Origin: Syncephalis fuscata
Lineage: Eukaryota; Zoopagomycota; Zoopagomycetes; Zoopagales; Piptocephalidaceae
Length of the DNA: 64,000 nt
NCBI GenBank assembly: GCA_025786725.1
Contig: JAHLTZ010000014.1
Span: 310,001 to 374,000, forward strand
Direction of reading: 5' to 3'
Part shown: positions 1 to 64,000 of the stretch, one piece after another
Numbering within the stretch: the first letter of the stretch is position 1
Layout of the letters: every line of letters begins with the position of its first letter
Program-made: the position numbers and the translations under genes
The notes under the pieces: generated by a model
The model's input: the letters and a program-made list of their open reading frames with translations, nothing else
What the model was told of the DNA's origin: nothing
Database searches by the model: none

Positions 1-597
1 GAGCTCTACAGCACCAAGGAAATTTGTCCATAATGTTTGAGTCCAGGCCGCCATAGTAAGATTTTCGGACAACGCAAGAGTAGCCAAACCCGCGTTGTTT
101 ATCAGAGTAACCAAAGGAATGTTGAGCTCTTGTAGTCTCGACTCAACCTGTGCCCAGCCATCGGCTATAGTTTCTTCAGTTGATAAATCCATAATAATTG
201 GAATAATACTGCCATGGGAAGTAGTGGTTGCGTCAGCAGTATTTTGGCGGATTAATTCAAAATCCTCTGCTAAAGCGGCGCCGTGCGCCTTCTGCCGCAC
301 ACCTGCCAGTACTGTATAGCCTTGCTGGGCCAATGCCAATGCTGTCTCGCGTCCAATGCCGGTGCTAGTGCCAGTAATAAGCACAGCCGGGTGGTATTGC
401 GGCGTTGGCAGATGTACGGTATATGCGGTTGTCCATCCAATAGTCACTAGTCCTCTCCAGACGATATCATGGATGTATAATAGACCCAGCTGCAAAAAGC
501 GTGCCATAGCAGTAAACACGACCTGAGACCTACGCCATCGATATCTCATATCATCGAGAAACTGTTGAAACTGTTGGTGGCAATCGGCTGAAGTCAT
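1..597 (-). CDS. Short-chain dehydrogenase/reductase, 3' part outside the window
   Basis: The minus frame is open from an ATG at 597 to the window edge (199 codons), so the protein is truncated by the window. A hydrophobic segment near residues 30-60 (ARFLQLGLLYIHDIV onward) could anchor it to a membrane. It is followed by a Rossmann fold with the cofactor motif TGTSTGIG (about residues 75-82) and the SDR motif NNAG (about 167-170). This order is typical of classical SDRs of the retinol/steroid/hydroxybutyrate dehydrogenase type. The catalytic YxxxK lies beyond the edge, so the substrate cannot be judged. No intron is seen in the visible part. The family is sure and the substrate is unknown. 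Confidence 0.85.
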   Translation of the reverse strand, partial: MTSADCHQQFQQFLDDMRYRWRRSQVVFTAMARFLQLGLLYIHDIVWRGLVTIGWTTAYTVHLPTPQYHPAVLITGTSTGIGRETALALAQQGYTVLAGVRQKAHGAALAEDFELIRQNTADATTTSHGSIIPIIMDLSTEETIADGWAQVESRLQELNIPLVTLINNAGLATLALSENLTMAAWTQTLWTNFLGAVEL

Positions 598-1200
598 TGT
601 AAAAAGTAAAGATCCAAAACAAGAACTGGCATGGCTCATGCTTTTTTGTAGTTATCACTAGGACTTTGAAATCTGAGCAATAATGGTGGCCGTTTTCAAT
701 TCGCAGAGTCTGCCAAGAATAGTGCCACTCTGCCAGTTTTAGAATATGCTACGATCACGTTGTTATTCTTCCCACTGTGGAACTGCAAACGTAATTCTTT
801 TACGATAATTGATCATTTGTTTTTGCACCACCACATTTATTAGAGATAAATGTACTTGTTATTATAAGTTATCTTAGTATTGGAGTGTCATTAAATTATT
901 AGATTTTATTAGTTTAGCTTTAAGAGAAGTAGCCGAATTATTATGAAAACAAAAATTACAGCTTATTGAAGGCAGCGTATAACAATTTCTGCTTCATGCT
1001 TTGAACGCTGTTTATTGTACAGACAATTCTTAACTGGTTCTGCATAGACATTGTTTGAAATACCAATAGTTTTACAGCACGTGTCATTGCTATGCCTAGA
1101 AGTAATGTCTTGTAAATTCAATAAATACATTCTTTTTGTGTTAACAGTCATAATATCATGTTGAATTCACACATGCACCAATCAGTATAGTCCATAGTTC
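598..1200. other. Intergenic desert upstream of the SDR gene
   Basis: AT-rich sequence with no convincing gene. The first 150 bases probably hold the promoter of the leftward SDR gene. A 62-codon minus frame at 963-1151 has no recognisable features and is not supported as a gene. Confidence 0.5.
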
Positions 1201-2130
1201 AACGAACTATAAATAACTTGCCTATAATATTAAGTATATTTATATAAATATTATTCTAATTAACCAGACTTGCTAATGCATCGGCTCTGTGCGCTGTTTA
1301 ATATGCGTGCATCTACTAAGTGCTAGCTTAGTTGGTAAAAATAATAGCTCCTCTGTTATCACTATTTTTACAGAGTCAATATACATTTTGTCAAACTGTC
1401 GAATTGTGTATCAAAAAATACAGCCTGATATGTACATTTTGTTATATATATATATATTAAATGATAACATTACCATGTCAAAAGTGTAATTGCAAAACAG
1501 GTTGAAGCAGGATTTGGACATCATTCTATTAGATTATTAATATATTGGTATATCCATGCTTTAAATTATTATATGGATGTAATGTTATCGGTTTACATTG
1601 CACATCAATGGTATAATTTATACAACACAACATATTGATATTTCTACAAAAGTATAGAGTTAAATATCCCACAAATTACACACAATTAACTAGCGGTATT
1701 ATTATCCCACTTTAGTTTCTGCTAAATACTCACTACTATCCATTTTATATTATCACACTGCTTTCTAGTCTACTTGTTTGTCTTAACAAATCAATATCAT
1801 CATGGAGCTTTCTATTGTTGTCGTATGTATCACTATTGTGGCTTTGATAGCCGCTACAGCCATGGTGGATGTTAAACTAGCTTTAAACCGTTGCGGTATT
1901 TTGTAACCGCAATAATTAACTATTCATTTAATTAAATACTATCATACTAACAGGTTAACATTGATAGACTGTAAGTGCCCTCGCATACTATTTAAATATG
2001 CGCTAAACATATAATGTACAGCATATATGGCAATAATTTATACTAAAATTTAGTAAGTGAGGTTTTATATTATTGGTTTATATACAGATTATTGGGATAT
2101 ATTAGATATATTTATGAACAGTATTAGAAA
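1200..2130 (+). repeat. Dispersed element family 1, copy A (micro-exon gene cassette, shortened)
   Basis: By eye this stretch aligns with copy B (26.1-27.7 kb, plus) and copy C (33.3-35.6 kb, minus). Shared blocks include the upstream text around 1580-1640 (GGTTTACATTGCACATCAAT against GGTTTACACTGTACATCAAT in copy C), the pre-ATG block AACAAATCAATATCA, the 94-nt first exon, and one or two GTAAGTG units 82 bp apart (1971 and 2053). The microexon array is much shorter than in copy C. The boundaries are approximate. Confidence 0.7.
1802..1906 (+). CDS. Small secreted peptide, family 1 member A (first exon 1802-1895)
   Basis: An ATG at 1802 opens a frame starting MELSIVVVCITIVALIAAT, a typical signal peptide. 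Unspliced it stops at 1906 after 34 residues. By comparison with copies B and C, the first exon should end at 1895 (94 nt in all three copies) at a GTATTT donor. The next acceptor is TTGATAG at 1961-1967, then a 3-nt exon ACT (1968-1970), then donor GTAAGTG at 1971. The following unit, with its donor at 2053, has lost its AG acceptor. A terminal-exon-like acceptor (GAACAG) lies at 2116-2121, but no immediate stop follows it in frame. The copy is therefore shortened or decaying. The function is unknown. Confidence 0.5.
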   Translation: MELSIVVVCITIVALIAATAMVDVKLALNRCGIL

Positions 2131-2529
2131 CTTTTGTTTATTATATACATTTCATTGTTTCATATAAATAAATACGCTTTCTATTTTTTAGCTATGTTTA
2201 AATATGAGTATTGGATATTTATGATAACAAATAGTTTATTTAATACGATAAACAAACAACAAATCATCCAATTACTCAATACGAACAATAGTAAACAAAT
2301 AAAAATTCAATCGGATTCGATGGGGATTGAAATCTTTTATTTTAATTGGTGTTTAGTCCATCACATCCAGCTGCTCCGCGTCTATAAGCGCGTCTTCTTT
2401 TCTCGTTTGACATAACAGCAAAGTTTTCGACTTGATCGTCTTTGTTGTTATTATTTTCGTTAGTACGACAGCCGCTTCTGTTGCTAGTTGCGAGGTGACA
2501 GTCAACGATAAACTTATCAACCGGGCATA

Positions 2530-5500
2530 ATGACAATGGCTTCCGCTGAACCGATCGAGGTGGCGGCAAAACTTTTGGATTCCTACTTGGAACGAGATCA
2601 AAAGTTTCCAGAACTTGCAGATCTTATACTTGGTAGGTGGACAGCCTACCGGCAAATACTGAATAGAACGTTTAAGCTTATTGGCAATTGGTTGGAGTTT
2701 AGGTAGTTCGTCATCGAGCTATACAAGTGTGCCTCGTAATCTACCGTTATATCAAAAACATCGGTTTATTGCTTTGCCGGATGCTTTGTTTGAGCAATAC
2801 GATTGTAAGTAATATAGCGAGAATATAGCCAGTTATTACAGATACTGACATATATTACGAACAATTCGCTATGCTAGTATTGCAGTGTCGTAACTTTACC
2901 GGTATATTTCCAGATATTCGCTGTGCCTGGTTTACTCTTGACCATCGCTTATTTATTTGGAACTACGAAAATGGGTATGTCATTTAGCATAAACTATATA
3001 TTACTATATATCAACTGACTATAATCTAACAAATTAAAGCAATGATTTCTATGCATTCGAGGAACAAGAACAGCTAATTGTAAGCGTGGGATTGGTTAAA
3101 CCACGACCAGGTAATTTAGATTGAGTGGTATTTATTAGTTATACTAAACATTTGTTTATATTAAAGGCATTTTCCAAGACACAATTGAACATCTACTTGT
3201 TGTAACGACGGCATTGGAGATATTCTTGCTAGGCATATCAATTGGATCAAATACGCCCACTGGACAGAGTGAAGTCGTATTCTACGTTACAAAGATGTCT
3301 ATCCCATCCGACAATATTATTATGACGGATATTGTAGGCACCAAGAGTGGAAGAATATTCACTTGTGGCAGTGATGGTCATGTATATGAACTTTGTTATG
3401 GCGTAAGTAGCGATAAATACTTGATATACATATATTAAGTATTGTTGTTGTTGTTATTATTATTATTGACTCTAATGTAATATTGAGATAGAATGATGGC
3501 TGGATTACACGTGGATTCCACAAGATTAATCTTACATTGCCAGTATATACTCATTTTGTTCCAACATTTCTGCCTTTCTTTTCAACAACACGTTCAGATC
3601 CAATTGAACATATTGTTTTGGATAATTCACGCCACTTACTTTACGGATTGACTCAAAACAGCAATATTGATGTGTTCAGTCTCGGGCCAGACGGTCAACA
3701 ATTCCATCATGTTTATACATGTACGGAAATACCGCAAGTGGCCGCTTCTTTGTGTCCTTCACTAGCCTATGATACCAAATCATTGCAACTGGTTTCAATT
3801 CATCCTGTAACCATCCTAGAATCATCGACTATTTATCTAATGGGTGTCACGGTTAATGGTGAGTTAATATAAACATACAAAAGAGTTGGCAATGATAGCT
3901 AATGATCTGTTGTACAGGCTGCCGCCTTTACTTTGCTTCTCAGACCCATTATAATCCAGTGAGCATGGGCACTGCTTCTGTATCATATGTGCCAGATGCT
4001 CTACGTCTTGTTCACGTCCGACTTCCTCCCGTTTCGCAGTTTAGTCAATCTGATATTTCGGCAACTGCTGTCGAGTTCCAGTTGGCCTCATTAACTGTGC
4101 ATGCCGCCGATTGTAGCAGCGATGTCTTTCTTGCTTCTCACACTGCATCTAATGACATCGATCAATTGGTGTGCACATCATTGGATGTAGGGGCCATTGG
4201 TAAAAATGCAGCCATTGTAAGTAGATTATAATAGAATTAGTTTAGTAAGTAATATTTACACTAATGATATTTAAACTGTAGAGCTCTTCGATGAAAATGT
4301 CTGAATTACACTCAGTTATTCCAGTAGATGGTAAAACATCGGCTATTGCTGAAATTCATTCCAGTGGTAAATCACTTGATGAATTTGAAGGTGTTGCTAT
4401 GAGAGCACGTAAAAGCAATGAACTTGCTACACAGCTTATTTCTGAACCACGACAATTTATTGTTTTAACAAACGCCGGTGTTAATTTAATCTCTAAAAGC
4501 CGTCCTATCGATCAGCTAAGATGGATTCTAAGTGGATTTGCACCTCAAAGCGCTGAAATGAAACAATTTATCGATATGTATGGTGCCAGCGAGATTTGCA
4601 GTATGTGTTTGATGATTTGCTGTAATACATTCGGCTACGATGGTGGTCGTAAAGACACAGCAATACAAATGGCATCTCGTGTATTCTTTGAAGCAGGTGG
4701 CACGCCACGCTTCCAAGAAACTATTATCGCCGGTGGTGATAATAGCGTGGGACGGGCTCTTTCCTCGCCCACTGTCATTTATAGTGGAAAACATGATGGT
4801 ATTGCACTAGCCATTATACGTCTATTACGTCCGATCTGGCATACTAAATTAATAAGGTAACGTTAATTATGATGATATTTTACTATAGTAACTAACTAAG
4901 CATTATATCAGTCCAAGTAACGATGTAGCCATTCCTGAGTCGATACTTTTACAGATCCAACAAGGACTTGTTTACATTCGCCAATTTATGACTCAGTACG
5001 TCTATAGCCTATGAATGTATAGATATGCTTAGATGGCTAACAATTATTACTAGTAATCTACATGGTATTGAAAAGCCACATTTGGCATTACAAGGTATAA
5101 CCGATATTACTAAACTTAACGCAGAACACCGTGCACTAGAGGTAAGCAGTATAGAATATTAGATAGATTAACTATTATATATTAATTATTATATATATAT
5201 ATATATGTGTGTGTGTGATTTATTAGACGGAACGACAATCTTTACTTGCTATGAAACAATTATTAACTCAAGCCATTGAAGCCATTTCATTTTTACAATT
5301 CCTTCGTCAACGCAAACTTTCTGAAAAAGTGGCACAGTAAGTATATGATAACCATTGTTTTGACTGATTAATATATATATATATGTGTGTGTGTGTGTGT
5401 TATATCCATAGACTTGCACCTAGCAGTAAAAATGATCTAGTAGAGTTGACTTTCAGATCATTGTTAGCTGGCAATCATCGATTGGCATTATGTCAAGAGT

Positions 5501-5952
5501 TAATTTTAACTATTATCGATCAGTCAGGAGGACGCAGTGTAAGTCAACAGCATACATAGATATGTACTATCCATAACTGTAAATCATTTAGTTGGAAAGT
5601 ATTAGCGAAGTGTTACGTGAGCGTTGTCCACACTTTTGCAGTGGCGATAATCTTGTCCTGTTCCAGGTAAGTTATTTAAAGAATTTTTATATTATATTTG
5701 ACATGCTCGTTATGTATATATTACAGGCACAAGAATGTCTAAGACAAGCAAGTATTGCATCAACTGCTGGTGAAATTGAAAAGAATCTTAAAGAAGCGCT
5801 TCGGTAATTGAATACTAATAAGTGGATGTATAGCATTAATAATCTATTACTGTTATATAGATTGTACAACAGTATTCCCAATGTTCCAAGTAAAGCAAAG
5901 ATTATCAAAGTAGCCAATATATTTAAAGAATTTGGATTTTACAACGGTATGT

Positions 5953-5983
<31 letters not shown>

Positions 5984-7754
5984 CGTAGATTACACATATA
6001 TTCATTTTTAATATTTAATTATAGGTGCTGTTGAATTTGCATTGGCATGTGCTGCATTTAATCCAACCTTATCCTTGGAGGCAAATAAAGAACGACGCAG
6101 CGATTGTTATCAAGTGGCTATTGAAGCTTTGTTTGCAGCACAAACTCGATTTGGAAAAGGTTAGTATTTGGCTTAATAATAGCATTAGTAAATTAATAAA
6201 ACATTAGATATCGAGGATTTCTTGTCATTGGTATTATCAAGAGCTTTGGCTTCTAAGGATGAAGCATTCCACTTTGCACTTTATGATTGGTATATGAATC
6301 ATAGATATCTGGATCTTTTTACTCGCGTAAGTAACAAGAGCTTAATGAATATAGCAAGTATTGACACAGCCATTGTATAGATTGACAGCGCCTACATGGA
6401 GACTTATTTGGCACAAGGAGATTCGTTGGAAAAGCTGGATTTGCTATGGCAGTATTATATTCGGCATAATGAGTTCTCAAAGGCATCTCGTCTACAAGAG
6501 CAACTAGCCACTACAACCGAGTAAGTAGAACAATTATTAGTAGCATTAATAATATACTTAACCGCAATCATAGATATGATATATCATTAGATAAACGTGT
6601 TGAATATCTATCTCGATCCATTGCCAATGGCCGTAGTGCACTAGATGGGCGTGATCGCGAGGAATCTGAGCGTTTACGTGAGATTCAAGAAAAGTTGGAG
6701 GTAGTTCATTGTATGAAATAATAACTAAATTAATTAACTAGTTGTATTATAAACTAGGTGGCACAAATTCAAGTATCTTTGGTAAAACAGTTGATAGAAA
6801 TCGGTCAGACTACAGCAGCGCAAGAGTTACAAGGCCAATTAAAGGATTTGAATGATGTAATTACCATATCTAATACTAATTAATTAATAGCTAACTAAAA
6901 TAACCATTATTATTGTTGTTGTTATTATTAGTTATTCCATCACTATGCTAAACGATTTAATCTATTTGAGTGCCAATTAATGATATTTAGTATGGCAGGT
7001 TACAGCGAATCAGGCTCGATTCAAACTATTTGGCGCCGACTATTACAAGAAAGTAAGTTAAATAATATATATACACATATATTAAACTAATGTAACAATA
7101 AATAGTTACCGATGAATATGCAGGTCAAATAAACGTACATTTATTAGTGGCTCGTCGAGTTGGTGAACTGGCCGAAAGGTTTTCACATTATGATTTTGTT
7201 TTTCCATTGGGTAAGTAATATCAACTAGTATTAATAGATGACTTATCGTTTATTAGATGCCATTTGTGATTTTCTTGGTCAGTTGGCCTATTCAAACCGT
7301 CATGATGCATCGTCATCATCCATGACCCCATGGATGGCAGAATCGTTAATTGAAGCACGTATTTCACCTAAATCTATATTTTCAGCCTTTAATCAATTGA
7401 TTGAAGATAAGGTGTGTATTATCCATTTGATACTAATGTTAGTATTAATTGTATTATTATTCTTGGTGTTTAGCCAAATCCATGGCATGAAGCTAGCCGA
7501 CTACGATATCTATTATCCGAAATTTGTACTCTACTAGAACTATGGCTACCTCTAGTCATCTCTGGTCATCAGTAAGTGTCATTAAACAAATTAGATCATT
7601 GTATTAATACGGCATCTGTAATAGATCGGACTTCCCGGCAGCATGGATTGACGAGATGTTGAATCAATATTTACTTACAGTTAATACTTTGCAAGCACCT
7701 CGACTGGCCGATACACTACAACAACTTCAGCGACGTATTCGCACTTTATTTTAA
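2530..7754 (+). CDS. NUP155: Nucleoporin Nup155/Nup170 family, inner-ring scaffold of the nuclear pore
   Basis: The start ATG at 2530 gives MTMASAEPIEVAAKLLDSYL, matching the N-terminus of Nup155 homologues. The next exons read LPLYQKHRFIALPDALFEQY and then FTGIFPDIRCAWFTLDHRLF, the conserved beginning of the beta-propeller. An alpha-solenoid follows to the TAA at 7752-7754. I count about 25 exons, for example 2530-2632, 2703-2804, 2878-2974, 3040-3110, 3167-3402, 3492-3858, 3918-4216, 4282-4856 and finally 7625-7754. Nearly all introns are 50-80 nt with GTAAGT-like donors. The protein should be about 1300 residues, normal for the family. No frameshift was noticed. It converges with the SUMO protease, and the two stop codons are only about 20 bp apart. 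Confidence 0.93.
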
Positions 7755-7773
7755 ATTACACATTGGTTTATTG

Positions 7774-10740
7774 TTAAGAAAGAATGCGAATGAATAATAA
7801 AAGGGAAAGACACAGAGATACAATGAATTCAAAGAAATATATGATATTAAGTTGAGTTGGTCGACGGTCCAATAGCTTTCCCGATAGTATTTCATAAGTC
7901 ATTATAGCTCGAATATGTTTCATGTTTTTTTGACTAAAATCAAATGGTTCTGCACGGCTTGCGTATTCGGCAAATGTGCAGGCAAATACCCACAGTCATA
8001 GCCATTAGCCTGACCTGGAATATCCTATCATATTTATTAGATTAATATAGTGCAATATCAATAGAGCTACTTGCCTTGGCTTCATAATCTTGCCAGCCAC
8101 TTTGATCAAATGAACACTTTTTCTTATCAAGCGATTCTTGTTCGAGATAATCACGTAATAACTAATATAGCATAAATATTAGTCAATTAATCATATTATA
8201 GTAATATATATACTTGCAGTAAAACAACGGCGATTACTACCAAATAATGAGTCATAATATTCAATACGCTTTTTACGAAAGTTAATTATTGCACAGCACC
8301 AATGAACACCCAAATGTACAGGTATAATAAGAAAATCCTTGGAGAAAATGTCCACCTAATTGATGATGGATGAGTATAAGCTATAGATATACGGCTACGG
8401 TTAATTACTTACCCGTTTGGTCCATCGTCGTATTCGGGCGTAACCTGAATCGGCCAGTGTAGAATAGAAAAATGTGTTATAACAATGGATTTTGGGTCTT
8501 TTTTCATCATTAGCCGCTCGTTCCATTAACAATTGTGTATAAAAGTTTATAACCTATTACAATTAGATATCTATATCTATATCTATATCTATATATGTTT
8601 GTCTATATTTATTAGAGTTACCTCGTCGTTTAACCATTGCTTATCACGTAATGTGCGAATATCATTACAGCCAATAACCATATTAAACTTATCAACAATA
8701 GAACCTTTTGCCTCTTGTAATGCCCATTTAACCTATTATTTAATTAATAATTAGAATAGTTAAATATTTATAAACAAATATACAAATTACCTTTTTTTGC
8801 ATTATATCATCTAAAGTGGGGATATTGCTTGGATGCTATAACAATTATTATTATTATTAAATAGTAACCTATTCATCTTGTAATGACTTGCCGGTTCTTT
8901 ATCACGTCGTAGTTTCTCGACCTAATCAATAGTTATTATCTTATAACATAATTGTTCAGTAGATTAATACCTGATCATCTAGATTCGTATCACGAGCGTG
9001 TAGCCGATCAAAGTAAGGCGTAGTAGCTCGAGTGGGTAATGGTGATTTACTAATAAACAATACATGTTATTTAATTGATACCATATATATATATGTATAT
9101 ATGTATATATATTTGAATCTATTTACCTGGCTAGTACATCTTTAATACGCTGTGATATATCGGCACATATTTGTTTATCGGCAGTAATAGACGGTGTTAA
9201 TCGAGGCTATCATTAATAATACACCATTAATAATTGTGTTAAAAGTTAATGCCACTATTACCTTGGGCGTAATCATTAGGGATGATAGTCCTATTGTACT
9301 AGTAGTACTACTAACTGATGCAGATCGAAAAGATCTTGCTGAAAGACTTGGTGATGCTCGTTCATAAATACTAGAATACGGAGATTGTTCTATCAATTAA
9401 ATTTAATTAACTATCACAATATTTGTATATAATAATCACAAACCTCGTTGTCGTGTACTTTCTGCCAATTGAGATGATGTAGAAAATACTTGTTGTGCGT
9501 ATCTTAATAATCCTATTTAATAATTAATTAATTAATTAATAGTTATTACTATATTACCTTCTCTATCAAATCCTGCTTCAAGTAATTCATCTTTGCCTTA
9601 ATATAAAAGTTAGATATTATATCATTTGTCATTATATCTTGTTCTATTATTACCCTTTGATGATTCTACTTGACTAAAAGTCCGCCTTTGTAATTCAATC
9701 ATTTCTGCCAATCCTTGTCGTCGTTTTTGTTCATTCTAATATATATATATGTATATGTATGTATGTATGAATTAGTATAATTTAATATAATTAAATCAAT
9801 TTAAAAATAACTACCTGGCGATGAAATAAACCTTTACGCTTTGGTCCTCGTAATAATGGCGTTTTACTTATTCTACCTTGACTTGTAGTACTACTGTTCA
9901 TACCAGTACGATCACTATAAGCACTTTTAAACCATCTTGTATGATGTTGTGGCAGAGTAGATGTTTCAATAGGTCGTTTATATTGATCTATCGGTGTCTT
10001 AAGTGACGATGAGGCCATTGGTAACGATGTTGTGTTCATTGTAGATCGAGATCCATGTGATCGTGTCAACAAGGTATCATTCAATTCATAGGCCTTACGC
10101 TTAATAGTCGGTATATTTGTTGCAGTATTTAATATCGGTGTATTCACTATGAAATATATACATATAATAAATCAATCAATCGATCAATCATATTGTATTA
10201 TATTATTGTATTGGTTATTATTCCGTTCTATTTTATATGTAATAATAACAGGGGTAGAAATACCTAAATATCGATCCGGTAACTTTGTCTTTTCAATAGA
10301 GCGGAATAATGGACGTACAGTATTCTGACTATTACTGGCTTCTATAGGCTGTAGTTGAGCTTTTGTCAAGTCACGATCACTAGTGGTATATAAGCCTTTA
10401 GACGAGAGTGGTTTACTTTTAAGCGGTAATGATTCCTGATTCGTACTAGACTCTGACGCTGTCTCTATCTCTTCTAGCGACCAGTTGTCTTATTTGGCAT
10501 TGTACTAAATAGCGTGTAGTGTCTGTCGCTACTAGCGCTGTTATGGTCACGGCGGCGATGTAGTGACGTATTATCGGTTGGGCCACCACGATTTGGTGGT
10601 GACCCTGGAAAGGCAAATTCACGTAGAAAAGTAAATAGCGAACTTGAATCTGACGTCTCTTCACGAACAATCTCGTCAGATGACGATGATCGCCCCGTAT
10701 GTCGCCGTTCTAGCGATAAACGATTACGCGACTGACTCAT
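7774..10740 (-). CDS. ULP1: SUMO-specific cysteine protease, Ulp1/SENP family (C48), with two apparent 1-base deletions
   Basis: The start at 10740 gives [17 protein letters not shown], followed by a long low-complexity Ser/Thr-rich region. The C-terminal part is a clear Ulp1 domain: [41 protein letters not shown], then the catalytic His and Asp in [14 protein letters not shown] and YYDSLFGS, and the catalytic Cys in NGYDCG. The enzyme matures SUMO and removes it from targets. The frame breaks near 10485 (AAA read as AA) and again directly after the catalytic Cys near 7990 (GGGG read as GGG). The expected continuation, [18 protein letters not shown], lies in the next frame. Two introns use GC donors (GCAAGT at 8217 and 8074). 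The last residues and the stop at 7774 assume the second shift is a sequence error. Confidence 0.88.
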
Positions 10741-10952
10741 TCGTGTTCGTGTTGACAATATTAATAGGAATTCAGTAGAGCAAATGAGAATAGAGTGGTT
10801 GAATAACAAACAACCGTGTTGTTATTGTATTGACTCTATGGTTGGTGGTTTAGAAACCAATCTGGTCTCTTTTTCTACCACATTGGTTTTTCTTTTTCTT
10901 TTCTTGATTTTAAACTGACGAATCTACATAAATCTTGAAACTATATGCTACA
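10741..10952. promoter_or_regulatory. Divergent promoter between the SUMO protease and HGH1
   Basis: Only 212 bp separate the two start codons, so both genes must be driven from here. Pyrimidine-rich tracts (TTTTTCTTTTTCTTTTCTTG) lie at about 10885-10905. No clear TATA box or named operator was seen. Confidence 0.55.
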
Positions 10953-12437
10953 ATGGAGAATCAACTGGCTGAGGTAAATATACGCAAGCTAAGCTAGTAT
11001 GACTAATAAGACGCAATTGATATAGTTAATAGAATTTCTACACGATCCTAAGCCTGAGGTATAGTGTTTTATGTACTGGGAGTGACTATTAACCGCTTAG
11101 TCGTCTATTATAGGTTCGCCAACTGGCTATTCATCATATAGTCGGTTTTACTGGTGCTAGTGCCAATTGTTTAGGCTTTTTTAAAACTAACGCCAAAAAG
11201 ATCATACCCGATATGATGGCACTATGTGAAGATGATCCGGTAAGTAGCGCGATATCTCTATGCAGTATCTATGCATACACGAGTATACTAATGCAGTTAA
11301 ATTAAGGCCACTGCGCATGAATCATTGACCTCTCTTATCAATCTATCTGGTGATGAAATGCTACGCCATTATATGAATGATGCGGACTTTTTAAATCGAC
11401 TAGTAAAGATTATTACAGTATGTAAAGTATTATAGATGATAGAATTCATAGCCATACTAAACCACTATAAATGTATTATAATAAACAACTATTTAGTCGT
11501 CAGATAATGTACTAGCCGACCATGCCTGTATGTTATTGTCGAATTTGACAAAGGAAAAGACAATTGCTGTCAAGTTAATTGCTGCGGCTGTTCCTTCAGT
11601 TGAAACACTATCTGACAAATCTACCCGTGCTCTTACTCAATTACTTGAAGTATTTGTTCGTGGCAGTAATAAGATGTACAACAAGAATGCCGATTATCAT
11701 TATTTAGCAAGTGTATTCGCCAATATTACCCTCGTCAGTGATGGTAGATCCTACTTTTTTGAAGATGAAGAACAAGATGGTATGTTGCCTATTGCTAAAC
11801 TCATCTGTTTTACGGAACATCCAGCGGTTATTCGACGAGGTGGTGTTATTGTCACATTAAAGTAGGTAGTCAATTAACTATTAAACTATCATTTATTAAT
11901 TCATTATTTACAATAGAAATTGTTGTTTTGATACGGATAAACATACTATTCTATTATCTGATGAATTGGGTTTATTATCACAAATCTTGTTACCATTATG
12001 TGGACCTGAAGAATTCGATGATGATGCAAGTGTTATAAATAATACAATTAATCATCATCTTATAATGTTATTTAGGATATGGAAGGTATGCCGGATGATT
12101 TACAATATTACCAGATGACAAGGTATTTATTAATTAATAATACGTATATTATTTAATTAATACACCAATTAAATAGAAACGGGAAGCGGATGACCATTTG
12201 CGTATTACACTACTCGAAACACTCGTACTACTTACAGCGACACGATCTGGACGTGAAATGATGCGAGAACGCAAGGTTTATCCAGTTATTAGAAATCTAC
12301 ATAAAGTTGAGGCCAATGAAGATGCTCATGATGCCATTGACCGTATTGTCCAAATGATTATGCGCGATGAATCAAAGGAGCAAGAAACGAATGATACCAC
12401 CACAGAGGATAAAGAGACACTAATTACTGAAGTCTAG
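10953..12437 (+). CDS. HGH1: HGH1 family ARM/HEAT-repeat protein (eEF2 folding co-chaperone)
   Basis: The start at 10953 gives MENQLAE, then LIEFLHDPKPE and VRQLAIHHIVGFTGASANC, the opening of HGH1 proteins. Later, IRRGGVIVTLKNCCFDTDKH and LLPLCGPEEFDDD match the family core. The C-terminal DUF is seen in LLETLVLLTATRSGREMMRE. In yeast HGH1 helps the TRiC chaperonin fold eEF2. Exons: 10953-10973, 11026-11058, 11114-11239, 11307-11417, 11497-11861, 11917-12025, 12075-12122 and 12177-12437. Intron 6 has a GC donor (GCAAGT at 12026). At the last junction the frame needs one extra A near 12177, probably an under-called homopolymer. Stop TAG is at 12435-12437. Confidence 0.88.
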
Positions 12438-12534
12438 TAACGATAAGAATGATAGCCAGAGTAGGATAATAAATGCGATTTATAACAAAACATATCAATG
12501 ACTGATATAGGATGTACTAAGCATATAAAGATAA

Positions 12535-13873
12535 CTAAGATGATTGTTGTAGATAGGGTTGGAGTAGGGCAAGGGCCTGTTGTAAATGGGTAACGGCCGT
12601 TGAAATATCCTCGTATTGTAGGGCACTTACAGCAAATTTGGCATGTTTTTGTGTAGCTGTAATAACTTTATGATCTGGTACTACATTCACCGTATTTGAA
12701 ACTACTTGTGCTGGTATAGTTGTAGTGGAAGCCATCGTAGTTATCGCTACATTGGCTATACTACTCTGACTAGTTGTTGTTGTTGTTGTTGTATTGATAG
12801 AACTTGATGTTGTTGGCATTGACAATGTTGGTGAGGTAGTCCATTCAGTAGATGGATCTACTGGACTTGTAGCATGTATAGAAGTAGTATCCGATAGATC
12901 ACTAGTAATGCCTATAGTTGTAGATTCTGTATCAATGGTATAAGAACCTTGCCAGCCTTCTTGTTCACTATTTGATGTTGTGGTAGTAATACCTGCTGCA
13001 GGTGTTAAAGGAGTTACCGTAATACTAAATACATTAATTAATTAATTGTACATTATTGTTATTAATAATCATCAATTACCTATCACTTTGAATGTCGTCA
13101 TTTATTTCATCTAATGTTACTGGTGGTTTTACGGGTTGTCCACTTTTAACAGCTTTAAGAATTTCCAATGCTCTCCATTTAGCATATTTAATCTTTTGGG
13201 AGATCTGATTTATATAAATATAATATAAATATAATTATAATTATTATAATAAACACTTACATCATCATCTAAATCACCAAATGTTGTACATGTTTCTAAA
13301 AATATAGCTGCTGCTTGATATGATCGTGCCGTATTTCTATAATATATAGTATATAGTATATATATATATATTGTATATATATTATAAGTATAAATAATAA
13401 ACAATCTATACTACTTACATGCCAGCTTTACCTGCACGATCTTCGTCATCAGCTCGTTTGAATATATTCAAGGCAAATTGTTCAACATAAGCTTTAGATA
13501 CAATCTTATTTTCAAGTGCTTCATGTCCAGCTAGTCCTGCTTTCTCCTATTTATACGCAGTATTTATAGTTAGTGTATAGTACTAGTACCTTATACCAGT
13601 ACTTACTTGTTCTAAACGACCCATTAAATCCATAAGGAATGCCCGACTATCGGCAGTTGTGACGCCTTTCTCAACGGCAAGCTGGGCCGCATACACATTA
13701 CCTATGCCGAGTAGCCAATACTAACCGTCAGTAGTACTCGTAATAAAAGCAGTAGTAGCTACAGCACACTTACAAAAGTAGGCAATCGCCGGATCATGCG
13801 CTTGCATCTCATTGCCTTTTATGAGAAAAGGAGCAATTAGTTTGAGATCAGTAGGGATTGACAGTGATGACAT
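12535..13873 (-). CDS. VTA1: VTA1/LIP5 family, Vps4 ATPase activator of the ESCRT pathway
   Basis: The ATG at 13871-13873 gives MSSLSIPTDLKLIAPFLIKG then NEMQAHDPAIAYF, the MIT-like N-terminal domain of Vta1. It continues YWLLGIGNVYAAQLAVEKGV and FLMDLMGRLEQ. After a Thr/Ser-rich linker the C-terminal Vta1 domain reads AQKHAKFAVSALQYEDISTA then VTHLQQALALLQPYL before the stop at 12535. In yeast this domain binds Vps4 and promotes its oligomerisation during multivesicular body sorting. The gene has about six short introns, the first with its donor at 13773. No frameshift was noticed. Confidence 0.9.
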
Positions 13874-14323
13874 ATTGCTGGCGTGTATAGATGTCTCACT
13901 ATAGAAAAGGAATAAAGAAGAAAAAGTCGGTTGAAAACGGTAGAAAGAAGGTGCTTTGGGTCAAAGAAGCAGTAATAACCATAAATAACCATAAAGCCGT
14001 AAGAATGACAGGATTGATACGTACAGACTGGGTTTTTTGTGTTTCAATTGTTGTGTGACGTCGACAGGGTAAATCTAATAGTACACTATTTAGAAATAGA
14101 CCATTGATAAGGATATGAGTAATACTCATTACATAAATAGCCTTATTGTGTTTCTTATATTTATATATATTTATATATTACATCAATTACAACAAACATT
14201 GATTAGTATAGCTATTCTTTTTGATCAATTAACTACTCTCTCTTTCTCTCCTTCTTTCTTCTTCTACTTCTTCTTCTACTTCTACTTCTCGTAACAATAT
14301 CGTTTATTTTGTAGAATAGCACT
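13874..14323. promoter_or_regulatory. Divergent intergenic region between VTA1 and the 14.3 kb gene
   Basis: About 450 bp. A CT-rich tract (repeats of CTT, TCT and CTTCTA, 14235-14290) lies just before the rightward gene and is a likely promoter element. A 76-codon minus frame at 13899-14129 has no protein-like features. Confidence 0.4.
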
Positions 14324-15692
14324 ATGAAGCAGAAGAATAAGCGACGATTTCTTTCTAGTCAACATAGTAATAGGAGTACTGATAAAAATAGAAGCAAAGA
14401 GAAAGGCAATGACACGGTTGAAAATACGTATACCAAAGCACTTGACCATAGGTTAAAACAACTTGATACGGGTATTCGTATATTAGAGGAAAAGTTGAAT
14501 GGTTTAGCACTAGTACCATCACCACTACCACCTAGCCATCCTCCTTATACACCAGAAGATATATTTAAAAAAAGCACAATAAAGACTTGTTGGCCAACAG
14601 GCAGTGAGCGCCGTTCTAGACTGGTAGCGGAAAAGAAGCAACTAGAATCACTACCCCACGCTCAGATTCATTTGGATTTCCTACAAGCACTGACTCGACC
14701 CAAGGATACAAATAATGATTTGGGAGTAAGGAATCGTGGTAAAGCACTCGGCGAACTTTATACCAATCGAGTAATAGCCTGGCATGATTTATTACAAGTT
14801 GAAGCGGAAGAGCGTAAAGCACTGCTTAACAAGCACCAACAAGGTGTACCGATGCCCAAAGAAGTATTCTTAGAGGCCGAATCACTTATAAAAAGTCAAA
14901 CTATGAAGCGATTTATTTCAGTGATTGATGAGTTACAGCATCGTACGAGTACGCTTTTTGATTCTATTATTAAGAAGAGCACCGAAATAGACTCACCACC
15001 TTTATTAACCACACCAAATGATGCAACATTCCTATCTAATAAGGCTATTTCGGATAGCATATCCACATCTACATCCACATCAATCTCTATACCATATACA
15101 TCTTATGAATCAGTAGCACATTCTACAGCTACAGCTACAGCAACTACAACACCAGGATTATTACCAAATATATCTAATAATCCAATGGTAACCACTATAC
15201 TACCCAATGATATTCATGGTAACTATTATTCTACTTCTAATCATAATTATAATTATAGTTATAACGATGTCTATAATATTAATACAAACAATTGGATATC
15301 CAATTTAATGGACTATTCATTAATAGATGGCCATTTACCTACATCTCATCTTATTATACCATGGTCTACAAGTAGTACTAGTCTATCAACAGCGTTGCCT
15401 TTATATGACAGGTAAGTTAAATGGTTTCTGTTTATATCTATCTATTATTCATACTATACATCTATTATTTATATAGTAATATTGATATGACATCTATGGC
15501 ACCAACAATGGAATTCAATTGTATAAACAAAAATGAGTCAAATGCTTTACTTTCTTTAGCTTTATCACCGGCTTCATTATCAACATCGGCTTATTATCGC
15601 CATCTTCATTTTCATCTTCATCTTCATCATTACTATTGCCACATCGTTCTAATACTGTAACGAGAAAGTCTCGTTATACTCAAGATTACTAA
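14324..15692 (+). CDS. Unrecognised coiled-coil protein with low-complexity tail
   Basis: I do not recognise this protein. Exon 1 (14324-15412) starts with a very basic stretch (MKQKNKRRFLSSQHS). A coiled-coil follows (HRLKQLDTGIRILEEKLN), then a Pro-rich spacer and a helical region to about residue 230. A Ser/Thr/Asn/Tyr-rich tail comes last. An intron at 15413-15475 leads to exon 2. In the direct frame exon 2 ends at 15660 with an unnatural His/Tyr-rich tail. One extra T near 15591 would give a Ser-rich tail ending in SNTVTRKSRYTQDY and a stop at 15692, in keeping with other homopolymer losses here. It converges with the RING/TRAF gene. Confidence 0.6.
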
Positions 15693-15804
15693 ATTCACTA
15701 TTACACTTGCATATTATTAAATAAAATATAATCTATTAATTAATATTATCTCACACACACAAATATATATATAAAAATACGATGATCATACATTCTAATA
15801 GCTA

Positions 15805-17286
15805 TTAGAGTTTTGTTTCTTGTCTTGATGTATCTAATATAACTTAATTAATCAATAGTATTTATATTATTGTTAATTCAACTTACCTGACCGTTTTAGT
15901 CGTATATTATTCCGATTATTAACACTATTACCACTACTATTACTGGTGGGTCCATGCATTAAATCGTTTAGATGTGAAGTGGGTGGTGGTGGTGGCTTGC
16001 CTCCTGTCATTAGTATTCTTAATTGATTTGCTAATGACTGACACATTGATCGAAGTGATTGGATTTCTTCTCGTTGTCGTATCATTTCTTTTGATTGTTG
16101 TGCACGATAGTTTGTATCCATAGAATCCATTTCGGTAGTTAACACAGATACTTGTTCCCGTAAACGATCTGTTTCACTCATAAGTTGATGTTGTTGTTGT
16201 TCCAAATAGGCATATACAGGTGTACCTTCATCTAACATATTATTAGGTTGTAGAGAGAGTGGATGTGCCGTGGTTAATGGTTCACGAAGACTTGTCACTT
16301 CGTGTTCTAGTGCTTGAATTCGATCAGTCAATTCACGATTTTCCATCTCTAAGCTATCTTGTCGACGACGCATCTCATCAAGTAGTGGACGGATATTAGT
16401 ATAGATACAGCTTTGTAGATGTTCACTTGAGGCTCGTCGTGTTCCTTGCCACTGACAGCCAATATCTCGATGTCGACAATGAATCTGTCGATCCATACAC
16501 TCTTCTGTATGGGCATCCAGTTGACTTAGTGGCAGTTCTGAATAACAATAGGGACAGCATACTTGAGTGCTAGTTCTGGGACAGTTCTCTCGATGTGTCT
16601 ATATATCATAGTGCATCATATTAGCACGGTATATCTATGATTTAGTTTATTCCATTACCTCCATCTCTAAATATGGGATTTTTGTCATGCAGTCATGGCA
16701 CATCTGTAATCGATGAATACACTCAAGTGCATGTGATTCTATAGCTGAAGGCGTGCCACGCTCTGTACAATTATTATGTGGACAGGCTAGTGAAATATGG
16801 ACACAATCAGTTTGCATATGTGATTTAACTTCTTGTCGTGATAGAATGCGCTCACAACCAACTGACTGGTTAGGACATTGTACACGTAGTTCATTAACCA
16901 AGTGTTGCACTACTGGATCAGCTGAGCGTATATTGGCCATAGTCAGTGACTGTCGGTCAATAGGACATATAGAGGCGACCTCAAGGGCACGAGCCAAACA
17001 TGACCGACAAAATGTATGTCTACATGCCAGTCAATGGTTATTTATTAGCTTTAATAGCCATAACACAACAGTCTGCTACTTACCCGCACGGCGTAGTTAC
17101 TGGATCGCGAAAGGGAGCTTGACAAATACAGCAGGTAAGATTAGGATTCACTGGATCAATATATTGGAATACAGCATCTTCGTCATCCCACGCGTCTGCT
17201 TGTACCGATAATGGACCCTGCTGTTGTTGTCGCGTCTCCTCCACTGACGAGGAAGAAGTAGTTACAGAATTAGTATGGTCTGTCAT
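15805..17286 (-). CDS. RING and TRAF-type zinc-finger protein, probable E3 ubiquitin ligase
   Basis: The ATG at 17286 opens a Ser/Gln-rich N-terminus. A C3HC4 RING follows: CCICQAPFRDPVTTPCG, then after an intron HTFCRSCLARALEVASICP. TRAF-type zinc fingers come next: CPNQSVGCERILSR, SLACPHNNCTERG and MDRQIHCRHRDIGCQWQGTR. A long coiled coil follows (LLDEMRRRQDSLEMENREL onward), then a Pro-rich segment. An unspliced reading ends at 15873. A good donor (CAG|GTAAGTTG) and acceptor (TATTAG) instead join a short last exon reading DTSRQETKL and stopping at 15805. There is no MATH domain. Targets are unknown. Confidence 0.83.
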
Positions 17287-17442
17287 GCCACAACTACTAT
17301 TTAAAGGAGACCAAAGTAAAAAACAACACAAAGAATAAGAAAGGAATACTTAATGAGAAAGTATTGCGTGTAATAACACTATTAATTAAATATATTATTA
17401 ACATTATTAACATTATTAATTAATTAATTATCTATTATTTAT
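17287..17442. other. Short intergenic region upstream of the RING/TRAF gene
   Basis: 156 bp of AT-rich sequence with ATTAA repeats between two leftward genes. It should hold the RING/TRAF promoter and the PDCD7 terminator. No motif stands out. Confidence 0.4.
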
Positions 17443-18730
17443 TTATTTATTAACTGTATTGGATTTAGTAGGTAGATAGGCTGATTGTCTTAAACAAGCT
17501 GCCCATTTCCTATTAGTAGGTGGTGGTGCCATTACCCAATAAGGTGGTACTTGAGATGCTCGAACTGAACTGCCCGGTTCAACAATATACTGATCCCATC
17601 CTCGTCTATATATATATATATAAAGTATTAATTAATAAATTACTATTAATCCTTCTATTCACTCTATTTACCTAATAGCCACCAACGATGCAAGACTCTG
17701 TGTAGCTTGATTATAGAATAGTTGATAAATATCCGTGTTACCATCCAACTTTGATGCTATTAACATAGATTCTACTTCAACTGATGGTACTGCTACAATA
17801 TTGGATGGATTATTCATAGCTTCCACTTGATCATAGAATGCACGGTCATCTTCAGGAAATACTTGGCCTAGTAACAATTATTAATACAATTGTATTATCC
17901 AATTATACTATTTAATATATTATGTGTAAATTTACCTGCTCGTTTTCGCTTAGCTTTCGTAATTCCCGTAATTCTTCAAGTTGTTTAATCAGTTTTTGTA
18001 GTTCTGTTTGTTTGCGTATTCCATATTTTGATATTCTTTTTGGTGGCGGTGCTTTCTTCTTTGTTATAAATAAGTATTACGTAGAAATATACAATTCTAT
18101 TCCAACTTACCATTGAACATAATTCTTTAGTAGTATCCCTTGACTGGTTATTACTATCGTTGCTATTGTTATACTGTTGTATTCTCCATTGATCTATCTC
18201 GTATAGCATCTGTTTTCTACGCTCTTCTGCGTCTTTTATTGACTTTCTTTGACGGGTACGCATTCGTTTTTGCCATGCCTATAATTAATCAGATTATCAT
18301 TTAACTAAATAGCTTATATACTATTAAACATACCTTTTTACGTTTTTGTTTGGCCAACTTGAGACTCATTCGATGCTGTGATATCTTTTTACTCTCTTCC
18401 AACTGACCTAATAGCTTTGTTATATGTCTCTACTACTAGTTAGTTATCATTTCTATTACATGTTCATAGCAAGCCATTATCACTTACTTTAAGCGTATTG
18501 GCCTGTTGTAGTTTATGTTCAATACTATTCTGTTCATTCGTGTCATTACGACAGTGTTCAATACATTCTATCAATCTATCTAGTTCCTGCTTTGTCTCTT
18601 CAATAACCACAGCTGTAGACTGCTTGTCACTACTATTACACGTCCATCGAGTTGGATTGCCTTGTTGTGATTGTTGTGCTGCTGTTTTAGCAGCCAACCA
18701 CTCATTTATCCATACTTGATCGCCCTTCAT
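17443..18730 (-). CDS. PDCD7: PDCD7 / U11-U12 snRNP 59 kDa protein, minor spliceosome
   Basis: The C-terminal exons read QSLASLVAIR, RGWDQYIVEPGSS and PPYWVMAPPPTNRKWAACL. They match the conserved end of PDCD7 (helix, W-D-Q-Y, then a Pro-rich W-V-x-P-P-P-x-N block ending in W-A). The middle is a strongly charged coiled coil (RMRTRQRKSIKDAEERRKQM onward). The 59K protein bridges U11 and U12 in the minor spliceosome and binds U11-48K, whose gene lies at 27.9-29.5 kb. I chose the start at 18730 (MKGDQVWINEWLAAKTAAQQ). An in-frame ATG at 18787 gives a longer hydrophobic N-terminus that seems less likely. Stop at 17443. About six exons. Confidence 0.82.
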
Positions 18731-18973
18731 TAGTTGACTATAACAAGAACAAGAACACAGCTCAATTAATAGTGTCAACTGAAACAACCAAAAAAGTACT
18801 ATTTATTATTATTATTATTATTAGTAAACACTAACTTTTTAAACAACCACCTCATCTTATTGAATTCCTGTATTTTTTATCAATAACCAACCATAACAAC
18901 AACAGGGCAATCCTACGGTTTTTAAGGCTTACTTTAGAAGCTGCATGCATGACTACAAGTAAAACGCGTCAAT

Positions 18974-21900
18974 ATGTCATTTACTCAGTTTCTTTTTGGT
19001 AATGTTAATGAAGAAGGTGCCGTGGACGGTGAATATCTAGATCTTGTAAGTAGACCGAGTAGTTGCGCAATGCGCTTTAAATCTAACCTAGATTGCGCTA
19101 CCAACGCCAGGAGTTGCAGGATTCTCTTCAACAAGGTGGTGCGCCCTCCATTCTTCAAGATCTATTTTCAGCCGAGACATTTGGTCTTGATGAAGGTGAT
19201 GCCGACTCTAATGCGTCTATTATGTCGCCGGCGTTCTCTTGGACGGCACCCGATGCTATGGATTTTTCAGACTTTCAGGAATTAGCTGAAGATAGCAGTG
19301 TAGCTCCTAGTGAAAGTATACCTATCGCTTCTCTTACCGATAGTTATACTGGCAAACATGATAGCAACAGCAACAACAAACAACAATAACAATAATAACA
19401 ATAAGCCTGATAGTGATCCAAGAAATACACTAGTTAATACAGCAGTAATGGAATCGTTATTAGCAAGTCTACCTAATGGAATAGATGTTGCTTCATCGCT
19501 TGAATGGATGCAACAACTGCCATTGTCATTACCGGCTATAACTGAACAATTAGCCATCATAGAAGCTGATACTATGCAAAAAGAATCACCAATCGATATT
19601 GTTAAGCGACGATATCCTAATTTTGAACCAGATCAGATTTTAAAGTTTTCAGAATTATTTGCTGAACGGCCATCTCAATCTATAAATAGAAAGAAAGGTA
19701 ATGAATTATATTAATTGTGTAATATAATACTAATAGATACTATTAGACCTTGCCACATTATTGGAAACAACACAACGGCCTAGTGATAAAATTACCTTTC
19801 CCCAATATACATCGCCTAATAAGAACAGTAATAACACGGGTTCATTCTCTTATCTATCCGATATGACATTACTGTATCATAAACCGCAAAAACAATATGC
19901 TACTATGGGATCGGAATTGGATATGGATAATGATGAAGCGCTGAATGATATAGTAGGATACATTATGTATTTATATAGATAGATAGAGTATTAATGTAAC
20001 TATTTAATGATATAGAAAGCAACAGACTTTTATTCAGTGGCACTTTCAGCATGGGAGGATAATATTCAATGGCAGGAGAAGGAGATGCCATCTTCGTAAG
20101 TTGATATAATTAATAAAGTCAATTGACTAATCATTAGTATTTAGGCCATCCAATGAAGTAATTATACTAACAGCTGATTATAATGTTAATACTAATACCA
20201 ATATTACTATTTAATAGACAAAGGCTGATTTGATGCAACATATAAGAAATCCTGATCTTGAAAATGGTGACTGGCAGGGTCAAATTGCCTGGGATGAGAA
20301 TTATGCAGCTGTTTTACGACATAATATACATGTGGAATTCAATATGAATGATCCACATATGTTATTTGAAGTGGTAGATGAGGATACTCTAGTCAATAGT
20401 AAGTAACAATAATAGTATATATATATATATATAATATCAATAATTGATAATTGATAATTGATAAAAAGAGCGACGACGTACAGCAAAAGATAATCAACCT
20501 TTTATGGTAATTATAAATGAAATGAGCATAAAATAGCCAGATTGCTAACAATTAATGATTAGTCAACGGAAATGCCATCTGATTTGAATCTATCAAATGA
20601 TAAATACTATGAAGTATCTCGTGAGGCTCGATTACAGCGAGTTCGACAAACATTTGGTCAACTTATTGTACAACATACGTTACCGGCCATTAAATTGCAA
20701 TTGCCTTATGTAAGTATTCTATAGTACAGATTAATTGTTTGATTTATTAATGATATATAGTATAAAATCCGTATGTCTAAAACAGAATTGCGCTCATTTC
20801 ATCGGCCAATGTTGTCAGCCACGGTTGGTACAAGTGGTACTTTTCAACGATTGAAAAAACTTAGTAAAAAGGAAAAGAAGGTTAAAAAGCGCAATTTATC
20901 CGAATTTATTCGTTCGGCTAAACAGCTTTCGCTTCGTGATACGGGAGATTTTGTGTTACTTGAATATTCGGTAGGTGACACTAATAAATATTGTTTTAAA
21001 TGTATCACTTACAAAACATATATATATTTAGGAGGAGAATCCACCTATTCTTTCAAATATTGGTATGGGATCAATGCTAGTCAATTATTATCGAAAAGAA
21101 GATCCACAAGATGTATTTATTCCAAAGGTAAATAGACTAGTAGGACTGATTGATCTGCCATATTATATGGATGCTAATGTTTACGTATAGTCGGATACAG
21201 GTGTACCCTTTGTTTGGAAACAACAGATGCATCGCCTTTTATGAACTTTGGCAATGTTGAACCAGGACAGACTATTACTGCATTGTATAATAATCTAGTA
21301 CGTGCACCTATATTCTCGCAAAAGGTGCCGTCAACCGATTTTTTGGTTATTAAGTAATACAATAGGAACGAAATAACAACTGCCATTTATTAATGTTGTG
21401 CATTATAGACACAAATTTGAACAAGAAACAAAGTGGTATTTAAAGGAGATTCCTAGTCTATTTGTTGTAGGACAAACGTATCCGGTTCAAGAAGTGCCTG
21501 GACCACATGCACGTAAAATTACAACTACTGTAAAGAATCGATTACAAGTAAATATTAAATTTATTAATATATTCAATAATAGTAATCATATAATGACAGG
21601 TCCTTTCATATCGATTGACTCAACGAGATTTACATCGTGGTCTTCGTATTACAAAGATTGCCAAATATTTTAATGAATTTAATGAAGCACAAATTCGTCA
21701 AAAGTTAAAGGTAGTAGTTAGATGACTAAATGGTTATTTAATTACTAATAATACTATGGGTATTAGGAATTTATGGAATATCAACGAGGAAGCCATTTGG
21801 GTCTATGGAAACCAAAGCCTAGCATGCCTATTCCAACTGAACAACAGCTTCGAAGGATGGTGACACCTGAAATGGTAAATAAGACTATTATTGATAGCAC

Positions 21901-23644
21901 AATATTAATAATGGTATGATTAGGTGTGTTTATTTGAAAGTATGCTTGTTGGACAGCGTTATTTGGAAGATGCTGGTTATGGTGCAGCTGAAGATGATGG
22001 AAATCTTGCTGATGCTGATTCAAAACTGGAATTGGAACAGCAATTGGCACCATGGATTGCTACAAAGAATTTTATTAATGCCGCTCAGGTAAATAGCGCT
22101 ATTTAGTATACTATAGCATGATATTTATTTACTTATTGCTGATAATTAGGGAAAGGCAATGCTTAAACTTTATGGACCAGGTGATCCGACTGGATGTGGC
22201 GAAGGATTTAGTTTTCTGCGTATTTCAATGAAAGACGTATTTATTCGAGCCCATGAAGATCCACAGCAGAAATTAGGTAAGTTATTATGCTACTTAGATT
22301 ATGAACAAGTATTGACCGTGTAATGAATAGCGGAAATTGATGCAAGACCAAAGAGTGCACATAGATACAATGTTGCTGAGCAACAACAAGCTTATCGTGA
22401 AGAAGTAAGTGAAGTGGTGGTTGATCTAGCATTTGTACTAATTGGCCAGTAGATTACACGAATTTGGAATACTCAAATGCAATCGCTTAGTCAGCAGACT
22501 TATCAAGAGCCGGCAGATGATGATATAGACGACGATGAAGATGAAGACGACGATGACCGCAGTGAACAAAGCGGTTATGGTCGACGTAATAGCTGGGAGG
22601 ATACAGGCGTAAGTGTTCTGGTGTTCAACATCTATTTCTAACCAGTATTATGCAGAGCTATGGCCGAGGTGGTCCATTCTCGCCTACAGCTTCTATGGGA
22701 TCAAGTGCATGGGATAGAGGCGATCATGATATGGAAGATGATATGATATCATTAACGGAAAGTCAAGGTTCTCGTACAAGTGGTGGTCCATCTCATGCCA
22801 ATCGATACTTGATTATTAAACGACGCGTAAGTATGATGACTACCTTTAGTAGTAGCTGTATTAATTAATACTTGTTTATTATTAGGTGCGACAACCCAAT
22901 GGCAACGAAGTGTGGGAAGAAGAGAGAGTAACAGAGCCAGCTGTTATTAGTGCTTATCTTCGACAACGGCAGCTGATTGAAGAAAAGACGATAGAGTAAG
23001 TAAATATAATAATGATAATAATAACGATATTAATGAATAAATCAGTGCCGAGACAATTGAAATCACTAATAATGATGAAAAGAATCGAAGATTAAAGAAA
23101 ATGTAAGTATTTTATTTAAATTATTATAATGATATAAATGCTAATATTGATTATGTTTTAGCATTATGGATCAATTGGCGAAATTGAAACGTAATCAAGA
23201 ACGCCGTCGTGCTCGTGCATTGCCAAACAGAAAAAGGAAATGACGTTTGGATTCAGAAAAGAAGGCACAACTGTAAGTGATTATAATCAACTAATCTTTT
23301 ATATCTACCTATCTATATATAAGTACTAATGATGTATTAATAGCGACGTTGTGGCAATTGTGGGCAATTAGGCCATATGAAAACAAGTCGCAAATGTCCA
23401 CTATGGAATGCTAATGGAGAACATACACGTAAAAATGAACAACCGGAAAGTTCTACTGCTGGGTAAACTATTATAAGCTACAAGTTTATATTTTGTTAGT
23501 AATGACGTAATAGTGATAATGGTTCCTCTGCAAATCGAACACAAACGGTTAAACTACGTTTGTCAACGGTTACTTTCCGTAAGTGCTAAAAAATAACTAG
23601 AAGTAGTTATCTTATTTGTATTTATAGAGGAAAAACAAGATTAA
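18974..23644 (+). CDS. TAF1: TAF1, largest TFIID subunit, without bromodomains, with three apparent frameshifts
   Basis: Exon 1 reads MSFTQFLFGNVNEEG, the TAND-type N-terminus. The DUF3591 core follows: SEFIRSAKQLSLRDTGDFVL, NIGMGSMLVNYYRK, ALYNNLVRAPIF, then LRITKIAKYFNEFNEAQIRQ. Near the end is a zinc knuckle, CGNCGQLGHMKTSRKCPLW. The protein ends soon after it with no bromodomain, as in other fungi. An acidic stretch (DDDIDDDEDEDDDD) precedes the knuckle region. The frame breaks at 19378-19382 (in an AAC repeat), near 21213 (TTTT read as TTT) and near 23222 (GG read as G). The last donor gives a stop at 23644; unspliced it would stop at 23589. TAF1 scaffolds TFIID and contacts the core promoter. 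Confidence 0.92.
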
Positions 23645-24222
23645 TCATTTAAAGTGTATAATAAAAATTGCGTTTTTAAAACTAATCGATTCACTATTGT
23701 AAGCTACTGCATGTCATTTATAAATACCTTTCTATTTTCTTTAACATAGACATGCAAAGATATACTTGTTATTGACAATTTATAATGATTATTATTGTAT
23801 TATACTCTACCAAATACTCATCATCACTTATTGTCTATTTATTTAAGTATTGTATTAAAGCAGTCTAAGCACAACTGGTGGGTTTGAGATATCAACACCA
23901 CTAATATGATTGGACTGCCAATTTAATACAAATTAGTTGTAGAGAGGAAAGAGGAAATGGAATGCAAATTGGTCGCATGTTCGGTTATCTTGGCAAAAGC
24001 AGCCCCTTGTACAACCGGTATTTGGCATCTTTATAAATTCCATTGGACATTTTAACTGGTTCAATTCTTAACTAATGACATCATTGTACTACCAACGTGG
24101 CTATATTGGACTAGATATATTCAGCTATGCATAGTTGTCATAAAGCATGGCTTATCTATAAAATGGCGCTAATTACAGCCGTTTTCTATCAAATCATCTT
24201 ATTTCATATCTATCTACTCACT
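23645..24222. repeat. Desert with a 3' remnant of family 1 (about 23,860-24,010)
   Basis: The stretch from AAAGCAGTCTAAGC through ATGATTGGACTGCC resembles the terminal exon and 3' flank of copy B (AATACAGTCTAATAG, then GTGATTGGACTGCT). No first exon or array accompanies it, so it is a truncated remnant. A TATA-like CTTTATAAATTCC lies at about 24029 and may serve the gene downstream. Confidence 0.45.
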
Positions 24223-24948
24223 ATGTTTTTTTCGTTGAAAACAATTATTCCACTTATGGCCATTGTGGGTGCAGCCATGGGACAGACATCAAATACCAGT
24301 AGTACCAAATCCTCCAAATCCATAATTTCAGATCTTTCAGATAGCTGTAGAAAAGCAATGAACGGTACTGATGTAGTACCAGAGTGCTTTGAGTCTCTAC
24401 CAAATGCCCAAAAGTCTGGTTCATTCAAGTCCGTTTGTGGAGCACCTATCGACGGTACTGCCAATCACCTTTGCACGAATGATCAAGTTAATAAGGCACT
24501 TGATACGCTTGAGAGCTCGTGCAAAGACGAGCTGGAGAAAAACCAGACGTTAGCCATTTTGACTTACCACGTCTGGCTAATTTATCCATCAACCAGAGAC
24601 GTCGGCTGTACAAAAGATGCCGATGGCTCATATTGCATTGAAAAGCTAAGCAATGCTACCGAAGCGGAGCGATGCCAAAGCTGTGGGCGCTCTGTTATTG
24701 AGGCAGGACTCAAGTGGAAACCTATTCGCTCGCCCTCGTTCATTAATGAGATGATTGGCAAGCAAACGGAATCAAGCAAGGAGTTAGCAAAGAAGTGCAA
24801 TATCACTGTTAGTGATGCATCGTCTTCATCTACAGGTTCCAACGATTCCTCGTCCTTATTTGCAAAAACCAGTCACTATATTTTCAGTCTTGCTATGGTT
24901 GGCTCAACGGCCTTTGTTGTAATTAGCGCAATGGTATTTAATCCTTAG
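24223..24948 (+). CDS. Cys-rich secreted, probably GPI-anchored surface protein
   Basis: From the ATG at 24223 the protein starts with a clean signal peptide (MFFSLKTIIPLMAIVGAAMG, cleavage likely before QTSN). An in-frame ATG at 24127 would add 32 hydrophobic residues and fits less well with secretion. The body has regularly spaced cysteines (SCRKAM, PECFES, SVCGAP, HLCTND, SSCKDE, VGCTKD, SYCIEK, RCQSCG, KKCNIT) and several N-glycosylation sites. A Ser-rich stretch then leads to a C-terminal hydrophobic tail (FSLAMVGSTAFVVISAMVF), the layout of a fungal GPI protein. No intron. It sits alone in a desert next to a decayed copy. The function is unknown; a cell-wall or host-facing role is only a guess. 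Confidence 0.8.
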   Translation: MFFSLKTIIPLMAIVGAAMGQTSNTSSTKSSKSIISDLSDSCRKAMNGTDVVPECFESLPNAQKSGSFKSVCGAPIDGTANHLCTNDQVNKALDTLESSCKDELEKNQTLAILTYHVWLIYPSTRDVGCTKDADGSYCIEKLSNATEAERCQSCGRSVIEAGLKWKPIRSPSFINEMIGKQTESSKELAKKCNITVSDASSSSTGSNDSSSLFAKTSHYIFSLAMVGSTAFVVISAMVFNP

Positions 24949-25424
24949 CTATTTCTTAATAGATTATTTGAATTAATTAGTTATTACCAATAAAATAAAT
25001 TTATCTAGTCCTTTATTGTTTTCTTTATTTATGGTTAATTATAATCATTATTCACTGACTAGACCTGTTGGATATCAAGTCAATTCAGATTTATTTTGAT
25101 TTAAAAAAGACAACGATATTTTTAGAATAATTTGCAATAACAGTTTTAGTTATGGTATGAATTACTCGTATTGTTGATGTAATTGTGCTACTATTTGATA
25201 CAATTTGGTATATATTTAATAAATACCAAAACATTTGATGACTTCCATTTAGTCCGTCCACAAGTTCTAAAGAATACCTCAATTTATTCGATTTTCAAAT
25301 ATTTATAGTACTGTATCATTAAAGAGACTACATTGATTCACATCCATCCAACTATACAAAACATGTAATGACGTAATATTTTTTTATAAAGTAACACTGA
25401 TCCATTGTCATTTTCCCTACTTTT
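24949..25424. other. Intergenic AT-rich stretch
   Basis: Contains the likely 3' end of the Cys-rich gene (AATAAAATAAAT at about 24990). No gene is recognisable. A 63-codon minus frame at 25091-25282 has no supporting features. Confidence 0.4.
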
Positions 25425-25911
25425 CTATCAAATCATTGCATTTTGAATTTATCTATGCTTCATTGATTGATGGTGCCTCTGGTCATTTTGCACAAATGAT
25501 CAAGTTAGTAAGACGATCGATACGCATAAGAGTTTGTACAAAGACAAGCTGGAAAAAAACTAGACGGCTACTCAAAAAATTACGCAAACAGTTTGATCTA
25601 CACGCTAAATAGGAACTTCGTTTGTATAAAATATACCGATGAATCGTATTGTGTCAAAAAATCTATTAATGCCACGGAAACAAAAATATGCCAAAAACTG
25701 CTGACATTCTGCTATTGAAATGGCACTCAAATGGAAGCCCAATCGATTTATTTTGTTTGCCAAAGAAGTTGACAAGATGACAAAGGAGTGCAATGTCATT
25801 GTCAGCAGTTTCTCGTCCTCATTTAGATAACCCAGCCACTATATCTTCAGTGCTGCTACGATTGGATCGACGGCCTTTGTTGTAGTTAGTGCAATGTTAT
25901 TTAATATTTAG
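25425..25911 (+). pseudogene. Decayed copy of the Cys-rich GPI-type gene
   Basis: Fragments align in order with the intact gene upstream: TTCTATCAAATCAT (also at 24186), GCACAAATGATCAAGTTA (GCACGAATGATCAAGTTA in the intact gene), TACAAAGACAAGCTGGA, then a last block encoding a tail almost identical to the parent (GGATCGACGGCCTTTGTTGT, ending ATGTTATTTAATATTTAG). Between them are a stop (AAAAACTAGACG against AAAAACCAGACG), deletions and frame breaks. It is a tandem duplicate that has lost function. Confidence 0.88.
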
Positions 25912-26089
25912 CTTTTTAATAAGTTAAACTGCTGTGTTCTATTTTTGATATGACTGCTATCGAAGATATTACCCAGTATAAAATGTATACTCAGTTTTAC
26001 TATTTCGTTTGTTTCTATTTCTATTAAAAACATATCTATAAACTATGGTTCCAAATGTCTTTTTTAATTCGTTCTGCTGTGCTCATTAT

Positions 26090-27700
26090 TTACAAATAGT
26101 ATGTTTTATGGTATATCGGTGTTACCATTGTATATTCAAATAAACATTGTAGTTCGAAATCACTAGATATGCGCATACTAATATCTGTACGTTTGTTGCA
26201 TGCAATTGGCCAATTCAAGTTAGTTTTGATAGCATCAACGATTGAGCGAATATTTATTATTAGAAATGCTATTGTGGTCATATCAAAAGCAATAGTATTT
26301 TTAGACAAGTTGTTTGTAAGTTAAACAAGCTATTCATTCATGTAACTATAATGTGGTGTTAAATCGAATGCATGAAATCCATCAGTGTAACTTTATTGTT
26401 AAGAAACTATAGCTGGTTTATGCAAAACAGTGTACATCTGTAAAAAGTGCAAATCTAGTGCACTAGTCTTGCTGTTGTATCGACGTTAGGAAGTGTCTGA
26501 ATGCACGCAGATACTAGGATTGAGTTTGTTGGCGAAAACAGCACAAAGACATAGCAGTAATTAGCATGTTGTTGTAGAACCAATAGATTTAGTTTGCATC
26601 GTATAAGCGAGTTGTGTAATAATACAGTACGCATTAATGGATGGATTTTACTACATATTTACTGGATGATAATACTATCGCGTCATCTATCTAATTGTCA
26701 GGCCAATTAAAGCAAAATTATGTTACATGCTATCACATCATCGATATGTTGGTATAAGTATGATTTGAGCCATCATGTGAGCATGTTGTTGCTGACTCGC
26801 ATTGCACGTTAATGATATAAAATATACAAAACAGTATATTGGTATTTCTGCATAATTATATGTTTAAATAGACTATAAATGTACACAGCTAACAGTGGTA
26901 CCAGCATCACACTCTGCTGCCTACCCATTACTACTGCACTCTGTTGTCTGCTCTATTTGCTTGTCTTCATAAATCAATATCAACACGAAGCTTTCTATTG
27001 CCATTGACTGCTCCATCATCATGGCCTTTATGGTCAATACAGCCATTGTGGATACTAAGCCAGTTCTAGCCCTTTGTAGTATGCTATAATTACGATTGAA
27101 ATAACTAGCTATTTATTAACTAACGTTTTATGTAAATCTAACGTTGCTAGCTCATAAGCTGTATTGTATATTAGTTAGTTATGTGATATTTAGTTTGTTA
27201 TGCTTTTAATACCCTGTATTAACAGTTAGCAAGTAACTTGTTAGATTAATCAGCTATGTGCTAAATACATGTTATACATCATTATGTTTAATGATTTCTA
27301 CCAACAAGTCGTAAATGCAATTGTATATTAATTAAACATGCATTAATTACAAGCTATAGACCATGTATGTTTAATAATTTGTATAATAGTTGGTAAGTGG
27401 CATTGTATATCAACCAACTATCCACTAAACATATACCATGTAGTTCATGCGCTTAATAACAATATAAGAGGCTGTAAGTGGTATTGCATGCTACGGTTCA
27501 TACGTTAATTATGTAAAATACGCTGTACATATTTATAAATACAGTCTAATAGAGTCTCCTAAGACATTGCCAATGCTAATGTGATTGGACTGCTACTTTG
27601 ATATATTTTATGTATACGTTTAGCAGCAAGCAAGACCATTTGGCAATTGCCGCTTATTCTGTTTACATATCAAGTTCTACTCAATGCTCCAATTTATTCA
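26090..27700 (+). repeat. Dispersed element family 1, copy B (decayed micro-exon gene cassette)
   Basis: It aligns by eye with copy C over most of its length. Shared blocks include CTTGCTGTTGTATCGACGTT (26466 on), the pre-ATG block AAATCAATATCAACA, a 94-nt first exon, GTAAGT-type units with donors near 27229, 27311, 27393 and 27474 (81-82 bp apart), and the 3' block AAGACCATTTGGCAATTGCC then ACATATCAAGTTCT (27625-27675). The left boundary is approximate. Confidence 0.72.
26985..27089 (+). pseudogene. Small secreted peptide, family 1 member B, start codon lost (ATG to ACG)
   Basis: The first exon is exactly 94 nt (26985-27078), as in copies A and C, and encodes a related signal peptide (KLSIAIDCSIIMAFMVNTAI). 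The start codon reads ACG. Downstream, microexon-like triplets CTC, TTA, GTC, TTG and GCT sit at the expected places. Two of the five have a ruined signal: donor ATAAGC after CTC, and acceptor AA before GTC. A terminal acceptor (AATACAG) and TCTAA follow. Loss of the start codon and splice sites makes it a probable pseudogene. A near-cognate start cannot be excluded. Confidence 0.7.
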
Positions 27701-27865
27701 TTTTTAATTAATAATACCGTTATATTACCAACGAATATGTGTTTAATTGCCTATTAAGCTATACAAACTTGTAGTAATAAACATATGATTTTATTTAATT
27801 TAGGTAATCAAATTATTAGTACGACTAGATAAACATAAAGTTATTACTGTTTTTATTATATTCGT

Positions 27866-29502
27866 TCACTCTCTCTCTTCTGCAATTAATTCCTGCATAA
27901 GTGTATCGATCGTGTCTCGATAAATCTATCAATCCATGTAAATTATCGTGTAAATAAATCATTTTTATACTATATATTACCTGAGTCTGAGTCTTTTTGG
28001 TAGTATGTACATTCTTTGCCCGGTAAGACCGGCGTCGTCGCTTATAATCTCGCTCTTCTACCATCTTTTGCAAAAATGACTGTTCTGACGAATTGTGCGA
28101 CTCTACTAAATCATTAATATTGCTGTATTCATTCTTAATCATACTTACCAGTAGTTGGTTTGTTTTCAGCAACAGTTATTAGATGACAGCAGACGTGTCA
28201 TGCATATCTTGCAACTGTCGAGCTATTGCTACAGTTCGGTTATAATCGTAACACGAGTTTCACTTTGCTGCTGTGATTGCATATGATTTTGCCTAACACC
28301 TAAATAAACATTTAATTCAGTTCAACATATGTAATATGGATACAATTACCGGTGCAACTGGATAGTAATGATCTATACAAACTGTATTGCTACTTGGTGT
28401 ATCAAGCAACTCGATTCCTTTTAAATCATCTGAAGTAGTGTTATTTAATTGAACTGTATATTATTCATTAGCTATAGTCAAATAGTTGCTATTATAAATT
28501 ACCTGTTGTGCTTTGTCTTCTGACGCTTTAATATTTGATAACAACAAATGCATAAAATCCCATAGCTCATAAACTATGCTACATGTTTCTAGAAACAATC
28601 AGTATATTATTGGATAACATATATATATCCCACGTACCTGAATGAAGGGTTGATTCCAAATAATTGTCAACTTGAGTTGCATTACAACCTTCATAGTTTA
28701 TCATTCGATCTAATTGGCAAGCTAGATTCATTGCATCTTGAGGTTTTAGCTGTATTTGTGGTGTAAACATTAGCCATCGATTAAGTAACCAGCCACGAAT
28801 TAATCCAGATGGAATAGCACATCTAGGAATTCTATTACAACAATTATAAATTACTCATACTACACATCAATATAAATCTTACGCAGAGAAGTATTCATCA
28901 GATAGTTTTCTATCTAAATTGACATTTTGATTCTGTGGTGACATTTGACTAAAGGCTATGTCAGTCATTATTACACAAACATGCACTTTGCTATTCTAGT
29001 GGCTTACTCAAGTAAAATGCTCATTCTTGTAGTCCCATCAGCCGCTACTAATGCATTGCCTATACCAATAATCAGCACATCCAAGTATAAACATTATCTT
29101 TTCTATTTACCTTTACGTAGAATTGTAACAACTTTTGGTGCAGTCTTATAAAACCATCTATTACTTGTGGACTAAACATTTGTTAATCGATTCAGGCTTT
29201 ATTTACATAAACGCCCACCTCTTGTTCAACTTTATGACAGCCCAGTTGCTTTTGCTCACACTCCCAGCAATGTCGGCTGAATATGGTCCGTGGCACTAAA
29301 TGGCCAGGATTAAAGGGACAGAAGAGCTTACCAGTCTAGTTACGACATGAATAAACTATACTATACAACAATATTAACTACTTGCCTGAGCTCGCGTTCT
29401 TTTCAAAGCCTCTTTATCGAATGTTTGTGTGTTCTGCTTTAGTTGCGATTGAGCTTGTTGAATGAATGCTTCAAGCTGCTTTAGTTGCGTGTTAACCTCC
29501 AT
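27866..29502 (-). CDS. SNRNP48: U11-48K (SNRNP48), U11/U12 di-snRNP zinc-finger protein, minor spliceosome
   Basis: The ATG at 29502 gives MEVNTQLKQLEAFIQQAQSQ. Exon 2 carries a CHHC zinc finger, FCPFNPGHLVPRTIFSRHCW followed by EC, with the spacing C-x5-H-x9-H-x3-C found in U11-48K, where it contacts the U12-type 5' splice site. Near the C-terminus is EERDYKRRRRSYRAKNVHTT then KKTQTQ, nearly identical to the conserved block of animal SNRNP48. The last exon (IYRDTIDTLMQELIAEERE) ends at 27866. Intron 1 has a GC donor (GCAAGT, 29385). This is the strongest marker of a minor spliceosome in the window. The internal exon structure was only partly resolved. Confidence 0.9.
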
Positions 29503-29644
29503 AGTCGATACAAATACTAATGCCAGTGTGCTAATACTAATCAAATACAAGTAAAAATAAAAATAAATTAAAACGCGATTCACCATTCGTTTAAAGCCGT
29601 TTTCTTTTGTGTAGTTGCCGCTATTTTAGTCCGCTTTGTTGGCT
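29503..29644. promoter_or_regulatory. Compact divergent promoter between SNRNP48 and the transporter
   Basis: Only 142 bp separate the two ATGs, so both promoters overlap here. A TATTTTTATTTTTAC-like AT block lies at about 29548-29562 on the minus strand. Confidence 0.5.
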
Positions 29645-30946
29645 ATGACCCATCGTCGAGGTACGACGCATCATCGACGGAAGGTCTCCTGGTTCCTTCC
29701 GTTGCCAGCCACACGGACATCTGGTTCTTTCACCTCGCTAACGGCCAGTCTGATCGCCGTGTCCATCTACTGGTGTGTATCAGTTCTGGCCACTCTTATC
29801 AACAAGTGGTTGCTCAGCGCTAGTGAATTCAAATTTCCATTTCCGCATACCATAGCACTACTCCAGCTTATATATGCTATCGTTCTATTAACTGTGCTAA
29901 AACGCTTGCAAATATGGTAAGTTAATTTAAAGAATCAGCATAGCTATGTTTATTGACAGCAATACGCGTATATAGGTCGAGTCCTACGGCACAGTGGAAT
30001 TCAGGCGCAATCACTATGCGGCGCTTATGGCCTCTAGCGGCTACATATGCTCTAATGCTTACGGCAAATAACATGGCACTTAAATATCTTTGTTTGGCGT
30101 CTTATCAGGCAAGTTAGATGTTGAATTTATTTATTTAGTATAATAATACCTATTTGATACAGATGGTCAGATGCGCAAGCGTTGGCTTTGTGCTAGTCTT
30201 TACTCCATTTATATTAAATAGAGAAGCATTGCCATTGAATATAGTAGCAGCAGTGCTTTCAATTCTAAGTGGTAGCATTGTATGGATGTCAGAAACAGTA
30301 TTTACGGGTATAGGACTATTATACGCATTAGTGACGAGTGTTAGTATAGCACTCTATAGTCTATACGCTAGACAAATACTTTATACATTCGATTATCCAG
30401 TTATGTAAGTATAAATAGTATAATAGCATACTATGGTTAATAATTAGCCTTTAAATAATTCAGTTATGTTTATTATCGCTGTATTATTATTGCCGTAATG
30501 CTTATTGCAATGGTCGTTGTGACCTCAGGTGAATTAGTGGGCGTATTTAATACTTACTTTATCGGCTCCCCTGGATTTTGGTTAATTACCGGTATATTGG
30601 CAACACAGGACTTGTAACCGCAATATCGCTACTACTTGTTTTACAAACAACAAATCCCATTATCAGTGCTACAGCATCAATTGTTAAGGTAGTTGTTACT
30701 TTTTTGTAATATAGCAGATAAGTTAATAATTAATATCTATTTAGCTCTTTTTACAAAACTTTTTGGTCGCTTTTCTTTTTGGTAATCCTATTGAATGGAC
30801 GGTAATTTACATTGCATAAATCTAAATTTTTAAGCTAATTTACTTTTATTATGTTTATGTAGCATTATGTCGGGTTTTTAATAGCCATAGGAGGATTTAT
30901 ACTAAGCCTTTATGGACAAAGACATGAAAGGCCTAAATCGGGCTAG
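29645..30946 (+). CDS. Nucleotide-sugar/triose-phosphate transporter family (SLC35C-like), one apparent frameshift
   Basis: The ATG at 29645 starts a basic tail (MTHRRGTTHHRRKVSWF). About nine membrane segments follow, including SIYWCVSVLATLINKWLLS, MVRCASVGFVLVFTPFILNR, ALVTSVSIALYSLYARQIL and LLLVLQTTNPIISATASIVK, before the end IGGFILSLYGQRHERPKSG. The family exchanges nucleotide sugars for nucleoside monophosphates across the Golgi or ER membrane. The N-terminal layout is closest to GDP-fucose-type members, but the substrate is not shown. Near 30599 one G appears to be missing: FWLITGILA reads into a stop, while GNTGLVTAISLLLVL continues in the next frame. It is convergent with the dioxygenase (11 bp between stops). 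Confidence 0.85.
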
Positions 30947-30957
30947 CCAGTCTAGTA

Positions 30958-32424
30958 TTATGGCGCCTGCAACTGATGTGCGCCACAAGTAACACGATAT
31001 CGATCTTGGAATGCATCCAAGTCAACATAGGTGCCTCTTAAGTGGCGGTGCCCAGAATTGGCATCAAAAGCACGTCGGCCGTGGAGTACACGCCTATTGG
31101 CAAATATTGCACATTGTCCTTTTTGTAATGTGTACTCGATTTTCATACCATCTTCCTGTAGAATAGATTCAAAATGATTAAATGCTCGGTAAAAATCTTT
31201 TTGTATATGTTTATCGGCAATTTCTAACATGCCTTGAAATGGTGGTGCGTAATTAACCATAAGTGGTGAGTTTTGTGCCATAAAGCCAAGTGTACGTGCT
31301 GAATTAGACAACGACGACGATGAAGCCGATGTTGGTTCGTCAGTAGCAATAATTGTTGGACGGCGGAATTGTAAATGATGTCCATCGTTTTGATAATGAA
31401 AAGTAACGGGTACTGAGCGTAATATATCAAAATCTGTCGGCGATCGCGCTCGTAGCTCATAAGCAGCACGATAAGCATCGGCAAATACACTTGACCCACC
31501 ATTCACCGAATTAGCTAAACAATGCAACAATTGCAGACCAGGTGGTGACTCGAAATACAGCAAATCCATATGAAGATCAAGATCAACGTCTGTATAGGCA
31601 ATATTCGTCGCTTGTGGCACACTACGTACATCCCAACTACGCCATAGAATGTCTCGCGGATAGGACCAAATTGTTTAGCCACTTTTTCTACTTGTTGTAA
31701 CTCATTCGGTACATCATCAATAAAACATAAACCATATCGAGCTAGTAGGTGTAAGCAGCGACGTAATCCCGCTGCCGTATTATTAATTAAATCGCTATAA
31801 TTAACCCATAGCTGTGTAAAATCTATATTATTTGATCGCCAAAATACTGGTTTTTCAAGTAAATTGGTGACAGTATTCGGATATGACATTGCCGTCATTA
31901 GCGCTGAAAGTGAATAATGGCTCACGTGGTCACCCGATCTATTAATAAGATCATGAGACCATACAACCTGTAATGTATCTTCTGCCGTAAGGCTTATACG
32001 TTTTGGGCGGATATCGGCAGGTATATTGCCGCTCGAGTGCATCTTTTGCCGATGGTCAGTATGGATGCAAATAGGACATGGACAATGGTCGCGTAACCAA
32101 ACGTGGCTGTACTCTACTTCATGGCGACGGCCATCCTTTTGTAAACTAAGCCGTAGTGCATTATTATCATAATCAATACTATCAACTATAATTCTATTAG
32201 CTACTACTGGTGATGAAGTCGTTGCTGTTGAAGGTAATGGCTGTTGTTGTCGTGGTGATTCTTTAATACTAGTGCTAGTACTAGCTTTAATACTACTATT
32301 GCTTGTTGAATAAGAGTAGTATTGCAATTCATTAATAGAACGCGGAAATAAACGCTGACAATGAGTAATTCTTCGACTAGGCCATTTGCCTGTCGCCCAA
32401 AGTAATCAGAGTACGCGAGAACAT
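30958..32424 (-). CDS. Trimethyllysine / gamma-butyrobetaine dioxygenase family, apparent frameshifts
   Basis: The N-terminal DUF971-like domain contains HVWLRDHCPCPICIHTDHRQ, with the zinc-binding cysteines of this family. The Fe(II)/2-oxoglutarate domain has the metal ligands in LHMDLLYFESPPGLQLLHCL (HxD) and the distal His in RAFDANSGHRHLRGTYVDLD. These enzymes act in carnitine synthesis, either in mitochondria (trimethyllysine) or in the cytosol (butyrobetaine). Between FGPIRETFYG and RSWDVRSVPQATNIAYTDV one G is missing near 31642. An ATG at 32424 (MFSRTLITLG) would give a mitochondrial-looking presequence but needs a further shift to join the conserved part, so the start is uncertain. 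Stop at 30958. Confidence 0.87.
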
Positions 32425-32559
32425 AATTCAAAGTGGTAGTCGAGAAGAGTAAGGGAAGACGAGTGTAGCATCGCTATTTCTTTTTATGTAAAAAGCCGTC
32501 AAATGAAACTCATTTCGGTCTTAAATTTATCCGATTGATCAGATTTAATTTATTATAAT

Positions 32560-32900
32560 GACTACTTTTAATAAATATTCACACATTTAAACATTCAAAT
32601 CTATTGAACATGATGATAGATAGTGAGTGACATGAATCATTAAATACTTATCATCATAGATTCATTATCCAGTATGCATATATACTCTATTCATACATAT
32701 CATTCCCATTTTATACATAAACTACTATGTATCATTCTATAATATATTAGACATGTTTTATTATTTTATACTTAATATACTTCACTCGCTTCACTCATTG
32801 TATTATATGCACTATAATCTCAACATCATTTTATATACTTTGTTACCGTACATTTATCATTGTATGTAGCATTCTATACTTGCATAGTCTTTCTGTATCA
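32560..32900 (-). repeat. Dispersed AT-rich repeat family 2, copy 1
   Basis: On the minus strand this reads CATACTGGATAATGAATCTA then TGATGATAAGTATT. It matches the copies at 36.1-36.5 kb and 58.4-58.8 kb. Upstream, CAATGAGTGAAGCGAGTGAA matches CAATGAGTAGACTGAGTGGA at 58.5 kb. No coding capacity was seen. Confidence 0.65.
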
Positions 32901-33504
32901 AAAACTGTTTTTATTTTTGCTCTAGCACTATTATTAATAGATGGCGACTAATCTCGCTCAGCTTGCCCATTAGACTATATTTATTTATTTAATTGATAAA
33001 AGAAATAATATGTATAAAAATATTGGAATACAAGCAATTCACTGAGTGATGCATCACATTATTGCATTATTCAATGTAAATCTTGCAAAACATTTTATAT
33101 GGGATCATTTAATGAATGCTATACTCAAATTGACTTGTGTCAGTGACTAATACAATATCTTTTTACAAGTTTGATATCAATACATCTGCATGATTAACAT
33201 TTGTTAGTCACTAGATGCAAATCAAACAATTGTATACCTAATAGCTTGATTACATACAATTAAAACAAAATCATGCATTTATTACTAAAAGTCTGCATAG
33301 CCGAATAGGCACAACTAAATGCAAGCTTGCTAACAATGTAAAAACATGATTAAAAGCTGAATAGCCCGGGCATTGGTTGGAACTTGATATGTGCATGAAC
33401 TAGGCGGTAGTTGTCAAATGGTCTTGATTATTGTCGAATGCATACCTAAAGTATATAGAACTAGTAGTCCAACTATACCATCAATGCTAATGTTTTGAGA
33501 ATTG

Positions 33505-34260
33505 TGGTTATTCTATGTTTATAAATATGTACAACGTATAATATATGATTAGTGCATAAATAAAAAATATACAAAGCCACTTACAAGCTATTAATGTCAG
33601 ATTATTAAATAAAGTATATAGCACGTGTTTAGTATATATTTAGTTGATATACAGCATCACTTACATTCTATTAATACAAGTCATTGAACATAAAAAATGC
33701 ATGAAATACGTTTAATACGTAGTTAATTGGTATACAACGTTACTTACCGCCTAGTGATGCAGATTATTAAAAATACAAAAAGCATGGTATATGTTTAATA
33801 CGTAGCTAATTTATAAACGATACTACTTACCAGCTATTAGTGTCAGATTATTGAACACATAAAGTGTATGGCGTGTAATTAGCAAATATTTGATTAATAT
33901 ACAATACTATTTACCACCTATTAACATCAAGTTATTGAACATACAAAGCGTATGGTATATGTTTAGTGCATAGTTAATTGATATACAACGCCACTTACGA
34001 CCTATTAATACAGGTTATCAAACGCATAAAGTGTATGGCATATGTTTAATAAATAGCTGGCCAATATACAATGCCACTTACCAACCATTGGTGTCAGCTT
34101 ATTAGACACACATAGCGTATGGCATATGCTTAGTAAATAGTCAATTAGTATATAATGTCACTTACAGCCTATCAATGCAGACTATTAAGCATACAAATGT
34201 ATGGCATATATTTAGTTTACAATTAGTTAATATATAATGCTACTTACGATCTAGTAATGT
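33505..34260 (-). repeat. Tandem array of nine 80-84 bp intron-plus-microexon units
   Basis: Nine donor motifs (GTAAGTG or close variants; CACTTAC-like on the plus strand) start at plus positions 33578, 33658, 33741, 33824, 33908, 33992, 34075, 34159 and 34241, a spacing of 80-84 bp. Each unit in transcript direction has the donor, a conserved middle with CTAAACATATGCCATAC, a branch-like CTGACA or CTGCAT, TTAATAG, and then three variable bases before the next donor. The conserved parts keep 70-90% identity by eye, while the three bases differ in every unit. Confidence 0.88.
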
Positions 34261-34719
34261 CAATTTGGTAATTTAGATGTTATTTAATTAGCTAAGTAAC
34301 TAATAAATTTCATTGTGATCTACCTCCTATTGTTGCAAATCCAGTACATCGGTATTTTTAATATAGTATTTTATTTATTTAATGCTAAACTTACTTTTAG
34401 CTAATGGTGCTGATTTACCCATTACACATTAACAAGCAGTCATTAATTAGCATAGCAATAAACACAAACTTCCAAGACTTACAGACTGGTTACATGCATA
34501 TAACAACATAGTATAAGTGATAGAACAGCGGCCCATATTCACGACTTACCGTCTAATGTCATAATTAGTTAACCATAATGTCAATTGACACATCAATTAA
34601 TATATTTATTCTAACTGCAACATACCACGACGGATTATATTTGGCCTAGCATCCACTATGGCTGTACTGGCTACAAAAGCCACGACGAAGGTGCAGACGA
34701 CGGCAATGGAAAGCTTCAT
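33511..34719 (-). CDS. Predicted 15-exon micro-exon gene for a secreted peptide precursor (family 1 member C)
   Basis: Exon 1 (34719-34626, 94 nt) encodes a signal peptide, MKLSIAVVCTFVVAFVAST, then VDARPNIIRR and the first base of a codon. Thirteen microexons follow: ACG 34552-34550, TCT 34485-34483, CTAAAA 34400-34395, GAG 34326-34324, ATC 34250-34248, GCT 34168-34166, TTG 34084-34082, GTC 34001-33999, GTG 33917-33915, CTG 33833-33831, GCG 33750-33748, AAT 33667-33665 and CTT 33587-33585. Joined in phase they give DVSKRDRFGRAGES, and the terminal exon at 33512 completes a TAA at once. Introns are 64-82 nt with GTAAGT-type donors. The one acceptor that is not AG is GG before TTG. Dibasic RR and KR suggest Kex2-type processing to a short peptide. 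The exon model is inferred; transcripts are needed. Unspliced, the frame stops after 37 residues (34606). Confidence 0.62.
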
Positions 34720-34960
34720 GGTGATATTGATTTGTTAAGAAAACAAATAGAATAAACAAAAGAGTGTTTAGTGTAAAATAGATAGTAGTAGGTATTTGGC
34801 AGAAAATAGAGTGTGGTGGTGATACCGTTAGTTAGTTGTATGTATTGTATGGGCTATTTAAGTCTATGATTATATTGAGGTATCAGTATGCTGTATTGTA
34901 TGCTCGATACCATTGATGTACAGTGTAAACCAATAACAGCACATTCACATGGTGGCTTGA
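34720..34960 (-). promoter_or_regulatory. Conserved promoter block of family 1
   Basis: In transcript direction the three copies share a TTAAATA-like box about 130 nt before the ATG (GACTTAAATAGCCC here), then (C/T)CAAATACCTACTACTATCT and a T-rich tract ending TTAACAAATCAATATCACC just before the ATG. Conservation across decayed copies suggests a once-active promoter and 5' leader. Confidence 0.5.
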
Positions 34961-35560
34961 TGCATACGTATACCAACATATCAATGATGTAATTTTATGC
35001 TGCCCAATCTTTACTTCAATCTGCTCAGCAATTACACAGATGACGTGGCAATGTCAATTAACCAGTACACATGCGATAGAAATGTACTAATTAATTTTTA
35101 CAATGATGCTACACAATTTAAACCATGCGGTGCAAAACGAATCCATTGATCCTACAGAAGTAGTGATAATGTATCGCTGTGTCTTTGCTGTTGCTTTCAT
35201 TAGCAATTTCAATCCCAATATCTGCGTATATTGAAAATAACGTTTAATGCCGATACAACAGCAATAATGCTGCATTGATCTTGTGCTTTTCTACAGATAC
35301 ATATTGTGATGCATAAACTAGTTATAGTTCATTAAGCATGAAATATACCAATTCGTTTTTTCCCATGCACTCGATTAAGCATTGTAGTTTTGATACATGA
35401 ATGAACATTTTGTTTTAACGCAGCACCGTCAATTGTTGATTTAAGTATTATTGTTAACAATTGACTGTTGCATAGCGGCATTTTTTGATAATAAAGCATT
35501 GAGCTCAAGTATGGATACCATCAATTGTTTGATTGTAAGTAGTTTAGAAATACTAAACGG

Positions 35561-37549
35561 TACCTATCAGGTCGTCTTAGTTGTATACAATCAATTCCGA
35601 GTGTACAGCAACAACGCACGATATATCAACCAGCGGCAACTCTGGTGTACAAATAAGTCATTTGGTAATGATGAGAATGACTATTATAGATGCACACATC
35701 AAAATTGTACTAGGACAAACTGTAAAATCGGAATTTAGCAGTGATGAATTTATATACGCTTTTACCGGTCTATGAACCAATGATAATATATTGCCCCAGC
35801 CTTAAAATTAAGGCTATTCATCAAAAATATCATTTTTATCATTTAATGTTGCAATTATGTGCAAATTATCACACAGGTAGCATGTTTTCAATATAAATAC
35901 ACATATGACTGACTGTCTTTTAATAAAGTATTGATCGTTGTAGCTAGTATTATTTATTTCTACTTGTTTAACTATTATAATGATGTATTTAATAGCTAAC
36001 TAATGAAACACTTCTTTAGTTGCAATCTAAATTGCAGAAATCTTTTTTATTTTAATAGTTTGTAGGCAATAAAGCATAAAGATATAAAAGACTATGAATA
36101 AGTAGATGAGTGTGCATAAATATTGGCAGTAAAGTTACAATGTACATGGCAGCAAGAATGAGTGAAATGAATTGATACATGAAATAAATACAGTTATGAA
36201 TAAACAACAGCTGTTGCTAATAGTGCGATCATTAGACGATATTATAACATATAATAGGATGAATATATAATGAAACAAATTGATGAGTTAAAGTTTATAA
36301 ACAATAAAATGTATTTAATATAATATAGAATAGAATAGAAGATATAAGAATAGAGATATATGCATACTGGATAATAAATCTACAATGATGAGTATTTGCT
36401 GATTGATGTACTCACCACTCATCATCATGTTTAATAAATTGGATGTTATTAAATATTAGTCATTTGGCTATCAAATTATAATATATTTAATAATCAAAAT
36501 AGTCATTTTTACAGATTTATTATAATGTACGTATAATAGCACAGCTAACTACAATTGCGTGTAGTTAAGAGTATGTTTATTTGAATACAAAAAACTAAAT
36601 TTAAGACAAAGCAAACCAAACTTTACTCCTCAAACTCTTTCATTAATATAGGTATAGATAAAACTCCGCTAGTCCATACATGTCTACGTACCTCGTATCA
36701 TAATCGCTAGCCGTGATATGCTTCCTAGAGTGCTATTTATTTCCATACAGCTGTTGCATCTTAATTATATATTAAATTATTTAAAATTATGAATTTATTT
36801 TGTCAATATGTATTTAATTGCAAAACGCTACATACTATGTTGATATAATACTAGTTAGCTTATTTGTAATTATTTTGGACTCTTACAAATTATAAAAGCT
36901 ATTATTTTTATTGAATACAATTTAATTTAAGCATTAACTACGCAATGCAATACCGGTATGCTATTGGACAATCTATGTAGTATACTCTGCACTAAAAGAC
37001 TATTAAAGCAACTAATAAAGTGAACCAAAACAAAGCTATAACATATGATGCTACGCCATATTTATTTATTATTGAATTAATTATTATTTAACGAATTGAA
37101 CAAGGATTGATTTTAATTTTATACACTAATACTATTAATACAATATCAATATATATATATAATCTGAGTTATTTACATTCTAAGCTATTTAGCTACTGAT
37201 ATTTAAAGTGTGCAAAACGTAGTATGATATTCAGCAATAACGCCCATAATTTTGGTATAAATTATACAACATTTCAAATTACAAGCTGTTTGTATTAGTG
37301 CTAAAATATTATTTAATTTATTTTTGATATCAATGACGTAAAACGTAATATACAGATTAGTTTTTGTATTAATGTTCTCCTGAATTGAACTGCCAAGTGT
37401 ACAAACATTTGAAATCAAATTGAATTGGTGGTATTAAAAATAAAACAATCGAGTCAAGTTCATAGCAGCGTCACTCTTATTGTTTTAGTTACTTCGACCA
37501 GTGGCAGGAAACAGCAGCAGTATTTTCTGCACCTGTTTCTACTTTCATC
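35561..37549. repeat. Desert with repeat family 2, copy 2 (about 36,100-36,500, plus)
   Basis: At 36,360 it reads CATACTGGATAATAAATCTA then GATGAGTATTTGCTGATTG, nearly identical to the copy at 58,640. The rest is AT-rich without a convincing frame; the 71-codon minus frame at 37203-37418 has no family features. The last 100 bases must hold the VPS16 promoter. Confidence 0.6.
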
Positions 37550-40500
37550 ATGACCGATGATACTGCGCATCCAGCGACGGAATGGCAACTCCTCCATGAC
37601 AAATTCTACCGGTAAGACAGCCAACAAGTCTAATGGATGACGTGTTAAGCTGAGTTGACACTAGACGGGTTTCCCTTTATGAAATGGAATGGCAAGGTGT
37701 AAACTTGGAGGATTACGACGTTATTGGTGCGCCTTTTGGAGGACCTATAGGTATTCTACTCTAACAAGCGACGATATATACAGCGATTAACGGTAGACAT
37801 TAGCGTTGATTCGAGCCGAGAATCAGATTCAGATTGTACGCGACCATAATGCAGTGACAGCACTATCAATTATGATATTCACGGCAGCCGGTGACCTTCT
37901 TAGTCGGGTCAATGTAGGATACCCAAATGCGTATCTTGTATAAGCTTAATATTTACAATATTGAATAGCTGGATACCGTTAAGATTGTTAAATTAGGCTG
38001 GTCAGACGACGAACGACTCGTTTGTCTATGTGCCGACGGCACAGTGCGACTCTACAGTCTATTTGGAGAATTGACGCAATTTACACTTTCCCAGGTATGT
38101 AATGCAATTCATGGTACTATCGTTTCTGATCACATTCTATAGGAAGCGATGGAGGAGGGTGTTATTGATGGTCGGATTTGGGGCAGTGGCTTAGTAGCAC
38201 TGTTATCAAATTATCAATTTTATACTATTACAAAATTTACTGATGCACGAGCTCGTCAGTTGGCCGATCCTGGTTAGTATTTTACGTTAAATTATTTCTA
38301 TTAGCTTATACGCAACAATAACAATGATCCAGGGCTATCATCATTGCCGTTTGACTGGGTAGTCGTGCCACCTGCCTTATCGATGAGTAGGGATGTAGAG
38401 CTATACGCTGCAGTAGGATCGACAGTTATTCTTGTTAATCAACAAGAGGCACAGGATCAAGTAAGAACAGACTGGTTGTTGATGTTGCTCTTTATCTTAT
38501 AGGATATGTGATTTTTTATTAGTTACTAAGTGATGGTCCATTTACTCGAATGGCTTTGTCGTCCAATTGTAAACTTATGGCATTGTTCAATAATGATGGC
38601 AAAGTCAGTGTGACATCAGCTGACTTTCAACGACAGCTTTCAGAGTTTCAGTCTACAACGACAACTCCACCCAAACAGTTCAAATGGTAAGTACTACAAT
38701 ATTAACTAAAACCAAACTTTATATAATGTTCTATACTGATCATGGTATATACTTGTAAATAGGTGCGGTGTTGACTCTGTTGTTATGGCTACTAGTCTTG
38801 AACTGACAGTCATTGGTCCGTTTGGCTATGGTATATAGTAAGTTTGTAGAAGTGCAGTACCAGTATTTATTGCTAATCGCTGTAACAATATTAATAGCTA
38901 TAATACGACAGAGGGCACGCACCTTGTTACAGAGATTGATGGCATACGTGCTATTTCTACAAAAGAAAGTTTTTTTATTTCCAAAGTGCCTGGTATGTAG
39001 TACACACCAGCATGCATACGAGAGGCTAAACAATGACGCTGTAGATGCATCACAAAATCTATTTCAATTTGGATCTACTAAACCAGGTGCATTATTACTT
39101 GATGCATACAATTTGTTCAAGGTAAATAATAAAGTTTGGCGATTTAGTATAGATAGTCAATATTTAGCAATGCATTATAGAAAGAAAATCCCAAGGCTCA
39201 AGAACATATTCGTAATCTAAAGGATGATTTGGCCACTGCCATCAATGAGTGTATTGAGGTTGCCAGTCTTGAATCTTCGCCATATTGGCGGCGAAATCTA
39301 CTCAAAGTAATTGTGGTGTATGCCAGTTATGCCTAATAGATAGCTAACCAGCTACAATCAACATGTAGGCAGCATCATTTGGCATGTCGTTCATGGATGC
39401 TTATAATGCAGATACATTTGTGGATATGTGCAGTTATTTGCGAGTATTAAACGATATCAACGACTACAAGATAGGCATTCCAATGACTTATCCACAGTAA
39501 ATACCACTAAATACAAAGGTACAAGTATCAATATTAACGAGCATTGAATAGATTTATGCATAAAAGACCGGAATTACTTGTAAAGCGATTAGTTAATCGC
39601 CAAAAACACTTACTGGCCGTAAGAATTGCTGAACATCTTCATTTGCCAATTGATGATATTATGGTTGATTGGGCATGCAACAAGGTAATTTTGATACTGA
39701 TACATTAAGGCAAATACATGTCAATTTATACTATTCCATATATTAGGTGAAACGGTTAAATCTTGATGAAGAAACAGTGGCACGAGTTATTTTAAACAAA
39801 CTATCTGCTTATCCAGGTCTTTCATACGTTGAAGTAGCCAAAACCGCCTATCGAATGGGCAAGACAAAACTAGCTACTATGGTATTGTATACACAGTAAG
39901 CATAACAGTTTAATATCTAACTGTATCTAGTTAATTGAACACGAACCGCGTGCCGTTGATCAAGTACCACTGTTGCTAAATATGAATGAGGCACAGCTTG
40001 CTCTTATTAAGGCTATTGAAAGTGCAAATACTGATTTAAGTAAGTGGTTTTTAGTATTTTGTCTATTTCAACTAACGACTTGTTGATAGTCTATTATGTA
40101 CTATTTATGCTGAAACAAAAGCACTCTATAGATGACTTTCTACTTTATATCAGCGACAAACCAGTGGCCAGTGATTTGTTAGTTTGTTACGCTTTAGAGC
40201 GTGATACAGAATTATTGGATCGTTTCTATTTCCAAGCAGATCAACAAATAGAGCACGCCAGCTTATATGCATCGGCAGCATTCCAAGATGCGGTAAGTAT
40301 TAATTAGATGACTGTAGGTTTAATTATTAATAAAATATTATAGAACGTATCTACAAAAACGACAAATTAGAAATAACCCTTAAATTATTTAACAAATCAC
40401 AGTCATTTGATGCTAAAGTAAGTTGATTAGACAACTAGCATATCAGTAACTAACCTTTAATATACAGTGTATTGAAGAGCAGGTACGTCTATTACAATTA

Positions 40501-41202
40501 CAGCAGCAACTTCAAGAAAAATATAAACGACCATTTGCCGGGCTATCTGTGAGCGAGACATTGAAGCAATGTATTCTTGCTGGCGATCCTAGTCAGGCCA
40601 AAAGATTCGAACTGACTTCAAAGTACCAGAAAAGCGGTTAGATTATTGTTAAATAGTCTAACTACTGCTAATGGACTATTGGTTAGATTCTGGTGGCTTA
40701 AAATAAAAGCATTGGCCGAATTACGTGACTGGGAAGGATTGGAGCAGTTTTCTAAATCAAAGAAATCACCCATTGGCTATTTGGTAAGTCATTGTAGTAA
40801 GGATGCACATCACATCACTATAAACATAAATATAAACATAAATATAAACACACACACATATATATATATTGATTCAAACTAATTATAATTATATTAGCCA
40901 TTTGTTCAACTGTGCATTGCTGCACCGCAATATGAAGAGGCTGCCAAGTATATTGAGCGCTGTGATGCCAGTATACGGCCCAACTTGTATATTCGTGTCA
41001 AGTGGTATGATAACGCAGCCAAACAAGCATTTGCTAACAAAGATATTAAGCTTTTGGAGTAAGTATTGTAGATGCTATATAGTAGACAATCAATAGAATA
41101 TACACATATTAACTAGACTGTAATAGGGATATACGTGGACTATGTAACTCAATGACATTAATCCAAGAGATTGACATGTATATAAGCCAATTAAGTAAAT
41201 AA
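37550..41202 (+). CDS. VPS16: VPS16, core subunit of the HOPS/CORVET tethering complexes
   Basis: The ATG at 37550 gives [20 protein letters not shown], then [20 protein letters not shown] and APFGGPI, the Vps16 N-terminal beta-propeller. Further on come [20 protein letters not shown], and in the C-terminal domain [20 protein letters not shown] then [12 protein letters not shown]. The end is [20 protein letters not shown] before TAA at 41200-41202. HOPS and CORVET tether endosomal and vacuolar membranes before SNARE fusion. The protein is cut by about 20 short introns. Near 40,600 AAAAA appears as AAAA: the expected [12 protein letters not shown] lies one frame away from the upstream exon. 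Confidence 0.93.
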
Positions 41203-41485
41203 ACACATAATTCACATTTAATACGCTTGCTATACTTGTGCACAAGCCTTATTATATTATATTGCAAATTAATCCTATATTATAAGAAACAAAACCTTGT
41301 GATTTACAGCTTATAGCATAATATCAATTTACATTATAATGATAATAAAATTGGTTAATATAAAGTAGAGTCATGGGTTGTTTATTTAAATGATACCAAC
41401 AACGGGATAACCATGATTATTACCCGTTATCATTTGTATAATCAACAAAGACAGGCGCATAAAGTTGATAGATCGGCTGGTAAGC
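41203..41485. terminator. Convergent 3' region between VPS16 and ATP5
   Basis: About 280 bp of AT-rich sequence, with several AATAA-type motifs, in which the two transcripts must end. No gene is seen. Confidence 0.4.
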
Positions 41486-42502
41486 TTAGATTTGATCTGT
41501 AATAGAACAATGATAAGAAGATAGTAATTAACTAGTATATACACTTACCAAGCAACATCTTGTTGTATTTTGTAATCTTTGACGATACCGAGACATCAAT
41601 CGTCTTATCGCCTACTTCAACGATTAAACCACCTAGAATAGCTGGATTGACCTATATTATATTATGTTATATTGTTGTTATTATTATTATTAATAAACAC
41701 TTACCTTGTTTTCCATTTTCAATGTCTTGCCAGCACCAGCTAAATCGCTTTTGCTCAAACTATCCTTCAACTGACGCAATGTGCTAGCATCTAAAGCCTA
41801 ATATGTAATATATCGACATCATATTGCCATGGGCTATATTAGCTAAACAGTTCATATTGACTATCGCGTTTAATTATTTTACCTTGGCAGAGGTAACAGT
41901 GGCCAATACTTCACCACGGTGAGCCATCATAAGTGATGAATAGGCATCGATGATCTTAGTCGTTTCACCAAGACGGCCATTCTCCGCAAGCAAGTCAAAT
42001 AAGTTCGTGGTCACTTCAGAGTATTTGCCCTTGTTAAGCAATGAATCGACACCTTGACGCTTTTGTTTACGGTCCACAGTTGGGTTCTTCAAAAAGCTTT
42101 GGATACCTTCGTCCTTCTCAACAATGCCCTTAATACGCGTAAGATCGCCCTCAACGGCATCGAGTGCATTCTTTTTGGCAGCAGCCGTGAACAATGCACT
42201 AGCATAACGGCCATCAATACCGTGCAAGACTAGCGGTGGCTATATCAATGCATATACAAATATTACACGTGTTATTAATCATCATCAATATTATGGCCAA
42301 TACTATCATATTATAGCTGGAATCTAATCGATTACACAATATTATACCACTAAAGCCTACCTGAACGGAGCCGGAAGCAGTCGCGTAACCGCGTGCAACC
42401 TACCATTGATAAAATATGACCATTCGTAAGTTAATCTCATTATAGATCCATTAGTATACCTACTTAACGCAAAAAGGATTGACCGAAGCGAATTGAAGAC
42501 AT
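41486..42502 (-). CDS. ATP5: Mitochondrial ATP synthase OSCP subunit (delta-type, ATP5)
   Basis: The central exon reads HGIDGRYASALFTAAAKKNA then GIQSFLKNPTVDRKQKRQGV, and a later exon reads LLAENGRLGETTKIIDAYSS. Together they are the OSCP signature. The C-terminal part (KMENKVNPAILGGLIVEVGD then KTIDVSVSSKI) is followed by a tiny last exon ending DQI at 41486. OSCP links the F1 head to the peripheral stalk. The N-terminal exons give ARGYATASGSVQ before PPLVLHGIDGRY, as expected for a presequence end. The start at 42502 (MSSIRFGQSFL) is likely, but its exon joins out of phase unless one T in the TTTTT run near 42,471 is miscounted. Confidence 0.9.
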
Positions 42503-42799
42503 AGCTAACTACTGATAGGGTGGGGTATTGGTGGATGGACGCACGTACGCAAGTAGGTGTCTGTGAGTGGGTGTATGCGTGCAAGCAAGTTGATAGATCA
42601 ACGAGTACGGAATAATAGAAGGACAAGATGTGATCGCTGTAGTGTGCGGTCAATAGTCGGGCAATCAAGGAAAGACGTGATATCATTTAATGCGTGAATG
42701 GTTTAATTAAACTGTAAAAATAAAAGATAGACTACTAACACTTAATGCCACCACTTCTTTACTTTACTTTCCCTTTTATCTTTGTTAATAAATAACAAT
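42503..42799. promoter_or_regulatory. Divergent promoter between ATP5 and the Iec1-like gene
   Basis: About 300 bp. It includes a GT/CA-rich stretch (GTAGGTGTCTGTGAGTGGG, 42553-42571) and CTTTACTTTACTTTCCC just before the rightward ATG. No named site was recognised. Confidence 0.4.
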
Positions 42800-43726
42800 A
42801 TGGGTCCAGATAAGCCACATCACCACAAACACAAACAATCAACGATGCATCTACAAGAGTCGAGTGGACAGCATACATTTCAAAGACTTATTAGCAGTTC
42901 TAGCAATAACAGCAATAGCACTATGGAACACAGCACACCTGTAGAACCTACAAGTCATGAAGTAAAGACTGATAGCATACAGCCAGCACCTGAAGTACTT
43001 TGTCGATGGACTAATTGTGGGACAACATTTGGTGATTTACAAGACTTGGTTGAGCATCTATCGATAGAACATATTGGACGTAAACGTCATAACTATGCAT
43101 GCTATTGGGAGGGTTGTTCGCGTAAAGGAACAATGCAAACATCAAGATTTGCCCTTATTTCTCATATGCGTGGTCATACAGGGGAGAAGCCATTCCACTG
43201 TCCAGTGCCCGAATGCGATAAAAGCTTTTCACGGTAAGTTATAATGATGGAATAGCCATTCCAAGTACCAATGATCAATAATAGATCGGATGCTTTGACA
43301 AAGCATTTAAAGTGTCAACACGCCAATGCACCAGAAGCCAGAGATGTTACATTCGGTCCTAATGGTACAACAACGGCAAAACCCAAGCCAGTAATTCATC
43401 CAAAACCTGTTATACTAGAAGGACGGGCGCTTATTGAAGCATTAGTATCATCTGGGGATGAGTCTGAACCATCTAGTAATACCAATGCTTTACACGACTC
43501 TGATGACGACGATCTAAATAGCCTACCAATAACTGAGCGATATGAACATTTAAAGGATCGATTTCATTTTGTAAAGCGACAGCATAGTGAATTTGCTGAC
43601 GAACACGACAAAGCACGCCTTAAAATACGACGTCTTTTACTTGAACGAGATGTTTTATTAAGTAGTTTTATGCAACGGGTCCGTCGCCGTCAACGAACAA
43701 CAACTGTACCACAAGATAATGCATAA
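42800..43726 (+). CDS. C2H2 zinc-finger protein resembling INO80 subunit Iec1
   Basis: Two exons, 42800-43233 and 43285-43726. The zinc-finger block reads LCRWTNCGTTFGDLQDLVEH, ACYWEGCSRKGTMQTSRFAL, ISHMRGHTGEKPFHCPVPEC and DKSFSRSDALTKHLKCQH. This order, with the split-finger CxW..C pair and the phrase CPVPECDKSF(S/T)RSDAL, is that of fission yeast Iec1 and related INO80-complex subunits. A C-terminal acidic patch (DSDDDDLNSLPI) precedes a coiled coil (RARLKIRR-like), also a feature of Iec1. The related transcription factor families (ZIC, GLI, YY1) fit less well. I call the start at 42800 (MGPDKPHHHKHKQ). Confidence 0.75.
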
Positions 43727-43820
43727 AATAAGGATACTAACAATAATAATAACAATAATAATAGTAGTAGTAGTTAGCTAACATAATAGTTACTATTTGT
43801 ATTCATTATCATTATTAATA

Positions 43821-45362
43821 TTATTTGCTGCGCTTGTAAACCTTGGCTACAAACTTTTCAAATACACTTGGCACTACTAGATCCTTATTTGTCTTGGTAA
43901 TAATTCAGCTATTTCTTGGTAGCTTTTCTCTTCATATTGACGATAGACAGTCTCTAGATCCAATTCCTGGTAGACTTGTTTAACTTTGGCTACATCGGCT
44001 TCTTCACGTCGACCATAATGGGCCTATCAATAATAACAATAATATAATAGTAACATTATAGTGGTTAGTTAATACTATAATAGTATATAGATAGACTATT
44101 TACCTCAAGGATTTGGCGTTGTTCTGCATTGACACGATCTAATGCTTGGACAATAAGCCATGAACACTTGTTATCCTCAATATCGGTGCCAATCTTGCCA
44201 ATAACCTCAGGTGCGCCAAAGCAGTCAAGATAATCGTCCTATTACTTTATTGGTTATTTCAATTAACCAATGACTATTATCGCTTACTTGTACTTGGAAA
44301 TAGACACCAAGAGGAATAAGAACACTCTTGGCTTGTTCAAAGGCCTCCTCTCGCTTTTCACCATTCTAAATAATAAATATAAATATACGTTAATAGCCAT
44401 ATCAATAGTAATATTAAATGTATTACCATAATCATAGCCAATGCAACTGGAAGATAAAAGGAATAGAATGCAGTTTTATAAGTAACAATCCAACGATATC
44501 TGATAATTATTAACAAGTAGTTAGTTAATAAAATATATTAATCTATACACAATACTACTTACTTTTCAATAGAGAAACGGGATAGATCAATATCATCTTC
44601 TGGAGCTGTCAATAAATCAAGTAATTGACCCAATTCTGTTTGGTATGATGTCTATAATAGTCACTATAAGTAATATGTCATATTATTCATACTAATCACT
44701 TACTTCCTGGAATAACTCAAGGAGATCCACATAGAAAGAGTCTTGTCGGAAGTACTTCTTTAATAGACGGTAGATACATGACTCGAGAATGAACGCATCG
44801 TTAATAGCAATGGTGCCAACTTTTTCCTATAATAAACAACCATAGTTTTGTAAATAATACAATACTATCAATTATAATAGTTTTACTTACCACACGATAC
44901 CAGCATGGCATGCCACGACGTGTCTTTGAACTATCCATAATATCATCGGATACTAGGAAAAAGGCTTGTAGCTATTATAATACAAGTATATCAAATAACA
45001 TTAATTACTAGTTACTAGTTACTAGTTACTACTTACCCATTCAACACACCAGCCAAGTACACGCGCTTTATGCAATTCTTCTGGTGTAATAGTTGCTTCT
45101 CCACGCAGTTCACGTAGCGTATCCACAACACTTAGACCACGGTTCATTTTACCGCCTGGTACAGTATGCATAATACACTATTATATACAGATATATATAT
45201 ATATATATTAGTATTATATAAATATATGAATAAAGCTTTGTAGTTATCACCTACCTTTTCGATCCATGTAGCCGCTTCTTGTGGCATACCAAGACGAGGC
45301 AGCTCGGATAAAATATCCTGAGCCAGGACATAGAAAGTATTTTCAAATTCAGTGCGTTCCAT
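43821..45362 (-). CDS. ERG20: Farnesyl pyrophosphate synthase
   Basis: The ATG at 45362 gives [20 protein letters not shown]. The first Asp-rich motif is in [20 protein letters not shown] then MPCWYRV, and the second in [16 protein letters not shown] with [13 protein letters not shown] downstream. The enzyme condenses IPP with DMAPP and then GPP to give FPP for sterols, dolichol and prenylation. About nine exons. Near 43,896 one C is missing: the C-terminus [20 protein letters not shown] followed by KRSK is one frame away, ending at 43821. Without it the protein would stop early at RQIRI. A short convergent gap (94 bp) separates it from the Iec1-like gene. Confidence 0.94.
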
Positions 45363-45877
45363 TGTGTAGTTAGTAATTGTGTCTTTACAACAGTACTAAA
45401 TAACGAATAACAAGTCTGTTTAGAAAAGTGGAAAAAAGATAAGGCAAATTGAGGGCAGCAATAGTCAACGAGTAATAATAACAGCAATATTAATATTAAT
45501 AACTAGAGACACTTTAAGTATAGGCCAGACATAGATTTATTGAGGCCTGTGTGTGTACGCATGGAATGTGTATGGCGTGGTTCATCAATCATCAATTGAT
45601 AACGACTTCGTGTGCCCCAATCGGCTTAACTTCTACGTGAGGTGATGAATCTATTGACCAATCAACACATCAAAAGGTTATATCGATTTACATCTCAGAT
45701 CATACGAGTGTTATGAATAGTATAGCAGAGCGCAGAATATGCTTGTAAATAGAATTAGAAAGAAAAAACAGGCTTATAAACTAATAAAACTTATTGTTCT
45801 CTCTCTCTTTTTTAATTTAGTTCACCAACATATTCTGAATTCTGCCATACTATTTAATTATAGTTAGCTGCACTATT
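45363..45877. promoter_or_regulatory. Divergent intergenic region between FPP synthase and SURF1
   Basis: 515 bp with no gene. A CT-rich tract (GTTCTCTCTCTCTTTTTTAA, 45795-45814) lies shortly before the SURF1 ATG and resembles the tract before the 14.3 kb gene. Confidence 0.4.
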
Positions 45878-47113
45878 ATGCTACGTCATTTCTATCCCAA
45901 TACTGTTGGCCGTATGGGTGTCCGGCCCAACCTCTTTGCTTCTAGTTGTAGCTGGTCGACACTAAGAACCAACTCAGGTATTTTACTCAAAGCCGACTAT
46001 AGTACTAGTTTGCGATCGAATAAATCGTCGTCGACACGACCGGCCACTTGGAAAATGCTTTGTATGGCGGCAATTCCTCTGGCCACATTTGGACTAGGCA
46101 CCTGGCAGGTGCAAAGGCTTCGGTGGAAGGTTGGGCTTATTCAAGACTTGGAAGAGCGTAGTATGTTGCCTGCTGTACCGCTTCCAAAAATAATTCGGTA
46201 TATAGAAACTAGTATAAGCAATGAATGGCGACTAATATTGGCTGAACAAAAGCGAAGAGCGCTATCCACAGCTTGAATATCGACGATTTTATGTCACTGG
46301 TACATTTCTACACGACAAGGAGATATTAATGGGTCCACGGACGCGCGGTGAAGGATCAGTTGGCTATTTTGTCATTACGCCATTTAGACGCGATAACGGG
46401 TAGGTTATAGTATAGTAAAGCTATTTATTATAATCAATGACTATTCATGTATAGACAGATCATTTTAATTAAACGAGGCTGGATCGCGCTGGATAAGAAA
46501 GAGCAAAGTACACGCTTAGAAAGCTTGGTAATTGATAGTAACCGAGTAACAAATAGAATAATTAATATATGTGTTTATTTGTACAAACTACCACTAGACT
46601 GACGGGCCTGTAACTATTGAAGGCATGCTGCGTCAAGATGAAATGGTAAGTCATATACAAGCGTAAAAAATGCCATTGTCACTTATATTTATTAATAGAG
46701 AAACGCATTTTCACCGACAAATCGACCTGAAGACGATCAGTGGTTTAATGTCAACGTTGCCGAAATGGCAGCACATGCTGGAACTAGTGCTATACTTTTA
46801 GAAGAGCTTTCAGGTAAGGTTTTATTAACTAATTGAATGAAAGCTTATATCTATCCGTTTAGACGAGTCATCAAGTATTTACGGCGAGCTGACAGCCAAG
46901 GGTATTCCTATTGGTCGGCCCCCGGTCGTTGAAGTGCGTAACATGCATGCACAATATGCGTTTACATGGTAAGAATATTAGCATTAAATTGAAACAAATC
47001 GTTGTTTTTGACCTTTCTTCATTGCCAGGTATAGTTTATCGGCCCTGACCACCGTAATGCTTGCCATGATGTTTAGACGGCCCACTAGAGTCGGGAATCG
47101 TTTAGGACGTTAA
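45878..47113 (+). CDS. SHY1: SURF1/Shy1, cytochrome c oxidase assembly factor
   Basis: The ATG at 45878 starts a mitochondrial presequence ([19 protein letters not shown]). The first membrane segment ([20 protein letters not shown] then RLRWK) matches the conserved G-x-W-Q-x-x-R-x-x-W/K signature. An intron at 46198-46252, with a CTAAT branch site and acceptor AAAAG, joins to [20 protein letters not shown]. It continues with [28 protein letters not shown], the conserved FNVNVAEMA region and a last membrane segment ([15 protein letters not shown]). Stop at 47113. The protein sits in the inner membrane and helps Cox1 haem insertion. It reads without frameshift once the intron is taken into account. 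Confidence 0.92.
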
Positions 47114-47388
47114 TAAATTAATAGATCGGCATATGGTCTCGCTCTTTGTTCTATTTCTGCACTTTGTAACCAATAAAAACGTACCTGTTGCCTGCAGTCC
47201 TTTTTATGTTATCTCTCCTATGCACTCCGTTCAGCCGTCACGAAGTGTGCGCGCGCGCAAAAGACCCCGCAGACCGCTAACCTTAGACCAAGTAAAGGCT
47301 TGTCCTTTTATTCTTTATTATTTGCCAGCCTTTTTCTTCTTTAGTTGTATTACTATCAATACTAGCAGTAGCAGTAGCAGTAGCAGCA

Positions 47389-48998
47389 ATGTCGGTCGCG
47401 TCGGTGTATACACGTCTAGACGCATTATGTCATGCTGCACAGCGACGATCCCCTTCACGAGTTGAAATTGAACGGCAGAAAATGCTACTTATAACCGAAG
47501 TAACGAAGCTAGCCAAGGAGGTTGAGCGAAGCCATGAAAGTATTACTACACTACGCTGGCGCAATCATGAGCATGAAAAAGCAGAAAAGGAACTTACACT
47601 AACACTACAACAGGAACGCCAGGAACGGGCAATCGAACAAAAGCTACTAAGAAAGCAAATTGAACACTTACAGGCCAAGTGTTACCGTGAAAGGGAGCGT
47701 ACCGTATCACTTGCCTCGGAAAATGAACAGTGGCGCTTACATATGAATAATCGTAAATTATCGTCAGTATCATCGTCATCACCGGTGTTGTTAGGTGCAA
47801 CGGTAAAAACCCGTAGAAATGATTACAGTGATTCTTCATTGCCCATTAAACCAGCAGGTAGGTTAGTCATGGTATTTATTTTATTAATAATATCAATATA
47901 AATTATATTACCATAGCGCGTCCAATCTATTTGTGCTCTAGATCTAATAGCAATACCAGCTTATCGTCTATTCGTCCAAAACCGTACCTGCGTACTGAAA
48001 TAGAAGCCTGTTCGGACACAAGTAGTTCTATTCTGGCTGATGTGCCACGGCATGCTATCCAACTATCAGATATTGATCTTAAACGCAGTATGGAGCAGCA
48101 AGAGCATAGCGATCTAGATGGTTACTTTTGGAATCGATGTCCACATAAATGTTCATGTGGTATGTTGTGTGAAAAGGAGTCATCAGGAGATACATGTACT
48201 GAGGATCCTAATCAGCGGCCATTCTCCAATATTAACACCGAACGACGGCTTTGTCGTATCCCAAGTATTGAGTTTAATGAATTATTTATATCGACTGAGC
48301 CAAATACTTTGGCCAATCATCCAATGAAACGTGGTTCAAGGTTTGTATTCAATAATAGCTAAATATAAACTAATGTAATTGATTAATAGTGTTAGAAGAC
48401 GTAAATCTTTGGCACGTTTAGTTCAGGAGATTCTTGAGATGCAAGAGAATTGTCAAATGGCGCTAGATGGTGTTAATGAACAAATACGAAGCAATCGTGC
48501 ACGTGTTCGTGATACACGACGTGAGGTTGTAAAGTAGGTTGATACTACTATAGAAATACGGTACTAGTTGTAATAACATTAATTGGCATTTAATATTCAT
48601 TTAGAATGCAGAATATTGTCATGAATACAGAGTCACGACTAGAAGTAATGCAGCAGGCGATACATCACACTGATGCGGCACTAGCAAGTATAGAAAGCGA
48701 ACGTGTCAAGGAATACCAAGTAAGTATGATCAATATTTAATAATAGAATACTTATAAACAATAATATAGCATCAAATTAACGATGCAATAGCTAATAAAA
48801 AAGCGATGACAGAGCAATTACAAGCATTGCGTAAAGAAGATTTATTGCTTCGGGAACAGAAAAAAGAAATTGAAAATCATTTAGAAAAATGTAAGTATTA
48901 ATCCATTTATTCCTACAAACGGCATGTTAATCCATGAATATAATGTTGTATTAGTTCAAGAGGAGATAAAACTATTTCGTCAAAGTCAAACAAACTAA
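47389..48998 (+). CDS. Unrecognised two-segment coiled-coil protein
   Basis: I do not recognise a family. The ATG at 47389 gives MSVASVYTRLDALCHAAQRR. A coiled coil follows over residues 25-120 (MLLITEVTKLAKEVERSHES onward). The middle is low in order, Ser-rich, with a Cys cluster RCPHKCSCGMLC and two acidic patches. After a third exon (VRRRKSLARLVQEILEMQEN) a second coiled coil runs to the end (RKEDLLLREQKKEIENHLEK). Five exons; stop at 48998. It could be a cytoskeletal or septation adaptor, but nothing in the sequence decides this. Confidence 0.7.
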
Positions 48999-49141
48999 AC
49001 GCAAAAACGGCATTATTGTTTTTTTGTTATTCTTGTAATCATTACTTTAGTAATATCTATTCGCTTATCGGCATATTTAATAAATGGATAAACAACCTAT
49101 ATTTATTATGAAGGTTATAGCAGTGGCAAAAGACGCTTTTA

Positions 49142-51013
49142 CTACCACATAAATCGTTGCCAAACACCAGGTTCTTGAGGCCATTGGAAGGGTCGCTTTA
49201 AAAACAGCCAAATAGTAGCAATATTGATCGTTGCATATAATATACACTCGATAGTATATATCTATTTGATACAGGTGACAAATGAAGACGATAGATGATA
49301 AATGGCAAAATAAAATAGCGAAACTCAAGTAAAGGTGATGGCACAAGGGTAAGTGCAACTGCAGCAGTATATCCAATACACCATGTAATATTTTGACGTT
49401 GCGCTAAAGTTTTTATGCTTAATGATAGCTGTTTATACATTTCAACTGATTTACTTACCTAACTGTATCCACAAATGTTGTATTACTAGTGCATAGGCCG
49501 GCGCTAATACATACTTTACACTAGGATGTACCGAATAGATACGCTTCCATAGATAAAATGTAAAATGCCGATTATCACTTAGTATGAATGGATGTTCATA
49601 GCTAAGAAATATAAATTAATACGCATAAACAATGAAATATGTAAACTTACGTAAAATGATGAATTAAATATAAAATCAATCCTATGCTAATTAAAAAGAG
49701 TACTGGATGTCTATAATACATTAGTATACATATATATATATATAATAGTTGATTATTATTATTACAGTGATTGATACTTACCGAAGTGTACGCACTAATG
49801 TACGTCGTATGCGACTAATTGGCCACATTAACTGAATTATAGAAAATCCAAATGTAAAACAACTAAAATAAAATAATTGTGGAAAATGAAGTGTTGCTTC
49901 ATGGTTTGATTTATCGCCTAGTGTTATTTAGTATTAATACATCTATTTAATTATTGGCTATTTATTGCTTACCTAATACAATACCGCCATTGATTACAAC
50001 AAATGCACCAAATCCAATAGAACGCATAGATACGGTAAGCTTGTATATGTAATTGACAAAATATTGCCAATAGTCTGTCTTATTAAACGCTGTAACTGAG
50101 TCATTGTTTCAGCTGTTTAATTATTAATTAGTAAATGTAAAATACCAAGTAATAGATACCAACCTGGTGAGTATGCATTAGCAGGACTGGATAGCCAACG
50201 CTGAAGATGTTGCTGTTTATCAAACGATGCAGCTTTGCTAACAATGACAAGTGCCATAATCCACGCTGTCCATATAACATTTGTTTGTCGAAATAATAGA
50301 GATCCAGCTGCCATCTATACAGGAAATCAAATTAGATATATATATATGTGGATGATATTAGATCCTTTTAATACATACCACTCCAGCTAATGCATGTTTC
50401 TGTTTTAATGCTAACAGATAGGCCAGTAATACAAGTGTCATTGATCCAGTGTCAGTATAGTAAAGAAAGTTGTAAAAATAGCCAACGGGAAATATGGCTA
50501 GTGTGAACGCGTTCCACGCATGCTGCGATAATCTTGCTCGTGGATGTAGTTGACGACTCAAACAATAAAGAACGTAAAATAGTCCGATACTCCATAAAAG
50601 ATTGGTGGCACGTAGTCTTATTATACTGCACCATTGATCAACTGTCGATTCGCCAAATAGAATAGATACTGGCCAAAGAAGCAGTAAACTTGCTAGATAG
50701 CTGGTTAAGCATGGTTAGTCAATACCAACGCGACGTACAACCATTATTAACGCAACTATTAACTTACAGGCCAGGTGGTGTTGTAATCTTTGGGTCCCAG
50801 TGCGATAGATTACCGCGACAATAAGCTTGTGCTTGAGGCACATGAAACGGCTCGTCCTAACAAAACACGGTAAGCTGTTGTAGATGCACGATAGACAGTG
50901 CAAATACTGCTTACCATATAAGGTTCAGTCACCTGTTCGTTGATATAGTTGGCTACCATATTATTGCCAACTATCAATAGCAAGCCAAGAACACCAGCTA
51001 TTCGTGCTGTCAT
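49142..51013 (-). CDS. ALG10: ALG10/DIE2, terminal alpha-1,2-glucosyltransferase of the N-glycan precursor
   Basis: The ATG at 51013 starts a membrane segment ([18 protein letters not shown]). The diagnostic block is [11 protein letters not shown], then [20 protein letters not shown] and [10 protein letters not shown]. Further family motifs are [20 protein letters not shown] and the end [21 protein letters not shown]10 adds the last glucose to the lipid-linked oligosaccharide in the ER lumen, which the oligosaccharyltransferase then recognises. Many membrane segments, about nine exons, and stop at 49142. The frame is intact where checked. Confidence 0.93.
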
Positions 51014-51063
51014 TGTGTAATGAATACAAGTATATTTTAAAGAAGGGAAAAGTTATATAGGCA

Positions 51064-51065
<2 letters not shown>

Positions 51066-51105
<40 letters not shown>
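51066..51105. repeat. (TAA)n microsatellite
   Basis: About 13 uninterrupted TAA/ATA units lie between the ALG10 start and the SF3B5 stop. Confidence 0.95.
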
Positions 51106-51106
<1 letters not shown>

Positions 51107-51194
51107 TTAGATCAACTGGTTAATTAACAAATCCAAATACGACTCAATAGACATTTTAATAAACAAAAGTATTGTCAAATAAACAGAGCCCACG

Positions 51195-51676
51195 TCAGTC
51201 ATCGCGCGGTACTGGTGGACCACATGGCTGGAGCATTTTCTTTATTACAATTGTTATTAGTATAGTATATATAAATTGAGCACTATTATTTACCTGTAGT
51301 AGTTTTGAACGGGTACGTGCTGTGGTTTCTCCTTCGGATACAGCAATATAAGCCGTTAGATTAGGATGACCAAGCAAGGAAGCATATGTATCACGGTGCT
51401 GGTTAGTTAGCCATTCACTATTAGTAGTATACAGTTAGTGTAGTCTAGTTATAGTAAATAAAGCTTAGCTGCTTAATTGGACCTACTATTTGTTCGTATC
51501 AGCATGTCCAGTGCCAACATGCTTTGACTGTACTATGTATATATATATGGTTAGATGGAGTCATCAGTATAGCTATTACCCATACTTACAGTGCTCAATT
51601 TGGCTATTGATGTTGACGCGGTCCTATATAGCATATAAATATTATAGATCTACGGTAAATGTTATTAACTTACCAT
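51195..51676 (-). CDS. SF3B5: SF3B5 (SF3b10), U2 snRNP SF3b subunit
   Basis: Four exons. The coding part of exon 1 is only the ATG (51674-51676). The rest reads DRVNINSQIEH, LQSKHVGTGHADTNKYEWLT, NQHRDTYASLLGHPNLTAYI and finally KMLQPCGPPVPRDD, an almost complete match to SF3b10 (about 85 residues). SF3b10 is part of the SF3b complex that binds the branch site, in both U2 and U11/U12 snRNPs. The intron inside ADTNK|YEW uses donor GTAGGT. The gene shares a 100-bp divergent promoter with the NOP6-like gene. Confidence 0.95.
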
Positions 51677-51776
51677 TGAAGTGTTTATAAAAAGTCAGCG
51701 TGTTAATAATGATAACGAGAATAAAATAATTAACTTTTGTGCAATTCGTCTTTATTTTTTCTTTTTCTTTTACACA
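51677..51776. promoter_or_regulatory. Compact divergent promoter, SF3B5 / NOP6-like
   Basis: Only 100 bp separate the two start codons. A T-rich run (TTTATTTTTTCTTTTTCTTT, 51751-51770) lies just before the rightward ATG. Confidence 0.5.
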
Positions 51777-52812
51777 ATGTCGACCACCAACGACAGTCAA
51801 GAGAAACGACAAACGAAACGACAACGGAAGGCCGAGTCTTTTCGTAAAGGTGGCAGTAAGAAGAGTAGGAATGAAGATGGCAAACCTACACCAAGCCAGC
51901 ATGATAGTGATGACGAAGTTGTAGCACCTGATCTTAAACGACTAGTAGCCGACAGTGGAAGTATATTTAAGCTAAGTGGTGACAATCCATCAAGCAATAA
52001 AGAGGCGTCAAGGCAAAAAAAGAATAGTAAAGCGTCTAGCAAGACAGATAATAGTACAGCATCTAAAGCTACAGTAATTCAAAAGCCAACGACTATCGCA
52101 CCACCAGCTATACCTAAACCAAAAAAAGAAGCAACAACAGCAACAACAAACGCAACAGATAAAAAGCGACGATTTATTGTATTTGTAGGCAAGTTGAATG
52201 AACAAATCATTATGTTAACTATACTTATTTAATGAAATGTAGGCCGATTACCGCGCACCATTAAGAAAGAAGAAATTGAACAACATTTTGCATCAGCAGG
52301 TAAACAAAATAAAATAAAATAAAAATAACCATTAATTAATTAATTATTATTTAGGCAATATCACCGATATCCGTTTATTAACAGAAAAAGGCACAAATGC
52401 ACCACGAGGTTGTGGATTTGTGGAATTTGCCAGTGCCGAAAGTCTTGGTGTAAGTGATTTATTTATAATATATTTATATATATTTATTTAATTAACATTT
52501 ATTAATAGATTGCTTTGGGACTGCATCAGTCAAAACTTGGTGGCAAGAAAATAAGCGTTGAACTTACAGTTGGTGGTGGCGGTAAAAGCGAAAACCGAAC
52601 AAATCGACTACGCGACAAAAATGAAAAGCTTCGAACACAACAGGTAAGATGTGGTTATGGTTAATTTAATTATGCTTGTTGCACATGAAAGCGCGTGTCT
52701 ATAAGGAGGCCATTTAAGCTTATTTACTGACTTTTGTTATTACTATATTATGTGCTAATTACGACGAATATAGCGCCAACAACCGCACAAGGCAGGCCGA
52801 CAACGTGGATAA
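51777..52812 (+). CDS. NOP6: NOP6-like nucleolar RRM protein
   Basis: The ATG at 51777 opens a basic, Ser/Lys-rich tail (MSTTNDSQEKRQTKRQRKAE). One RRM then follows: RRFIVFVGRLPRTIKKEEIE, NITDIRLLTEKG and RGCGFVEFASAESLG. After it comes LGGKKISVELTVGGGGKSEN, closely similar to yeast Nop6 (ELTVGGGG), and a basic end, KAGRQRG, stopping at 52812. In yeast Nop6 joins early 40S (SSU) pre-ribosomes. Four or five exons, all joined in frame by GTAAGT donors. Confidence 0.83.
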
Positions 52813-54460
52813 ATTACTTTTTCTTCTATGCGTGTCTCTATATTAATATGTGTGCGTGTGTGTGTGTGTGTGTGTCTATGAATACAGTGGGGCACTTCAT
52901 CGATCCAACTATCTAGCTATTCATCTATTCATCTGGCTGCCTAGCTATCGTCAGATACGAATAGCATGACAAGTAAAAAGTGCGTCTATAGATCGCAAAG
53001 TGTACAAGTAGGGAAATTTCATAGTTTGGTATCTATCAGCATGACTGAACCACGTGGCGGATTAAGCGCTCACATGCTCGTCAGGTGGCCAGTATGCGAT
53101 GAAACGCATGGGCCAAGCCAGTACCTGTGAATTTACGCACATTTCGCCTACTTGCGTTGAATGTATGTATGCTCGGCAATATTATGCCACGGATATTTGC
53201 CGCATGGCAGGTGTAAGGTTAAGCAGATGAGAACATTCTACAGCGTATCTTTACTTCTTCAAAACAACTACCTGCCTATAAGCGTACTTGTACATACTTT
53301 GCTTATTAGTCATATCACGGCCAGCAGCACCCTGAATATCTGCATATTGCATTATTATATTGTGTAGTTATCTAACACCATTTATTTGTATTTATTTGCC
53401 AACCATTAATAATCTAGTTGTTCACTAATTGATCAATTAATTAACTCGTTAATTATCTTTGTTTATTATTTTCTTTGTCTATATTAAATACTTGTAATTA
53501 CGTTGCTACGATTTTATCTATGCATACCGATGACTCCACTTTATCTTTTTGTATTATCGCTGCCTATCTACATGCTTATACATGCATCAGTACCTACTTG
53601 TTGACCTGTCAACACTCATACACTGGCCAATCAGCTAAACCACCGATGAAGCAACCTTGAAAAACCACCACCTGGTCAGCTACCACATGCTTTGTTGTAG
53701 CATTAGGCATACCAGTCATCCTTTAGCCCTACAATAGCATGGGTGCGCACACCCACACCACCTCACACTACACACATACACCACACACGCCGTACCTACA
53801 AACAACACACACTACATACATACAAGCAGACACACACACACACACACACACGCTTCATTATCCGCACGAGGTCGTTAGCTCACTGGCTGATTTATCCGCA
53901 TAATTTCCTTTTTCTCCTCACTGGCAGTTCCCCCTTTTATCAACTCACTCGTCCTGCCCTGAGAAGTAGAATTCTCTTTTCTTTCATCGACTATTACACA
54001 CACGTACACACACACACACACACCCATTCGGCCATCGCTGCTACTTGTACACCGCTTCACTTTCACTCCGCCGCCCCTTTCCTTGCTTATTCTCTTTCTC
54101 GCTCTACTCTGACACTGCTGTTTCATCTCGATTGTCTTTCATCATCCACTAGTACACTCCAGTACGTCTACACAGTCTATCGTTTATTCACTTTACTGCT
54201 CGCCGTTAAACAAAACACTTGCTTTTGTTTGCTTTACGTGAATATTATTGTAGGGCTCCTACGTCTCACCTACATCAACACTACATTACTACTACTTACT
54301 ACTACTTACTACTACTATTACTACTATTACTACTATTTCCGCCTACATCAATACTACTATTCTCGCCACCTAGTACAACGCTCTTTGCCGTTACTGTTGC
54401 CTTTGTAGTCATCTTTTTGTTTCTGTAGACTTGCTCGTTGTTGTTTGATTTTATTCCAGC
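52813..54460. other. Long low-complexity region upstream of RAC1
   Basis: 1.65 kb without a gene. It has CA tracts (53830-53852 and about 53995-54022), a TG tract (52853-52875) and ACT/TACTAC runs (54270-54335) in a strongly pyrimidine-rich plus strand from 53,740 to 54,420. This is probably the promoter and a long 5' leader of RAC1. The 221-codon frame at 53743-54408 is a product of the simple repeats. Confidence 0.6.
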
Positions 54461-55519
54461 ATGCAGGCCATCAAATGTGTTGTTGTTGGTGACGGGTACG
54501 TATAATTGGACGAGATAGGGCGGTCAAACCACCAGTATGCAACAGATGAATGTGCTGTGGCCTGTTGGTGTTTGAAACGTGTTGTATATGCTAGTAAGAA
54601 ATACGCCTTTGAACAGCGTTGATCTGGCATGGCTATATGCTCTTATTGGCGGCAACAACGATGACAGCACTACCAATGCCACAGCAGCAGGTAGTAGTCA
54701 TACTACCCTGTATCTGCAGCATACAAGGCTCAATTGCAGCTTAATGAACCATATATAGATACTCGTGATACTAACTTGTTTTTTCTCTTCTTTTCTATCA
54801 TTGATATTTATAATATAGTGCCGTCGGTAAGACGTGTCTGTTGATTAGTTATACTACCAATGCATTCCCCGGCGAATATATTCCTACTGTGTAAGTAATA
54901 GCAATAGGCAGACTATAGCGCGATAGTAAATGCATACATCGAATTGAACTAACCAATGTATGCTAATAGCTTTGACAACTACTCGGCCAACGTAATGGTC
55001 GATGGCAAGCCCATCAATCTCGGTCTATGGGATACTGCTGGTCAAGAAGATTACGATCGTCTTCGTCCACTCTCTTATCCACAGACCGATGTATTTCTGA
55101 TCTGTTTCTCGCTGGTTGCGCCATCATCGTTTGAAAACGTCCGCACCAAGGTATGTCACACTACGGTCGCCTTATTCTATTCTAGGCCATTTGGTCTAAC
55201 TGACGCATTACTATTTTATTGTACTACAGTGGTATCCGGAAATTACACATCATGCACCCAATATTCCAGTCATCCTAGTCGGTACCAAGTTGGATTTGCG
55301 TGAAGATCGCGATACAATTGAAAATTGCGCGAAAAACGTCTAGCACCCATTACGTATCCACAAGGTTTACAAATGGCCAAGGAAGTTCGTGCAGTTAAAT
55401 ACCTTGAATGTTCAGCGTTGACACAAAAGGGTCTCAAGAATGTGTTTGACGAAGCCATCCGTGCCGTACTCTGTCCGGTGCAGCCCAAGAAAGCAGGCAA
55501 GAAGTGCATGATTCTTTAA
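54461..55519 (+). CDS. RAC1: Rac1 small GTPase, one apparent base deletion
   Basis: Four exons: 54461-54495, 54819-54890, 54970-55150 and 55230-55519. The product starts [20 protein letters not shown] (P-loop), then [20 protein letters not shown] (effector region), [31 protein letters not shown] and [17 protein letters not shown], and ends with a polybasic stretch and the CAAX box CMIL, suited to geranylgeranylation. It is Rac rather than Cdc42 by [17 protein letters not shown] and TYPQG. Rac controls actin and polarised growth. At 55321-55324 the expected EKLREKR needs one more A than is present. Intron 1 is unusually long (323 nt) for this genome. Confidence 0.96.
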
Positions 55520-56042
55520 GCTTTTTCTTGTTGGACATGTGTTCACGCCACTTTGCTTTGCCGCATTTTTCCTGCTCATTGCTCGCTTACTTCCTCTATT
55601 TCCTTCTTCTCATTTATTACTTGGGCTTGGTTGTCCCTCACACCTACCCTTGTTCTCTTTTCTCGCTCTCTAGTCTCACTTATACAACTACTCTTGCCAT
55701 AGTTGCTACTGCCAGTTGATTGGCCCTTGTGCGTGATGAAACGTTTTTTGTCCTAGCTGTCATCGTTTTCGTTATTATCCTCGTGCCTATATATTCATTT
55801 TCAATCAACTGCTTTCAATATGGTGTCTAGTATAGAATGATAAATCACGTGATAAATTAGAGACTGGCATACTGTATGTATGTTTACTGGTGTATATTTG
55901 TGTACTTGAGTGTGTGTATATCTGTGTAAGTGTGAGTGTGAGTAAATAGATCATAGTCATAAAACAGTAGTTATATTCTTGTGTATTCGTGTATAGATAT
56001 TTTCACAGAGTTTTCTTTTATTATTATTATTATTATTACACG
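55520..56042. other. Intergenic region between RAC1 and SLU7
   Basis: 523 bp. The first half is pyrimidine-rich (RAC1 3' region); the second half has GT-rich stretches (GTGTGTATATCTGTGTAAGTG, 55911-55931) and a TTA/ATT repeat (56020-56038) before the SLU7 ATG. No gene is seen. Confidence 0.45.
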
Positions 56043-57924
56043 ATGGCCTCCGCTTCAGGTAGGTCGATCGCCTATAAGCATCTATATGAGCGATAGGCTT
56101 TACTGTGTTAGGTAGAATAAGAAGAGCGATTACTAAGTATGGCTGGTATACATCTGTATTTATAGGAACAAAACTAAGTCGTGAGGAGTATCGTCGACTT
56201 AAAGATCTTGATGCAGCTCGTAAGGCTGGTAATGCGCCGGCCGAGGTAGACGAGGAAGGCAACGAGATTAATCCACATATTCCTCAGTATATTTCTCAAG
56301 CACCATGTAAGTAAAGAGGGGATTGGCTATATGGCCAATAATCGAGGCTAATGTAATCTATTATAACTAAAGGGTATTTGGATGCGGGTCATGCTTCGTT
56401 AAAGCATCAACGGCCAGCAGAACAAAAGTCAAGTATAGAAGAGAGTTGGTATGCACGCGGTCAATTTAAGGTAAATAGCGTATAGAGTGGACTGACCTGT
56501 TGAATGAGTTATATGCTAACCATATGCGAATAGGGAAAGACAGCGACTAAATATCGCAAGGGAGCGTGCACCAACTGCGGTGCTATGACACACAAGTCAA
56601 AGGATTGTGTAGAACGGCCAAGAACAAAAGGCGCTAAATGGACGGGTAAGAATATTAAAGTAAGTACAGTTGTTAACAAATCTAATAGATTTACTGATTT
56701 GTTTAATTAATACTAGGCCGATGAAGTAGTACAGAATGTAGCATTGGATTTTGAAGGAAAGCGTGATAGATGGAATGGCTATGATGCAACTGATCAGCTA
56801 AAACTTATTGAAAGTAAGTTATGGCGGTATATTTATATGTCTATGTATTTATGTATTAATTAATAAATTAATTATTGTTGCTAGAATTTGAAAAAGTAGA
56901 AGAAGAACGTAAAAAGCGCAAGGCTGAAGAGTTAGAAGAGGCAACTGTTAATATGTCAGCAGATATTGCAACTAAAATGGCCAAGTCTTCAAAGGTTGAA
57001 GGACTGGCTGGATATGATTCAGATGATGATAGTGACGGCGATGGCGATAAATACGCCGATGAAGCCGACATGACAGGACAGAAGTTTGATCAAAAGACGC
57101 GTACAACTGTGCGTAATCTTCGGTAAGTATTACAAGAGTGGAGTATATAATCAGTATGACTTATCCTGTATGCAACAATAGTATTCGTGAAGATACGGCC
57201 AAATATCTAATGAATCTTGATCCGGATTCGGCTTACTACGATCCAAAGACGCGTTCTATGCGTGACAATCCAAATAAGAATCGTGATAATGTAAGTTAAT
57301 TAATAAAAAATGAAATAGATTACAAGACGAAAAGTATATACTGACAAACTAAATAATCTATACGTTAATGTTAGGCACTGTATCAAGGTGACAATGCTAT
57401 TCGTTATACGGGCGATGCTACTAAAGTGGCAAAACTTCAGTTATTTGCATGGCAAGCACAAGAACGAGGTGCTGCTGCACATCTTCAGTCTAATCCAACT
57501 CAAGGTGAATTACTACATCGACAATTCAATGAGAAGAAAGACGAATTACAAAGTGGCACACGCGATAAAATTCTTGAGCGTTATGGTGGTATTGAGCATT
57601 TAAATGCACCACCCAAAGAATTGTTATTTGCACAATCAGAAAACTATGTTGAATATTCACGAGCTGGTCAGGTTATCCGTGGACAAGAAAGAGCTGTACC
57701 CAAGTCGAAATATCAAGAAGACAGTAAGTTAATTAATTAACTAATTAATATTTACTACTAGTATTAACTAACAACACTTTTATTTACACATTAATATAGT
57801 TTTTATTAACAGCCATACAACTGTATGGGGGTCGTTCTGGGAGGACGGTCAATGGGGCTACAAATGCTGTCGATCATTCCTTAAGAATGCTTATTGTACA
57901 GCGGCAACGACAGCAACCGATTAA
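56043..57924 (+). CDS. SLU7: SLU7, second-step pre-mRNA splicing factor
   Basis: The ATG at 56043 gives MASASG, then [20 protein letters not shown] and [18 protein letters not shown]. The zinc knuckle is [20 protein letters not shown]. Downstream motifs are [28 protein letters not shown] and [20 protein letters not shown]. The end reads [20 protein letters not shown] then RSFLKNAYC and stops at 57924. SLU7 helps choose the 3' splice site in step two. At the last junction one G seems missing near 57,812 (CAG|CCAT where CAG|GCCAT would keep frame). About nine exons. Confidence 0.94.
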
Positions 57925-59747
57925 ACAACGTATACTTTATGCTATCTTTTAAATAAATAGGTGTTCAATTTTATTTTGCATTTCTTATTATGAGTCCTTA
58001 AAGCAAATTCATTCCAATTGAAGTCGTGTAGTTATGCACGATATAATTATATATTTTTATTAAAATGTTGTTAATAAATTGATTTAAATGAAGAATGCAA
58101 CATACTATTTGATTTCTTTGAAACATTTGAGGTTGATTATTGCTGTTGTTAGTCATATGTAAAAATATTGATCGAATATTAACATATTACAATGAGTTAC
58201 ATTCACTAAAATTACAGCCACGTTAGCTATTTTAGCAATGATATCAACAATTAGTTAATTAATTGTCCTATTTGATTGTGCTAATGCTGTTGCAGTAATA
58301 TATACATGCTATGTACCATTTCATCTTTAACTTTAAAATAAAAGTTTATAGATTTTGGTACTTTTTAGTTGACTTGAGATTTATTAATAATAAAGCTAAA
58401 ACAAAAAATAAAACAATTTTGGATAGAGGAAGACTATGCGAGTATAAAATGATATATAAAATGATAAATGTACAGTTAAAAGTACATAAAATGCTGTCAA
58501 AGTTATAGGACATATAACGCAATGAGTAGACTGAGTGGAGTATGTTGGTGTATATAATAAACAGAATGTCTCTAGTATATCATATAATGATATATAATAG
58601 TATAGATATACACAGTTAATGATTTATATATACTGAACATATGCATACTGGATAATAAATCTATGACGATGAGTATTTGCTGATTGATGTCACTCACCAC
58701 CCACCATCATGTTCAATAAATTGGATATTATTAGATGTTAGTCATTTAACCACCAAATTATAATATAATTATTAATAAATTGTTTGATGACTGCAAAAAG
58801 AATGGTTATTTTTATATGATAATAAATGATATGATATATTTAATATGACAATAAAAACTATAAATGAATGTCACTGTACATAGAAAGACTATAAATAAGT
58901 TGAAGTGTTCATGGGGAAAATGTTCAAATAGTAGAATAAAACGTAAAAAGTGGCTAACAAAAAGGTAGTATATAGTCACTACAGTCATTGTATTAGCAAC
59001 TGTAAATATACACCAGTAGTGATGACTTTACTACTAATATAATTACTGAGCAATTTTATAGTGCCAGCATATAGATGCGGCTTATTAATATGGGACTGAA
59101 CAAACATATATTAGCACGGCATGTGATGTTGATTTATAGTAAACCAAATCAATCAGTATTTTTTGTAATATATATATGGAGTGTAAAAAGTATCAATGGA
59201 TAAATAGCATAAAATGTAAATGAAATGAAAAAAGTATGATGACATAGATTGTAAATTGTGTAATTAACAGAGTATATTTATGAAGACATGAAGCATAAAT
59301 ATTAATAACAAAGTATAATTATAATACAAATACTAAAAGACAATTACTCCAAAATGATAGTACAACATAGAACATACTAGTAGTAAAGTAACAAATGCAG
59401 CAAATATAAATGTTATTTGCTATCAAAGACCAATATTATCGAATAAATAAATAGTGAAGCAGCTAATATAATAGAACTAATAGATAACAATAAAAATCAA
59501 TTGCATAAATACAGATATAGTTATAGAAAGCTATGCTACATTGTACACAAACATGAATACACTTTACAATTGTCATATAATAGATGAATAGATATTTGCC
59601 ATGGAAAACAAGTCAGTTTATCATTGGACAACAGATGGCGCATTCTCAAACAGCCCATGAGCAACGCCATCATATGCAACCAAGAAAGGATGATCGGAGG
59701 TTGAGTAAGTGGTGTTATTGGCAGCAAAGACCATGACTACGCCACAT
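57925..59747. repeat. Desert with repeat family 2, copy 3 (about 58,440-58,800, plus)
   Basis: At 58,645 it reads CATACTGGATAATAAATCTA then GATGAGTATTTGCTGATTG, nearly identical to the 36.4 kb copy over about 130 bp and weaker beyond. The remaining sequence is AT-rich without a convincing gene. Confidence 0.6.
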
Positions 59748-60521
59748 TTACTCGGAATCCTCGGCATCATCGGCACCACCAGCAGCAAGACGCTGACGAC
59801 GACGCTTGACGCGACCTGGACGGCCACCACCATATGGTGAAGTAAGAGAGAAGTCGATGTGCTTCTGGGACTCAAGACGGACGACGAATGATGGGACATT
59901 GACGACTTGTTTGCCAACACTAGTTATAATTAATCATCAATTAATTAATATGTGTATTAGAAATAATTAATAAATCAATTGCTATTAACAATATTACTAC
60001 TTACCGAATGTGACGTTGACGAATCAACACACGGGCGTGATGGATCGACTTAGCAAGACCAAGCTTGAACACTTGGGTCTGGAGGCGACGTTCAAGGAAA
60101 TCCTCGATCTTCAAACCAAGTACGTAATCAAGCTTGGCCTTGGACTCATCGAGTACACCGATGCGGATAAGACGACGGATAAGAGCGTTACCCTCGAACA
60201 AACGGCGGCTATCCTTGGGTGGCAAGGTGAGCAGTTCACGAGCAGCACGACGGATGTTGGACAAAGTGTAGCCAATGCGCCAGATTTCGTGCTTGTTACG
60301 GAGACCGTATTCACCGATAAGCTTCATTTCCTGGTCAAGGCGTTCAGCCTCGAAGGGACGACGCGGGACCTTGTAGGTCTTGGAGCCTAAAAACAACAAA
60401 AAAAGGTAAGACGTGTTGATGGCATACTGCTTAATAAATAAAGTAGCAGCAGCAGCAGCAACAGCGTCTTCCCAGTGACCACTCAGCAAAGTGGGGGTGA
60501 CTACGCGTCTATTCTAGCCAT
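59748..60521 (-). CDS. RPS9: 40S ribosomal protein S9 (uS4)
   Basis: The large middle exon reads [80 protein letters not shown] and [18 protein letters not shown] last exon gives [15 protein letters not shown] and the end [15 protein letters not shown] to the stop at 59748. S9 binds 18S rRNA at the 5' domain. The first exon is probably ATGGCTAGA (MAR) at 60521-60513, as in other S9 proteins, but I could not find a donor that joins in phase, so the N-terminal few residues are uncertain. The intron before SKTYKV contains a GCA/TGC repeat. Confidence 0.94.
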
Positions 60522-61859
60522 AATATCACACATTAATAAACCCGTGGTTGTAGAATAATACAAAACGTCCGTTGGTGCTATATGGCCAATAGATTGAAGC
60601 ACATAGATCGTAAAGATCATAGTCGGCAACGATCATCTTGTCCAGCGACCACAAACAAATCATAGCTATACGGCGGGTGAGTGAATTGATAGCTAGAATA
60701 GAGCACGCGTCATATTATATATAATATATGCTATAGTATAGAATATACTATATATAATATTATGTTCAGTTCTCGTTCATGTCTGGAGAGGGCGCTGTTC
60801 AGCTCTCCTCATACAGGCAACAGATTAATACGGTTAGCAACACACTAGGCTGTATAGCTATACCACAGCATATACACTCTCGCCCACCCAGTCCAGCACA
60901 GAAAGGAAAAGCCAACAAAGCTGGCCTGCATGCAATAAACTCGCGCGCACATACATACACACACACAATCAACTATGACTACTTGTGGCAACAGATCAAT
61001 GATCGCAAGATCAAACGACGTTGCCTGTATAAAGGATACAATTCCGGGGTGGCATGTTTCTGGTCGCTGCGTACTATATGCTACGTGTGGCAAATGCAGT
61101 AGCGGGAAAAGAGAAGGAGAAGCAAAAAGTTTTCCGTGTCCACCACCATCAAGTGTGGTCGCTGCCGTTCCTCATTGGACAGTGTGGATGGGTGAAAAGT
61201 GTTGACAATGTCCACCATCTAAAGACAAATAATAATGTTAATGCTAATAATACCAATACTAATGTCAATACTAATGATAATTTAATAGTAATAACATTTA
61301 TTAGCGTGTGTGTGTGTGTGTGCTGAGTGGACAGTGTGTATAAGTGGGTCGATTGAAAAGAAAAAAAATACTAATAAAACTTAATTATTAAAACTATCAT
61401 TTCCACCGAACCCCTGTTTGCTAGTTTTGCCTTTTTGAAAAGAAAAAGTATAGCAATTAGAGGCGAATTTCTTTGATTATTAGCGCATTAATGCGCCTTC
61501 AATAGACTCCATAGTGAGTGTGTTATGGTGTGCGGTGTGTGAGGCAAGAGTTTTCACGCAACTACTGGCCGACACTCAGTTGTTCTGCCTCTTTTTCCTT
61601 TCTCTTGGTTGCCCTTGTTTTGCGCTTCCCAGAGGCTTCGACGAACGGTTCCTTGTCGTTTTAATAGCAACAGGTAGGTAGGCGGTGTAGATCAAGTGAT
61701 AGACGGCGTCTAGTCGTGTAATTACACAGTGGTCGCGTGCGATAAGCATAGATCACGGATCCACAAGGATACAGACACAATAGTCGTAGTAATAGGAACT
61801 GCAAAATACTAATCGATGTATTGTAATGATTCTATGGTTATCGCGTCTAGATCGTCAAC
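60522..61859. promoter_or_regulatory. Shared divergent region of RPS9 and RPL21, with a likely 5'UTR intron of RPL21
   Basis: 1.34 kb between two ribosomal protein genes transcribed apart. CAG|GTAGGTAGG at about 61,673 and TCTAG at 61,848 could bound a 5'UTR intron of RPL21. A 14-bp perfect palindrome, GCGCATTAATGCGC, lies at 61483-61496. TG repeats at 61306-61322 and an AT-rich near-palindromic run (60715-60765) are also present. No protein-coding gene is supported here. Confidence 0.5.
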
Positions 61860-62619
61860 ATGCCACACTCGTTCGGTTACCGCGCGCGTACGCGCCATAT
61901 GTTCGCTCGTGACTTCCGTAAGAAGGGTCAAAATGCGCTATCCATCTACCTTAAGACCTATAAGGTTGGTGATATTGTTGACATCAAGGCCAACGGTTCC
62001 ATCCACAAGGGTATGCCACACAAATTCTACCATGGGTAAGTGTTATAATTGTAACTGTAGCTAGTAGGATGCGATAAAAGTCAAATGGACTGTATACTGC
62101 GCCACTATTGAATAGTGTTTGTTAATCAAAATACGAAATATTATTATTGATTAACAAACTATTTAAGTAATTGATCAAGCAATTAAGCAATAATGAAACG
62201 ATTTACTAATTCTATGACTATAGTCGCACTGGTGTCGTCTACAATGTGACCAAGTCGGCTGTCGGCATCATTGTTAACAAGCGCGTTGGTGGTCGTTTCC
62301 TCGAGAAGCGCGTCAACATCCGCATTGAGCACATCAGACACTCCAAGTGCCGCGATGACTTCCTTCGTCGTGTTAAGGAGAACGCCGCCGCTAAGGCCGC
62401 CGCCAAGGCTGCTGGCGTCAAGGTTAACGTCAAGCGCCAGCCCGCCCAGCCACGCGAGGCTCGCTTTGTCTCTGGTAACCACACCAGCCCAATCACTGTT
62501 GCTCCAATCCCATACGAGAGTAAGTAATGTCGATAATGACTGAAAGCATTGTAATTTGATTTAACTAACCATAACTGTTTTATTTGTTTATTTATTTGTT
62601 ATATTTAGCCCTTTTGTAA
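61860..62619 (+). CDS. RPL21: 60S ribosomal protein L21 (eL21)
   Basis: Three exons. The ATG at 61860 gives [20 protein letters not shown], then [20 protein letters not shown] and [11 protein letters not shown]. After an intron of about 185 nt (62036-62221) come [40 protein letters not shown] and [13 protein letters not shown] last exon of a few bases joins PIPYE to TLL and stops at 62619. eL21 sits near the central protuberance. GC-rich codon use stands out against neighbours, as expected for a highly expressed gene. Confidence 0.95.
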
Positions 62620-62849
62620 GCGGTTGTATGTTTGACAGCGCAGATCATTTGATAAACCGCATTTACTGTGGACATTTTATTAAACAAGTGCAAACAACAT
62701 GATGTTTATGTGTATATATATATGTATGTGTGTGTGTGTATGTGTGTGGATGCAAACAATAGCAAATTAGCACGCATGAATCTATCTATTTATCTATTTA
62801 TCTATTTATATAGATATACACGGGAAAGAAGTGGTCAGTATATAGACAT

Positions 62850-64000
62850 TCATGGATAAGTAGCGGATAATTGCTGTAAACGACGGGCAATATTATCGCG
62901 TTTTTTAAATAAACCGCGTGCATGAAATAGGATACATTGAAGATAGAGTGCTTCATTAAGCATATCGCGATCATCTAATATTGTAAATACTGCAAAAATA
63001 ATAAGTACTTTTGTTTCTTTTTTCTTTATACGTATTTATCATTATTATAATTTATTTTACCTTTTTGTGCTCGTTCCAATAATCCACCGGCAGTAATTAA
63101 TGCTTTGTTGAAATCGGATGTTGTATCGGCTGTTTTAGACGGCGACAATGCTGTGCCATTGCTATTATCGTGATCAATTCCTGCACACGATAACAACAAA
63201 CGTGCTTCCACCAGATAGAAAAGCCCCAAGGTTGATTGATCGGTCGATTGTGCACACTAATGAATCGATGGTTATATATTATAGCTGTTATATTGGAATG
63301 GCTATTTAAGATTGAATCAATACAAACACGACTTACCTCAGCAGCGATATCTTGAACCATGCGAGCAACCACTGTTTGATTGCCCATGCCCATAAGATTA
63401 AGAGAAAGACAAATAGAAAGTGTAAAACTAAGTAGATTGCCTGGTAGATTGACTGTGTGTGCCGGCACTTGATGGTATAGCTGGTGACATAGAGCGATCT
63501 CTGGTACACTTGCTTTCTACTATATTGATTAATACTGTTTGTTCAAATCGTATATAGCTATTGTTATTTTAATAGTACCTGGAAACAAGCAGCTACTTGT
63601 GCTTGCCATATACGTTGGGCATTTGGCAGTTGAAGATGTGCCAAGTTTGTTGGATTAGGATTAGCACACTATTAATTGTATAATTATTTATAAAGCCAAT
63701 TAATATACCATAAAGGGTATGCATTCTTCAGTTCAACACTTACTTCGTGTAGACGACCCAGTTCAAATGCCAACTGGTTAATGACTAATGGTATGATGCT
63801 TTCACGTTCTATCGATGAATGTGTCGGATCTTTGTAAAATGATATGTATAATTGGATACACTGAGCTATTAATTGCTCCCATGATAGATTCTACGTGACA
63901 CTGATAGTTAGCTTATTTAAACAGCTATAATCATAATATATTACCTCGGGTGCATTTTGTATACACTGACGTAACCAGTATTTTAAATTGTACGAATGAT
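62850..64000 (-). CDS. Helical-repeat protein, 5' part outside the window (APC5- or MAU2-like, unproven)
   Basis: Several exons on the minus strand run from the window edge to a TGA at 62850-62852. Readable pieces are SYNLKYWLRQCIQNAPE, NLSWEQLIAQCIQLYISFYK, HLQLPNAQRIWQAQVAACFQ, VPAHTVNLPGNLLSFTLSIC and, at the end, VFTILDDRDMLNEALYLQCI then LFHARGLFKKRDNIARRLQQ. The pattern of paired amphipathic helices and the ending resemble TPR-type proteins such as APC5 or the cohesin loader MAU2/Scc4. I cannot choose between these or exclude others. Donors and acceptors are normal. Confidence 0.5.

Follow-up and report, generated by a model that had tools for sequence, protein, structure and literature searches.

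Can the mature part of a peptide be encoded in exons of a single codon each? The question is raised by a locus of Syncephalis fuscata (Zoopagomycota, Zoopagales, Piptocephalidaceae), a member of a genus described as mycoparasitic (PMC10386755). The locus lies on the minus strand, at 33511..34719, of the 64,000-nt stretch of DNA analysed here (the window). The original prediction, made from this stretch alone, had proposed a 94-nt signal-peptide exon followed by 13 tiny segments, twelve of 3 nt and one of 6 nt, each flanked by splice sites and all in the same phase.

Reading the minus strand from 34719 to 33511 confirmed these coordinates and counts base for base. Exon 1 (34626..34719, 94 nt) begins at 34719 and translates as MKLSIAVVCTFVVAFVASTAIVDARPNIIRR plus one base; it comprises a hydrophobic, signal-peptide-like N-terminus, a pro-region ending in RR and the first base of the next codon. 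The array that follows (33513..34625) reads as 14 introns with 13 coding segments between them: ACG (34550..34552), TCT (34483..34485, behind a CAG acceptor), CTAAAA (34395..34400), GAG (34324..34326, donor GTAGAT), ATC (34248..34250), GCT (34166..34168), TTG (34082..34084), GTC (33999..34001), GTG (33915..33917, donor GTAAAT), CTG (33831..33833), GCG (33748..33750), AAT (33665..33667) and CTT (33585..33587). The introns measure, in order, 73, 64, 82, 68, 73, 79, 81, 80, 81, 81, 80, 80, 77 and 72 nt, the last one stopping at 33513. The terminal exon (33340..33512, 3' limit approximate) supplies with its first two bases the rest of a TAA codon, at 33511. Its 3' region resembles, by eye, that of other members of the family described below, including the intron-free member L049. 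The predicted spliced coding sequence is 138 nt long, is open until this TAA, as had been claimed, and translates as MKLSIAVVCTFVVAFVASTAIVDARPNIIRRDVSKRDRFGRAGES*. A second dibasic pair (DVSKR), whose KR is encoded jointly by the third and fourth segments, precedes a short predicted peptide, DRFGRAGES.

Splice-like sites flank every segment. Intron 1 opens with GTATGT and the donors after the segments are GTAAGT, apart from the single GTAGAT and GTAAAT; the acceptors are TAG or CAG, with the sole exception of a TGG before segment 7 that also occurs in the 98%-identical paralog L030. Since this acceptor is non-canonical, segment 7 may be skipped, and the frame, which is open with or without it, would be kept. 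Exon 1 and all the other sites are intact. Tandem Repeats Finder delimits a period-83 repeat of intron-plus-codon units (minus strand, 33566..34262, 68% matches), so the four proximal segments indeed lie outside the tight array. The intron size is ordinary for this genome, as originally proposed, because 79 nt is also the length of two introns in a Rac-like gene of the window (54891-54969 and 55151-55229, boundaries set by eye). The array introns have the features of ordinary spliceosomal introns, namely GT-AG ends and a size usual in the genome. An Rfam search of the window gave no match and a tRNA scan of the window found none.

Several single-base runs are shorter in the last intron when L030 is compared with the window gene, possibly through decay or assembly error. 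Two other copies of the family were noticed in the window, both on the plus strand. One, at about 26944-27700, has an ACG start, a broken exon 1 frame and downstream array-like units with weakened splice sites; the other, at about 1766-2200, has its ATG and exon 1 intact, is followed by only about two unit-like segments and looks truncated.

The S. fuscata assembly (28.95 Mb, 299 contigs) was then examined for further members. An exon 1 DNA search gave at least 40 scored matches from 290 candidates, and a signal-peptide query at least 150 from 345 candidates. The exact junction of exon 1 and intron 1, CGTCGTGGTATGTT, is present in 95 copies and is absent from a backwards-read control. Two consecutive units of the form ATAG-NNN-GTAAGT-(50 to 78)-TAG-NNN-GTAAGT occur 2,498 times (control 0), while the same pattern with 4-nt or 5-nt segments does not occur at all (controls 1 and 0, respectively). 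Within the 40 genes modelled below, this strict pattern captures 462 pairs against 857 single-codon exons, which extrapolates to a possible genome total of roughly 4,600 such exons. On this point the original prediction needs amending, as the window gene belongs to a large family.

The 40 exon 1 DNA matches, the window gene among them, were modelled with a dynamic-programming chain in which exon length was free between 1 and 60 nt and no frame rule was imposed. When the chain was seeded with site matrices taken from units with 3- or 6-nt segments, 858 of 952 internal exons in 42 sequences were 3 nt long. When it was seeded blindly with generic GTAAGT and TAG signals under a strict exon cost, the figure was 811 of 853. 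With a low exon cost the blind chain overran gene ends and serves as a length spectrum only; even there 889 of 2,375 exons were 3 nt long, and no other length was represented more than 67 times. In many genes the terminal acceptor was initially placed about 30 nt too late and was reset by a rule derived from reading the last intron. The final 40 models hold 948 internal exons; 857 of these are 3 nt long, with 3 to 45 such exons in a gene (median 22). Their 988 introns, for which the models require GT or GC and AG, carry GTAAGT donors in 762 cases and TAG acceptors in 905, and 788 are 74-82 nt long. Neighbouring introns within an array are similar to each other (adjacent mean 0.62-0.82 in seven genes). 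Twenty models are free of irregular exons; the other 20 each include one or more exons whose length is not divisible by 3 or exceeds 15 nt, for which decay, insertions, assembly errors and model errors cannot be separated. The exon 1 frame is broken in two members, L009 and L037. In ten genes (L010, L011, L028, L031, L033, L034, L038, L040, L041 and L042) some array introns are swollen by a common inserted sequence, perhaps a short transposable element, which on translation gives FKWCYTALFS-like strings.

The coding capacity of the joined micro-exons was evaluated on 618 exons of 26 dereplicated genes, taken as runs of at least eight regular exons in succession. The joined frame contains one stop in 607 codons, compared with 21.0 ± 3.6 when exon order is permuted within runs (minimum 9 in 5,000 permutations), and 69 cysteines, twice the expectation of 33.8 ± 4.2 (maximum 49). 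The two alternative frames contain 5 and 55 stops. Without dereplication (41 runs, 800 exons), one stop and 89 cysteines are found in 784 codons, compared with 26.2 and 44.6. These results indicate that the predicted joined frame is coding. Open-frame lengths did not separate micro-exon members from intron-free ones.

The translated exon 1 of family members has a hydrophobic, signal-peptide-like N-terminus, and 38 of the 40 members carry an RR pair at residues 30-31, the frame being shifted in the remaining two. This conserved pair points to exon 1 as a putative prepro region and to the array as the mature peptide, with cleavage presumed to occur between them. Several predicted products are six-cysteine mini-proteins, such as those of L045 (AGGSEECRVCLENCKKNGWSAFWCHTWSTCSRACA) and L039 (DCDDCKKRCRPWASSYLKCVTYCDKQCNNPQP). 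Short peptides preceded by a second dibasic pair form another kind, to which the window gene belongs, and further products are rich in proline and arginine (L032).

Two paralogs, L049 (contig C236, public protein P0001) and L050 (contig C57), encode their whole product in a single open frame. Their cysteine spacings, 2-3-11-5-3 and 2-4-8-3-3 respectively, are resembled by those predicted for the spliced products of L045 (2-3-9-5-3), L039 (2-3-9-3-3) and L014 (2-3-9-3-8). At the last junction L045 has GCG, a 72-nt intron and then CATAATCGATGGTTTCAAGA, and L049 reads GCATAATCGATGATTTCAAGA, which is exactly the predicted join. When the spliced L045 protein was aligned to the genome, as a query carrying about two wrong C-terminal residues, it matched continuous reading frames best (residues 1-65 of 67, E = 1.1e-15, 62.1 bits), compared with 47.7 bits on its own exon 1. 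Against shuffled sequences, three of nine peptides of the cysteine class (L014, L017 and L045) hit one intron-free paralog at p = 0.001; L027 reached p = 0.03 and the other five 0.065 or weaker, in 26 comparisons without correction. Four peptides outside the cysteine class showed no similarity to the intron-free paralogs in this shuffle test. Apparently intron-free members were also seen in close, oppositely oriented pairs (C275:3971-5101 and C146:124986-126135).

Substitution rates were compared between micro-exons and their surroundings. In four pairs of 90-97% identity, introns differ at 8.0% of positions, donors at 1.8%, acceptors at 1.5% and the codon positions of exon 1 at 0-1.6%. The corresponding micro-exon values (46, 38 and 22% for positions 1, 2 and 3) are inflated by out-of-register units, because tandem units can align out of register over whole alignments. 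Hence a register-safe set was used, consisting of 113 units from 14 non-independent pairs in which the register is fixed by the flanking introns. Here codon positions 1 and 2 had changed in 17 of 226 cases and position 3 in 1 of 113 (Fisher p = 0.009, the pairs not being independent), and flanking introns differed by 0.92%. Positions 1 and 2 therefore change about eight times faster than the flanking introns and position 3 at the intron rate, a difference that suggests diversifying selection on the amino acids of the micro-exons. Among 153 within-gene unit pairs from 13 genes, the three codon positions differ at 65, 63 and 33%, and the flanking introns at 3.9%. From this contrast, some process acting on the triplets, or homogenisation of the introns, may contribute to triplet turnover beyond ordinary selection.

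Closely related genes also differ by whole units. L039 and L043 show 13 differences in 1,776 aligned bases, one 641-nt gap equal to eight units and one 1-nt gap; L018 and L020 show 23 differences in 2,280 bases, a 162-nt gap that corresponds to two units and three small gaps (1-2 nt), with one damaged donor besides in L020. Within genes, triplet identity climbs from 3% to 35% with intron identity, so that even between units whose introns are at least 98% identical the triplet is the same in only 35%, and highly similar introns lie close together. Units seem to duplicate and disappear whole, with the frame surviving.

Protein searches with the spliced L045 product and with P0001, whose sensitivity is limited to shared 5-residue words, matched only four S. 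fuscata proteins. The L045 query of these searches and a query made of the mature part of L014 carried about ten wrong C-terminal residues each. The genome search with the mature L014 query returned no candidates and is uninformative, given these ten residues and the shortness of the query. Pfam gave nothing above cut-off for P0001, L050 and the predicted L045 and L027 products, and a PDB sequence search with P0001 gave nothing at E ≤ 1. The structure predicted for P0001 from a two-sequence alignment has helices in the mature part and a mean pLDDT of 63, too weak for a fold search. By eye, the public S. fuscata family proteins P0002 and P0004 seem to run through a unit donor into the intron, their KLYC.. 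matching GTAAGTTATATTG... Judging from these two, public gene models may miss micro-exons.

Four other readings of the window locus or its family were weighed. The array is a tandem repeat, the inclusion of even a single 3-nt exon is difficult and 20 of the 40 models are irregular, all of which would suit a non-coding minisatellite within a single long intron, with exon 1 spliced straight to the terminal exon and the triplets serving as spacers between decoy sites. This is very improbable, because the open frame and the cysteine excess depend on exon order, the faster change is confined to codon positions 1 and 2, and the intron-free paralogs have the same cysteine framework. The same coding signal (frame, cysteines, rates and paralog similarity) makes it scarcely credible that the segments are recursive-splicing points from which a long intron is removed in steps, leaving no codons in the mRNA. 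Acceptors and donors 3 nt apart do make stepwise removal likely on steric grounds, but classical ratchet points are zero-length exons within very long introns.

Another reading accepts the codons and reverses the history: the intron-free genes would be ancestral, and similar introns would have been inserted codon by codon, by an introner-like gain that left the product unchanged. Array introns are indeed more alike than the triplets they separate, as seen in the low triplet agreement between units with nearly identical introns. Yet insertion at precisely the same point in codon after codon, behind the first base and regardless of sequence, is hard to explain, units are gained and lost whole, similar introns lie near one another and triplet identity increases with intron identity; we regard this history as improbable. 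The last alternative concerns the window copy alone, which could be decaying within a functional family, being silent or skipping segment 7. The TGG acceptor is common to L030, whose model has further irregular exons, and the window contains two other copies that have decayed. On the other side, the remaining sites and exon 1 are intact and the frame stays open whether segment 7 is included or not, and we consider decay of this copy somewhat unlikely.

The best-supported reading of the window locus is therefore the one first proposed, a peptide gene of serial, phase-symmetric single-codon exons; it has gained support from paralogs of like plan, thousands of units, the open frame, the cysteine framework of the intron-free paralogs and the codon-position-specific rates. 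Very probably, the window gene belongs to a large S. fuscata family whose mature codons each form a separate exon. The anatomy, the family, the open frame, the intron-free paralogs, the codon-position rates and the whole-unit indels were all obtained computationally. Counted against this reading are the 20 irregular models, the broken exon 1 of L009 and L037, the TGG acceptor of the window gene, the fact that only three of nine cysteine-class peptides reach p = 0.001 against an intron-free paralog, the non-independence of the 14 rate pairs, and the possibility that the intron-free members came first.

On this basis we propose that the exon 1 product consists of a signal peptide and a pro-region up to a dibasic site, and that the whole product would be secreted and processed by a Kex2-type protease. 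Each array unit would consist of a spliceosomal intron of about 78-80 nt and an exon of usually one codon, nearly all mature codons being interrupted after their first base. Recognition across the intron is likely, because the array introns are of ordinary size, short, with near-consensus GTAAGT and TAG signals. Their excision in vivo would probably proceed one by one, stepwise, since 3' and 5' sites 3 nt apart could hardly be bound together. The exonic side of the donor would be free to vary while the intronic side stays near consensus. Because every unit adds a 3-nt exon in the same phase, gain, loss or skipping of a unit would preserve the frame and the peptide could be changed codon by codon. 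The simplest role of such peptides in a mycoparasite would be action against fungal hosts or competitors. It is also possible, and we suggest it only tentatively, that the arrays are an engine of peptide diversity, in which each codon sits in a frame-neutral, recombination-ready cassette. Duplicating, deleting and reshuffling units would then edit the secreted peptides one codon at a time, and further in-frame variants of a single gene may arise when units are skipped in the RNA.

The original prediction had likened the locus to schistosome micro-exon genes (MEGs) and aphid bicycle genes; the likeness holds for the plan, and no sequence relation was found in the protein searches. As far as the source describes them, MEGs of Schistosoma mansoni have a signal-peptide exon, many short exons that are mostly multiples of three, and secreted, variable products; the 35 genes have exons of 6-81 bp (3-81 in the abstract), mostly 15 bp, and introns of 0.1-5 kb (PMC10526429). 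On that description they share with the S. fuscata family a coding sequence made mostly of short symmetric exons (here of 3 nt in 857 of 948 internal cases), and differ from it in their longer exons and in intron size, which is 64-82 nt in the window gene and about 78-80 nt family-wide. No schistosome protein was among the matches of the spliced L045 and P0001 searches, at their sensitivity of shared 5-residue words. Aphid bicycle genes are described as a large, fast-evolving family of putative effectors with about 17 exons on average, many of them small internal exons that almost all start from codon position 2 (PMC9168663). The small internal exons of the window gene and of the joined runs likewise begin at codon position 2. 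The same two protein searches returned neither a bicycle homologue nor any homologue outside S. fuscata. Bicycle exons are well above 3 nt in length, and bicycle proteins are characterised by CYC motifs.

That single-codon exons can be included by a spliceosome is shown by the isolated 3-nt micro-exons of animals and plants. There, one such exon lies in an otherwise normal gene, whereas up to 45 per modelled gene are predicted in S. fuscata, forming most of the mature coding sequence. Conotoxin-type precursors combine a conserved signal and pro-region with a hypervariable, cysteine-rich mature region, and their introns are more conserved than the mature codons; the predicted S. fuscata products share this plan, but the conotoxin mature region is not known to be divided at each codon. 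Introner elements and stwintrons are families of similar introns in one genome or adjoining introns; unlike the arrays, neither is known to interrupt one codon after another by units that come and go whole. Kex2-processed secreted fungal peptides are a further comparison for the RR pair at residues 30-31, where cleavage is presumed.

No description of micro-exon arrays in Syncephalis, or of serial single-codon exons, was found in the open-licence literature, and for this reason a series of single-codon exons forming most of a mature peptide appears to be new as an architecture, subject to RNA evidence. If splicing is confirmed, the family would represent an extreme of gene architecture, in which mature peptides are built from one-codon exons, up to 45 in a modelled gene. 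The arrays would allow a direct test of how the spliceosome handles acceptors and donors 3 nt apart, tens of them in succession. They would also suggest that introns may serve as frame-neutral handles by which a protein is altered residue by residue. Finally, since two protein searches returned only four family proteins and the exon 1/intron 1 junction is present in the genome at least 95 times, much of the putative secreted peptide repertoire of this mycoparasite would be missing from its annotation.
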